From Trissonchulus latispiculum (Eukaryota; Nematoda; Enoplea; Enoplida; Ironidae), in the NCBI GenBank assembly GCA_030248195.1, contig JASAND010030439.1, forward strand, positions 1-64,000: a DNA stretch of 64,000 nucleotides, in the 5' to 3' direction. Below are positions 1 through 64,000 of the stretch, in pieces. The notes under the pieces are model-generated. The model did no database searches. It was not told the DNA's origin and saw only the letters and a list, made by a program, of their open reading frames with translations. Each line of letters begins with the position of its first letter. The stretch's first letter is position 1. The translations under genes were made by a program, and so were the position numbers.

Positions 1-1037
1 TTTGATAGACGCATTTGGGTCATGAAATTTATACAAAACAGCAAAACAGCGTTGTAAAGGAGAAAGCTATGCTGACGTAACTGGGGAATCAGATAGCGAA
101 AAGGCAACCGTTCCTGGCACTTTCCAGGCATGGAAGATCTTGGTAATGCAGGCATGCTGACTGAGATAAGGATATTCCTAGAAATGGTGGAGGATGGATT
201 CAACATTGTGAAAAATGGAAGTCTTCAAATCCATCATACCGAACGAAATCACAGGATTCTTTCCTGTTACTTGAATAACGAAGTATATATATACGATTAA
301 ATGGCAGCAGTTTTCAAACCAGTTTCAAATTCAAGAAATCAGCTTAAGGCTTTGTAGGAGAAAGATAGTCGCCAGGCAATTGTGGTTAACATAATGCCGT
401 GTCGCAGCAAAAACGAGTATTCGACTGTCCCATAGCATAGCAAACGCCTCAGAGATTTTACATGGCGGCTATCCGCAGAGAAAGAAATTTGTTCAGTCAA
501 AGATGAGAAAGCATCTGGAGCACTGTTTTGAGTCGGGCAATTTAACGGCGTTTCACGGTAAAACTGTAAATTTCAGTCAGCTGGTCTTCAGGATACTCTG
601 CTGGGATATGTGGAGGATGGATTCAAACGTGTGAAAAATGGAAGTCTTCAAATCCACCATACCAAAGGAAATCACAGGATTCTTTCTTGTTACTTGAACA
701 ACAATGTATATATACGATTCAATGGTCACAGTTTTCAAACCAGTTTCAAATCTAAGAAATCAGCTTAAGGCTTTGTAGCAGAAAGATAGTCGCCAGCCAA
801 TTGTGGTCAACATAATGCCGTGCCGCAGCAAAACGAGTATTCGACTGTCGCATAGCATAGCAAACGCCTCAGAGATTTTACATGGCGGCTGTCCGCGGAG
901 AAAGAAATTTGTTCAGTCAAAGATGAGAAAGCATCTAGAGCACTGTTTTCAGTCGGGCAATTTAACGGAGTTTCACGGTAAAACTAGCTTTTTCTCGGAT
1001 TCAGCCTACTCAATTTTGGTTTACAGAATAGCAGAGG
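1..1037. repeat. Dispersed repeat with internal ~425-bp tandem duplication
   Basis: Bases about 187-609 and 610-1037 are near-identical direct copies; each begins with a TGGAGGATGGATTC motif and ends in a conserved GGGCAATTTAACGG region. A related single-unit copy lies at 11,129-11,851, sharing the header (AACTGGGGAATCAG) and the tail (TTTACAGAATAGCAGAGGT). A 94-codon frame exists at 803-1087, but it is not preserved in the other copy, so I do not call a gene. Family unknown. Confidence 0.8.
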
Positions 1038-1442
1038 TAACATACCCTTCTCCCCTTCAATCTTACGTTTCTTTCTGTTTAATTTAATTTAAGTACTGTT
1101 TTAACGTTTTTGTAAATATATACTAATTTTTGTTTATAATTATCGTGTATGTGTATGTTATTTAGCTAACGGCCCTTAGTGACTAAGTTCTAGCTTTCCA
1201 GTTTTCAGCTTGTGTTGTTGCTCGCCTTTGTATACTTTTTAAATATAAAGTCAGAAGTTCTAAGGATGACTGATAAACTACTTTTCGGAAATACCAGCTA
1301 TGTACTAAAGTTTTTGAGTCAAGAACGTTTCCTGGTCGGGACCGTTGTAATTCATAAAATTGGATTAAACTCATAGCGAAATGGAGATTTGCAAATTAAA
1401 ATTAGCGATTCCTTTTGCAAATCAAGAAGCTATATATGGTAA
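1038..1442. other. No gene seen; flank of the LTR insertion
   Basis: AT-rich sequence between the dispersed repeat and the 5' LTR. The last four bases (GTAA, 1439-1442) are the left target-site duplication of the retrotransposon. I see nothing else recognisable. Confidence 0.6.
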
Positions 1443-1651
1443 TGTGATGTTTATCATGTTTACCTTTGCTTGTAACCTAAAAACTATCTAAATTTTCGGA
1501 GTTTTGCTGAACTTTGTTTCCACGTTTTGACATTTCTAACTTTACGAATTGACATTTCGAACATCGCAACTCGTTTCAACATCGTTTTAATATTTAGTCA
1601 AAACATTCTTAAAATAATATTTTGCGTTTGAAGTTTTCCGACTTAGAAGGA

Positions 1652-1658
1652 TATAAAA
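1652..1658 (+). promoter_or_regulatory. LTR TATA box
   Basis: TATAAAA within GGATATAAAAGCAG, about 170 bp before the LTR end and about 107 bp before the AATAAA at 1765-1770. The same pair recurs in the 3' LTR (8947-8953 and 9060-9065). This spacing fits a U3-R-U5 layout with a short R. Confidence 0.75.
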
Positions 1659-1764
1659 GCAGACTCTTTCAGCAGACCGGGTTAGTCTTTGTTGGAACTT
1701 AAGCTAAAGCAGTTGCCGTAACTACCGTATGCTTCTTTGTGTTGCGTTTTCGCAGACCCCCGCC

Positions 1765-1770
1765 AATAAA
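1765..1770 (+). terminator. LTR polyadenylation signal
   Basis: AATAAA downstream of the TATA box. It would serve as the cleavage/poly(A) signal from the 3' LTR copy at 9060-9065. Confidence 0.6.
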
Positions 1771-1822
1771 GTACTGCAGCTTAGTTCGTATTAAAGTGTA
1801 GTGGCAAGCGCTTTGTCACACG

Positions 1823-1840
1823 TGGAGCCCCCGCGATTGC
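1823..1840 (+). promoter_or_regulatory. Candidate tRNA primer binding site
   Basis: TGGAGCCCCCGCGATTGC starts two bases (CG) after the 5' LTR, the standard position and TGG start for pairing with a tRNA CCA end. I cannot match it confidently to a specific tRNA. The TRIM-like element at 28.3 kb has the same CG spacer but a different site. Confidence 0.7.
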
Positions 1841-1847
1841 AACTCTT

Positions 1848-1891
1848 GTAAGTTAACATTTCTGTTTTCGCTGCTCTCCTTGTGTGTAAGT
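1848..1891 (+). promoter_or_regulatory. Two consensus splice donors in the leader
   Basis: GTAAGT occurs at 1848-1853 and again at 1886-1891, in repeated sequence contexts between the PBS and the gag start. These could be used to make a subgenomic RNA for the third ORF, which has a candidate acceptor at 6144-6154. This is inference from motif matches only. Confidence 0.4.
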
Positions 1892-1958
1892 TAATATTTA
1901 TTTGATTCTGCTGCTCTCGATTGGTTATTTGTAGATTGATAGTTATTTGAGTCCTCAA

Positions 1959-3908
1959 ATGGCAACACCGCCTGAAACTGATGTTGAGCGACTAATTAGA
2001 AGCAGACTCAGAGAATTTACGCAGGAGCTCACAGACAGTAATTCTAACAGACTTAACTCCTTGACTAGTCAACTCAGCGAACTTGCTGAGACTTCTGATG
2101 AATTTTCAACTACTCAAGCTACTAGGTCCCGAATTAGTACATTCTCTGGCAGACTTGATGAGAGTTTTTCAGATTGGCTGGAAAAGTTTGAGTTGGTTGC
2201 AGACAGTTTTGGCTGGTCAGCCGAGAAAAAGGCAAAAAAGTTACCTACGTTTTTAGACGAAAACGCACTCGAACAGTATAGGGACTTGAGCAGAGCACAG
2301 AAGGACAACTACGCGTTGTTAAAATCAGAACTAAAACTCAAGTTTACCAGACCCGAAAACCATCGTTTCAGCAGTTTGAAGCTCAAGAGCAGACAAAAAC
2401 TATCCTCTGAGTCTGTTGCTAATTATGCGGGAGTCATTAAGAAACTTGCTAGAGCAGCGTACCCCGACGATTTGGGAGAGAAATCACGTGATTTCCTGAT
2501 GATGGAAAATTTTATCTCTGGCCTTCCCCTCCCCCTGAAAAAGGCAGTTATGGAGGATGAACCTGAAACCTTTGCGAAAGCAGTTGAGCTAGCTCAGAAG
2601 GAGGAAGCACGTTTGCAGTATCTGAATTTGAGTATCGATCCCCTTCAGCAGAGCCTTGAAAGCAGTAAAAAGCTATGTGATCTTGTTGACGGCCTATCAA
2701 ATCTGATGAAAAAAAGGTCCGATTCCGAGACCGCTGCTGTAGGAGCTGTCAGCTCTCATAGCTCTAATCGCTACGGCGACACTTCAGAAGAACGGTTAAG
2801 CAGACTCGAGCGCCGTCTCGATGGATTATTCCGCAGACAGCAGAACCAAAACTTTAGACCACGTCAGAACAGCAATTTCACGCGTCGCCCCACTTCGAAT
2901 GCAGTTAACAGGCGCACTGCGGATAACAGACCCATTTGCAATTTTTGTTCCAAAATTGGACATATACAAGCAAATTGTAGGGCGAAACAAAGAAATAACA
3001 GAAATTTTCGTAATACTAGACCCATTGGGGTTGTAGATATTGACGAGGAGTCGAACCTCGACGGTCCTATTCGCGACAGTGCAGATTATGCTACATCAGA
3101 AGAGTTTGAATCTTTAAGAGCTCACGTTTCAAATCTGACTGATAGATTTTTTTCAGAAACGATTGGTCTAATTCAGGCAACTCCAGACCGGGATATGGAT
3201 GCCCGAGCAGACTCTTCGGAGCTCAGTGAGATTGCCCGACAAGAGGACAACGTGCCATCACAACTCCAGGAAGATTCAGTCACTGAAGGCAGACTTATCA
3301 TCGATGAAGATGCCAGACCTGACAACATTGGCAATAATTCTGGGAGTTCGCATGATCTAGCCAAGTCTGATGCCGCTGAGAATGGATCTGGAACCCCGGA
3401 TGATTTGTCAATATCCACGGGAGTAGAAGACCAGGATTCAGCAAGCAGCTATGTAAGCAATTTTGTTCCAAATGGCTACTGTCCATTATTTAATTTGCTC
3501 TTGTTAGTTGTCCTACTGCTAATAATGCCCGTCAATGCAACTCAAACCTTGAACTTTTGTGGGCAGTCCCGAAACGGTTTTCCAGTTGCTCTCCCTCAGA
3601 CTTTTAAGTGTCACTTACCTGAATTACACGAAGTTAGACACATATCAGTAGACCTTTATGTCCCCCATCTTGAGCCACAGACTACTGATGCTTATAGTTG
3701 TTATCTAGAGACAAGGACAGTATGTACTAATACCGGATTTTTTGGCTCAAAGGGTATCGTTTTTGATTCTATTCAAACTACAACTATAACTGTCGTCGAC
3801 TGTCAAAACGCAGTCGCTAGGAAAGTTTGGAGGAACCAAAAATTGGTAAAAAAGGATACTAATCTCTGGATTAGCGCCAATGAGCTAAGGATTTACGTTC
3901 GTTTTTAG
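1959..3908 (+). CDS. gag: Gag (capsid + nucleocapsid) with envelope-like C-terminal extension
   Basis: The start is taken at ATG 1959 (CAAATGG context); the open frame begins slightly earlier but has no earlier ATG. The protein is 649 aa. Residues about 55-225 resemble a Ty3/gypsy Gag capsid region (F-x-G near the start, SDWLEKFE, helical region rich in K/E/L). Residues 327-340 form one CX2CX4HX4C zinc knuckle in a basic stretch, typical of nucleocapsid. An acidic linker of about 160 aa follows. Then, unexpectedly for Gag, there is a hydrophobic segment near residues 511-523 followed by a Cys-bearing segment to the stop (see the separate entry). Protease, which normally follows nucleocapsid, is missing. 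The RT-containing frame overlaps the 3' end. Gag assembles the particle and packages RNA; a Gag carrying a membrane segment might behave differently. Confidence 0.9.
   Translation: MATPPETDVERLIRSRLREFTQELTDSNSNRLNSLTSQLSELAETSDEFSTTQATRSRISTFSGRLDESFSDWLEKFELVADSFGWSAEKKAKKLPTFLDENALEQYRDLSRAQKDNYALLKSELKLKFTRPENHRFSSLKLKSRQKLSSESVANYAGVIKKLARAAYPDDLGEKSRDFLMMENFISGLPLPLKKAVMEDEPETFAKAVELAQKEEARLQYLNLSIDPLQQSLESSKKLCDLVDGLSNLMKKRSDSETAAVGAVSSHSSNRYGDTSEERLSRLERRLDGLFRRQQNQNFRPRQNSNFTRRPTSNAVNRRTADNRPICNFCSKIGHIQANCRAKQRNNRNFRNTRPIGVVDIDEESNLDGPIRDSADYATSEEFESLRAHVSNLTDRFFSETIGLIQATPDRDMDARADSSELSEIARQEDNVPSQLQEDSVTEGRLIIDEDARPDNIGNNSGSSHDLAKSDAAENGSGTPDDLSISTGVEDQDSASSYVSNFVPNGYCPLFNLLLLVVLLLIMPVNATQTLNFCGQSRNGFPVALPQTFKCHLPELHEVRHISVDLYVPHLEPQTTDAYSCYLETRTVCTNTGFFGSKGIVFDSIQTTTITVVDCQNAVARKVWRNQKLVKKDTNLWISANELRIYVRF
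3480..3895 (+). pseudogene. Envelope-like glycoprotein N-terminal fragment fused in frame to gag
   Basis: Within the gag frame, a strongly hydrophobic Leu/Val-rich segment (signal-peptide-like) is followed by NAT, a possible glycosylation site, and about 115 residues with five cysteines, including the motif CTNTGFFGSK. This combination resembles the start of envelope-like glycoproteins carried by some animal LTR retroelements; I assign it by general pattern, not by a search. It is cut off at about 3882-3897, where RT sequence begins in a different frame, so the fusion region, stem and anchor are absent. No other envelope sequence occurs in this element. It could instead be a lineage-specific membrane tail of Gag. 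Confidence 0.6.
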
Positions 3909-6052
3909 GATTGTGTTCCTATTACAGACGTTTTATCAAAAATTTTTCTAGCATAGCCGCTCCATTGTATAAACTTCTAGAGAAAGATTCAAAGTTTGAA
4001 ATGAGCGATCAATCGATCGAAGCTTTTGAAAAGCTGAAAAGTGCGTTGACAGATAATGCCACACTGGCATACCCAGACTTTGCTAAACCATTTATATTGC
4101 AGACTGATGCTAGTGGAGTTGGCATCGGGGGGGTGCTCAGCCAAATTCAGGAAGGGATAGAGCGACCCATAGCTTTTGCTAGCAGATCCCTTACCAAAGC
4201 AGAAAGAATGTATCCGGCTGTGGAACAAGAAGCACTTGCTATAGTGTTTTTTGTTAAATATTTTAGACCATACTTGTACATGCATAATTTCACTGTAGTT
4301 ACAGACTGCCAAGCTCTAAAATGGCTATTGTCTATAAAAAACCCCTCAGCGCGGCTAAGTCGCTGGGGTTTATCTCTACAAGAATACTCAAATTGCATGA
4401 CGATCCAGTATCGCCCTGGCAAATCTAATAACAATGCAGACGCCTTGTCTAGACTTTGCGCTATTTTGGAAACTACGTACACAAACTTGCGCCAACTTTG
4501 CGAAATGCAGAAGAAGGATTCTTGGCTAGGTCCGATTTTTCGTTCACTTTCAGAGCCAAAGCGAAAATTCGACAGCAAATCCAATGCAGACACTAAAAAT
4601 TACAAACTTATTGAGGATGTTCTGTACTATATGCGACCTAATTGTTCTGCCAGATTTTCAAAATTATTGGCTATTCCTGCCGAGTTACAGTTTCAAATTT
4701 TTGAGGCTAACCACGACAGCATTTTTGCTGGACATTTAGGCTTTGGTAAAACATTTCAGAAGATACGAACCAGATATCATTGGCCGTCTATGAGGTCTGA
4801 TATACGGAATTGGTGCAGGGCATGCAAACCTTGCGCAGAACGCAAGGATCCACCGAAGCGCACGAAAGTGCCACTCATGCCCATTCCGGTGGAAGGTCCA
4901 TTCCGCCGTGTTTGCGTCGACACCTTAGGGCCTTTACCCACTACAACTTCTGGCAATAAACATATAGTAATTTTTGTAGACGCATTTACAAAATGGCCAG
5001 AAGCGTTTGCGGTCCCGAATGTACAGGCAGACACCATTGCTAAATTGTTTGTAGAGCGTATAGTATGCAGGTTTGGGACCCCTAGACAACTTTTGTCTGA
5101 CCGCGCCGCAAGTTTTTTGTCACAGCTTATGCTTTCAATTTGCAAACTTTTAAATATTGACAAAATTAACACTTCTGGTTATGCGCCGCAGACTAATGGC
5201 ATTGTCGAACGCTACAACAGTACTATCCTAAATATGTTGTCCATGTACACTTCTAGAAGACATGATGACTGGGACACGTACATTCCATACTGTTCGTTTG
5301 CATATAGAACTTCTGCTCACGAGTCTACAGGAGAATCGCCTTATTTTTTGTTATTTGGAAGAGATCCAACTCTTCCCTTGGATTCAGTTTTACTGGAACC
5401 TGTAAATGCAATTGCAGACATTAGAGACTTTAAGGAACTGGTTGTGCATCACTTAGGTAGTGTTTGGAAGACCGCTAAGCAGACAATAGCGGAGGCCCAA
5501 AGCAAGCAAAAATTTTATTATGACACGAACACGACTCAACCGAAGTTCCGGGTTGGGGACAGAGTTTATCTGTATACACCAGTTCTCCCGCGGCTTACCC
5601 AGGCTGACAAGGCTGCCGCAAATGGAACTTTATCAAATCCTTCACCAAAACTAGCAAAGTTCTGGTTTGGCCCATATAGGATTTTAGAAATTAAATTTCC
5701 TAATGCGCGAATTCAGTCTATAGACAACCCGCATAAACCTTCTAAGTTAGTGCACCTAAATAGACTAAAGATTTGTCATTCAGCCCATGTACCAAACCTT
5801 ACCGGCCCCAAAAACTTAGACAACTCTACGGAACCTGTTGAGAATAGGAATAATCGGAATGCTAAGTCAACCTGCTCAGACACTGAAGGTAACGAAACAG
5901 CTGAGCAGACAGAATCACTTAGATCTCATGTAGACACGGCGAACGAAAATGAAGCTACCGTAGATCAACAGCCTACGGATCAGACAGACCGACAGCATAC
6001 AGATTATAATTTGAGACAGAGACCCAAAAGAAGAGTTATCCTAGACTTATGA
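3884..6052 (+). CDS. pol: 5'-truncated Pol: RT thumb, RNase H, integrase
   Basis: The frame opens after a stop at 3881-3883 and has no credible ATG start. It begins at the conserved RT thumb motif DLRSFLGLCSYYRRF, so protease, RT fingers/palm and the catalytic YxDD are absent. RNase H follows (TDASGVGIGG near 4101, ending with NADALSRL near 4433-4456). Integrase has an HHCC zinc-binding region around 4710-4840 and a D-D-35-E core: Asp near 4917, Asp near 5099 and Glu near 5207, with exactly 35 residues between the last two. The C-terminus has the FGPYRI (GPY/F) motif near 5670 and a hydrophilic tail. Integrase inserts the cDNA into host DNA; RNase H degrades the RNA strand. The protein can be made only by frameshifting, re-initiation or not at all. 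Confidence 0.93.
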   Translation, partial: AKDLRSFLGLCSYYRRFIKNFSSIAAPLYKLLEKDSKFEMSDQSIEAFEKLKSALTDNATLAYPDFAKPFILQTDASGVGIGGVLSQIQEGIERPIAFASRSLTKAERMYPAVEQEALAIVFFVKYFRPYLYMHNFTVVTDCQALKWLLSIKNPSARLSRWGLSLQEYSNCMTIQYRPGKSNNNADALSRLCAILETTYTNLRQLCEMQKKDSWLGPIFRSLSEPKRKFDSKSNADTKNYKLIEDVLYYMRPNCSARFSKLLAIPAELQFQIFEANHDSIFAGHLGFGKTFQKIRTRYHWPSMRSDIRNWCRACKPCAERKDPPKRTKVPLMPIPVEGPFRRVCVDTLGPLPTTTSGNKHIVIFVDAFTKWPEAFAVPNVQADTIAKLFVERIVCRFGTPRQLLSDRAASFLSQLMLSICKLLNIDKINTSGYAPQTNGIVERYNSTILNMLSMYTSRRHDDWDTYIPYCSFAYRTSAHESTGESPYFLLFGRDPTLPLDSVLLEPVNAIADIRDFKELVVHHLGSVWKTAKQTIAEAQSKQKFYYDTNTTQPKFRVGDRVYLYTPVLPRLTQADKAAANGTLSNPSPKLAKFWFGPYRILEIKFPNARIQSIDNPHKPSKLVHLNRLKICHSAHVPNLTGPKNLDNSTEPVENRNNRNAKSTCSDTEGNETAEQTESLRSHVDTANENEATVDQQPTDQTDRQHTDYNLRQRPKRRVILDL

Positions 6053-6106
6053 CTATTAATTGATATTAGAATCGGTGATATTATTTATGATTACATAGCC
6101 ATATAT

Positions 6107-8404
6107 ATGTCCTGGTTTCTGTATATATTGAATGCAGACTACGTATTGTTTCAGGACGATGTAGACCAGCGGATGGACGTATCCACTTCACCCGAAGAAC
6201 CCGATCTCGAATCATGCGAAGCTCGATTCAAAGGGGGCAACGATGGAAGTCGACGTCTGGCACAGCCACTTCATGTGCCTCTAGTGAAGCCGCAGACTCC
6301 GCCGCCTCCGGCAAGCCCGCAGACTCCGCCGCCTCCGGCAAACCCGCAGACTCCGCCGCCTCCGGCAAACACGCAGACTCCGCCACCTTCGGTGAAGCCA
6401 CAGACTCCTCCGATTCCAGCACAGCCACTGAGCCCCCCTCCGCCAGATAATCCACAGACGCCTCCTCCGCAGCTGCCGCAGAACCAACAACCTAGGCTGC
6501 GCTCTGTGGTTGTGCGGCCGTCCCGTCCAGTGAACAATGCAGCAAATGTCAGACCTAGGGTAATTATTGTAAAACCCGATAATTACCTTTCCATTTTCAA
6601 TACCAGCTGCCCCATAACCTTGGCTGGTAAAACTTTTACTAGTACTATCCAAGCATTTGCGTACATACAGCTAATCCAGATGGGTATGGACGCATGTGCA
6701 GCAGAACTGTTTCATCAAATCTTTACAGATGATCCGAAGGAAGTCCTTGCCTTTCTGAAGACCAAGTCAGGGCACTTTGAACCGCTTCCGGCGCAGTGGA
6801 TCGCAATCAGGAACGACATCTTGCGTACTCTTTTGGTGGCTAAATGTCAGACCTATTTCGGTTACCGGAATGGCCTTGCAGCCACGGGAAATCAAATCTT
6901 AGCTCATTGCCATCGGCGTGACCTACTGATGGCAACAGGTCATTCCGAATCAGACACCCTATATCGCCATCCAGACAGCTGGCAGGGGAAGAATATCTAC
7001 GGCCGGTTGCTCATGGAAGTTCGTGACAACCGATCGGGCTCCTCCATGGATGGGATTGTAGACTTGACCCAGTGGGTTACATCTGTGGTCATTGACGTCA
7101 AACCTTCACGAACCGTACTGGTTTTGGGTGGAGCCGCATGCAGACATCTCTCTGAAATCGAAGGCGCCGTGATAAGATGCAGACCTAACTTCCATCTTGG
7201 TCATGTACCTGAGCTAGTTCATGGCTACCGGTTGGAAGAATTTTCTCATGTCATCGTGCAGACTGGATCTGTGGATGTGGATAAGTCCGACGATGAGCTA
7301 CGAGCTGATTTTGAAGAGATCTATGGCAGTGTTTCTGGCACTATGATCAGCTTCATGTCTCCCGTTCCGCCTGCCGCTGCCGACAAACTGCAGCATTTTA
7401 ACCAAAACCTCAAGGCCAAATGCGAGGAAGGAAACTATCTTTTCAAAGAAATTCCAGTCACGGCATTCTTACAGGAAGATGGGAATCCAAATCCCCGACT
7501 CTTTACGGAGATGGGAACGGTCAATATCACAGGAACACTGAAATTGTACGACATTTGGGCATCCTGGATCCCACTGTTGGACTCGTGCAAGCGATTTACT
7601 TCCTGTGCGGAATATGCGCAAAGAATTCACGGAATCTCTCCGGCTCTGCATCGCATTCGGCTAGCTCGTCAGAATCAGAATTCTCGATCAGACCCTGCTC
7701 CAGCAGACCAATCAGATCCTCGTCCTGTTTTACAACCATCAGCCGTTGTCAACCACGGAATTCCAGTTGAATCCGATCATAATATCAATGCCTACAGTGA
7801 AACGAGAGACGAGAAACCAGCTCCAGAGATCCAGAATCCTGCTCCTCCGCCAGTTGCGAACTTTCTCAGGCCAAACGGACCCACGGTCGGTCGAATCGCG
7901 GCCAGACCGCAGGATGCTCCTACACCGTTGCCTTCTGAGCAATTTCCTGCTCCAACTGTTCGGGCCCCGTTGATTTCATCAGCTCAACAGACCTGGCAGC
8001 AGCCGCAGTTGGTGGCCCAGCACGATCCCAACTGGAATGCAAACTACCAGTATGGCCAGCCGGCCATCAATTCATATCAACCAGGTTATCAACCGACGTC
8101 AGCAGCAGCCTACGCCCTGGTGCCGTACGCTCCTCGACAGGCGACAGGTTGGACTCAACGCTTGCCTGCTCCCGAATTCGCGTCTCCTACCGTGCAGATA
8201 TCATCTGTCCCGGTGACAAATTCAGCTTTTGGAAATCAGCAGACCCCAGTCCAATATACAGGAGCCTATGGACAGTACGTAGCTCCTTATCAGCAAGGAT
8301 GTTACCAATTCCCTCGCCCTACCGGTCAGACTACCTGTTGTTGCTTTCATCACCAACCCGGCCCGAGCTACTGCAGTCGTGGCGAGTTTTCTGGGGGAAT
8401 GTAA
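6107..8404 (+). CDS. Retrotransposon ORF3: Pro-rich, NADAR domain, degenerate SGNH-like domain, Gln/Pro-rich tail
   Basis: A 765-aa frame beginning 54 bp after pol; if spliced, the start may be ATG 6173. Residues about 58-125 are tandem PQTPPPPA-type repeats. Residues about 158-308 match the layout of the NADAR/YbiA family: hydrophobic start, GKTFTSTIQAF, WIAIRNDIL, LLMATG, DSWQGKN and GRLLMEVR. Family members are N-glycosidases acting on ADP-ribose-type or riboflavin-pathway substrates. Here the usual Glu of the GKxxxTxEH motif is Gln, so activity is uncertain. Residues about 337-495 follow an SGNH-hydrolase pattern (VLVLGGAACRH, VIVQTGSVDV, FMSPVPP, then FN), but the catalytic Ser is Ala and the late Asp/His motif is missing, so this domain looks inactive. 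The rest is Gln/Pro/Tyr-rich and probably disordered. The intact frame in a recent copy implies use. It is not an envelope. Confidence 0.85.
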   Translation: MSWFLYILNADYVLFQDDVDQRMDVSTSPEEPDLESCEARFKGGNDGSRRLAQPLHVPLVKPQTPPPPASPQTPPPPANPQTPPPPANTQTPPPSVKPQTPPIPAQPLSPPPPDNPQTPPPQLPQNQQPRLRSVVVRPSRPVNNAANVRPRVIIVKPDNYLSIFNTSCPITLAGKTFTSTIQAFAYIQLIQMGMDACAAELFHQIFTDDPKEVLAFLKTKSGHFEPLPAQWIAIRNDILRTLLVAKCQTYFGYRNGLAATGNQILAHCHRRDLLMATGHSESDTLYRHPDSWQGKNIYGRLLMEVRDNRSGSSMDGIVDLTQWVTSVVIDVKPSRTVLVLGGAACRHLSEIEGAVIRCRPNFHLGHVPELVHGYRLEEFSHVIVQTGSVDVDKSDDELRADFEEIYGSVSGTMISFMSPVPPAAADKLQHFNQNLKAKCEEGNYLFKEIPVTAFLQEDGNPNPRLFTEMGTVNITGTLKLYDIWASWIPLLDSCKRFTSCAEYAQRIHGISPALHRIRLARQNQNSRSDPAPADQSDPRPVLQPSAVVNHGIPVESDHNINAYSETRDEKPAPEIQNPAPPPVANFLRPNGPTVGRIAARPQDAPTPLPSEQFPAPTVRAPLISSAQQTWQQPQLVAQHDPNWNANYQYGQPAINSYQPGYQPTSAAAYALVPYAPRQATGWTQRLPAPEFASPTVQISSVPVTNSAFGNQQTPVQYTGAYGQYVAPYQQGCYQFPRPTGQTTCCCFHHQPGPSYCSRGEFSGGM
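6144..6154 (+). promoter_or_regulatory. Candidate splice acceptor for ORF3
   Basis: TATTGTTTCAG lies 19 bp before ATG 6173, an internal in-frame Met of ORF3 (MDVSTSPEE). With the leader donors it would give a spliced RNA whose first ATG opens ORF3. Motif-based inference. Confidence 0.4.
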
Positions 8405-8737
8405 ACAGCATCTTACTTTGTCTAGTTAGCTCGAAGTTGATAAAAATGTACATGGCATTACAAAAAAAGCATGATTCAATTTTTGAAAGTCGTAACAAAC
8501 TTTTACATTTTTATCACACCGTTTTTTGCAGATTTGTGTTTTATCATTGCTTACGATCTGTTTTATTTATGCAATACATGTTTAGTGTTGAGTGTGGGCT
8601 AGTATAGCAGACTTGCCTAATGTGTTTTTATTGTTTTTATTCCAATTTTTATCACTGGGCAGACGCATTAAGACTTGTAACATCTATTTTTGTTTGATCT
8701 TGTCGAACTGGGACGTTCGAATCTTTTCACCCCAGGG
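8405..8737 (+). other. Retrotransposon 3' untranslated region
   Basis: AT-rich, with no coding signal. A polypurine tract is expected directly before the 3' LTR, but only a short AGGG is present (CACCCCAGGG then the LTR), so plus-strand priming may use an atypical tract. Confidence 0.6.
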
Positions 8738-9115
8738 TGTGATGTTTATCATGTTTACCTTTGCTTGTAACCTAAAAACTATCTAAATTTTCGGAGTTTT
8801 GCTGAACTTTGTTTCCACGTTTTGACATTTCTAACTTTACGAATTGACATTTCGAACATCGCAACTCGTTTCAACATCGTTTTAATATTTAGTCAAAACA
8901 TTCTTAAAATAATATTTTGCGTTTGAAGTTTTCCGACTTAGAAGGATATAAAAGCAGACTCTTTCAGCAGACCGGGTTAGTCTTTGTTGGAACTTAAGCT
9001 AAAGCAGTTGCCGTAACTACCGTATGCTTCTTTGTGTTGCGTTTTCGCAGACCCCCGCCAATAAAGTACTGCAGCTTAGTTCGTATTAAAGTGTAGTGGC
9101 AAGCGCTTTGTCACA
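8738..9115 (+). repeat. 3' LTR
   Basis: 378 bp, identical by eye to the 5' LTR, with TATA at 8947 and AATAAA at 9060. It is followed by GTAA, the right target duplication. Confidence 0.95.
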
Positions 9116-10188
9116 GTAACCCAAAACTTTTTCAGATATGGATTAAACAGTTGGCTATGTTGGCTAGTTAAACAGAGTGGCTATGTGGTCAATTGTTGCC
9201 TGTCGCTTTGGCTATGTGGCAACTAACCACATAAGACTGAAAATTACCACATAATTTTTTCTTGTTCTTAAGGTTTGGCTTAGACTTAGGCTTAGATAAT
9301 TAAAGGCTTATAACAACTTAGCCTGGGCGCAGGACCGCTAAGCCTCCAACTTGCCAACTTACCCTGCAATTTGCCTTTGAAAATCTATACATGTATATAT
9401 TTGTATATCGGGACATAGATAACACCATGGCTACATCGGGCAACTAGGATGCAAAGCTAATAACAGGAATACATGTGGAAACTTAACTCTTGCAACAAAA
9501 TAGCGAAAGAAGCTTGAGAAATTTAGAAACTAATATGTTTACAATTAATCACCAATCAAGTCACAATATTCTCTTTCTTTTTGTTTTTTGTATCTCGTTT
9601 GTTTCTCACTTTGTAAGCGTATATACGATATATTTGATACGTTTTAAAGCCACCCGTATACTTCTCAATTTTTCCTGGCGCGCCCACAGGCGCGGCAGGG
9701 CCCTTTAAAGTTGGGTTTGCTTGCCGTGGTTTCCACAGGTGTGAACACATTCAGCTACAGCTTGCTGCGAAACAAAACATGGAAATAGTTGCTGCTGGCT
9801 TTTGAATAATTTGGCACTAGAAAATGTTGGATTTTCCCAGCTTCTAAAATTGGCACGTATAGTTAACTATGATAGAAATCGTAAATAAAGCAAATTGGCA
9901 GCTTTCCATTTTTCGAACTATATAAGCTGTTATAATTTCATTGATTTCATTCTATTCATTCATCATTTCATTCCATTGTAAAGGTTGCACGATATCCCTA
10001 TAGTAAACACATACAAGAAAAATTTAGTGTTTACGTCAATGCTAATTGCGAGAAAGAAGCTCCAGTTTTTTTACAAAACTAGCCTGGACAGACCTTTGCA
10101 TTTTGTATGGATAGACGGTTATCTTTGGGAAAGTAAGCAAGTGAGGGGGACATGGGCAGCTCAAAACAATTAAAGTGGCTAGGGCCCA
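9116..10188. other. No gene seen
   Basis: AT-rich sequence with only short chance frames. I recognise no repeat or RNA here. Confidence 0.5.
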
Positions 10189-10196
10189 GTTGTGGG

Positions 10197-10522
10197 CAAA
10201 GTTGGCATCTCGTCTGACTTTTTGGGCCCGACCCAGACCCGTACCCTGATTGTCATACCTGGTCTCGTCCAGACCCGGAATCCGCGTAACAGTCGCATAA
10301 AACTTGAGCAATGGACATACAAAAATATTTAAAGTTTTCGATCCTTCAATTACGAACGTAGCTGAAGCCATGCCAGATTTTCATTTTCGTATCAATAATG
10401 CATGATTTAAGATGTTTCTTTCAATTTAAAACGATTATTCTAGACCCAGTTGACCCGGACGGGCCGACTCGTCCAGATCCGGTCCAGTTATCCGAGGTAC
10501 TCAGACCCGATTGCCAGCTCTG
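10197..10522. mobile_element. hAT-type MITE with GACCCGG-rich ends
   Basis: The ends are imperfect inverted repeats (CAAAGTTGGC... and ...GCCAGCTCTG). Flanking octamers GTTGTGGG (10,189-10,196) and GTTGGGGG (10,523-10,530) fit an 8-bp target duplication with one change. Subterminal sequence is rich in GACCCGG/GGGTC words. 326 bp, no coding capacity. The 8-bp duplication and CAGAG-type ends are hAT hallmarks. Confidence 0.65.
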
Positions 10523-10530
10523 GTTGGGGG

Positions 10531-11128
10531 CCTAGGTGAACTCTACAGTGGCAGTTTGTATGTAGCGGCCCGGGCTTTGGGCCGGACGTGGTAGCGATCT
10601 CTGGGATTTGATTGGTTTAGTCTCTAGCGGTCATGGAACTGCTGGCGGTGCCTTTTCTATTAACTTAGACCATGCTTCGGTCGGTCAATTACTCGTCGGA
10701 ACATCAGTGGGGCTGAAACTGGATCTGCAAGGCAGGCTAAGGCGGATAATAGTGCGTACATACTGGAAGCACCAGGATATCTTTTCTGGAAGAAATACTC
10801 AACAAACTATGGAATAAAACTGCAAGCAGGGCATACTGTTGCTAACAAACTATATCTCAGCAACGTCTGGCAAACTTTGCAAAAAACTGCTTCTTGTTGA
10901 TTCTTCGATTTTTCTGGATTATTATTATTATTATTTCACAGTTCCGGTTGGAACTGTTTGTAGCTTTGTCTTTGCATTGCATTGCGCTTGTTTTTCTTAT
11001 TTCCATATTTAATTATTTCTTATTAGTATTATCATTTAGTTTATTATTTGAAATGTATGATATGGGACGTTGCTAAAGCTATTTACTTAACAAAGCAGTT
11101 TATTTGTTTTAGTTACTAGAAAGAGTCA
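10531..11128. other. No gene supported
   Basis: A 69-codon frame at 10,608-10,817 has no recognisable domain. The remainder is AT-rich. Confidence 0.4.
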
Positions 11129-11851
11129 ACAAAATTGGGGTCATGAAATTGATACAGCTATATCGAAAAGGCAAACCACCGTTGTAATGGAGAAAGCTAT
11201 GTAACGTAACTGGGGAATCAGTTAGCGAAAAGGCAACCGTTCCTGGGACTTGCCAAGCATGGAAGAATTTTGGTAATATAGTCATGCTGACTGAGATAAG
11301 GATACTCTTAGAAATGCTCACATCAATCAGCCCAAACACTGCTTCGAGCGAATTTTCAGTCAGCTGGTCTTCAGGATACTCTGCTGGGATATGTGGAGGA
11401 TGGATGGATTCAAACTTGTGAAAAATGGGAGCGCACAAATCCATCATAACAAACGAAATCACTGGATTCTTTCCTGCTACTTGTACAACGAAGTATATAT
11501 ATATATATATATATATATACGATTCAATGGCAACAGTTTTCAAACCAGATTCTAACCGAAGAAATCAGTTTAAGGCTTTGTAGCAGAAAGATAGTCGCCG
11601 GCCAATTGTGGTCAACATAATGCCATGCCAGCAGCAAAAAGCAGTGTTCGACTGTCACATAGCATAGCAAACCCACAGAGGTTTTACATGGCGGCTGTAC
11701 GCAGAGAAAGAAGTTTGTTCCGTCAAAGATGAGAAAGCATCTGGATCACTGCTTTGAGACGGGCAATTTAACGGTGTTTCCAGGAAAAACTGTAGCTTCT
11801 TCTCGGATTCAGCCTACTCAATTTTGGTTTACAGAATAGCAGAGGTCCCAA
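11129..11851. repeat. Second copy of the 1-1037 repeat family
   Basis: Shares the header, the CTGGTCTTCAGGATACTC block, the tandem-unit body and the tail ending CAGAATAGCAGAGGT with 1-1037, but has the body only once. It contains a (TA)n tract at about 11,490-11,520. It ends where the foldback element begins. Confidence 0.75.
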
Positions 11852-12738
11852 ATGTCCCAAACATATGGAATCCCGAATATCAGCTGATTTCGTCAAAAAT
11901 TGCGATAGTTATTCTATTTTTTCGATTTTCAAAATCCTTTGATCTTTGCCGCTTTTCCAACTTTAACTGGCCATTACTCGCTACTCACTCAATGCAAAAA
12001 TTATTTAATTGGACTTTCAGGACCGCCTACGTGTCAGCTTTCATGTGATATATGTGGTTTTTCAAAATTTGAAAATCGATTTTTTCGAAAAATACCACTT
12101 TTTGACCCAAAATTTCGACAATGCGAATCCAGCAAAAGTGGGTAAAAATAACATTATCATAAAGTTTGATCTGAGCTCAATCCAACGATATAAAGGTTTT
12201 GTGGCTACGGCTTAAATTGCTCCAGCAACGAATTTTTAAACAATTTCCTATTTCAGCTGATTTCTGACAAGTTGTGCTATATTGTGCATTGATTTGCCGC
12301 AAATAGTGTAAACTAGCCAAAAACCGGCTAAATGCGAAATTGTTTAAAAATTCGTTGCTCGAGCAATTTAAGCCGTAGCCACGAAAACATTATATCGTTA
12401 GATTCAGCTCAGATTAAACTTTGTGATAATGCTATTTTTACCCACTTTTGCTGGATTCGCATTGTCGAAATTTTCGGTCAAAAAGTGGTATTTTTCGAAA
12501 AAATCGATTTTCAAATTTTGAAAAACCACATATATCACATGAAAGCTGACACGTAAGCGGTCCTGAAAGTCCAATTAAATAATTTTTGCAGTAAGACTTG
12601 ACTGAGTAGCGAGTAATGGCCAGTTAAAGTTGGAAAAGCGGCAAAGATCAAAGGATTTTGAAAATCGAAAAAATTGAATAACTGTCGCAATTTTTGACGA
12701 AATCAGCTGATATTCGGGATTCCATATGTTTGGGACAT
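11852..12738. mobile_element. Long foldback (palindromic) element, 887 bp
   Basis: The left arm starts ATGTCCCAAACATATGG and the right arm ends in its complement. The arms are about 400 bp each with a few per cent mismatch, around a loop near 12,250-12,330. There is no coding capacity, and no clear target duplication was found. Probably a non-autonomous DNA transposon; transcribed, it would form a long hairpin RNA. Confidence 0.8.
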
Positions 12739-13427
12739 GGGCTAATTTTCCACCGAACGGCTAGTTCTTGGCTTGTACTGATCTTTCAAAACTTAAAAAA
12801 TCGGCTTCTTTTGATGAATTTTAATTTTTTAAAAAAATTTTTTCATCCAAAAGAAAGTTCTTGCCATGACGGTTCAGAAAATATATACATTGCTGCAGCA
12901 AAAATGTACCGGTAGTTCAGTATAAACAAAACAATTTCGCTCCCTACATTTTTTGGTCAGACTTTAATATGTAATTGGTATAGGTTAACGTTAGCTCAGG
13001 GCATAAGTTCTCAATTATGCATAACTTTTAGGTTATTGGTCGTTATGTAGTCAAACAATCCTTTCCTCGCACATTGAAGGGGACTTTATGTGCGTAATCG
13101 CTGTATTTTCGGCAACTACTCAAGAAACAAAATATTATTACCGAGACTGGTTCAAAATTTCTCCGAGCTATATAATAGGGGCGGAAAGGTTGTTCGATAC
13201 GGGATATATTTAGCCCATGATAAACAAATTTAATCGTGTTTGATTTGATCAATACGAAATACTGGAGGCGCAAATGGTTTGATAACTATGTGTTGTGGAA
13301 GTCAGCGTAATATTTTTGTCGTTTTTTATTCTATAACGTGACAGAACTATAATTATTAGACTTACGCTAAACCGTATTTTAGTATGTAATTGTTATATGA
13401 TAGTTAACTTAAAGGAATATGCTAGCT

Positions 13428-13580
13428 GGTAGTAGTAGTAAGCAGACTTTAACATGAGACTCGGTTGGATTAAAGTTAACCTCTAATGACAATTTTCAAA
13501 TAACGGATCACTAAAATTCAGGATAACAACAAGGTGAACTATGTGAAGACTGGCTGCTCAATTAAAGATTGCTGTGAATT
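13428..13580 (+). repeat. Inverted repeat, left arm (partner 18,959-19,110)
   Basis: About 150 bp running from GTAAGCAGACTTTAACATGAG to GCTGTGAATT, repeated in inverted orientation at 18,959-19,110. The same pair flanks the equivalent region of copy B (about 24,660-24,810 and 32,158-32,310), and one arm occurs in copy C (about 60,250-60,350). It may mark the ends of a larger mobile unit containing the two-exon gene. Confidence 0.7.
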
Positions 13581-14312
13581 CAAACAGAAGAAAACTACGG
13601 AATTTAGCTGCGGCATCCAATGAGATTCACTCGGTTAATACTGTAGTATTGACATTTCGGTGATTGTCTAGAACTTAGGTAAATTTCATCGCAGTCGTCT
13701 CTTGAAGTTACTCTACTTTATTACCTAGTTTACAGCTTACAAAGTCGTTACAATCGTTACAATGGCATTAGTTATCGTATTCCAAGTCACTTTGCAATTG
13801 TTCCATTAGTTCTTCATTTTGTTCAATCATATGCTTCAGATTGTCATTCATGCTTTTCTGCTCGCATTCTAATCGCCGGACCTTTTCCCGAATTCTGCAG
13901 CTTTCACCTTCGTAGGTTCGCTTTTCGGCCATCGAAGTTCCTACTGACAAACCACTGGTGCCAGCTGCGCCTTCGACTTTCCAGTTGACCTCTCGTGACG
14001 TGAGAATTTCCGTTTTATTCATTGCAACAACAAGTTGCTTGAATTTAGACCCAAAGTTCTGGACTTGATTCCTGACGCCCAGTTAGGGTAACGACTGGAT
14101 ATTTCGAACCGGAAGTAATGGCACAACAATACTATGATACGTGTATCTCCTTTTTCGTCTTTCTTATACAAGCCTTGGTCGAACAGTAGGGACAGAAATC
14201 CTGTTCCCTGTTGCTGCGATAGACAGCTAGCAATGGCTGTGATACTTTCTGCGGGCATCCCTGCAAATTTGTAGTGGAAAAGATATGTGTGCACACAGAC
14301 ACAGACACAGAC

Positions 14313-14410
14313 CAGTGTTGGGCGCGGGCTGCGGGTACCCGCTGGGCGGGGCGGGGGGAGCCAAAAATTAGTACCCGCGATGGCCCGCGCGGGCCGATTT
14401 TTGGTGAGAC
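14313..14410. mobile_element. Isolated GC-rich hAT-like terminus
   Basis: CAGTGTTGGGCGCGGGCTGC followed by GGGTACCCGC words in AT-rich surroundings, resembling the CAG-type end of a hAT element. The same terminus, inverted, lies at 59,690-59,764 in copy C. No matching other end was found, so it is a fragment. Confidence 0.55.
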
Positions 14411-15689
14411 AGGGTAAGAAATTTTGAATTTTTCACGAATTCTAACATTATAAGGGAAGTTTTCCTCATTGAAATACATTTTGTCTTCCTTATCTTCCTT
14501 TTCCCACTTTTCTTTGCCTTATAATTTTGAATATTTCTCATTTACCATTTTCTGCAGCTAATAAGCGGCAACTTGGTCTTGGTGGAATCAATTTGTCCAA
14601 ATTGAAAGCAAACGTATGCGAATTTTGTCTGCTCTTGTCACCTTTAGCCGTGTTACTCTATTCACTTGTAGTAGTTATCAATATATCAGTGCTGGTGGTA
14701 CACACCCTTTAGAGCATCGTTTTCAAACGAAATAGCTCTCACAAATCAAGTCACATCGCAACTTTTCGCCAAATTTCAAACTTTGCGCTGTTATAGCTGA
14801 AGAAGGAAGCAATGCTCGAAAGTCGGTTTAATATTTAGCACTGGTAACAGATAACATTTATGGCTGAAAGTTTCAGAATTGGTCAAACAGTTAATCATCC
14901 AGTGCTGAAAAACCTTTTTGAAAAATCCCATTTTTCCCACCAAAATTTTTACTTTGGCGTCCTGCCAAAAACGGTGTATATGAGATATATTGTTGCCCAC
15001 CCTAAACTTTTTTACTTTGATATGTTGGCTAATGTCGGGGGGAAAAGTAGCTCTCTCCGACGATGTCGTGCCAACCCCTTCGTAGCCCCCCCCCCTTAAA
15101 GGGGCACTGTTCCGCTATTGAGCTATTGATACGATACGATTTTCGAATTCGAATTTCTCAATTTACTTAGTCCACCATATTTTCAAGTAAAACTTAACTT
15201 GAGTCCACTTCCGCAGACTGTTGGATTCTGGACTGTCTTCAAATTTTTAACCACAGAGACAATAGGCAATGTTTTTTCCGTAAAGTACAAAACTTTTGGT
15301 GGCTCTAAAATTTTGTAATCTTCGCTTTCACAGCCCATTCACGTTCGATAACCCTCTCAACTAAAGTTCGTGATCTTCTTTTGACATATTTAACACCTGC
15401 CCTAAACAAGATCATCAAGATGACTTCTTTTAAACCTTCCTGATAAAATTTAAAAATCGTATCCAACGAATCATACTCTGGTTATTGCGGTGACAGTTAA
15501 ATGTCTTAACCACTGCTCCGTTGCAACTTATGTGTACAGATTGCTCAGATGATTCGCAATGCCAAGCTTGCGCGAAGTTAAATTCAAAATTAATTCAGAG
15601 GCCGAGATCAGCTACTAACTAAATAACTAATCTTCATTTAGGAGTGTCGCCAATATTAGTCGCCTCCTAATCTCAATGTCATGCATGCA

Positions 15690-15790
15690 CAGAGTTGTAA
15701 GCGGGCCGCGGGTACCCGTAGGTATTAAGAAATCAGCCTACCCATACTACCCGCGCGGGTATTTTGCGGGTAGGTTGAGAATTTTGCGGG
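15690..15790. mobile_element. Second isolated GC-rich hAT-like terminus
   Basis: CAGAGTTGTAAGCGGGCC with GCGGGTACCCG and ACCCGCGCGGGT words, in the same orientation as the end at 14,313. Copies B and C lack most of it. Probably the remnant of an element that inserted in the intron of copy A. Confidence 0.5.
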
Positions 15791-16755
15791 TACGTTTTCT
15801 ATTAAAAACGGGAGAAATGAGTATCATTACATATTTCCAGTACCAATTTTCTCGTATTTTCCAAAAATTTTCTCGGTTTGTGGGGAGCATGCCCCCCACC
15901 CCCGGGTGTTTTCCACTATGGCGTCGAATGCCAATGTGCTTTATCATGTGTCAGTCAGTACTTGTTGAGTTGTTATAACTAATAATGTTATATGAATTAA
16001 CAAAATTTGTAACCAATAATACTGCACTACGCATCACCTATACGCTTCTTTGTTTATTGATACTGACTTTATTCAAAATTCAAGAAATTACAAATGCAAT
16101 TTACACAAAAAATGCATTAGCGTTAGGTGCTTTAGTTAGACTTAACTGATGACAAATTAATCTTTTTAAATATTTTCATTAAGGATTTATCCGTAATTGC
16201 AAAAAATCTCCAACTTCTGGGGGGCTTCGCTCCCCAGACCCTCGCTGCTCACTTGCCATAATCTTTTCGGGATTCAGTAGTTCTCAGAGTTTTCGAATCA
16301 GAATTTATGTTTAAATATATACTACCTTTCCTCTCAATGCTATTAATTTAATAGCTATTTAACTATATAATTTTTAATTGATAATTATAATTATAATAAT
16401 TATTTATAATTAAATTGTACACACCTTCTAGATTCATCTTGATTATATGATATAAGCCAGTCATCACTATATCAGCGCTGGTATCTTTATGAAGACAGTA
16501 CGTACTCAATATGGTACGGTATACCCGCAATTCGGTCGGAGATTTAAATCGATCCGGTCTCTCTACCAGGAATTGGAGGTCCTCTTTGTTGAGCCCGCAT
16601 AGTATGCGGGGCGCATTAGGCGTCGTTTCAATCTGGTATGGCTCGTCGTTCACCAGTTTTCTCAAATTTGCCAATAGATCGTAGTCTTCCATATGTTCCA
16701 TTTACTATAAAATAAGTCAGAAGTAAATATTTTTGGTTAATCCTTTAAAGATCAG

Positions 16756-16936
16756 CTGCTTGCAAACTTGCACTTGAACTTGCGTTTACAAGTTCTGAAG
16801 TCTGGCAAGTTGCCTAGCTAATTTCCGCAAGTAGCAGGAAAAGTTTTATGAAACGCTAGCAACTTGAACTTGCAGTTCAAGTGCAAGTGCAAGTTCAAGT
16901 GCAAGTTCAAGTTGCAAGATTTTTATGAAATTGGCC
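16756..16936. repeat. Oligomer-array element end (AAGTTCAAGTGC words)
   Basis: Alternating CAAGTTCAAGTGC and reverse-complement words end in TTTTTATGAAATTGGCCCC. The block recurs at 28,937-29,112 and, inverted, at 58,315-58,480, each time just upstream of the two-exon gene. It looks like the subterminal array of a MITE, and by position may lie in the gene's promoter region. Confidence 0.55.
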
Positions 16937-17543
16937 CCTGGACGCAATTACCTGGATATACTAGGTATACACAGTTAAGTTACTTAGAGACTAGAGAATA
17001 TAGAACAATAATGTAAATAACAGCTTTTCTAGTCATTAATGAAAGATCAGTAAATTATAGTCACTTTTAGAAATAGAACAATCTACCACTTTTAGAAATA
17101 GAACAAACTGCAACAAAAGCTATCGGATGATCTTGTATGTATAATCATTCTGAGCAAAGAATATTACTTTGCTAAGCTGGTGAAATTTTCCTGGTCTTGC
17201 AAAACGGACAAAATGACTTTTCATCATTTCATTGGACCAAAACATTCCTGTAATAAGAAAATTCCATTACACTTATTATTACACAATTATTGTAACATAT
17301 GAGAAACACGATAGGTGACACAATAAATAATGTTGTAATGAAACAAATCGAATAAAGATCAATCAAACAAAATATAAGCCTTGCAACACAATAAACAACC
17401 ACGAAAAACCATTTTGGAGAACCACTTTGCCAAGTTGTGCTACGAATTCAACCTATTTTACAGAAGGTAAAAATTGCTTATATTGCTGTAAGGGAAGCAG
17501 GCATACGAAAGATTGATCAGCCTGATATGGGAGTTCAGCTGAT

Positions 17544-18500
17544 GGCCCTGTGGTGTAGTTGGTTAGCATGTCTGCTCCGGAGTCAGAAGGGCCGTGGTTC
17601 GAAATTTCTTCGCCAATTCTTTAATTTCAATGGTGAGTGAAAAGCTGAACCCCCCTCTTCCCTTCTCTCTTCTCTCTTCTAGGTCCTGGTTTTGTGGGTA
17701 CAAGGGTGTCTGACGCCTCCCGTCTTGGGCTTGTCCTTGGTTTCTTCTTGGTCCACCAGCCCTGGTAGAAGCGTTACATGTGTCGATGCTGTCTCAGGAC
17801 ACGGATTGGACTCCTGTCTCCGGTCCCCCAGTAGTTGCTTCTGGTTGGTTGGATCTAACAGGGGTCAAGGAACGTGCGTTGGGGCAGCACGGATCCCTTG
17901 ATCTCAGATCAGCACGGACCCTCTGGTTCGATTCCGAGTTGAGTAAGCCGCGGCAGCGTCTTAAATGAAACCCGGGGGAGATGTAAGGGAATCAGGCATA
18001 GGAAAGATTGATAAGCCTGAAATGGGAGTTCAGCTGATGGCCCTGTGGTGTAGTTGGTTAGCATGTCTGCTCTGGAGTCAGAAGGGCCGTGGTTCGAAAC
18101 CGACGCCTCCCGTCTTGGGCTTGCCCTTATTTTCTTCTTGGTCCAGCCCTGGTAGAAACGCTACAGTGCACATTGAGACTGAACTGCTTATAAAGCATTT
18201 CGAACATTTTGTTGCTGGTCTTATCAGTGTAGTATAGTGTACCCGTTTCATGCCTCACTCCGGGAGGGAATGACCTTGAGAGTTTAATGTCCCTTGAGAT
18301 TTGTGTTTGAAAGTTTTGTTAATACCACCTGTTCTCCCTAGGGCTTTGTTCTCTACCTTCTCGTTTCCGTCCCTCTGTGTTCTTCCCCCGGGGCTTGGGA
18401 CCCGGCGTAGGCCCATTACCGGACTCCTACCTACCTAATCTACGTATATACACTACCTAACATACCTAATTTAACCTACCTACCTAATCTATGTACACTA
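17544..18500 (+). mobile_element. tRNA-derived SINE pair, copy A
   Basis: Two tRNA-like heads (17,544-17,605 and 18,039-18,110) have an A-box-like TGGTGTAGTTGG and a B-box-like GGTTCGAA, in the arrangement of a Pol III promoter. The anticodon stem is distorted, so these are not working tRNA genes; they most resemble tRNA-Arg by eye. The first head is interrupted after GGTTCGAAA by about 100 bp that looks like an intron (GTGAGT...TTCTAG). A further B-box-like GGTTCGATTCC lies near 17,930. The tail contains CTTCCCCCGGGGCTTGGG, shared with 35.6 kb. Confidence 0.7.
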
Positions 18501-18892
18501 ACCTAAGCTAGTGTTTTTGTTTTTTTTGTCCTAGTCTAATGTTTTTGTATTTTTTTAATAATTTTTGTGTTAGTTTTGATTTATATCTTGTTCATTTTTT
18601 TGTTCAAATCATGTTCATTTTATTCAACTCCACTAAATTGCCGACTATTTTACTTGATTTTTGATGAATTTGTACTAACTAAACTTCTGACATAATTTTC
18701 GATTTCAAGGGTTTATATACTCTTCGTGCAGCATCAGGCAATCAGGTTTCATAAAATTTTTATAAGGTGATTTTTCAACGGTCCATAGGTTATTTCGTAA
18801 GTTTTAGCCCTTTGCGTAAAGGATTAAAGCCGTAGGAGTCAAAAATTCCCGAAAGGAAACCAGCACCTTTAGTGCAACTACAGACAGTTAAA

Positions 18893-18958
18893 CAAACAGC
18901 GTATTAGTATACTTCCTGCTCAGTTGCAGAACCATACCACCTTTTGGGGGTCTTCTTG
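18893..18958 (+). mobile_element. 3' terminus of a Helitron-like (HINE-type) element
   Basis: GCAGAACCATACC, a hairpin around CTTTTGGGGG, then TCTTCTTG. The same end occurs at about 32,094-32,158 and closes the 48,744-49,826 element. No start hairpin was located for this copy. Confidence 0.45.
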
Positions 18959-19275
18959 TTAAATTCACAGCAATCTTTATTTGAGCAGCTAGTGTTCACA
19001 TAGTTCACCTTGTTGTTATCCTGAATTTTAGTGATCCGTTATTTGAAAATTGTCATTAGACGTTAACTTTAATCTAACCGAGTCTCATGTCAAAGTCTGC
19101 TTACTAATACTACCACAACAAGTCTGGCAAACTTGTTTGTTCGCGTCACGTGATCAGTCGAACGCTTTTACAATATGCAAATGAACTTTTAAACAGTTTT
19201 AGGAAAAGGAAGTGAAAAGAAAAGTGTTAAGAAAGAAGAAGGTAGGTAGTAGCGTGTCCGCTACTGCCTACATTA

Positions 19276-21718
19276 CAGTTGGTCGCGGGCCGCGGATACC
19301 CGCGGGTGGGGCGGGTATCACCAAATTTCAATACCCGCACTACCCGCGCGGGTATCTGTGCGGGCCTAACCTAAAAATTTTAACGATTTTTGTCTAAAAC
19401 TAAGTAAAATTTATTAGTTAAACTGAACATACTGCATTTGTATTTTCATCTCTCATTTAGTTTTAAGTTTTCTGAACTGTAATAGTGCGTCTGTGCTGCT
19501 TTGCTTAAAAGAGTGGACCAATCGTCTCGGCACGACGCATCCTATAATTTCAGCAATTTCAAACCCGATAAAACTTAAATGTTTGCGTGACTGACTATAT
19601 ACTGTAAGATTTTCGGTCTTCTTATCCAACACAGTTCCTGAGTCTGCAAGGTTTAGAAACGTTTGCTTTATAATTGTTGAATCTTGTTGAATGAGTTTTC
19701 ACAAATATTTGTTTAGTTTTTAATATTAATCAGTTGCTGGATTGTAGATTCTTGTATTCTTGTTTATGACTAAAAATAGGTCACTACGAATTAAAGCCAA
19801 TATAGGCAGGCACAGGAACCAGGAACGAGAGCATGAACAGGAACAAAACAGTGGTCGGCTTTTTGGAAAAGGAGCGGAAGCCTAATTTTAGGAATAGGCG
19901 TAAAAATTGGGTTCTAACAAGAACAGGAGCGGAGACCTATTTTTAGGAGCCGGAAGGAAATTCATTTTCAGGAGCAGGACCTAAAACAGAGGTCTGTTTG
20001 CAGCAACCACAGTTCCAGTTTAATTTCAGTAACAGGAGCGGGAGTCAAACAGGGGCTTATTTCACACCCATAATTTCCACCCTAAAGCATGTTTGAGCTT
20101 GCGTTGCGGGTGGTCGGTCAATGTATAACAAATTACCCCTAAAAGGGGTATTATTTCGCCAAGAGTGTGTAAAGTTCAACCGAACTAAAAGGCCGACGGT
20201 TTTGACCAAGAACTAAACATACCGTGCCAAAAACCCAATTGTTTATATTAACACTCGTGACTATTCCTAATGGTAATATGCAGAGACTGAACTGTATGTA
20301 AGCATATCTGACGTATTTTGAGAATAACGTTTGCAGTCTATAACCTGGAAAGCTATCCTCAAGGTGCACAAGAAAGTGTCCCATTGACTTATCTGAGTCT
20401 GTCGGGCTCTTCTGTTGTAAAAAGCTATATGTTACAGTACAGCTTAACAGAGCTCTCGAATACTTAGGATCAGCAATCGGTTGATCAAGCTGTTTTTAAT
20501 TGGTTGTTGATGTTCTTCAAATTCTGATGATTTTTTATGTTAGTTCAAACAAGAGAAACTTGAAGTTGCCTGGCAAAACTAGCAAAGTACTAGCAAAACC
20601 CATGAACGCTTCGTGTATTATCCCGCAGTTCAGAGGATTGTAGAATAAAGCAGAAAGACAACTAAAAAGGCGTTTTCAAGAAGCGCTAAGTGAGAAACGA
20701 CCTTTGTTAGTCAGGTGGTCTTGTAACTTCATTTCAGAAGACGCTCGATTGTAACATAAATATATCAGAAATAGACACAATATAAAAGGTGATCTCATTT
20801 GCATAATTTGCATGTAGAAAAATTGTTTGATTTTGATTTCTGGTCAAGGAGGCAAGGTAGAAATTTTGTCCAATGGAAGTAAATATTAAGTATTCCCCCT
20901 GCATAAAAACTAAACTTGACAGAAATTCAAGATTTTTAATTAGAATAAGTTAGCAGTATTCCCACAACTTGTTTTCTCCTGGAATTTTACTCATTAACAC
21001 GTTTAGACCATTGTCCTCCCTCAAGGAAAAAATGTAACAGCTAGAGTTAGACGCTAAACATAGGCATTCTACCTGGTAGGAGAAAATTTTCAGTTCAAAT
21101 GTGGGTCCACCCATTACAAGTATTTCGCCTCCGGCGAAATAAAAATCTTATTTGTTAAACTAAATCCGCATATTAAGAAAAGTCATAGTGACATTACATA
21201 CAAGGTAATATCAAAGCAGGTCATGTGGAGATCTTGTGGTTTTGATCTCTTGTGATCTTTTTAATTTCATGTTTCGGTTCCTTTATCCGATTTCGCTCCT
21301 GTTCTTGTTCCTGAAATCATATTCCTTCTGTTCCTGCTCCTGTTCCTGTTCCAAGTTTTAGAAGTCACCTTAAAATATCAAACTTTTTGGGAAGTCATCA
21401 AGAAATGATGATTTTTATTTTTCATTTATTTGTTTTAATTTTCAAAAAATCTGGTGAACTAATTGCTTGTAACTAATTTTCACGATTGTTTCAGAGATAT
21501 TTCGCACTAAGAAACTTAACGATAAAATAGATATACCTAATAAAAATGAAAATTGCCGTTTTAATTTAGTTTTCAACATGAGCGGGGAGAAAAAGATTTT
21601 GCGGATATTTTGCGGATATCACTTGTCTGTGGGCCGCGGGCCGCGGGGCGGGGCGGGTACCCTTCTGCGGGCCGCGGGCCGGGGCGGGTAGCAAAAATCC
21701 GGCCCGCGACCAACTCTG
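19276..21718. mobile_element. GC-ended hAT-like element, copy A
   Basis: The left end CAGTTGGTCGCGGGCC and the right end GGCCCGCGACCAACTCTG are inverted, each followed inward by GCGGGTACCC words. Length about 2.44 kb, no transposase frame. Inside are GGAACAGG-type arrays near 19,805-20,050 and 21,300-21,355 and a nested Helitron-like element. No target duplication is evident. The same element is at 32,473-34,930. Confidence 0.7.
20129..21140 (-). mobile_element. Helitron-like (HINE-type) non-autonomous element, nested
   Basis: Read on the minus strand, it starts with a perfect hairpin around ATTTCGCC/GGCGAAAT (21,122-21,140) followed by ACTTGTAAT. It ends with GGCGAAATAATA, a CCCCTTTTAGGGG hairpin and TAATTTG. 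The start-hairpin word reappears before the end hairpin, the asymmetric terminal repeat seen in Helentron-type elements. Non-coding. Confidence 0.55.
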
Positions 21719-21797
21719 AGATGGCGTACGACTAAATCAAACACAAGTTAACTACGTATGCCATTAGGCTCTCTTCTAATTTGCATCTTACACTTAA

Positions 21798-23014
21798 GGG
21801 GGGGGTCACTTTTTTGCCGATTTTTCGACCATCTCCGATTTTGCTCATTTTCACATATTTTGTAGTCCCCATGTGTCCGCGAAACAAGACAAGAGCGTTT
21901 TGCGAAATATTGCTTCTATCGTTCTGTAAAGGCCCTCAAAGGTGACCTCGACATGTGTTAAACATAGGAAAATGAAAAAGTTAGGGTAAAAAGTTTGTGG
22001 CAGAAAAATTTTTCGCTGTATAAGAGACAGAGCTCTGAAACCTTTTTAGGACGATTAAGGACATATTGTAGAGTGCAGCTATCTCCTCTGAAGCGATTCT
22101 GTTGAGTATTGGATTTTTGGCGAATTTTTAAAGTCAGAATTTTGGAAAATCGGCCATTTTTGGACCATGAAAAACAGGACCACCGGTATTCTTTTGCTTG
22201 TCATGAACGATTGGCAAAAGCTACGGAAACGGCCAATAGATAGCTGCACTCTACGCATAAAACCACGTCTTATGAAAGTACTCGCATGTTTCTATCATCT
22301 ACAGTAAGCTCAAAAAACTTGCCACAAAAACAGCAAATTTTGCTAAAAACGGCCATTTTTCACAATTTTCACGTTCTTTTGATAATTTCTCACTCCTTAC
22401 ATAGTCAAAATTACCAAACTTCGCAGATTATTTAATTTATCCGTGTCTGTCACATAATGTGGCCAAACAAATGCGTCAATATTGAACATGACTGCTGTGG
22501 CGGCACCTTTGATCTTTATAGGTGAAAAATGTCAATTTTAAAATTTTTCCAAATATGGACAAAATGGGTATCAATCGATAGCTAATGGAACGAGGAGCAA
22601 CTTTTCTCATAGAACCATGGGTCTAAAATGTTGTCTGTGCAAGATACAACGAGTTAAAGTTATACTGGGCTGTCCTGCAAGGTTAGGTCAGTGCATCACT
22701 CAAGCATGCAGTATGAACACCTGGATAGCTGGCCTTGAGCCACGTCAGCACTTAAATATTACCTTAGTAAAGGCTTTAATTTGGAGTATCGGTCAGTCCT
22801 GTTTTCGGTCGCGTTTGGTCCCCACCTGACGTTGCAGGGCTCATCACCGGAATTTTCAAGTTTTCCGACTTTGAACCTGAATAACTCTGTCACAGTTTGA
22901 TTTCGAACGCTAATATTCTAACTTATTTTTGAGAACATATGGGGGCATATTATGTGTGAAAATGAGCGAAATCCGAGACTATCGATTTTTGACCAAAGTG
23001 ACCCCCCCCCCCCC
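21798..23014. mobile_element. TTAA-flanked G-run element
   Basis: TTAA (21,794-21,797 and 23,015-23,018) flanks inverted ends GGGGGGGGTCAC and GTGACCCCCC. Inner similarity extends through GATTTTGCTCATTTTCACA. 1,217 bp, no transposase. TTAA duplication is typical of piggyBac-like insertion, but the G-run terminus is unusual. It sits exactly in the spacer between copies A and B. A relative in the opposite sense lies at 46,229-47,416. Confidence 0.7.
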
Positions 23015-23483
23015 TTAAGCTGAGATCAGGCTTAACGCCTTAAATTTGGGAGATATGATTCTGCAGAAGTCATTACATGTTCATACATATTTGATATAAT
23101 TGGTATAGGTTAACGTTAGCTCAGAGCATAAGTTCTCAATTATGCATAACTTTTAGGTTATTGGTCGTTATGTAGTCAAACAATCCTTTCCTCGCACATT
23201 GAAGGGGACTTTATGTACGTAATCGCTGTATTTTCGGCAACTACTTAAGAAACAAAATATTATTACCGAGATTGGTTCAAAATTTCTCCGAGCTATATAA
23301 TGCTCACCTTTTAGTGCGTATCGCACTAGCCAGTCAACACACAAAACGTTCTACACTGGCTCTGCTATGCATGCTGACATTTGCACGCTGGGCGGCATCC
23401 TTTGATGTTGACAGGCCAGCAGAAGCGCAAATGGTTTGATAACTATGTGTTGTGGAAGTCAGCGTAATATTTTTGTCGTTTTT

Positions 23484-24555
23484 ATCTCGCCTAGAGGCGA
23501 GATATTTGTAATCGGTTGATTCTCCTTTTGAACTGTCCCTTCCAAAGTCATGAAATTCGCTGTATGCTTAGCACGTAGGTCACTTGCTGGCTGTTTCTGC
23601 AAATAGGGGGCATATTAAAAATTTCAAAACTGTAAGTTTTTAGAAACACAGCTTTCATTCTGCGCATGTCAAAGATTAGATAAGATTCTTAAAAGCAAAA
23701 TGATTTTAATTTTTGGCTGGCCCCCTATGTTTACTTATTTTAGTTTTTCCGGAATAAATCCGTTCGAACAGTGCCCCCCTTGGTTGATCAGAAAACTGTA
23801 GTATCTTGGTGTTGCTCAAATATGCAAATTAGTGTCTTCCAATTTGAGACCATTATTTTGCATTATTCTGTGGAGAAGAGTGGTATACGCATTCTCCATT
23901 TCAGAATTCACCAGTAATCTAAATAGCAAATTCTAAAATCTGAATCACAAATTCTTTGATTTTTAATATGTACATGGTTGAGCATGCCACCATAGATACT
24001 GACCAGGGAACGAAAATTCTCTGGGGATGACCTTTATCGGTTTAACAATATTGCTATTTTTGGGGACAAAAATTTTGTTCGTTGTACATGACATAAACAA
24101 AATGTCAAAATTACCAAAGCAGTCCATAGGGTTGGATGGAACGACAAAACAAAACAAACTTCTCTTGTTTCTGGTAAGGGGCACATATAGTGGTGTAAAC
24201 ACGGCCTTGCAGCGGATCCACGTGGGGTACAAGTAATTAATCATAAAGTATATAATAATGAAAGGCCTCCTTGCGGTGTCAACCTTTGGAGGCACTTAGA
24301 TACAACAAAATACTAAAAATGAACAAACTACAAAATCTGGCCACTCCTCGCCTGCAAAACGTACTCTGAAGTCGAAAGTCACTGGTTAAGCTGCAGTAGC
24401 ATACGAAGATCTATGCCTATGCATTTTTGAATTCAGCTGAAATTCCAAAGGCTTAGATCAAATTAGCACAACGAAATTAAATAGTAGATTTTTCCAATTG
24501 CTAATATGATTGCAAGCTCAACGGCGAGATAACGCCCCTTTTAGGGGCCTACTTG
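23484..24555 (+). mobile_element. Helitron-like (HINE-type) element absent from copy A
   Basis: Starts with a hairpin around ATCTCGCC/GGCGAGAT and ends CGGCGAGATAA, a GCCCCTTTTAGGGGC hairpin, then CTACTTG. Copy A shows the uninterrupted site near 13,322-13,330 (GTCGTTTTTTATTC), locating the insertion within a T tract without an obvious duplication. Non-coding. Confidence 0.6.
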
Positions 24556-24959
24556 TTTATTCTATAAGGTGACAGAACTATAATTATTAGACTTAAGCAA
24601 AACCGTATTTTAGTATGTAATTGTTATATGATAGTTAACTTAAAGGAATATGCTAGCTGGTAGTAGTAGTAAGCAGACTTTGACATGAGACTCGGTTAGA
24701 TTAAAGTTAACCTCTAATGGCAATTTTCAAATAACGGATCACTAAAATTCAGGATAACAACAAGGTGAACTATGTGAAGACTAGCTGCTCAATTAAAGAT
24801 TGCTGTGAATTCAAACAGAAGAAAACTACGGAATTGAGCTGCGGCATCCAATGAGATTCATTCGGTTAATACTGTAGTATTGACATTTCAGTGATTGTCT
24901 AGAACTTAGGTAAATTTCATCGCAGTCGTCTCTTGAAGTTACTCTACTTTATTACCTAG

Positions 24960-26460
24960 GGCCTTTTCAAGAAAGGGTAGAGTAGAGTTAAAATTAACTC
25001 GATCCTTTTCAAGAAAGGGTTAAACGAGTTAATTTTAACCCTGCGAGTTATAGAGAGTTAAAGTTTTTAACTCTGCGTTGTTTCTTGAAAAGAGTTAAAA
25101 TTAACTCGGTCTAACTCTACCCTTTTCAAGAATCGCTGCAAGGGTTAAATATTTGCAGAGTTAAATTTAACTCTACCCTTTTCATGAAAGGGTTAAATTT
25201 AACTCTGTTTAACTCCCTCAAAGCTGTTTCCATTGAAATTTAACCCCCGTCAAAACACGCGGGTTAAGCAGAGTTAAAACACAAGGGAAGGTTCAGTTAA
25301 TGCTCTCATTGAAATTTGACAAGTCTGGAGTTTGTTAACTCATTTTTCCTGTGACCGATGTTTTATTATTTGATTATCAAGTATTTTCTTAACAATTTTA
25401 GATAACTACTTACATCAATTTTTATTCTTCATTTAAGTTGAGTTCATTGCTGCAATCAGAATAATATTGTTTGGACCTTGTCGGTTGTATAAGTAATGCA
25501 CCGACAGTTTGAACAATTCCATTGTATAAAAACAGCGTGTTTTGGCAATCTTTTCAGCAGATAAGCAGATAGAAATGTAGTTAGCGAACATAGCCAATTA
25601 GCAACTTCTTTGATATGTGGTTAGCTGACAGCCAATCAGTAACTTGCACACTGGATCTCATTGGCTACTGCAAACTGTGCTTTATTTTCATTGGTAGTTT
25701 TAAAACATGCTGAGAAATTTGAAGTCTCCGTCTAGTTACGGAAGCAGAAGCGGAAAAAGTGTTTAACAACAGAAAATAAAATCAAATCAATGTCTAAAAA
25801 CTGGAAGCAAGCGGAAACAACAACCTAATAAACTCATTATCCAGTGAATTCATTGCTATAAAAAATCTCGGCAGCCTACACACTTTCAACGTTTTTGAAT
25901 GGTTGCCTTCGAATTGAGCATATTTTTACTCAATAAAAAATTGATCCTTCAGAGAATCGAACAGGGTTTCTACTACCATTTTGTTGAAACGTTGAATGTA
26001 GGTTTTGTCAAGAAAAAATTGGAAATCTCCAGATTTAAACCTATATTAGACTAAATATATTATTTGTCCTCAGAAGTGCTACAAAAATGGATTTAATTTA
26101 GGAGTATTTACAAAAGATTACATATGACAATGACTATGTTTGTTTACTACTAGAATGGATTTATATTGTTGTAGCCAGGATACTTATATAAATCCACTTC
26201 AGCGTGGCTAGTTCCTTTTTCAAGGAAGACGGAGTAGAGCAGAGTAGAGTTAAAATTAACCCTTTTCATGAATGCATGGAGTTAATTTTAACTCTGCCGT
26301 TTTTAACTCCCTTTAACCCTGCTGTTTTTAACCCTGCAGGGTTAAAGGGAGTTAAAACACGCAGAGTTAAACTAAACTCCACAGTTTCGTGAAAAGAGTT
26401 AAAAGGGTTAATTTTAACTCTACTCTACTCTACTCTACTCTACCCTTTCTTGAAAAGGCC
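24960..26460. mobile_element. 1,501-bp foldback-ended element with GAGTTAAAATTAACTC arrays; empty site in copy A
   Basis: Inverted ends GGCCTTTTCAAGAAAGGGTA, flanked by CCTAG at 24,955-24,959 and 26,461-26,465. Copy A has a single CCTAG at 13,724-13,728 at the same place, proving the insertion and its 5-bp duplication. The outer ~300 bp on both sides are built from GTTAAA/TTTAAC words. No open frame. Superfamily unknown. Confidence 0.85.
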
Positions 26461-26504
26461 CCTAGTTTACAGCTTACAAAGTCGTTACAATCGTTACAAT
26501 GGCA

Positions 26505-28266
26505 TTAGTTATCGTATTCCAAGTCATTTTGCAACTCGTCAAGTTGTTCCATTAGTTTTTCATTTTGTTCAATTACATGCTTCAGATTGTCATTCATGCT
26601 TTTCAGCTCGCATTCTAATCGCCGGACCTTTTCCCGAATTCTGCAGCTTTCACCTTCGTAGGTTCGCTTTTCGGCCATCGAAGCTCCTACTGACAAACCA
26701 CTGGTGCCAGCTGCGCCTTCGACTTTCCAGTTGACCTCTCGTGACGTGAGAATTTCCGTTTTATTCATTGCAACAACAAGTTGCTTGAATTTAGATCCAA
26801 AGTTTCTGGACTTGATTCCTGACGCCCAGTTAGGGCAACGACTGGATATTTCGAACCGGAAGTAATGGCACAACAATACTATGATACGTGTAGCTCCTTT
26901 TTCGTCTTTCTTATACAAGCCTTGGTCGAACAGTAGGGACAGGAATTCTGTTCCCTGTTGCTGCGATAGACAGCTAGCAATGGCTGTGATACTTTCTGCG
27001 GGCACCCCTGCAAATTTGTAGTGGAAAAGATATGTGTGCACACAGACACAGACACAGACACAGACCAATTCGAATTTCTTAATTTACTTAGTCCACCATA
27101 TTTTCAAGTAAAACTTAACTTGAGTCCAATTTCGCAGACTATTGGATTCTGGACTTTTTGGTGAGACAGGGAAAGAAATTTTGAATTTTTCACGAATTCT
27201 AACATTATAAGGGAAGTTTTCCTTATTGAAATACATTTTGTCTTCCTTATCTTCCTTTTCCCATCTGGACAACACACAGAATTTGAGGTTGAGAACATTT
27301 GCGGGTACGTTTTCTATTAAAAACGGGAGAAATGAGTATCATAACATATTTCCAGTACCAATTTTCTCATATATTTTCGTATTTGTATTCGTATTCGTAT
27401 TATTCGTATTCTCATCGTATTTGCCAAAAATTTTCTCGGTTTGTGGGGAGCATGCCCCCCACCCCCGGGTGTTTTCCACTATGGCGTCGAATGCCAATGT
27501 GCTTTATCATGTGTCAGTCAGTACTTGTTGAGTTGTTATGACTAATAATGTTATATGAATTAACAAAATTTGTAACCATTAATACTGCACTACGCATCAC
27601 CTATACGCTTCTTTGTTTATTGATACAGACTTTATTCAAAATTCAAGAAATTACAAATGCAATTTACACAAAAAATCCATTAACGTTAGGTGCTTTAGTT
27701 AGACGTAACTGATGACAAATTTAATCTTTTTAAACATTTTCATTAAGGATTTATCCGTAATTGCAAAAAAATCTCCAACTTCTGGGGGGCTTCGCTCCCC
27801 AGACCCTCGCTGCTCACTTGCCATAATCTTTTCGGGATTCAGTAGTTCTCAGAGTTTTCGAATCAGAATTTATGTTTAAATGTATACTACCTTTCTTCTC
27901 AATGCTATTAATTTAATAGCTATTAAACTATATAATTTTTAATTAATAATTATAATTATAATAATTATTTACAATTAAATTGTACACACCTTCTAAATTC
28001 ATCTTGATTATATGATATAAGCCAGTCATCACAATATCGGGGCTGGTATCCTTGTGGAGGCAATAAGTGCTTAAAATAGTGCGGTACACGCGCAATTCCG
28101 TCACAGACTTAAATCGATCAGGTCTCGCTACCATATATTGGAGGTCCTCTTTCTGGAGCGCACATAGAATGCGCGGCGCATTCGGCGTCGTTTCAATATT
28201 GCATGGTTCGTCATTCACCAGTTTTCGTAAATTTGACACTATGTCATAGTCTTCCATATGTTCCAT
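26505..28266 (-). CDS. Intact two-exon gene of unknown function, copy B
   Basis: Exon 1 is 27,990-28,266 (ATG at 28,266); exon 2 is 26,505-27,007. The donor GAAG/GTGTGT and acceptor AATTTGCAG give a phase-1 join and a 259-aa product. The first ~150 residues look all-helical, starting MEHMEDYD and including IETTPNAPRIL and YRTILSTYCLHKD; the last ~45 (EKVRRLECELKSMNDN onward) form a clear coiled coil. No signal peptide, membrane segment or family I recognise. Copies A and C carry the same exon boundaries but are broken, so B is the only intact version here. CTTATTTTATAG immediately before the ATG resembles a splice acceptor, so an upstream non-coding exon or trans-splicing is possible. Confidence 0.7.
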
Positions 28267-28332
28267 TTTCTATAAAATAAGTCAGAAGTAAATATTTTTG
28301 GTTAATTTTTTAAAGATCAGCTACTTGCAAAC

Positions 28333-28472
28333 TGTTGTAACTAGCTCTGTTACCATCAAAACTGATCTTTACTAATCGAAAAACATCCCTTTTATACTCG
28401 ACATCACCTGGTGACTATACATCATTCTTTTGCAGAATACTTACAACATAGGATTGAATCTCATAAACAACA
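28333..28472 (-). repeat. TRIM 3' LTR (minus-strand sense)
   Basis: 140 bp, TGTTGT...CAACA ends; on the minus strand it contains GTATAAAAGGGA, a TATA box. Confidence 0.8.
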
Positions 28473-28544
28473 TTTCCCCCTTCCTTATTTTGAAGAACAT
28501 TACATTAACAAATGAACCTCAATATTAAAAAATTTAATTGTCTT

Positions 28545-28745
28545 AATTTAAATTATGGTTATATCAGATTCGTCTTCTTCTTTGTATTCTTCAACCATTC
28601 TGATATGAGTTGCTCTGGATGGCTCCTGTGATGGGCACGCTCTGCGGAAATGACCCAAACCTCCGCATTTATTACATCGGGCTTTTCGAGCAGGGCAACG
28701 ATTGGAGGCACCATGATCCTGACAGCAACTAGGGCATTCCCCATC
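28545..28745 (-). pseudogene. Gag nucleocapsid fragment inside the TRIM
   Basis: A minus-strand frame carries a Cys/His cluster near 28,694-28,738 and a perfect CX2CX4HX4C knuckle (CNKCGGLGHFRRAC) near 28,635-28,676. An acidic tail follows to a stop near 28,545. It has no start of its own and no capsid. Retained zinc knuckles could reflect past selection for RNA packaging or simply the deletion boundaries. Confidence 0.75.
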
Positions 28746-28780
28746 CTCTTGATGGTAACAGAGCTAGTTACAACACTGGA

Positions 28781-28798
28781 ATCCCACCCTCGTCGCCA
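28781..28798 (-). promoter_or_regulatory. Primer binding site matching tRNA-Ser(GCT)
   Basis: On the minus strand TGGCGACGAGGGTGGGAT begins two bases after the LTR. Its complement equals the conserved 3' end of animal tRNA-Ser(GCT) plus CCA, as known from tRNA sequences. Confidence 0.75.
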
Positions 28799-28800
28799 CG

Positions 28801-28936
28801 TGTTGTGACCAGCTCTGTTACCATCAAGACTGATCTTTACTAATCGAAAAACTTCCCTTTTATACTCGACATCACCTGGTGACTATACATCATTCTTTTG
28901 CAGAATACAACATAGGATTGAATCTCATATACAACA
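28801..28936 (-). repeat. TRIM 5' LTR (minus-strand sense)
   Basis: 136 bp, the same TATA box and ends as its partner, lying next to the primer binding site. Confidence 0.8.
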
Positions 28937-29605
28937 CAAACTTGCACTTGAACTTGCGTTTACAAGTTCTCAAGTCTGGCAAGTTGCCTAGCTAATTTCT
29001 GCAAGTAGCAGGAAAAGTTTTATGAAACGCTAGCAACTTTAACTTGCAGTTCAAGTGCAAGTGCAAGTTCAAGTGCAAGTTCAAGTTGCAAGATTTTTAT
29101 GAAATTGGCCCCTGGACGCAATTACCTGGATATACTAGGTATACACAGTTAAGTTACTTAGAGACTAGTGAATGTAGAACAATAATGTAACTAACAGCTT
29201 TTCTAGTCATTAAAGCAAGATCAGTAAATTATAGTCACTTCACTCATCATTGCATGTAGTGAGAGGGGATTCTGGCCATGGATTAGGAAATCGACAAAAG
29301 CAACTCATTCATATTTATATATACTTGGCTACTTAGCTATATATAGCTACCAAAGCACATCTGGCAGAGTCACAATCGCCCATGCAGTTACCCATTCCAA
29401 TTTTGAGTTCCTAAATTTTTGTTCAGAGCTGTCAATTGCCATCATAGACACATGCATAAATCGGCTGAGAATGTCTGTCGATCGAGAAGTATTGACAGGC
29501 AACCTTAAGTTCTTTAACCTCGCAACTCGCAACCTCCTAACAGCTCAATAGAGGAATATTGCCGTTTTGCGGTCTACTCTACAATAACTAGCTGCAATAA
29601 AATTA

Positions 29606-30159
29606 GGGTCATTCCCATTTTACCCCCCACCACTCAAAATTTTTAAAACTTGACAAAATGAGCTAAAATTTGGTACGGGTATGTTTTCGACCACGCTGAG
29701 TTCAAATATTGTAAAATTTTTCGATTTCTCGAAATTCGAATTTTTCAATTCGCAAGAGGAGACCAAGGGGAACCAAAACCTTTTTGTCTCCGATTTTGCT
29801 GAAAAGTTGCATAAAGGGGTTCTCTGGGACGGAGGACACGAATATGAAGCCCGTTTTTCGAGTCAGCTTTTCGTTAGCTCAATATGGGCTAAAGTTGTAA
29901 GCTTAAGCTGACAGCCGATACCGAGCTAACGTCTCAGAGAACCCCTATATGCAACTTTTCAGCAAAATCGGCGACAAAAAATTTTTCGGTTCTCATTGGT
30001 ACCCCCTTGCGAATCGAAAAAAATCTAATTTCGCGAAATCGAAAGATTTTGCGATATTTGAACTCAGCGTGGTCGAAAACATACCCGTACCAAATTTTAG
30101 CTCATTTGGTCAAGTTTTAAAAATTTGAGTGGTGGGGGGGGGTAAAATGGGAAAGACCC
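29606..30159. mobile_element. Foldback element with GGGTC ends and 8-bp target duplication
   Basis: Palindromic arms start GGGTCATTCCCATTTTACC and end GGTAAAATGGGAAAGACCC. Flanks TAAAATTA (29,598-29,605) and TAAGATTA (30,160-30,167) are an 8-bp duplication with one change; copy D retains the unchanged TAAAATTA beside its half-element (48,602-48,740). Related to the element at 60,967-61,560. Confidence 0.75.
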
Positions 30160-30731
30160 TAAGATTATATAGCAGTCCCATCCAGGACATTTGCCTTGTC
30201 ATCAACATTCAATTTTTCTTACTAAAAAGTTCAGCAAAATAATACTTACATCAAAACTTGTCGTTTCTATCTACCACTTTTAGAAATATAACAAATTGCA
30301 ACAAAAGCTATCGGATGATCTTGTATATATAATCATTCTGAGCAAAGAATATTACTTTGCTAAGCTGGTGAAATTTTCCTGGTTTTGCAAAACGGACAAA
30401 ATGACTTTTCATCATTTCATTGGACCAAAACATTCCTGTAACAAGAAAATTCCATTACACTTATTATTACACAATTATTGTAACATATGAGAAACACGAT
30501 AGGTGACACAATAAATAAAGTTGTAATGAAACAAATCGAATAAAGATCAATCAAACAAAATATAAGCCTTTCAACACACCAAACAACCACGAAAAACCAC
30601 TTTGGAGAACCACTTTGCCAAGTTGTGCTACGAATTCAACCTATTTTACAGAAGGTAAAAATTGCTTATATTGCTGTAAGGGAAGCAGGCATACGAAAGA
30701 TTGATCAGCCTGATATGGGAGTTCAGCTGAT

Positions 30732-31700
30732 GGCCCTGTGGTGTAGTTGGTTAGCATGTCTGCTCCGGAGTCAGAAGGGCCGTGGTTCGAAATTTCTTCG
30801 CCAATTCTTTAATTTCAATGGTGAGTGAAAAGCCCCCCTCTTCCCTTCTCTCTTCTCTCTTCTAGGTCCTGGTTCTGTGGGTACAAGGGTGTCTGACGCC
30901 TCCCGATTTGGGCTTGTCCTTGGTTTCTTCTTGGTCCACCAGCCCTGGTAGAAGCGCTACATGTGTCGATGCTGTCTCAGGACACGGATTGGACTCCTGT
31001 CTCCGGTCCCCCAGTAGTTGCTTCTGGTTGGTTGGATCTAACAGGGGTCAAGGAACGTGCGTTGGGGGAGCACGGATCCCTTGATCTCAGAATGCCCTGC
31101 GCTGGACGCGCTCTCGGTTCGATTCCGAGTTGAGTAAGCCGCGGGAGCGTCTTAAATGAAACCCGGGGGAGATGTAAAGGAAGCAGGCATAGGAAAGATT
31201 GATAAGCCTGAAATGGGAGTTCAGCTGATGGCCCTGTGGTGTAGTTGGTTAGCATGACTGCTCTGGATTCAAAAGGGCCGTGGTTCGAAACCGACGCCAC
31301 GCCTCCCATCTTGGGCTTGTCCTCGGTTTCTTCTTGGTCCAGCCCTGGTAGAAACGCTACAGTGCACATTGAGACTGAACTGCTTATAAAGCATTTCGGA
31401 CATTTTGTTGCTGGTCTTATCAGAGTAGTATAGTGTACCCGTTTCATGCCTCACTCCGGGAGGGAATGACCTTGAGAGTTTAATGTCCCTTGAGATTTGT
31501 GTTTGAAAGTTTTGTTAATACCACCTGTTCTCCCTAGGGCTTTGTTCTCTACCTTCTCGTTTCCGTCCCTCTGTGTTCTTCCCCCGGGGCTTGGGACCCG
31601 GCGTAGGCCCATTACCGGACTCCTACCTACCTAATCTACGTATATACACTACCTAACATACCTAATTTAACCTACCTACCTAATCTATGTACACTAACCT
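30732..31700 (+). mobile_element. tRNA-derived SINE pair, copy B
   Basis: tRNA-like heads at 30,732-30,793 and 31,230-31,300 with the same A- and B-box-like words as copy A, and the same intron-like interruption in the first head. The middle B-box-like GGTTCGATTCC region is better preserved here than in A. Confidence 0.7.
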
Positions 31701-32472
31701 AAGCTAGTGTTTTTGTTTTTTTTTGTCCTAGTCTAATGTTTTTGTATTTTTTTAATAATTTTTGTGTTAGTTTTGATTTATATCTTGTTCATTTTTTTGT
31801 TCAAATCGTGTTCATTTTATTCAACTCCACTAAATTGCCGACTATTTTACTTGATTTTTGATGAATTTGTACTAACTAAACTTCTGACATAATTTTCGAC
31901 TTCGAGGGTTTATATACTCTTCGTGCAGCATCAGGCAATCAGGTATCATAAAATTTTTATGAGGTGATTTTTCAACGGTCCATAGGTTATTTCGTAAGTT
32001 TTAGCCCTTTGCGTAAAGGATTAAAGACGTAGGAGTCAAAAATACCGGAAAGGAAACCAGCACCTTAAGTGCAACTACAGACAGTTAGACAAACAGCGTA
32101 TTAGTATACATCCTGCTCAGTTGCAGAACCATACCCCCTTTTGGGGGTCTTCTTGTTAAATTCACAGCAATCTTTAATTGAGCAGCTAGTGTTCACATAG
32201 TTCACCTTGTTGTTATCCTGAATTTTAGTGATCCGTTATTTGAAAATTGTCATTAGAGGTTAACTTTAATCTAACCGAGTCTCATGTCAAAGTCTGCTTA
32301 CTAATACTACCAGAACAAGTCTGGCAAACTTGTTTGTTCGCGTCACGTGATCAGTCGAACACTTTTACAATATGCAAATGAACTTTTAAACAGTTTTAGG
32401 AAAAGGAAGTGAAAAGGAAAGTGTTAAGAAAGAAGAAGGTAGGTAGTAAAGTCTCCGCTACTGCCTACATTA

Positions 32473-34930
32473 CAGTTGGTCGCGGGCCGCGGGTACCCGC
32501 GGGGCGGGGCGGGTATCACCAAATTTCAATACCCGCACTACCCGCGCGGGTATCTGTGCGGGCCTAACCTAAAACTTTTAACGATTTTTGTCTAAAACTA
32601 AGTAAAATTTATTAGTTAAACAGAACATACTGCATTTGTATTTTCATCTCTCATTTAGTTTTAAAAGTTTTCTGAACTGTAATAGCGCGTCTGTGCTGCT
32701 TTGCTTAAAAGAGCGGACCAATCGTCTCGGCACTACGCATCCTATAATTTCAGCAATTTCAAACCCGATAAAACTTGTTTGCGTGACTGACTATATACTG
32801 TAAGACTATATACTTTTCGGTCTTCTTATCCAACACAGTTCCTGAGTCTGCAAGGTTTAGAGACGTTTGCTTTACAACTGTTGAATCTAGTTGAATGAGT
32901 TTTCACAAATATTTATTTAGTTTTTAATATTAATCAGTTGCTGGATTGTAGATTCTTGTATTCTTGTTTATGATTAAAAATAGGTCACTACGAACTAAAG
33001 CCAATATAGGCAAAGGAACAGCGACAAAGGAACCAGGAACGGGAGCATGAACAGGAACAAAACAGTGGTCGGCTTTTTGGAAAAGGAGCGGAAGCCTAAT
33101 TTTAGGAATAGGCGTAAAAATTGGGTTCTAACAAGAACAGGAGCGGAGACCTATTTTTAGGAGCCTGAAGGAAATTCATTTTCAGGAGCAGGACCTAAAA
33201 CAGAGGTCTGTTTGCAGCAACCACAGTTCCAGTTTAATTTCAGTAACAGGGAGTCAAACAGGGGCTTATTTCACACCCATAATTTCCACCTTAAAGCATA
33301 TTTGAGCTTGTGTTGCGGGTGGTCGGTCAATGTATAACACGTTACCCCTAAAAGGGGTATTATTTCGCCAAGAGTGTGTAAAGTTCAACCGAACTAAAAG
33401 GCCGACGGTTTTGATCAAGAACTAAACATACAGTGCCAAAAAACCCAATTGTTTATATTAATACTCGTGACTATTCCTAATGGTAATATGCAGAGACTGA
33501 ACTGTATGTAAGCATATCTGACGTATTTTGGGAATAACGTTTGCAGTCTATAACCTGGAAAGGTATCCTCAAGGTGCACAAGAAAGTGTCCCATTGACTT
33601 ATCTGAGTCTGTCGGGCTCGTCTGTTGTAAAAAAGCTATATGTTACAACACAGCTTAATAGAGCTCTCGAATACTTAGGATCAGCAATCGGTTGATCAAG
33701 CTGTTTTTAATTGGTTGTTGATGTTCTTCAAATTCTGATGATTTTTTATGTTAGTTCAAACAAGAGAAACTTGAAGTTGCCTGGCAAAACTAGCAAAGTA
33801 CTAGCAAAACCCATGAACGCTTCGTGTATTATCCCGCAGTTCAGAGGATTGTAGAATAAAGCAGAAAGACAACTAAAAAGGCGTTTTCAAGAAGCGCTAA
33901 GTGAGAAACGACCTTTGTTAGTCAGGTGGTCTTGTAACTTCATTTCAGAAGACGCTCGATTGTAACATAAATATATCAGAAATAGACACAATATAAAAGG
34001 TGATCTCATTTGCATAATTTGCATGTAGAAAAATTGTTTGATTTTGATTTCTGGTCAAGGAGGCAAGGTAGAAATTTTGTCCAATGGAAGTAAATATTAA
34101 GTATCTCCCCCTGCATAAAAACTAAACTTGACAGAAATTCAAGATTTTTAATTAGAATAAGTTAGCAGTATTCCCACAACTTGTTTTCTCCTGGAATTTT
34201 ACTCATTAACACGTTTAGACCATGGTCCTCCCTCAAGGAAAAAAGGTAACAGCTAGATTTAGACGCTAAACATAGGCATTCTACCTGGTAGGAGAAAATT
34301 TTCAGTTCAAATGTGGGTCCACCCATTACAAGTATTTCGCCTCCGGCGAAATAAAAATCTTATTTGTTAAACTAAATCCGCATATTAAGAAAAGTCATAG
34401 TGACATTACATACAAGGTAATATCAAAGCAGGTCATGTGGAGATCTTGTGGTTTTGATCTCTTGTGATCTTTTTAATTTCATGTTTCGGTTCCTTTATCC
34501 GATTTCGCTCCTGTTCTTGTTCCTGAAATCATATTCCTTCTGTTCCTGTTCCTGTTCCTGTTCCAAGTTTTAGAAGTCACCTTAAAATATAAAACTTTTT
34601 GGGAAGTCATCAAGAAATGATGATTTTTATTTTTCATTTATTTGTTTTAATTTTCAAAAAATCTGGTGAACTAATTGCTTGTAACTAATTTTCACGATTG
34701 TTTCAGAGATATTTCGCACTAAGAAACTTAACGATAAAATAGATATACCTAATAAAAATGAAAATTGCCGTTTTAATTTAGTTTTCAACATGAGCGGGGA
34801 GAAAAAGATTTTGCGGATATTTTGCGGATATCACTTGTCTGTGGGCCGCGGGCCGCGGGGCGGGGCGGGTACCCTTCTGCGGGCCGCGGGCCGGGGCGGG
34901 TAGCAAAAATCCGGCCCGCGACCAACTCTG
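32473..34930. mobile_element. GC-ended hAT-like element, copy B
   Basis: Same inverted ends and contents as 19,276-21,718, including the nested Helitron-like element (33,338-34,352, minus). It was carried by the segmental duplication rather than inserted independently, because the flanks match too. Confidence 0.7.
33338..34352 (-). mobile_element. Helitron-like element, copy B
   Basis: Same start hairpin (about 34,334-34,352) and CCCCTAAAAGGGG end hairpin as 20,129-21,140. Confidence 0.5.
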
Positions 34931-35504
34931 AGATGGCGTACGACTAAATCAAACACAAGTTAACTACGTATGCCATTAGGCTCTCTTCTAATTTGCATTG
35001 CGTAACAGTGCTCCGACCAGAATATCCAATGTCTTTCCCCCTCCCCGAAATGCGAATGCAGGCTCGCCCTAGCTTATCTCTGCTTGTTTGGGAAGAGGGT
35101 GGCCAGTTTCCAATCAGATTTCTACCTCCCCTTTGGATTGCGTTGCTAGCTGTCGCTTCCTTACTCCTTCCAGCAAAGAGTCGTGGGTCCTTTTCAGAAA
35201 AGTACTAATCAGTCGGTCTCGGTTACTTGGGATTTGATTAGTTACTCGCTGTGGCGGTAAATTGGGTACCACTGTTGTGAAGAAGGTAGCAGGGGTCCGT
35301 GTAGGCTGTAACGCTTTGCATCTCTTTCCGTCATTAGATGTGTCACAGTTGCACTATGGATGTGTATCCGGGGATAAGCATTCAACAACACCCTATATTT
35401 GAATGTTTGAAGTACAGATGTAGATATCCTCCAGGGAGTCACCTTTACTTCCCCCCCCCTCCAACGGGGAACATTTGTGTATTCTGTTCGGCATCGTTAC
35501 TCAA

Positions 35505-35830
35505 TAGTAGTATAGTGTACCCGTTTCGCACCCGCTTCCTGGAGTAATTGACCTTTGACCTTTCCTTCAGTTCACACGTACTTAAGATTATTCTAAACTA
35601 CACCAATCTCTTTCTTTGCTTTCTTTAATACCTTTCTTTCCGACCCTCTGTGTTCTTCCCCCGGGGCTTGGGACCCGGCGTCGGCCCATTACCGGACACC
35701 TACCTACTTATGCTAACCTATTTCCTACCTACCTAACCTACTTCCTACGTATATACTTACCTATTTATCTTAGCTACCTAAACTAACTCTACCTACCTAA
35801 GCCCGGCCCTTCACCATCTAATGTTTTTGT
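35505..35830 (+). repeat. SINE-tail relative
   Basis: Contains AGTATAGTGTACCCGTTTC and CTTCCCCCGGGGCTTGGGAC followed by CTACCTACCTA-type low complexity, as in the SINE tails at 18.2-18.5 and 31.4-31.7 kb, but more diverged and without a tRNA-like head nearby. 34,999-35,504 shows no recognisable gene. Confidence 0.5.
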
Positions 35831-36004
35831 TCCTTTCTGCTTTAATGATTTTTTCTTTTCTAGCTACGATATACAGCATACTTATGTACAACTATTTACA
35901 GTAGTCCTTAGGAGGACTGTTGGGATAAGGGAGGCTAATGTAGACTTTTACCTAAGGCATACTCAGTACCATCTGCTAGACAAACGAATACTGTCATTTT
36001 TACT

Positions 36005-36181
36005 TCACTTCGAAATGGTAAAGCTTTTTTCTAAAATTATTCCTACTGCGTTAATTTCAGGGTTGTTTCTAATGTGATTTTCAGCGTCCATCCGAGCCTC
36101 TGCGAATGAATCGGACACCCCAGACCCAAGTGAAGTTTCCCCGTTATCCAGAATAATGCTCCAATAGTAACTGTAATCCAT
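36005..36181 (-). CDS. Small ORF (58 aa) downstream of the NADAR ORF
   Basis: ATG at 36,181 and stop at 36,005-36,007. The protein begins MDYSYYWSIILDNGETS and has a normal, non-repetitive composition with an acidic middle (DSFAEARMDAEN). It starts about 48 bp after the NADAR stop on the same strand, in keeping with a compact gene run. No family recognised; a chance frame of this length is possible. Confidence 0.4.
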   Translation of the reverse strand: MDYSYYWSIILDNGETSLGSGVSDSFAEARMDAENHIRNNPEINAVGIILEKSFTISK

Positions 36182-36229
36182 CTTTATGTCTTGTGTGCAG
36201 ACTTTGAGTTTCTTGATTGAGAGCTCTTA

Positions 36230-36523
36230 TTAATTTCGTCCCTCACTTTCTCTAATAAGTTCCCCTAAACGACTTTCTCCTTGATAGTCCTTAATATAGG
36301 TTTCAGTTCCAGTTCCCCAATATTTTTCAAATGAATTCACAAAAACTATTTTCTTCTTACCGGTACTCAGTAATATTTCCCTAGCTTGTTTGTTTTGTTC
36401 AAATTTTGCGAGTATTCCTTCCAGAACCACTTTGTCCTTTATTAGGTCCCAAACCTTCTCATCGAACTCTTTTATGTTCTTTGCGGCTTCCCTTTGACGT
36501 CTAGCGGTTTTTCCTGCTGCGCC
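36230..36523 (-). CDS. NADAR (YbiA-like) domain, C-terminal part
   Basis: An open minus-strand frame of 97 codons after a stop at 36,524-36,526; there is no ATG at its start, so it is a fragment or an exon (the bases CCTGAG before it could be an acceptor). It matches the C-terminal half of NADAR: VWDLIKDKVVLEGI, AKFEQN, LLSTG, the hallmark YWGTG, then a GELIRESEG end. Unlike the retrotransposon ORF3 it keeps the WG motif. NADAR proteins are N-glycosidases; some act as antitoxins reversing DarT-type DNA ADP-ribosylation. The N-terminal half was not found in 36,530-37,120. It lies on the same strand as the YqaJ ORF. Confidence 0.6.
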   Translation of the reverse strand, partial: GAAGKTARRQREAAKNIKEFDEKVWDLIKDKVVLEGILAKFEQNKQAREILLSTGKKKIVFVNSFEKYWGTGTETYIKDYQGESRLGELIRESEGRN

Positions 36524-37123
36524 TCAGGTATCTTATGTTTGCTCTGCCACCTTAGGCTCCATGCAATAAAATGTGAAAGATAGGGGTTTGCATGAAAGCG
36601 TGTAAGCAATGCTTTAAGATGGCAGAGCATGATTTACGCTTACACCCAATTTGAAAATTGTGATGACTCATAAAACAAACATAATCACAAAGATCGCTGA
36701 TTTAATGAAATGAAACAGGTTTGTTTCATTCTGTCAGTTAAACTCTCTTATAGCATTTTGCAGACATCAGCTGACCAGTTTTTGCAGAGTGCAGATTTCA
36801 AGGTCTGCAGATTATGAAGTAAGATAAATCTCAAATTGCTCGCTTTCTAAACCCCACCAAACAACAAATTTGAAATCGCAGAGTCTTTCTATTACAGTTA
36901 CCTGAAGTCTCAAGTTCGCCGCATTTGCTTAATAAAATATAGATTGCATTAAAAAGTAATAATCTGACATGGTCGAGCTTGAATCCTCAGTAACCTCAAC
37001 CATAAAATTGTTTACGCTGCGCAGCAGGCCTACAATTTATAGAAATGTTCCTCTGACAGCATTCAATCTTTTGCAGAAATTATTGCTTGTTTCTTTCAGG
37101 ATAATTTTCCTGGTCTCAAATCA

Positions 37124-38009
37124 TTAAAATAAACAGCTTTTCCCCCTTCGTACCACTGCTAGACTGAGTAGTACATTTTTCCGTGAAGTCGGAAGGGGCT
37201 GAAGTGAACGTTGCTTAGAGGGCAGTAGCCAGTAGAGAAAGTAGCGCAACCATGGACTGTGGTTGGCTCCACTATAGTAGAATTTTTTGAGATGTTCTTT
37301 GACGTCGTTTATGGTTTTTTCTGCTTTTATGTCTGCTTTTATGTACTCTCCACTTACAATCTTTTTGTTAAACTTTTCCAATCCTTCGATCATCCGTTTC
37401 CAAATACTTTCCTCAAAATCAACTTGAAATACTAGTAGCTCATTCTTTCTGAGCGTGCACAACTAAGTCGCATCTCTTTATTCCTGTAAGACCCATCATT
37501 CCCATAATCTGATAGAAATACTTATGCCGTCTTTTTAGAACAAGTTTGGTGCCCTGGGAAATTAGGTAGAACCCTTTCCTTTGGAGAACGATTTCGAAAA
37601 TAGAACGGGGTTTGGGATTCTGATCGTAAATTGTCTTTATTTCTAAAAGCCATGGGTCAGGGTTTCCATCCTCGTATACAATACCGTCAGGACTGCCACC
37701 CAGCCGATCTAAGTGAGGAGGAACGCAAAAGCCTGCCGGAAGAACTCGAACTGCATAGTTCATGTGTCTAATATATGCTTGTCTCCCATCGTCTTCGTAG
37801 CGGAGTCCGTAGGCGCAAGCCGGAATTACCTTTCTGTCCGGATTGTTTATGCGCTCAGCAAGATTTTTGGCTGCTTTCTCTGAGTTTACCATAAGAACGT
37901 ACCCGAATTTTGAACTAGTTATCCTTCCCTTCCTGTGGCTGAACCAGTTTTCATTGTCGCTCTGGCCCAGTGTGGACAAAAAGACCTCTGTATCTATCGC
38001 TGCCGACAT
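37124..38009 (-). pseudogene. YqaJ / lambda-exonuclease-like nuclease, frameshifted
   Basis: The frame from ATG 38,009 (189 codons) has NENWFSHRKGRITSSKFG, AYGLRYEDDGRQAY, LGGSPDGIV, WLLEIKT and YFYQIMGMMGLTG. This is the order of the YqaJ recombinase family, with the metal-binding Asp (SPDG) and E-x-K (EIK) present. At about 37,440-37,462 the frame stops, but the family's next block continues in another frame (KNELLVFQVDFEESIW), indicating a one-base shift. Members are 5'-3' exonucleases used by phages, large viruses and some transposons in recombination. The start overlaps the end of the upstream ORF by 16 bp. Family call is by motif. Confidence 0.75.
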
Positions 38010-38221
38010 TTGTTAGATTTTATCTTCTCGCAATATCTGCAGTGAATTTTTTCGTACTCGTCCAGTCTTTTATTTCTTTCTTTCCTTATCTCTTTCTGCT
38101 TTGACGTTAAAATTTTTACTCGCTTTTGGGGGACGTATAGTTTCTTGGGTGGGCTACAGCTACTGTCATATTTTAGTGGAAAGAAAGATTCTTTCTTTCT
38201 TTCTTTTCTTTCTTTTTCTTT

Positions 38222-38281
<60 letters not shown>

Positions 38282-38793
38282 TAAAAGAAAGAAAGAAAGT
38301 TTGGCCATCACAAATTTGATAGACACATGTTGTGCTGCCAGCCCAGCCTGACTGACCTTCTGACTTAACGTAAACTCAATTTCCTAGTCCACTAAAGTAG
38401 TGCTTAAGATGCGTGTGTGTGTTAGAAGTAAAGACGAAGATCAAATATCACAACATTGGAGGTTCTTTTAAAATTGGCTTAGCTGTCAAGCAGACAGCTG
38501 ACAGAAAGCTGACAGCAGCTGTCAAGTTAAGAAGCGTCTACATAGGGTCACTGAAATTTCTTTTCTTATGCAACTTTTCTTTCTTTGTTTCTTTCTTTCT
38601 TTTTCTTTTCTTTTCATTCTTTCTTTCTTTCTTGGAATTCTCTTTTTCTTTCCACTAAAATATGACAGTAGCTGTACTACCTTCTTTAAAATATTTAAGA
38701 AAGGCGTATACACAGTTGAAATGCTTACCGCGGAAATAAATCATAACTTTATATCCTGCTTTTATTAATTTATCGTTTTTATTGATTTTCTGC
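37994..38793 (-). pseudogene. Basic Cys-motif ORF interrupted by a MITE
   Basis: The 3' part (37,994-38,155) encodes a Lys/Arg-rich stretch ending in HCRYCEKIKSNKC, a possible zinc-binding motif. Immediately beyond the MITE (38,157-38,674) the minus strand continues open (38,675-38,793); leaving out the element and one TA keeps the two parts in one frame. The frame abuts the upstream ORF's stop at 38,796-38,798. No family recognised. Confidence 0.45.
38157..38674. mobile_element. TA-site MITE carrying (CTTT)n arrays
   Basis: Inverted ends CAGCTACTGTCATATTTTAG, flanked by TA at 38,155-38,156 and 38,675-38,676, as in Tc1/mariner insertions. Long CTTT/GAAA microsatellites lie just inside the left end (about 38,190-38,300), with shorter ones inside the right end. 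518 bp, non-coding. Confidence 0.75.
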
Positions 38794-38795
38794 TT

Positions 38796-39134
38796 TTATT
38801 GATTACACAACGCATGTATGAATTTTCCAGCCTGGATTCTTGAAGAATTCCATAACAGTAATCTGCGCCACCACGAAGTCCTATCCTTAATAATATCCAC
38901 AATCCTTTCTAAGTGCATGTTTGTATTCCCGGGTGTCAAACGTTCCAGCTGGGGGTACTTTTCCCAGGACATTTCCCAAAAACCAACGAAAACATCTTCA
39001 TCCAATACTGCTAACACTGGCGATCCAAAAGAATCTACGGTATCAAAATTAGAGGAACCTGCATCCTTAAGTGTGGCCTCTAAAGTTAAAAAATCTAGTA
39101 AATGCTCCACAATCGCTGGAAACAATTTGGTCAT
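38796..39134 (-). CDS. Unknown 112-aa ORF at the head of the minus-strand run
   Basis: ATG at 39,134. The product is moderately acidic, with FLTLEATLKDAG, VLAVLDEDVFVGFWE and a basic C-terminal TSWWRRLLLW. It is in the same frame as the following Cys-motif ORF, separated only by its stop. A plus-strand frame overlaps it (38,818-39,171) and cannot be excluded. No domain recognised. Confidence 0.35.
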   Translation of the reverse strand: MTKLFPAIVEHLLDFLTLEATLKDAGSSNFDTVDSFGSPVLAVLDEDVFVGFWEMSWEKYPQLERLTPGNTNMHLERIVDIIKDRTSWWRRLLLWNSSRIQAGKFIHALCNQ

Positions 39135-40960
39135 GTTTTTGCAAAAACTATGTACATTTCTGGGTCGGTGACTACGAATCTAAAATCCGTTCATCGATTA
39201 AGCTTTTAGTTACATAGCTCTCAGCAGGCTTATACATGCTAAGCTTACATCTTCAGCTTACTGCGAGCTAATGAAAAGCTTAATCGAAAAACGCATTTCG
39301 GAGTCCTGCTCAGCGACCCAGAAAAAGCCATATGCAGCTTTTCGGCAAACTCCGGGACAAAAAGATTTCGGTTCCCCTTACAAAACTTAAAAAAATAAAT
39401 TTTTTAATTTAAAATTTTTAGTGCAGGTCGATCAGAAATGTGTCAAAATACACCCATACAAAATTTGAGTATGTATAGTTGCGTTTTGCAAATTTTATAC
39501 GCAGGTCTGCGTATACGGAGTTATCACCGGATTATCTAAATAATTTTAGCAAAAGAAAACATTAAAACTGCTTTTTTAAGTTTTTCAAGGGGAAACAAAA
39601 AGTCTTCGAATTTGCTCTAGCGGTTTTCACGCAATCATGAATTCGAAATTTGTTTTTATCTAAGTTTCGTAAACACAGTGCAATGCAAGCTTAAACTTAA
39701 AGCTGAAAGCATAAGATTGATTACAAAATGTTTTGTTTCACCTTTGGCTAAACATGGACAAGGATTTTTCTGGGTACCTAACCGAACAAAAGACCAATCC
39801 AACAAGCTCTATTTGTAGTACATTTCTATAAAGTATCTAGTATCTACAGCAAATCTAATAATTTCCTTCAACAGTATGCTGATAACTGAGTGTTTTAAAC
39901 TGAAGTTTAACAACAGAAACCGAAAAACTTTTATCTCAAATTTTGCTGAGAAGTTGAATGTAGTCTTTCTTCCGGTTGGCAGAACACAAGTCCAAAATCT
40001 GTATCTCACATAAAACACAGATGCATGCTATTCAATCCAGTTGCTGGTGTTCACCCTGGATAAAAGCCTCAAATACGACGACGAGCGGCTATAGCCAAAA
40101 ATTGTAAATTTTTGACTTTTCCAAATTTATATTCATATTCGAATCTTATACCAAATTTGAAGCTCGAGATGTTCTTAACATTTATCTTCTTGCACCAGGT
40201 ATCCACAAGGTAGACATGAGTGACTTGAAGTGTGACCTATGTAGGAATGAGATTGTAGGATTTTTCTTGTTCGTACTTGACTTAGCCTAGTAATTTATAT
40301 GGTAATAAATGCATGTGCGCAGGGATTTAATTTGGGCTTTCGGCCAAATTTGTTTGTTTGTAGCCCTATCCCGTTTTATTCCTCAACAATATTTGTGAAA
40401 TTATCAGTTGTAAGGATTTTAACTGCAATTAGTTTAGTTGACCGCTCTTTAAGAATTTTGTTTTGTTATGGGACCACATGTATATTTGGCCTGAAAATAA
40501 GTGAAATCGGGGGCCATCAAACTTAGTATCCAGCTATATGCTTCTCTTCAGCTGTGATTTTGTCTATTTTGTCTAGTCGATATTTACATACAACCACTGT
40601 CACCGTATTGTCGGTATTACAGCAAACATCGGCTCCGCTTTCGGGGGACAAACCTTTGACAGCATTGAGTTAGTTAGTTAGGGTTCACTTCCCGCCCGCT
40701 AGCTGGTGAGCTGTCGCGAGGCCTCTCCGCAGAGACACTCAATACAGATAACTATAACGTTGTTATGGTTATCCACTTTGAATGTAGGAAGTTAAATCGA
40801 AAAATCACCCCCTGCACCTTTACATGCCGGCAAGCTGGACAAACCAATCAAATAAGCTCAGGTGGCTAAACATTTACACCTCAGTAGAGCAAACCGGTGT
40901 GGTTACCCCACTGAGGCGGCACTGATCTGTCATGGTGGACCTCCTTCTGTCCATTTCTGT
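39135..40960. other. No gene supported; degenerate repeat material
   Basis: 39,170-39,450 resembles the inside of the 60,967-61,560 foldback (ACGAATCTAAA...CCGTT and AGCTT-rich words) but is badly decayed. The remainder is AT-rich with only short frames. Confidence 0.4.
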
Positions 40961-41890
40961 CTCCACTCTTGACAGCATTGAAATGGCTGTTTGGTACGCC
41001 ATTTTAAGGATGCACGGAAAGGACGACTTTGCGGGAGATTTGACTAAAAAACCGGTGCTGCGCAGAGACGCTTCCAAGTAGTGCTGGGACCGGTTCCAAA
41101 GAACCTGTAGAACCGGAACCGGAACCAGTAGGATTTTTTGAAACGGAACCGGAACCGGTGGCTTTTGGAACCGGCCGGTTCTAGTGTTAATTTTGGCTGT
41201 TTGAAACTTCAATCAAGGTTTATTTTGTAAAATTTTAATTTTAAAATTTTCTTATGAATTTGAATTTAGCATTTGAAATTTAACTTTATTTTGTACTTTT
41301 ATTTAGATAAGAAATTTTGTTTTTAAAAGACTTGTTGTGTAAATGGCAGAAGATTTTATATCAATTTTACGATGTCTTTAATAACAGTTTTCAGTCAATG
41401 TTTTAAGTTTTCTGAAAAGGTTGTAGAAATAGAAAAACTAAGGTGTATTCAGTGTTAACTCTTCTTTAAGGATGACAAAGGTAAGCATTAAGGATTTGAA
41501 TCAAGGTATGAAGTTAGTTGTACCTGTGTGCTGTATAAGTGCTCGAAAAGTTTTAATTCTCATTCAACGATTTTCCAAAATGTTTTCTGCTATAGTTTTC
41601 GATCTCAAAAAATCTTCGACCCCGAGATGAGATTAGCTGCTTTTTCAATGATTAAGCTTTGTAATATTGTAACTGTAGCTGTGTTGAATCGATAAGCAAA
41701 TTTTATTGGACTGCTTGAAATTGGTCGAGGAAAGTTCTGTGCGACGTTCGCTTTCTGCAGGGCAGTAGCTAAATGTTTATCTAGATTGAGAATACTTAGT
41801 ATTTTGGTAACGTCTGGTAGCTAAAATTTCCCCAACACATTGGTTAAAATGAAACAGACCATATCTCTTTCACAGTAAATATTTGTATAT

Positions 41891-43987
41891 GTTACGGGCA
41901 GATGAGTAAATTGGACACTTCTGAAAGTGTCCAGACAGATAGATAAATTATGCATGTGCGCAGACAGATAGATAAATTCTTACAATTATCGCATTCTGTC
42001 CGGACAGATGAGTAAATTATCTATGTGTCCAGAACAAGGTTGGACAGATGCGTAAATTTTTAAACTAAGAAATAATAATAGAGAATATTTGTGTTTATTG
42101 CTGTATTTAACTTCAGTACTGTTCTTCACTTTATTTTTTATAGTTTATGCATTGTTCTAAAATATTTTATTTGCTTATATTTTATTAAATTTTAAAAATC
42201 TCTTACTTGATCTTGTTAATTTAATATAACATTTATTAGATATCGTTCCAATTATTGATCGCTACTAATAATTAATTTTAATTATTTTAGGTATAGTCAG
42301 GGGGGGGGGGGAACTTAAATAGGGAAGCAAGCCTCCAACTTTTTCTTCGTTTGGATTTGGATCGGTTTGAGTATACCGTTACGTACCGTGGGCAAATACC
42401 TATCCAATCGTATATTCAAACTTCTCTTACACCTCTCTCAGCTTTGGCAGTAACAGGATTTGTCCAGGTTTTTTTACCCGCCAATCGGGGAAAAAACCTG
42501 GTGCGGGGAAAAAACATGGCACGGATTTCTAGCAAGCAACCATTTAGAGTGGTTTAAAAGCGTTGTTTCAGCTGTTTTTAGCGTGCAAAACTACCTAGGC
42601 ACCATTCTAGCGTCACAACAAGCTTAAAACCCGATTTTTTGGTCAAAATGCCAAATCCGACGTACCTAACCTGTTTGGGCATTAAACCTGCTGGGAACTG
42701 GACACAATATGCAGAATATCGCTAGAAATAAGTTAGTTGTGCTAAAAATTGCAATATCCCATCATTTTTTAAGTTTTTTGAAAATTTTCATTTTTACCAT
42801 TGAAACTTATGAAACCTAGCATGTTGATGCTGCAAATCAAATTTTCGAGCTAGAAGCTTCAAAAATGCCCAAAATTGGCATATTTTGAGGTTTTTAATGG
42901 TTTTAAAGCATTCTCTTTCATATAGGAGCATTAGTTACGCCTTCCTGAAGCATACGCAAAAATTTGAAAATTTGGTCACCATGTTTTTTCCCCGCTCTAG
43001 TGGACCCAATGTGGGGGAAAAAACATGGTCAAATTTTTTTACTGGGTTGACGTAGGGGAAAACCACTATTGCCATGTGATAGAGCAAGTCGAATTATGCC
43101 CGCATGCAAATTTATAGCAGCCAAAGTTTGATAGTTGGTTAGATATATACTTGCAAACTTTCGAAAATCCTTAGCATTTTGGCCCATTTTGGGAGGTCAA
43201 CTTTGGTCAAGTACTGTGCTTACAGATTCGAACTCAGAAACCAATCTGGTACTGTAGGGTATACTTCTAGACTTGCTCTTTCTAATGGGCTATACTAGGC
43301 AGCTGCAGCGGCTATGGTTGGGGAGTAGGCGACCATGTTTTTCCCCCTCTTTTCCGGCATGTTCCCCCCCCCCTGACTATATTTACTTATGAAATTTTGG
43401 TGCTGCCATTTTAGCGAAACTTAAAATTGAAACCAACAGTGAAATTAACAAGAATTAAATTTACATCTTTACGTTTTATGGTATGCTAGCGTATAATTAT
43501 TTATTCATATATATACGTATGTATATATTACCTAATCTCTTGTTAATTGAAATTTCATATAAATAAGTAAATAATTATTAAACTAAAATGTTATATACAT
43601 AAAATTAACAAGGTCAAATAAGATATTTTAAAATTTAATAAAATATAAGCTAATAAAATATAGTAGCAAGCTTTAGAACAATGAATAAACTATAAAAGTA
43701 AAGTGAAGAACAGTACTGAAGTTTAATTACAGCTATATACATACGTATATATAAACACAAATATTCTCCATTATTCCTTCTTAGTTTAAAAATTTACGCA
43801 TCTGTCCAACCCTGTTCTGGACACATAGATAATTTACTCATCTGTCCGGACAGAATGCGATAATTGTAAGAGTTTATCTATCTGTCTACACACATGCATA
43901 ATTTATCTATCTGTCTACACACATGCATAATTTATCTATCTGTCTGGACGCTTTCAGAAGTGTCCAATTTACTCATCTGCCCGTAAC
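41891..43987. mobile_element. Nested foldback with CAGATAGATAAATT arrays
   Basis: Arms of about 400 bp start GTTACGGGCAGATGAGTAAA and end in the complement. Both arms are built from GGACAGATRRATAAATT-type words and extend to about 42,285 and 43,590. The centre is occupied by the 42,294-43,379 element. Confidence 0.75.
42294..43379. mobile_element. TA-flanked G-run element
   Basis: Inverted ends TAGTCAGGGGGGG and CCCCCCCTGACTA, flanked by TA on each side. 1,086 bp. Inside, the word GGGGAAAAAACATGG recurs (about 42,500-42,520 and 43,013-43,030, with its complement near 42,982 and 43,334). Non-coding. Confidence 0.65.
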
Positions 43988-44245
43988 ATATATAAGTAGT
44001 AAAAAGTAAGCAAAAACATGGTTTAAAAACACGTTCATAGCTCTGTGCAGTTAAATATATTAAGTTTTCATAGCAATTGTCAAAAAATAAAAAATCTTTT
44101 GATTTTAGCTTTTTTATCAAAAATACCAATTGGAACCGGAACCGGTAGTCAAGAACCGGAACCGGTCCCAGCACTACTTCCAAGAACGTAGCGTGGCTGG
44201 CTGGCGGGACAACAGTTAGTTATTCATCCGTATTGGTGATTCAAT

Positions 44246-44770
44246 ATGGTCAAGGTCTACGGGGATGTTTTGCGGGTGACTTTGGAGGACGAGGCGTCTG
44301 CTTTGTATTCCGAATTTTTAACACGGAAGAGGAGACATGGTCGATGTTGATATTTGGGTTTGTTGTGTTGGGCGCCCAGCCTCCTATGAACAGCCGAGGC
44401 GATGTGAGGAGGCCCTGCAGTATTTTGACGTTGAGGGCGCATCCTTGTATGTGGACGTTCTCAGGGCACTGTACGGGAAATGGCGTCGTGGTGAGCTTTC
44501 TACTGTAGAAAGCGAGGAAGACAAGACAAGACTAAAAAGTTTTGAACATCGATTTCTCAAAACTGTAGAATCGGCCAAAAGCTCTTTTGGATCGATGATA
44601 TGAAGGACATGTGGACCGAGGGGCATTTTTGGATTGGATCTATAGGTCTTAATGCTCCAGGAAATTATCCAGAAAATTTCTTTTCATCAAAAATGCGGGA
44701 CTGGTTCCAGAATGTTGAAAAGCACCAAAATAAGATATTTGTAAAGGTACATCCCCTTTCAGAAAACTGA
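44246..44770 (+). pseudogene. Broken gene fragment beside the hAT insertion
   Basis: Three consecutive plus-strand stretches in different frames have coding-like composition: from ATG 44,246 (VYGDVLRVTLEDEASALY), then around 44,337-44,570 (EALQYFDVEGASLYVDV), then 44,572-44,770 (MWTEGHFWIGSIGL). Candidate short introns (GTGAGC near 44,492; TAG near 44,569) do not give a consistent phase, so frameshifts are more likely. Family unknown. GC content is higher than the surroundings. The hAT-like element at 41,079-44,176 lies just upstream and may have interrupted it. Confidence 0.35.
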
Positions 44771-45466
44771 AGCCTACAGGGTCAAATTTACACCGGCGAT
44801 ACCAGCATCTTACATAAGTTTGAAGCTCGTTTCAGCTCTCGCTGAAGCTGATGATTGGTATTTTAGATACATTTCAAATGTTTATTTGCATCAACGTTAG
44901 TGATCTTATTCCTTCTGTTTGGCTATAAATTAAATAATAGCATGCTTGAAAAATCAGGAACCTGTATTGCTTTATTTAGCGTGTTCATGCTGTTTCTTCG
45001 GCTTCTCTTTTTCCACTTTTCTGAAGTAGATTTGCAAAATGTAAAACTCGACGAATTGTTTAAAACTTCTTATTCTAATTCCAAAAAGCAATTGAAGAAA
45101 CTGGACACTTTCCTTCGCATGTGAATGGCAGAGTGTCGAATGAAGGCTTGAACAAGCTTATATATCCGATGACTAAGATAAGTTAAGGAAATCTTAGAGC
45201 TGGCTTTCTCAGTTTTTTCATCATTTTCAATCATTTTCTCAAAAATTGGGAAATGGAAAGTGGTTTAGTCAGGACGCAAAAAACAAACAATAATATAATA
45301 ATAATAAAATAAAAATAATTTTTAACACTGTAGGAAACTTTGAAAATTACCAGTGCTTAAACGGCTTCTGAAGCAAAAGTCGATCGAAGCTCAGATATAG
45401 AAAACGAAAAGTTTGAGGAAGTAATCTGAAAAACCGAGCCGAGCCATCTGCAGAAGAAGTCTATTA
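44771..45466. other. No gene supported
   Basis: AT-rich; one 74-codon hydrophobic frame at 44,900-45,124 lacks supporting features. Confidence 0.4.
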
Positions 45467-45469
45467 CTT

Positions 45470-46210
45470 TTTGTGCTTTTGTGCTTTGTGCTTTTGTCCT
45501 TTTCTATGAGTGCTTTGTGCTTTGTCCTTTGTGCTTTTGTCCTTTGTCCTTTGTGCTTTGTGCTCACGAGGACGCGTTCATACTTCCCGTGGGGGACAGT
45601 AAAGCACACGTCGAGATTTAGTCACCTGACATGAATACACAAGAAGTATTCCGCCCAAATTAAATAGAAAAGCAGGTTTGAAAAATTTCAAAGACAAAAA
45701 TATAAGGTTGTCATTGATCAACTTCTAAACCACATATTTGCCAAAGCAACAACATAAAATAATTTGGAAAATATTTGTTAGCCAATGAGCCAAAGCGGTT
45801 ATAAAAATTACCAAAGTTAGGATAGCATATTGAAATTAAATTAAAATTAAATGCCTACATTTTAATTTTTTATAATTTTCCTATTTTTCCATCATTTATT
45901 TCTATGTCTTCCTTAATACCGTATTCTATCTCTTCTGATTCTGTTGGATAATGCCAAAAACACTGGAATTTGATTGGCTAAGCACAAAAGCACAACTCAA
46001 AATGTTGAACTCTGCTCAACATTCGAAAGCACACCCGAAAGCACAAAAGCACAAAGCAAAAAGCACATTTTTGAAGTATGAATTAGAAAAGCATAAAGCA
46101 CTGTGCTTTTCCAAAAAGTATGAACCGGGAAGCACAAAGCACAAAAGGACAACGCACAAAGCACAAAGCACAAAGCACAAAGCACAAAAGGACAAAGCAC
46201 AAACACACGA
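45470..46210. repeat. Inverted GCACAAA-word arrays (candidate foldback)
   Basis: TTTGTGC words fill 45,470-45,575 and the complementary GCACAAA words fill about 45,973-46,204, each near a TTCATACTTC/GAAGTATGAA word. This suggests the two ends of a foldback element, but exact ends and a target duplication are not visible. Confidence 0.55.
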
Positions 46211-46228
46211 AGTATGAACCGGGCCTAA

Positions 46229-47416
46229 GGGGGGGGGGTCACCGGGTACCAAATTTTATAGTCACCGATTTCACTCATTTTTAGGTATAATATACCCCCA
46301 TATGTGTCCAAAAGCAAGACAAATTTTTAGAGTCCAAGGTCAATCCAGTGAAGAGATGTTGCAGTTCTAATCCCTACAATTTCGTAAGGGCTTCGAAGAC
46401 GTGTACACATAGGATGACAAAACACTACGGTATGGCCACTACATCAAATTGAAGCCTCTATCTTGGGCTATTTATTGCTGTGCAAATGACAATGATACGC
46501 CAAGCAACGAGCGAGAAACGGCGTTTGAACGATTTGATCAAGCTCCTTCCGACTGTTATTTACTTCAAAATTTAATGCGCTTTAACTTCCTCATACTGCT
46601 TTGTAGAAACTTGGTGCAATTAGATAAAATGTTCAGGACATCGAGAGCTTCAATTTGATATAAAATTTGGCTAATTCTAAAAATTTGAAAATTTGCCATT
46701 TTTTGACTATAGGACTCCGTCATCGCACTGAGGCATGCGTCCACAGTTAAACACCAGCAATTGCAGTGAAACGTAGCACACATCTTCCTTTCATATGTGC
46801 AAACTGGCACACCGAAATTGGTTGGAATAGATCGGCTTTCACCCGACATATCCAAAAATTGAGAAAATGTATTTTGAGGCAAAACGCCAACGCGGTAACC
46901 AAAAGTATGAACTATCCACAAGTGGCAGCATGGATTTTGCGTATGGAAATTGAACCTCTATTTGTGTACTGTGTTAATATCTATACGAGAAATCTGTGCA
47001 GTAAACGGTTAGTTCAGGCCACGACGAAATATTTCTTTGGTGACGTTTTTGTAAGTCAAATTTGTGCAAAAACCGGCTTCACCCAATTTTGAAAATTTTT
47101 AGAAAATCACTGAGCTAACACAAAAATACCTCATATAGATATTAACACGCTACCTAGTCCAGATTAACATTTTGCCCAGCTATAGCTCGTTTACTCTTGC
47201 ACAGCGCTCAAACTTTTGGTTACCGCGAAATTTTCCTAACTTTTTAATTTTCCTATGTTTAACACATGTCGGGGCCACCTTTGGAGGACTATTGTGAATG
47301 ATAGGGTAAGTTTTGCAACAAACGCAACTGTCTTGTTTTGGGGACCCATGGGGACTACAAAATATGTGAAAATGAGAAAAATCGGAGATTTTCGAAAATT
47401 CGCGACCCCCCCCCCC
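46229..47416. mobile_element. TTAA-family G-run element, second copy
   Basis: Inverted ends GGGGGGGGGGTCACC and GCGACCCCCC. TTAA at 47,417-47,420; the left flank is CTAA (46,225-46,228), probably mutated. Internal sequence (TATTTTGTAGTCCCCATG and its complement) matches 21,798-23,014 in the opposite orientation. Confidence 0.7.
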
Positions 47417-47420
47417 TTAA

Positions 47421-48740
47421 GTCTCAATGTGCACTGTAGCGCTTCTACCAGGGCTGAACCAAGAAGAAACCAAGGACAAGCCCAAGACGGGAGGCGTCGG
47501 TTTCGAACCACGGCCCTTCTGACTCCAGAGCAGACATGCTAACCAACTACACCACAGGGCCATCAGCTGAACTCCCATTTCAGGCTTATCAATCTTTCCT
47601 ATGCCTGCTTCCCTTACATTTCCCCCGGGTTTCATTTAAGACGCTCCCGCGGCTTACTCAACTCGGAATCGAACCGAGAGCACGTCCAGCTGCTCCCCCA
47701 ACGCACGTTCCTTGACCCCTGTTAGATCCAACCAACCAGAAGCAACTACTGGGGGACCGGCGACAGGAGTTCAATCCGTGTCCTGAGACAACATCGACAC
47801 ATGTAGCGCTTCTACCAGGGCTGGTGGACCAAGAAGAAACCAAGGACAAGCCCAAGACGGGAGGTGTCAGACACCCTTGTACCCACAAAACCAGGACCTA
47901 GAAGAGAGAAGAGAGAAGGGAAGAGGGGGGTTCAGCTTTTCACTCACCATTGAAATTAAAGAATTGGCGAAGAAATTTTGAACCACGGCCCTTCTGACTC
48001 CGGAGCAGACATGCTAACCAACTACACCACAGGACCATCAGCTGAACTCCCATATCAGGCTATCTTTCGTATGCCTGCTTCCCTTACAGCAATATAAGCA
48101 ATTTTTACCTACTGTAAAATAGGTTGAATTCGTAGCACAACTTGGCAAAGTGGTTCTCCAAAATGGTTTTTCGTGGTTGTTTGGTGTGTTGTAAGGCTAT
48201 ATTTTGTTTGATTGATTTTTATTCGATTTGTTTCATTACAACTTTATTTATTGTGTCACCTATCGTGTTTCTCATATGTTACAATAATTGTGTAATAATA
48301 AGTGTAATGGAATTTTCTTGTTACAGGAATGTTTTGGTCCAATGAAATGATGAAAAGTCATTTTGTCCGTTTTGCAAAACCAGGAAAATTTCACCAGCTT
48401 AGCAAAGTAATATTCTTTGCTCAGAATGATTATACATACAAGATCATCCGATAGCTTTTGTTGAAATTCGTTATATTTCTAAAAGTGGTAGATAGAAACG
48501 ACAAGTTTTGATGTAAGTATTATTTTGCAGAACTTTTTAGTAAGAAAAAAATTGAATGTTGATGACAAGGCAAATGTCCTGGATGGACTGCTATATAATT
48601 TTAGGGTCTTTCCCATTTTACCCCCCCCGCCACCCAAAATTTTAAAACTTGACCAAATGAGCTAAAATTGGGTACGGGTATGTTTTCGACCACGCTGAGT
48701 TCAAATATCGCAAGATCTTTCGATTTAGCGAAATTCGATT
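47421..48740 (-). repeat. Large duplicated segment, inverted copy, part D
   Basis: Reverse complement of about 30,010-31,370 in copy B, including both SINE heads (47,490-47,561 and 47,974-48,036, minus strand), the intron-like interruption and the end of the GGGTC foldback (48,602-48,740), where it breaks off. The remainder of this inverted copy resumes at about 57,849. Confidence 0.8.
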
Positions 48741-48743
48741 TTT

Positions 48744-49826
48744 GTTCTGCCTGGAGGCAGAACTATTGTCACGGAAAATAGCCATGTTTAGCACTATGGA
48801 CGCCCTTCTCTGCTTTTGCTCTTCCTATCTTCAGCATTGGCTTAGTATGTTGCCACTGCTCGTTTTTTTAGCCGGAGGAGGCCTGCTGCTTGCAAACTCA
48901 GCTATTTTAACTTCTTTTAATTCTGGGTTTATGTCTGCGAGATCTATTGTGGCTTGAGATATGGTTAAATTTTTCGTCCGGTTCCCCAAAGTCAGTTTTC
49001 CAATTGTGCTCATGTTGGCACCCCCCCCCGCTGATTTTTGATTCCACAGAATTGCTGTCAAAGATGTCTTATTTATGCAAATTAGGTAATCAACATCGGC
49101 AAACAGTTCTTAGTTGGCAACTTGGCTGATTAGTAGCACCACAGTACTGTTCTCAACTAGCTTTCGTCTCTAAGTTTGAAAATTTGCAAACATTACTTGA
49201 AGGACTTGAAAATTGGAAAGTTTCATTAGGTTTTAGAAAAAAATCCAGAGAATAAAATCTGATAGTTAATACCTACAAAAGCAATATTAATTCATGCTAA
49301 TGTACCCAGGATTTTGACACTAGGAACATCACTAAACCCAATATCGTGTTCAGAATTAACAGCAAGATCAATTTCAGATTGGTTTTTAGCACCCGGACCG
49401 TCTCTTTGAGTGCATCCCATATGAGCGGGTGTATAAAATCAGGCCCATTTCAGAATTGACTTATAAACTTCCCGTTTAGACTCAATCCCGAAGTTAGAAT
49501 CAGACCCTAGACTCGACTCTGAAATAAAAAGCCAATCCTTAGTTTGAAGCCGATCCTAGTTATGATTATAAAACGGGACCACTTTAAAATGGCTATTTGG
49601 TGCGAAAGCCTTATAACAATGCAATATTAAGCGGTAAAGCATTGCGGTAAGTTTAGCGAAAATACTTTTGTTTTCAGAAATGGCGAGTTAGGTCTAGGTG
49701 TGGTGCAGAACGTTAACTTGAGTCCACCTGTTTTCAAAATTCGGAATTATCTTTTAAATAAAATCAGCGCATTAGTATACCTCGTGCTCAGTTGCAGAAC
49801 CATTCCCCCTTTTGGGGGCCTTCTTG
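48744..49826 (+). mobile_element. Helitron-like (HINE-type) element at the satellite border
   Basis: Starts with a hairpin around GTTCTGCC/GGCAGAAC (48,744-48,763) and ends TGCAGAACCATT, a CCCCCTTTTGGGGG hairpin, CCTTCTTG. The GCAGAAC word is thus at both ends. A minus-strand 76-codon frame (48,831-49,061) may be captured sequence, but I cannot identify it. The satellite array begins immediately after it. Confidence 0.55.
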
Positions 49827-52800
49827 ACTTAGACTAAGGCCTTGTTGACCTCATATGCTATAGAACTAGACATGTGTAAGCGCTGCAGTCAATTGTAGCC
49901 AATTTTATTACGTCGCGTTGTTGCAGACAGCAGCTGAAAGTAGGTGCAGACACGGTGGTGCGGACCTCAGATTTGGTGGTGCGTACTTACAAGTCAAGTA
50001 AATTTCATGACTAAGACTGAGGGCTTGCTGACCAATTATATTGTAATACTATACATCTGTAATACTATAAAATTATACATTGTTGATCTTGTTGAGTCTG
50101 TTGAGTCTGTAGATGGTGTAGAGTCTGTTGAGAGTGTAGAGTCTGTAGATGGCGTTGAGTCTGTTGAGTCTGTTGAACTTGTTGAGTCTGTTGATCTTGT
50201 TGAGTCTGTTGAGTCTGTAGATGGTGTAGAGTCTGTTGAGAGTGTAGAGTCTGTTTATGGTGTTGAGTATGTTGAGTCTGTTGAACTTGTTGAGTATGTA
50301 GATATGCTTCTCATATGCTATAGAACTAGACAGGTGTAAGCGCTGTAGTCAATTGTAGCCAATTTTATTACGTCGCGTTGTTGCAGACAGCAGCTGAAAG
50401 TAGGTGCAGACACGGTGGTGCGGACCTCAGATTTGGTGGTGCGAACTTACAAGTCAAGTAAATTTCATGACTAAGACTGAGGGCTTGCTGACCAATTATA
50501 TTGTAATACTATACATCTGTAAGCGTTACAGTAAGTCGGAGCCAATTCATTACGTAGCTATGCTCCAAACAACAGCTGAAAGTAGGTTCAGGCACGGTGG
50601 TGCAGACCTCAGATTTGGTGGTGCGGACTAAAAAGACAGGTGAAGCTTATGACTTAGTCTAAGGCCTTGTTGACCTCATATGCTATGGAACTAGACATGT
50701 GTAAGCGCTGCAGTCAATTGTAGCCAATTTTATTACGTCGCGTTGTTGCAGACAGCAGCTGAAAGTAGGTGCAGACACGGTGGTGCGGACCTCAGATTTG
50801 GTGGTGCGGACTTACAAGTCAAGTAAATTTCATGACTAAGACTGAGGGCTTGTTGATCAATTATATTGCAATACTATACATCTGTAAGCGTTACAATAAG
50901 TCGGAGACAAATTCATTACCACACTTTGCTGCAGACAGCAGCTGAAAGTAGGTGCACACACGGTGGTGCGGACCTCAGATTTGGTGGTGCGGACTTACAA
51001 GTCAAGTAAAGTTCATGACTAAGACTGAGGGCTTGTTGACCAATTATATTGCAATACTATACATCTGTAAGCATTACAGTAAGTCGAAGCCAATTTCATT
51101 ACGTAGCTATGCTGCAAACAACAACTGAAAGTAGGTTCAGGCACGGTGGTGCAGACCTCAGATTTGGTGGTGCGGACTAAAAAGACAGGTGAAGCTTATG
51201 ACTTAGTCTAAGGCCTTGTTGACCTCATATGCTATGGAACTAGACATGTGTAAGCGCTGCAGTCAATTGCAGCCAATTTTATTACGTCGCGTTGTTGCAG
51301 ACAGCAGCTGAAAGTAGGTGCAGACACGGTGGTGCGGCCCCAGATTTGGTGGTGCGAACTTACAAGTCAAGTAAATTTCATGACTAAGACTGAGGGCTTG
51401 CTGACCAATTATATTGTAATACTATACATCTGTAATACTATAAAATTATACATTGTTGATCTTGTTGAGTCTGTTGAGTCTGTAGATGGTGTAGAGTCTG
51501 TTGAGAGTGTAGAGTCTGTAGATGGCGTTGAGTCTGTTGAGTCTGTTGAACTTGTTGAGTCTGTTGATCTTGTTGAGTCTGTTGAGTCTGTAGATGGTGT
51601 AGAGTCTGTTGAGAGTGTAGAGTCTGTTTATGGTGTTGAGTATGTTGAGTCTGTTGAACTTGTTGAGTATGTAGATATGCTTCTCATATGCTATAGATCT
51701 AGACAGGTGTAAGCGCTGCAGTCAATTGTAGCCAATTTTATTACGTCGCGTTGTTGCAGACAGCAGCTGAAAGTAGGTGCAGACACGGTGGTGCGGACCT
51801 CAGATTTGGTGGTGCGGACTTACAAGTCAAGTAAATTTCATGACTAAGACTGAGGGCTTGTTGACCAATTATATTGTAATACTATACATCTGTAAGCGTT
51901 ACAGTAAGTCGGAGCCAATTTCATTACGTAGCTATGCTCCAAACAACAGCTGAAAGTAGGTTCAGGCACGGTGGTGCAGACCTCAGATTTGGTGGTGCGG
52001 ACTAAAAAGACAGGTGAAGCTTATGACTTAGTCTAAGGCCTTGTTGACCTCATATGCTATGGAACTAGACATGTGTAAGCGCTGCAGTCAATTGTAGCCA
52101 ATTTTATTACGTCGCGTTGTTGCAGACAGCAGCTGAAAGTAGGTGCAGACACGGTGGTGCGGATCTCAGATTTGGTGGTGCGGACTTACACGTCAAGTAA
52201 ATTTCATGACTAAGACTGAGGGCTTGTTGACCAATTATATTGCAATACTATACATCTGTAAGCGTTACAATAAGTCGGAGACAAATTCATTACCACACTT
52301 TGCTGCAGACAGCAGCTGAAAGTAGGTGCACACACGGTGGTGCGGACCTCAGATTTGGTGGTGCGGACTTACAAGTCAAGTAAAGTTCATGACTAAGACT
52401 GAGGGCTTGTTGACCAATTATATTGCAATACTATACATCTGTAAGCATTACAGTAAGTCGAAGCCAATTTCCTTACGTAGCTATGCTGCAAACAACAACT
52501 GAAAGTAGGTTCAGGCACGGTGGTGCAGACCTCAGATTTGGTGGTGCGAACTAAAAAGACAGGTGAAGCTTATGACTTAGACTAAGGCCTTGTTGACCTC
52601 ATATGCTATAGAACTAGACATGTGTAAGCGCTGCAGTCAATTGTAGCCAATTTTATTACGTCGCGTTGTTGCAGACAGCAGCTGAAAGTAGGTGCAGACA
52701 CGGTGGTGCGGACCTCAGATTTGGTGGTGCGGACTTACAAGTCAAGTAAATTTCATGACTAAGACTGAGGGCTTGCTGACCAATTATATTGTAATACTAT

Positions 52801-55800
52801 ACATCTGTAATACTATAAAATTATACATTGTTGATCTTGTTGAGTCTGTTGATCTTGTTGAGTCTGTTGAGTCTGTAGATGGTGTAGAGTCTGTTGAGAG
52901 TGTAGAGTCTGTTTATGGTGTTGAGTATGTTGAGTCTGTTGAACTTGTTGAGTATGTAGATATGCTTCTCATATGCTATAGAACTAGACAGGTGTAAGCG
53001 CTGCAGTCAATTGTAGCCAATTTTATTACGTCGCGTTGTTGCAGACAGCAGCTGAAAGTAGGTGCAGACACGGTGGTGCGGACCTCAGATTTGGTGGTGC
53101 GGACTTACAAGTCAAGTAAATATCATGACTAAGACTGAGGGCTTGTTGACCAATTATATTGTAATACTATACATCTGTAAGCGTTACAGTAAGTCGGAGC
53201 CAATTCATTACGTAGCTATGCTCCAAACAACAGCTGAAAGTAGGTTCAGGAACGGTGGTGCAGACCTCAGATTTGGTGGTGCGGACTAAAAAGACAGGTG
53301 AAGCTTATGACTTAGTCTAAGGCCTTGTTGACCTCATATGCTATGGAACTAGACATGTGTAAGCGCTGCAGTCAATTGTAGCCAATTTTATTACGTCGCG
53401 TTGTTGCAGACAGCAGCTGAAAGTAGGTGCAGACACGGTGGTGCGGACCTCAGATTTGGTGGTGCGGACTTACAAGTCAAGTAAATTTCATGACTAAGAC
53501 TGAGGGCTTGTTGACCAATTATATTGCAATACTATACATCTGTAAGCGTTACAATAAGTCGGAGACAAATTCATTACCACACTTTGCTGCAGACAGCAGC
53601 TGAAAGTAGGTGCACACACGGTGGTGCGGACCTCAGATTTGGTGGTGCGGACTTACAAGTCAAGTAAAGTTCATGACTAAGACTGAGGGCTTGTTGACCA
53701 ATTATATTGCAATACTATACATCTGTAAGCATTACAGTAAGTCGAAGCCAATTTCATTACGTAGCTATGCTGCAAACAACAACTGAAAGTAGGTTCAGGC
53801 ACGGTGGTGCAGACCTCAGATTTGGTGGTGCGGACTAAAAAGACAGGTGAAGCTTATGACTTAGTCTAAGGCCTTGTTGACCTCATATGCTATGGAACTA
53901 GACATGTGTAAGCGCTGCAGTCAATTGCAGGCAATTTTATTACGCCGCGTTGTTGCAGACAGCAGCTGAAAGTAGGTGCAGACACGGTGGTGCGGCCCCA
54001 GATTTGGTGGTGCGAACTTACAAGTCAAGTAAATTTCATGACTAAGACTGAGGGCTTGCTGACCAATTATATTGTAATACTATACATCTGTAATACTATA
54101 AAATTATACATTGTTGATCTTGTTGAGTCTGTTGAGTCTGTAGATGGTGTAGAGTCTGTTGAGAGTGTAGAGTCTGTAGATGGCGTTGAGTCTGTTGAGT
54201 CTGTTGAACTTGTTGAGTCTGTTGATCTTGTTGAGTCTGTTGAGTCTGTAGATGGTGTAGAGTCTGTTGAGAGTGTAGAGTCTGTTTATGGTGTTGAGTA
54301 TGTTGAGTCTGTTGAACTTGTTGAGTATGTAGATATGCTTCTCATATGCTATAGATCTAGACAGGTGTAAGCGCTGCAGTCAATTGTAGCCAATTTTATT
54401 ACGTCGCGTTGTTGCAGACAGCAGCTGAAAGTAGGTGCAGACACGGTGGTGCGGACCTCAGATTTGGTGGTGCGGACTTACAAGTCAAGTAAATTTCATG
54501 ACTAAGACTGAGGGCTTGTTGACCAATTATATTGTAATACTATACATCTGTAAGCGTTACAGTAAGTCGGAGCCAATTCATTACGTAGCTATGCTCCAAA
54601 CAACAGCTGAAAGTAGGTTCAGGCACGGTGGTGCAGACCTCAGATTTGGTGGTGCGGACTAAAAAGACAGGTGAAGCTTATGACTTAGTCTAAGGCCTTG
54701 TTGACCTCATATGCTATGGAACTAGACATGTGTAAGCGCTGCAGTCAATTGTAGCCAATTTTATTACGTCGCGTTGTTGCAGACAGCAGCTGAAAGTAGG
54801 TGCAGACACGGTGGTGCGGACCTCAGATTTGGTGGTGCGGACTTACAAGTCAAGTAAATTTCATGACTAAGACTGAGGGCTTGTTGACCAATTATATTGC
54901 AATACTATACATCTGTAAGCGTTACAATAAGTCGGAGACAAATTCATTACCACACTTTGCTGCAGACAGCAGCTGAAAGTAGGTGCACACACGGTGGTGC
55001 GGACCTCAGATTTGGTGGTGCGGACTTACAAGTCAAGTAAAGTTCATGACTAAGACTGAGGGCTTGTTGACCAATTATATTGCAATACTATACATCTGTA
55101 AGCATTACAGTAAGTCGAAGCCAATTTCATTACGTAGCTATGCTGCAAACAACAACTGAAAGTAGGTTCAGGCACGGTGGTGCAGACCTCAGATTTGGTG
55201 GTGCGGACTAAAAAGACAGGTGAAGCTTATGACTTAGTCTAAGGCCTTGTTGACCTCATATGCTATGGAACTAGACATGTGTAAGCGCTGCAGTCAATTG
55301 CAGGCAATTTTATTACGTCGCGTTGTTGCAGACAGCAGCTGAAAGTAGGTGCAGACACGGTGGTGCGGCCCCAGATTTGGTGGTGCGAACTTACAAGTCA
55401 AGTAAATTTCATGACTAAGACTGAGGGCTTGCTGACCAATTATATTGTAATACTATACATCTGTAATACTATAAAATTATACATTGTTGATCTTGTTGAG
55501 TCTGTTGAGTCTGTAGATGGTGTAGAGTCTGTTGAGAGTGTAGAGTCTGTAGATGGCGTTGAGTCTGTTGAGCCTGTTGAACTTGTTGAGTCTGTTGATC
55601 TTGTTGAGTCTGTTGAGTCTGTAGATGGTGTAGAGTCTGTTGAGAGTGTAGAGTCTGTTTATGGTGTTGAGTATGTTGAGTCTGTTGAACTTGTTGAGTA
55701 TGTAGATATGCTTCTCATATGCTATAGATCTAGACAGGTGTAAGCGCTGCAGTCAATTGTAGCCAATTTTATTACGTCGCGTTGTTGCAGACAGCAGCTG

Positions 55801-56856
55801 AAAGTAGGTGCAGACACGGTGGTGCGGACCTCAGATTTGGTGGTGCGGACTTACAAGTCAAGTAAATTTCATGACTAAGACTGAGGGCTTGTTGACCAAT
55901 TATATTGTAATACTATACATCTGTAAGCGTTACAGTAAGTCGGAGCCAATTTCATTACGTAGCTATGCTCCAAACAACAGCTGAAAGTAGGTTCAGGCAC
56001 GGTGGTGCAGACCTCAGATTTGGTGGTGCGGACTAAAAAGACAGGTGAAGCTTATGACTTAGTCTAAGGCCTTGTTGACCTCATATGCTATGGAACTAGA
56101 CATGTGTAAGCGCTGCAGTCAATTGTAGCCAATTTTATTACGTCGCGTTGTTGCAGACAGCAGCTGAAAGTAGGTGCAGACACGGTGGTGCGGACCTCAG
56201 ATTTGGTGGTGCGGACTTACACGTCAAGTAAATTTCATGACTAAGACTGAGGGCTTGTTGACCAATTATATTGCAATACTATACATCTGTAAGCGTTACA
56301 ATAAGTCGGAGACAAATTCATTACCACACTTTGCTGCAGACAGCAGCTGAAAGTAGGTGCACACACGGTGGTGCGGACCTCAGATTTGGTGGTGCGGACT
56401 TACAAGTCAAGTAAAGTTCATGACTAAGACTGAGGGCTTGTTGACCAATTATATTGCAATACTATACATCTGTAAGCATTACAGTAAGTCGAAGCCAATT
56501 TCCTTACGTAGCTATGCTGCAAACAACAACTGAAAGTAGGTTCAGGCACGGTGGTGCAGACCTCAGATTTGGTGGTGCGAACTAAAAAGACAGGTGAAGC
56601 TTATGACTTAGACTAAGGCCTTGTTGACCTCATATGCTATAGAACTAGACATGTGTAAGCGCTGCAGTCAATTGTAGCCAATTTTATTACGTCGCGTTGT
56701 TGCAGACAGCAGCTGAAAGTAGGTGCAGACACGGTGGTGCGGACCTCAGATTTGGTGGTGCGGACTTACAAGTCAAGTAAATTTCATGACTAAGACTGAG
56801 GGCTTGCTGACCAATTATATTGTAATACTATACATCTGTAATACTATAAAATTATA
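49827..56856. repeat. Higher-order satellite array, ~1,373-bp period
   Basis: Marker CATTGTTGATCTTG occurs at 50,079, 51,451, 52,827, 54,109, 55,482 and 56,857, giving spacings of 1,372, 1,376, 1,282, 1,373 and 1,375. Each period holds six units of about 182 bp with the conserved GGTGGTGCGGACCTCAG word, plus about 250 bp of GTTGAGTCT-type 9-mer minisatellite. The short period lacks about 90 bp of minisatellite. Short frames repeated in each period are by-products. Near-identity of neighbouring periods indicates recent amplification or conversion. Confidence 0.92.
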
Positions 56857-57545
56857 CATTGTTGATCTTGTTGAGTCTGTTGAGTCTGTAGATGGTGTAG
56901 AGTCTGTTGAGAGTGTAGAGTCTGTAGATGGCGTTGAGTCTGTTGAGTCTGTTGAACTTGTTGAGTCTGTTGATCTTGTTGAGTCTGTTGAGTCTGTAGA
57001 TGGTGTAGAGTCTGTTGAGAGTGTAGAGTCTGTTTATGGTGTTGAGTCTGTTGAGTCTGTTGAACTTGTTGAGTGTGTAGAGGGTGTAGAGTCTGTTGAG
57101 TGTGTAGAGTCTGTTGAGTCTGTAGATGGTGTTGAGTCTGTTGAGTCTGTAGATGGTGGTGAGTCTGTTGAGTCTGTAGATGGTGTTGAGTCTGTTGAGT
57201 CTGTAGATGGTGTTGAGTCTGTTGAGCCTGTTGAATCTGTAGAGGGTGTAGAGTCTGTTGATCTTGTTGAGTCTGTTGAATCTGTTGAGTCTATAGAGTG
57301 TGTTGAGTTTGTAGATGGTGTTGAGTCTGTTGAGTCTTTGAACTTGTTGAGTGTGTAGAGGGTGTAGAGTCTGTTGAGTGTGTGGAGTCTGTTGATCTTG
57401 TTGAGTCTGTTGTACTTGTTGAGTCTGTTGAGTGTGTAGAAGGTGTAGAGTCTGTTGAGCCTGTTGAATCTGTAGAGTCTGTTGAACCTGTTCAATCAAT
57501 AGAGGCTGTTGAGCGTGTTGAATCTGTAGAGTCTGTTGAACATGC
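56857..57545. repeat. Expanded GTTGAGTCT minisatellite at the array end
   Basis: The 9-mer block seen once per satellite period is here about 690 bp long with variants (GTAGATGGT, GTTGAACTT). All units are multiples of three, so long frames stay open on both strands (VES-type repeats on plus; LNR/STD-type on minus). I do not regard these as genes. 57,546-57,848 is decayed and featureless. Confidence 0.8.
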
Positions 57546-57848
57546 TCGTCCAGTTCGCTTTTGAACTTGTTTGGCCACGTTGCTTTTGAACTGTTCCAGT
57601 TTATGAGCCGTTGAATTTGTTAATTCTGCCACATCTGTTTACTCTTTTTGCTGTTGGTTGACTCTACTTATTGTTGGTCTTTTGAGTTGTCAGCTGTCTT
57701 TTCAGTGTCAGCTCACGAGACCTTAGGTCGTCCCAGTTGTCAAATTCGATGGAAACTATAGGTGCTTTCGGTACGAGAATACGTTGTTAGCTGTGTTGAT
57801 AGGAAATATACATATCGATTCCAGGTTTCCAGGAATCAAGCCACAGTT

Positions 57849-60566
57849 GCAAAACGGCAATATTCCTCTATTGAGCTGTTAGGAGGTTGCGAGTTGCGAG
57901 GTTAAAGAACTTAAGGTTGCCTGTCAATACTTCTCGATCGACAGACATTCTCAGCCGATTTATGCATGCGTCTATGATGGCAATTGACAGCTCTGAACAA
58001 AAATTTAGGAACTCAAAATTGGAATGGGTATCTACAGTATATATCGGCGATTGCAACTCTGCCAGATGTGCTTTGGTAGCTATATATAGCTAAGTAGCTA
58101 AGTATATATAAATATGAATGAGTTGCTTTTGTCGATTTCCTAATCCATGGCCAGAATCCTTTCTTACTAATGCAATGATGAGTGAAGTGACTATAATTTA
58201 CTGTTCTTGCATTAATGACTAGAAAAGCTGTTAGGTACATTATTGTTCTATATTCTCTAGTCTCTAAGTAACTTAACTGTGTATACCTAGTATATCCAGG
58301 TAATTGCGTCCAGGGGCCAATTTCATAAAAATCTTGCAACTTGAACTTGCACTTGCACTTGAACTGCAAGTTCAAGTTGCTAGCGTTTCATAAAACTTTT
58401 CCTGCTACTTGCGGAAATTAGCTAGGCAACTTGCCAGACTTGAGAACTTGTAAACGCAAGTTCAAGTGCTAGTTTGCAAGTAGCTGATCTTTAAAAAATT
58501 AACCAAAAATATTTACTTCTGACTTATTTTATAGAAAATGGAACATATGGAAGACTATGACCTATTGTCAAATTTAAAAAAACTGGTGAACGACGAGCCA
58601 TGCCAGATTGAAACGACGCCTAATGCGCCGCGTATACTACGTGGGCTCAACAAAGAGGACCTCTAATTTATGGTAGCGAGACCGGATCAATTTAAGTCTG
58701 TGACCGCATTGCGGATATACCGTACCATATTGAGTACGTATTGTCTTCACAAGGATACCAGCCCTGATATAGTGATGACTGGCTTATATCATATAATCAA
58801 GATGAATTTAGAAGGTGTGTACAATTTAATTATAAATAATTATTATAATTATAATTATTAATTAAAAATTATATAGTTAAATAACTATTAAATTAATAGC
58901 ATTGAGAAGAAAGGTAGTATATATTTAAACATATTAATTCTGATTCGAAAACTCTGATAACTACTGAATCCCGAAAAGATTATGGCAAGTGAGCAGCGAG
59001 GGTCTGGGGAGCGAAGCCCCCCAGAAGTTGGAGATTTTTTTGCAATTACGGATAAATCCTTAATGAAAATGTTTAAATGTTTAATTTAATTAATGTTTAA
59101 AAAGATTAATTTGTCATCAGTTACGTCTAACTAAAGCACCTAACGCTAATGCATTTTTGTGTAAATTGCATTTGTAATTTCTTGAATTTTGAATAAAGTC
59201 AGTATCAATAAACAAAGAAGCGTATAGGTGATGCGTAGTGCAGTATTATTGGTTACAAATTTTGTTAATTCATATAACATTATTAGTTATAACAACTCAA
59301 CAAGTACTGACTGACACATGACAAAGCACATTGGCATTCGACGCCATAGTGGAAAACACCCAAGGGGGGGTGTAAGGGGGCGGGCCCCCCACAAACCGAG
59401 AAAATTTTTGGCAAATACGATGAGAATACGAATAATACGAATACGAATACAAATACGAAAATATATGAGAAAATTGGTACTGGAAATATGTTATGATACT
59501 CATTTCTCCCGTTTTTAATAGAAAACGTACCCGCAAAGTTCTCAACCTCAAATTCTGTGTGTTGTCCAGATGGGAAAAGGAAGATAAGGAAGACAAAATG
59601 TATTTCAATAAGGAAAACTTCCCTTATAATGTTAGAATTCGTGAAAAATAAAAAATTTCTTTCCCTGTCTCACCAAAAATCGGCCCGCGTGGGCCATCGC
59701 TGGTACTAATTTTCGGCTCGCCCCGCCCCGCCCAGCGGGTCCCCGCAGCCCGCGCCCAACACTGGTCTGTGTCTGTGTCTGTGTCTGTGTGCACACATGT
59801 CTTTTTTACTACAAATTTGCAGGGGTGCCCGCAGAAAGCATCACCGCCATTGCTAGCTGTCTATCGCAGCAACAAGGTACAGAGTTCCTGTCATTATTGT
59901 TTGATCAAGGCTTGTATAAGAAAGACGAAAAAGGAGCTACACGTATCATCGTATTGTTGTGCGATTACTTCCGGTTCGAAATTTCCAGCCGCTGCCCGAA
60001 CTGGGCGGAAGGAATCAAATCCAGCAAGTTTGGATCGAGCTGGCACCAGCGGTTTATCACTAGGAGGTTCCATGGCCGAAAAGCGCACCTATGAAGGTAA
60101 AGGCTGCAGAATTCGGTCGAAGGTCCGGCGCTTAGAAAGTGACCAGAAATGTTAGAATGACAATTTGAAGCATATAATTGGCCAAAACGAACAACTAATG
60201 GAACAGCTTGACGAGTTGCAAAATGACTTGGAATATGATAACTAATGCTGAAGTAACTGAATTTTAGTGATCCGTTATTTGAAAATTGTCATTAAAGGTT
60301 AACTTTAATCCAACCGAGTCTCATGTTAAAGTCTGCTTACTACTACTACCAGCTAGCATATTCCTTTAAGTTAACTATCATATAACAATTACGTACTAAA
60401 ATACGGTTTTGCTTAAGTCTAATAATTATAGTTCTGTCACGTTATAGAATAAAAAAGACAAAAATATTACGCTGACTTCCACAACACATACTTATCAAAC
60501 CATTTGCGCATCCAGTATTTCGTATTGATCAAATCAAACACGATTAAATTTGTTTATCATGGGTTA
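57849..60566 (-). repeat. Large duplicated segment, inverted copy, part C
   Basis: Reverse complement of copy B/A material: begins at the complement of about 29,571 and runs through the two-exon pseudogene to the complement of about 13,220 (GTTTATCATGGG). Lacks the TRIM and the 1.5-kb element, so those inserted in B after the split or were never in this lineage. Confidence 0.8.
58538..60245 (+). pseudogene. Two-exon gene of unknown function, copy C (disabled)
   Basis: Exon 1 is 58,538-58,814, the same 277-nt length as in A and B, but codon 43 is TAA (58,664-58,666). Exon 2 is 59,823-60,245, with a deletion of roughly 80 bp after IKSSKFGS relative to B and a further stop near 60,150. Splice signals are preserved. 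Still clearly homologous along its length, including the C-terminal coiled coil. Confidence 0.7.
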
Positions 60567-60966
60567 AATTGTCAGTGGACGTGGTGGCCATTCTTAGTTC
60601 AGGTTAAAGTAGGATTAAATATAGCGAATTTAGAGTTTTCAAGCTAATGCAAGAGCTCTAATAGAGCGAACGCGCTGCCTTCTTAGTTCGCCTACTTCCT
60701 AAGTTCTATTTCCTACTTTGTTTCAAATTTAAACTTTAGCGCAGTTACATTTTCACGTGATCCAGCGTCGCTATGAAAGGTGTGAAACCTAGTGAGTTAA
60801 TGTTTCAACTCTACTGTAGTTATATATATTTCTCAGAAAACTGATATCCAAACAGACTGTAAAATTTATATTAAATTTACTACTTTCTAAATTAAATTAT
60901 TTTAAAATATATTTAGACAATCTAAAAATAAATTACAAATCGAACCAATGTTGTTCAAAATTAATT

Positions 60967-61560
60967 GGGTCTTGTCTCGATTACCCCCCCCAGTACTCAA
61001 AATCCTTAAAACTTGACCAAATGAGCTAAAATTTGGTGTGGGTATGTTTTCGACCACGCTGAGTTCAAATATCGCAAAATTTTTCGATTTCGCGAAATTC
61101 GAAATTTTTCGATTTCTAAGGGGGGACCAAGGGAAACCGAAAAATTGTTTGTCTTCGATTTTGCTGAAAAAATGTATATAGGGGTTTTCTGGGTCGTAGA
61201 ACACGAATCTAAAGTCCGTTTTTCGATTCAGCTTTCCGTTAGCTCAGCATAAGCTAAAGATTTAAGCTTAAGATGTAAGCTTATACTGTGCTAAACGGAC
61301 TCCAGATTCGTGTTCTACGACCCCGAAAACCCCTATATACATCTTTTCAACAAAATCGAAGACAAAAAATTTTCCGGTTTCCCTTGGTCCCCCCCTTAGA
61401 AATCGAAAAAAATCTAACTTAGCGAAATCGAAAAATTTTGCAATATTTGAACTCAGCGTAGTCGAAAACATACCCACACCAAATTTTAGCTCATTTGGTC
61501 AAGTTTTAAGGATTTTGAGTACTGGGGGGGTAGACAAGGGCAAGGACGTGGACAAGACCC
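60967..61560. mobile_element. Foldback element with GGGTCTTGTC ends
   Basis: Palindromic 594 bp; AATTAATT flanks at 60,959-60,966 and 61,561-61,568 form an 8-bp duplication. The arms share TTTGGTGTGGGTATGTTTTC and GGGGGG(ACC) words with 29,606-30,159. Non-coding. Confidence 0.8.
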
Positions 61561-61927
61561 AATTAATTTATTTGAGAATTCAAGTTGCTATGCCAAAATA
61601 AATTTTTCATGAAATTTCCATAATTTCGCTTTTACTTACGATTCCTCAGTTAAAGTTACAATTAACTAATAAATAACCAGATGTATAAGTATGCCTTTGG
61701 CAGTCGAATTCTGAGGAAGAACCTGGAAATCTGGAACAGGAACATGAACATAGGTCTGAAACCAGGAATCAGAAAGAAAAGAGTTTGTCAAATTCAGAAT
61801 TGGCATCAGGATAGGGCTTTGAAGTGAATCCAAGGTTCAAGATCTGGTAAAACAGGACTCGACTCTTACAGGTCTACACAAAAGTTTGTCTGCGTGCCAT
61901 TTTCATCATACAACATCGGTTCGTGAA

Positions 61928-62418
61928 GGAGGTAACTAAAACCAGGATCGGGATCAGGATCAGGATCGGGTGTCTAGAAAACAGGATTCACTTCAGGATC
62001 GGCTTGTACATAACTTCAGGATCGCGCTTAGGCAGGATTCTAGATCCGAAGCTTATATAGTTTGCATTGCAGCTCAGTTCAACGAAATTTATCACAAAAC
62101 CAGCATTTTAGAACCTAACAAAGACAGTTCGGGCCACATTTTAGGCCGTTTGCTGCCCAAAGACAGTTCGGCATTCCTGCAGCCAATCCTGTAGTTACAC
62201 GCCGATTCTGAAATGGATCCTGTTTTTAGATACCCGACACTGAACTCAGGATCCACCCCTAAGTCGAATCCTGAACTCATAAGCCGACCCTTAAGCTGAT
62301 CCTGAAGTTTTTAGCCGATCCTGAAATGGATCCTGTTTTTAGTCACCCGATCCTGATCCTGATCCTGAAATTGATCCTGACCCTGAGGCAAATCCCGATC
62401 CTGGTTTTAGTCACCTCC
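61928..62418. mobile_element. Foldback with GGATCAGGATC arrays
   Basis: Inverted ends GGAGGTRACTAAAACCAGGA; arrays of GATCCTG/CAGGATC words on both sides. The terminal word TCCTGGTTTTAGTGACC recurs at about 63,066-63,083, pointing to a second member or a nested arrangement. Non-coding. Confidence 0.65.
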
Positions 62419-63470
62419 GTTTCATGAAATCTCTGTAACTATCGATGTTTCAGGCACTGAAACTGAAACTGCAACTATGCTTCAAGTTGTACAGGTTTCA
62501 GTGATAGGCAGTGAAACTGAAACTTAAACGGAAACTATTTTGGGAGGAGACCTAATTAGGCCGTCGACTGAAACAAACTAATTCGAGTAAAGACAAAGAC
62601 CTGAAACTCAAACTGAAACTAGTTTCAGGCATTCCTCAAAAAATGAAGTTTTGAAGGTTTTATGCCGTTATTTCGTTAACATTGAGAGTCTAAATAAACA
62701 TAAATGCATGTATGCTTTATATGATTTCTGTATGCTAGAAGCTGCACTTTTCTTAATGACCTGAAATTGAAACTGAAACTCCGCCTGAAACTAAAACTGA
62801 AACTGAGACAACTTTGTATTCCCGGACTGAAACTGAAACTATTTGTGTTCCAGACTGAAACTGAAACAAACTAAAATCGTTTACTGAAACAACACTATTC
62901 TACACCCAACAGGGATGGAATGAATGGTTTTCAAACAATCAAGTTTAGAAGAAAGATTCAAACTGTTTCACAGTCATAATTTCAGTTTTTATTCAAACTA
63001 GTTTCAGTTTTAGTTTCAGTTCTCTTTCCAAAATAGTTCGTTCTTTATCCTGATCCCGATCCCAATCCTGGTTTTAGTGACCACTCTTAAATTAAATGAA
63101 ATTGCTGGTCTTGTTCCTGTATAATTGTACCCCAGCCAGGGATCTGCTGCATAAAACAATACTGAACATTTAGTATGGGTTCAGTAGTTGAGTAATTCTG
63201 TAGTTTCTGAGCCACGCTACACGCGACATATACGACTGAGCCTGTGGACAGGTCTTTAGACTACTGAAGAGTTCAGGATCGGGTGTCTAAAAACAGGATC
63301 CATTTCAGGATCGGCTTGTAACTTCAGGATTGGCTGCAGGAATGCCGAACTGTCTTTGGGCAGCAAACGGCCTAAAATGAGGCCCGAACTGTCTTTGTTA
63401 GGTTCTAAAATGCTGGTTTTGTGATAAATTTCATTGAACTGAGCTGCAATGCAAACTATATAAGCTTCGG
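62045..63470. repeat. Inverted pair 62,045-62,260 / 63,265-63,470
   Basis: About 210 bp, including GACAGTTCGGGCC and AACCAGCATTTTAGAACC, repeats in inverted orientation 1.2 kb away, enclosing the CTGAAACT arrays. Confidence 0.65.
62445..63035. repeat. CTGAAACTGAAACT word arrays
   Basis: Clusters of ACTGAAACTGAAACT occur at 62,455-62,535, 62,600-62,625 and 62,760-62,885, with the complement (AGTTTCAGTTTTAG) near 62,985-63,030. Looks like the two ends of another word-array element. Exact ends not determined. Confidence 0.5.
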
Positions 63471-63479
63471 ATTGTCCGG

Positions 63480-64000
63480 GAGCGATTGTGCCATTCTAGT
63501 CTCAGCGTTAAAATAAGCCATGAACATGAAAATTTGGCAATTTCGTGCCTAGTTTCACGTATTTATAGGAAATAGGCTTTTATAACGCGCAGCCTGCAAG
63601 CGAGCAATGCCTATTTCCTATTTCCTACTTTCTCCACTGCATCCCTTCTGTAGTTCAGAATTAGCTTCCACTTGGCAAAAGGCGCAATAAAACCCAGCGA
63701 ATTGATGTTGCAGCTCCACAGTAGTTATATATATTTCTCAATAATTTTTGAAAATTCTGTATGTGTTTTCAATATTAGAGAAAGTTTAACTGAATTGAAA
63801 TTGAAACATGGAAACATTAAAACATTAAATGAAATGAATAATTATAAAGAATCATAAATAGAGTTTTGCAAATTATTCTGTAAAAACAATAAGGTTTCGA
63901 TTAAATTATATTTACTTAAAACGTTTCACAAAATTACTGTCTTAATATTCATAAAAAGATACATTTTAATGAATACTAATCTATATCTGTAAAACGTACT
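63480..64000. other. No gene supported; diverged direct repeat of 60.7-60.85 kb
   Basis: 63,560-63,760 (CTATTTCCTACTTT ... GTAGTTATATATATTTCTCA) resembles 60,690-60,840. The remainder is AT-rich and featureless. Confidence 0.45.

Follow-up and report, generated by a model that had tools for sequence, protein, structure and literature searches.

Retroviruses keep env in the position that is occupied here by a third open reading frame, ORF3, and NADAR domains have recently been shown to strip ADP-ribose from guanine. Retrotransposon-borne NADARs are already in print, the domain being known in a Gypsy Pol and in ORF1 of a Tx1 LINE of Crassostrea gigas (PMC12477816, sections available to us). The elements described below share with these a NADAR carried by a retrotransposon, a Gypsy element in one case; however, the available sections mention no SGNH fusion, whereas the present NADAR lies in an env-position ORF, is fused to an SGNH fold and lacks its catalytic residues. 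Also in print are SGNH/GDSL-type ORF3s. In bdelloid rotifers, Vesta1 and Athena carry such an ORF3 downstream of pol, and the GDSL derivatives of Athena-L, like the SGNH half of our ORF3, are without catalytic residues; unlike the elements studied here, they come with no mention of a NADAR or of a glycoprotein inside gag-pol in the accessible part of the report (PMC5408684). The combination of a NADAR-SGNH fusion in an env-position ORF, a catalytically stripped NADAR and a glycoprotein in gag-pol was not noticed in the portions of the open-licence literature consulted, where PMC12477816 alone was noticed to place a NADAR with a Gypsy element and no source was noticed with a glycoprotein between gag and pol.

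Three further proteins offer functional comparisons. CERV of Cer1, a Gypsy/Ty3 element of C. elegans, is a spliced env-position product that is not an envelope and is needed for export of genomic RNA (gRNA); its first three exons are in the gag frame, and its likeness to ORF3 is one of position and layout (PMC10309623, in part). Neither NADAR nor SGNH occurs in the text of that article. SL1 trans-splicing in C. elegans requires SNA-3, a NADAR protein in an animal; the residues in question are not conserved in its NADAR1, as in ORF3, yet it is a host gene with three NADARs (PMC9303266, available sections), and SGNH does not occur in the article's text. OSK of the insect germ-plasm protein Oskar (PDB 5a4a, 5cd9) is an SGNH fold that is described as catalytically inactive and binds RNA in vitro (PMC12247748, in part); many other SGNH folds reach a similar Z, and its sequence match to ORF3 is not significant (E 0.72). 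TASOR has been described as a pseudo-PARP.

The window (the whole 64,000-nt stretch of Trissonchulus latispiculum DNA analysed) contains an LTR element at positions 1443-9115 (Table 1). Its TG...CA LTR pair, short target duplication, gag, and RNase H ahead of integrase are features of Ty3/Gypsy elements (Metaviridae), and we assign the host of ORF3 as Ty3/Gypsy-like on its LTRs and domain order. The identity of the two LTRs bears out the claim of an earlier note on this DNA that the copy is young. A zinc-knuckle-like stretch in gag, CNFCSKIGHIQANC, gave a Pfam match under the cut-off. The protease is missing from the window copy through an internal deletion that also takes out most of a glycoprotein and of RT; in the sister copy C8495 (L079, G000:C8495:13400-17100) a single open frame leads from the end of gag through the glycoprotein and a protease match into RT (RT, PF00078, 1.3e-35; protease, PF13975, 7.6e-4, under cut-off). 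One repeat flanks the element on both sides (75-985 and 11204-11791), with two tandem copies within about 187-985 and another near 11397-11791. Elsewhere in the window are hairpin-like inverted repeats at 11852-12738 (arms 11852-11992/12598-12738, 98%; further arms 11988-12253/12330-12595, 94%) and a second mobile-element-like gene, a YqaJ-like viral recombinase ORF on the minus strand at 37440-38009 (PF09588, 3.6e-12; Viral_alk_exo, 1.1e-4).

Table 1. Positions of the LTR element, its reading frames and the parts of ORF3 within the window.
Feature	Position	Strand	Remarks
Target duplication GTAA	1439-1442 and 9116-9119		flanks both LTR ends
5' LTR	1443..1820	+	378 bp, TG...CA; exact match to 3' LTR
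Candidate 5' splice donor GTAAGT	1848..1853	+	leader
Second candidate 5' splice donor GTAAGT	1886..1891	+	leader
Frame with gag	1947-3908	+	tail enters glycoprotein fragment
gag	1959..3467	+	Retrotrans_gag PF03732, 3e-6; border to glycoprotein part approximate
Class III viral glycoprotein, N-terminal fragment	3468..3888	+	in frame behind gag; ends at deletion
Deletion junction	3887..3888		3112 bp internal loss relative to sister copy C8495; 2-base overlap
Remaining pol (RT end, RNase H, integrase)	3911..6052	+	PF17917, 1.6e-38; PF17921, 4.1e-22; PF00665, 8.6e-9
ORF3	6107..8404	+	765 codons called; start probably at ATG 6173 (residue 23)
Candidate 3' splice acceptor TATTGTTTCAG	6144..6154	+	ahead of ORF3
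EARFK motif	6218..6232	+	residues 38-42, N-terminal tail; conserved
NADAR domain	6611..7027	+	residues 169-307; catalytic places I181, Q188, H267; retained W231, R235, D272
SGNH fold	7100..7585	+	residues 332-493; without catalytic Ser, Asn, His
KRFxS....xQ motif	7589..7621	+	residues 495-505, directly behind SGNH fold
3' LTR	8738..9115	+	378 bp; exact match to 5' LTR

The glycoprotein fragment left in the window matched Rhabdo_glycop_FD at 0.059, under the cut-off, while the longer frame of the sister copy matched Monjiviricetes_fusion (PF24664) at 1.6e-17. Chuvirus-derived glycoproteins have been captured by arthropod retrotransposons according to the literature excerpts available; Anakin elements took their envelope gene from a chuvirus and Troyka elements are without one (PMC12440569, in part). 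In the T. latispiculum genome the N-terminal part of the glycoprotein gave 143 scored matches on 126 contigs. At 40 of 107 ORF3 places a glycoprotein-like segment is found within 0-9 kb upstream in the same orientation, and in 31 of these the distance is 5.0-6.5 kb; the controls give two cases on the other strand and one downstream. None of the 143 scored matches accompanies the remaining 67 places. An order of gag-glycoprotein-pro-pol is unusual. Since the glycoprotein is encoded elsewhere in the element, ORF3 did not simply replace env. The suggestion that the third ORF stands in env's stead also changes, as a class III viral glycoprotein lies in frame between gag and protease in the sister copy.

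The sites around ORF3 are arranged as for a spliced subgenomic mRNA, and we infer splicing from them; ORF3s of LTR elements are typically made from spliced messages (PMC5408684, in part). The 130-nt leader contains two GTAAGT sites, compared with 0.04 expected at the window's rate. Eighteen bases separate the end of the candidate acceptor from the first in-frame ATG, the proposed start of ORF3; an ATG at 6159, upstream of it, is followed immediately by a stop. In the relatives L065-L068 the acceptor CAG directly abuts the ORF3 ATG. Upstream of ORF3 at the 16 loci inspected (from a set of 21), 11 carry TTTCAG or TTCCAG, three only TTTAG and two neither. At five loci (L011, L012, L014, L015 and L030) ORF3 shares its frame with pol, so a fused product is possible there.

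Copies of ORF3 are abundant in the genome of origin (734 Mb). The window protein gave at least 64 matches and the core of L068 at least 101; both queries combined point to at least 107 places, many partial or broken (two on a single contig count separately if over 2.5 kb apart), and these counts are lower bounds because only the best candidates were scored. Outside this genome, the best 7996 candidates scored with the window protein included no ORF3 relative, and the best 7998 scored in an alignment search yielded one match, a NADAR with no ORF3-like remainder by eye; this absence is weak, since only candidates sharing the most words were scored. In viral_contigs three stretches fit a pattern, none of which was confirmed as an ORF3 relative. 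Residue comparisons were based on alignment A1, which comprises 22 rows (L001 being the window itself) out of 24 with a near-full core; L008 (partial core) and L073 (core nearly the same as that of L072) were dropped, and copies with a broken, partial or incomplete core were left out (L004, L005, L009, L010, L013, L017-L028, L063, L069, L070 and L075-L078). Four deeper members, L080-L083, were aligned separately.

ORF3 consists, in order, of a P-rich N-terminal tail, the NADAR domain, the SGNH fold and a P/Q-rich C-terminal tail. The motif E[AS]RFK (EARFK or ESRFK) occurs in 14 of 15 ORF3s scanned; the K, S and Q of KRFxS....xQ are present in all 22 aligned rows, but the motif is not retained in the four deep members. 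At about residues 740-760 the C-terminal tail holds a Cys/His cluster (CCCFHH...C). On the window's side of the family, 14 of 16 ORF3 frames have three or more Cys in their last 60 residues, against none of eight in the L064-L074 group; truncation of some of the frames compared is possible. Both domains named in the earlier note were recovered: the NADAR match to PF08719 scored 51 bits against a curated cut-off of 35.1, with a NADAR/YbiA fold, and an SGNH fold was found behind it.

The NADAR half of ORF3 has nevertheless lost the residues of an active hydrolase. E43, K50 and E125 of the P. nicotianae NADAR are essential or ribose-coordinating (PMC11543638, in part), and Glu, Lys and Glu stand at these places in that protein (PDB 8bau) and in E. 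coli YbiA (2b3w; the Lys at the K50 place as in the printed alignment). The places were fixed by aligning chain 8bau, whose numbering is offset from that of the paper by two, to canonical NADARs, and were carried to ORF3 by comparison with canonical NADAR profiles. None of the 22 ORF3 rows has Glu at the E43 place (Ile in the window) or Lys at the K50 place (Arg in seven; Gln in the window), the E125 place reads His in 10, Tyr in 10 and Cys in two, and no row combines all three catalytic residues. As a control, all 30 NADAR loci taken from elsewhere in this genome (L031-L060) have Glu, Lys, Glu and Asp, although several are near-identical copies and represent fewer than 30 independent cases. 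These 30 are drawn from 150 loci scored, all above 124 bits, among 2478 first-look candidates, so numerous are canonical NADARs in this genome. Some adjoin other genes: a Pox_A32-type ATPase and a TBP-like protein at L031 and a YqaJ recombinase at L044, while at L037 the NADAR ends a 645-residue open stretch; in this genome NADAR may be cargo of various mobile or virus-like elements. The four deep members of the ORF3 family likewise lack the catalytic set, and the Pfam NADAR match in them is weak or absent (0.0065, 0.048 and two without a match). Within our sample, the loss of NADAR catalytic residues as read from the alignments spans the whole family.

Other positions of the pocket are retained. 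Trp is present at the W89 place in 20 of 22 rows, Asp at the D130 place in 21 (Glu in one), and Arg at the R93 place, a pyrophosphate contact, in all 22; the R93 place also reads Arg in the four deep members, as read off their alignment, compared with Ala in seven and Lys in one of eight canonical NADARs in alignment A2. With these phosphate-side contacts (W231, R235, D272) kept, binding without catalysis is possible. K75/R79 are not clearly retained, and Trp at the W133 place is absent from all 22 rows and present in the four deep members. We considered W133 as an activity marker and rejected it, as Phe is found there in 11 of the 30 control NADARs.

The earlier note had also read the SGNH half as dead, which is correct for the window copy: GGA, GSVD and MGTVN replace GDS, GxND and DxxH, unlike an active SGNH enzyme. 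Among the relatives, block I Ser is kept in eight of 22 rows (L064, L065, L066, L067, L068, L071, L072 and L074). L065-L068 show GDS and DRLH, L072 and L074 show SDS and GIND, L064 shows SDS, and the deep member L081 shows GDS, GIND and a His in DGEFH, which is one residue longer than DxxH. The tree requires one change for Ser and unites the 14 rows without it as one group (97/95), with the caveat that L064 is a long branch. Given the family-wide NADAR loss and this single change, decay of the SGNH half is younger: by the tree, the catalytic Ser is lost once, in the clade of the window copy, and later than the NADAR residues.

Open ORF3 frames extend down to 24% identity, so the proposed conservation of the frame holds for some sister copies, and broken copies are also present. 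Across the core, 11 diverged pairs have pN of 0.19-0.31 against pS of 0.77-0.86, with synonymous sites saturated, and thus yield no dS and no ratio; in six young pairs, where changes are few, dN/dS is 0.18-0.75, and the SGNH half of L068/L071 gives 1.12, so that the young pairs do not decide the dN/dS check that had been proposed. Based on the diverged pairs, which compare ORF3 alone, the folds and particular residues look preserved by selection. That ORF3 is a functionless passenger of young copies that have yet to decay, as the youth of the window copy and the existence of broken copies might suggest, is hardly credible, because open frames and limited amino-acid change persist over a deep divergence at which synonymous sites are saturated, and this reading was set aside.

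Since selection keeps folds and particular residues, ORF3 most likely works by binding, and the conserved folds without catalysis, the env position, the splice-like sites and the low-complexity tails all point to a binding protein; two enzyme folds kept for gripping rather than cutting are what the alignments suggest. In our proposal, a Ty3/Gypsy-like element expresses ORF3 from its env position by splicing, as an accessory protein with a core of two fused pseudoenzymes. As CERV serves gRNA export (PMC10309623) and OSK binds RNA (PMC12247748), both according to the sections available, the favoured target would be the element's own RNA or ribonucleoprotein, in packaging or nuclear export, and the NADAR pocket could hold a phosphate-rich or ADP-ribose-like ligand. 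We regard this RNA- or RNP-binding role, with its splicing, binding and target, as having about an even chance of being right. A core pI of 6.7 (NADAR half 8.7, SGNH half 5.2) is not basic and so does not favour unspecific RNA binding. The leading rival, itself unlikely, is that the NADAR half is a reader that would bind ADP-ribose, or an ADP-ribosylated end or protein, without hydrolysis, shielding it or competing with host macrodomains. The invariant Arg at the R93 place, which is not general among NADARs, the retained W89 and D130 places and the Trp at W133 in the deep members would suit such a reader; against it stand the loss of K50 and of the two distal-ribose acids, the absence of Trp at W133 from every one of the 22 rows, and the lack of clear conservation of K75/R79.

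The observation of the earlier note on ORF3 is thus confirmed and its interpretation upheld in part; what is not supported is the active ADP-ribose glycosidase, given catalytic residues replaced in all 22 ORF3s and kept in all 30 control loci, and it was set aside as the main reading. An enzyme that would strip host-added ADP-ribose from the nucleic acid or protein of the element is quite improbable, even though fold and pocket frame are conserved. Phage NADARs are said to carry His at the E125 place, as the window does, so H267 alone does not decide activity; E88A of the E. coli C7 NADAR (E43 place) affected activity in vitro only slightly, so loss there alone would not prove inactivity; and K95R (K50 place) was active in vitro, which is relevant to the seven rows with Arg (PMC11543638 for all three, in the part available). 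The window, however, reads Gln and Ile at the K50 and E43 places, 12 of 22 rows have Tyr or Cys at E125, and the full set is found in no row. By analogy, the SGNH half could instead be the working part of the family, in lipid or ester chemistry or in membrane targeting, and merely structural in the window clade. Membrane targeting has been proposed for CR1-type ORF1. The esterases of CR1, RTEX and ZfL2 are called catalytically active (PMC5408684; PMC3905857), rotifer Vesta1 LTR elements have a GDSL ORF3 (PMC5408684; both sources in part), and the block I Ser of eight rows and the motifs of L081 agree with this; yet the fold persists in the Ser-less 14-row clade, where the role therefore cannot lie in SGNH catalysis, and we consider the idea improbable. 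An env-like or particle role in egress or attachment, to which the env position and the P- and Q-rich tails might point, is very improbable: a Pfam scan of ORF3 matched NADAR alone, with no viral glycoprotein homology, late-domain motifs (P[TS]AP, PPxY, YPxnL) occur in only 3 of 15 ORF3s scanned, and sister copies encode a class III glycoprotein at another place. A divergent env was set aside on the Pfam and glycoprotein results.

Taken back to the lineage, it is a tentative and rather doubtful proposal that a Gypsy-like line of the order gag-glycoprotein-protease-RT-RNase H-integrase has long used its freed env slot for a reader of ADP-ribose-like or RNA ligands built from two dead enzymes. 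The glycoprotein between gag and protease, if expressed, would be an odd route to an entry protein for a retroelement. A NADAR on a mobile element is not proof of a weapon against ADP-ribosylation. The ORF3 family presents a NADAR that appears to be kept by selection without its catalytic residues (22/22), beside an SGNH fold with a later loss of Ser in one clade, and this series of NADAR and SGNH losses offers natural material for asking about non-catalytic roles of both folds.
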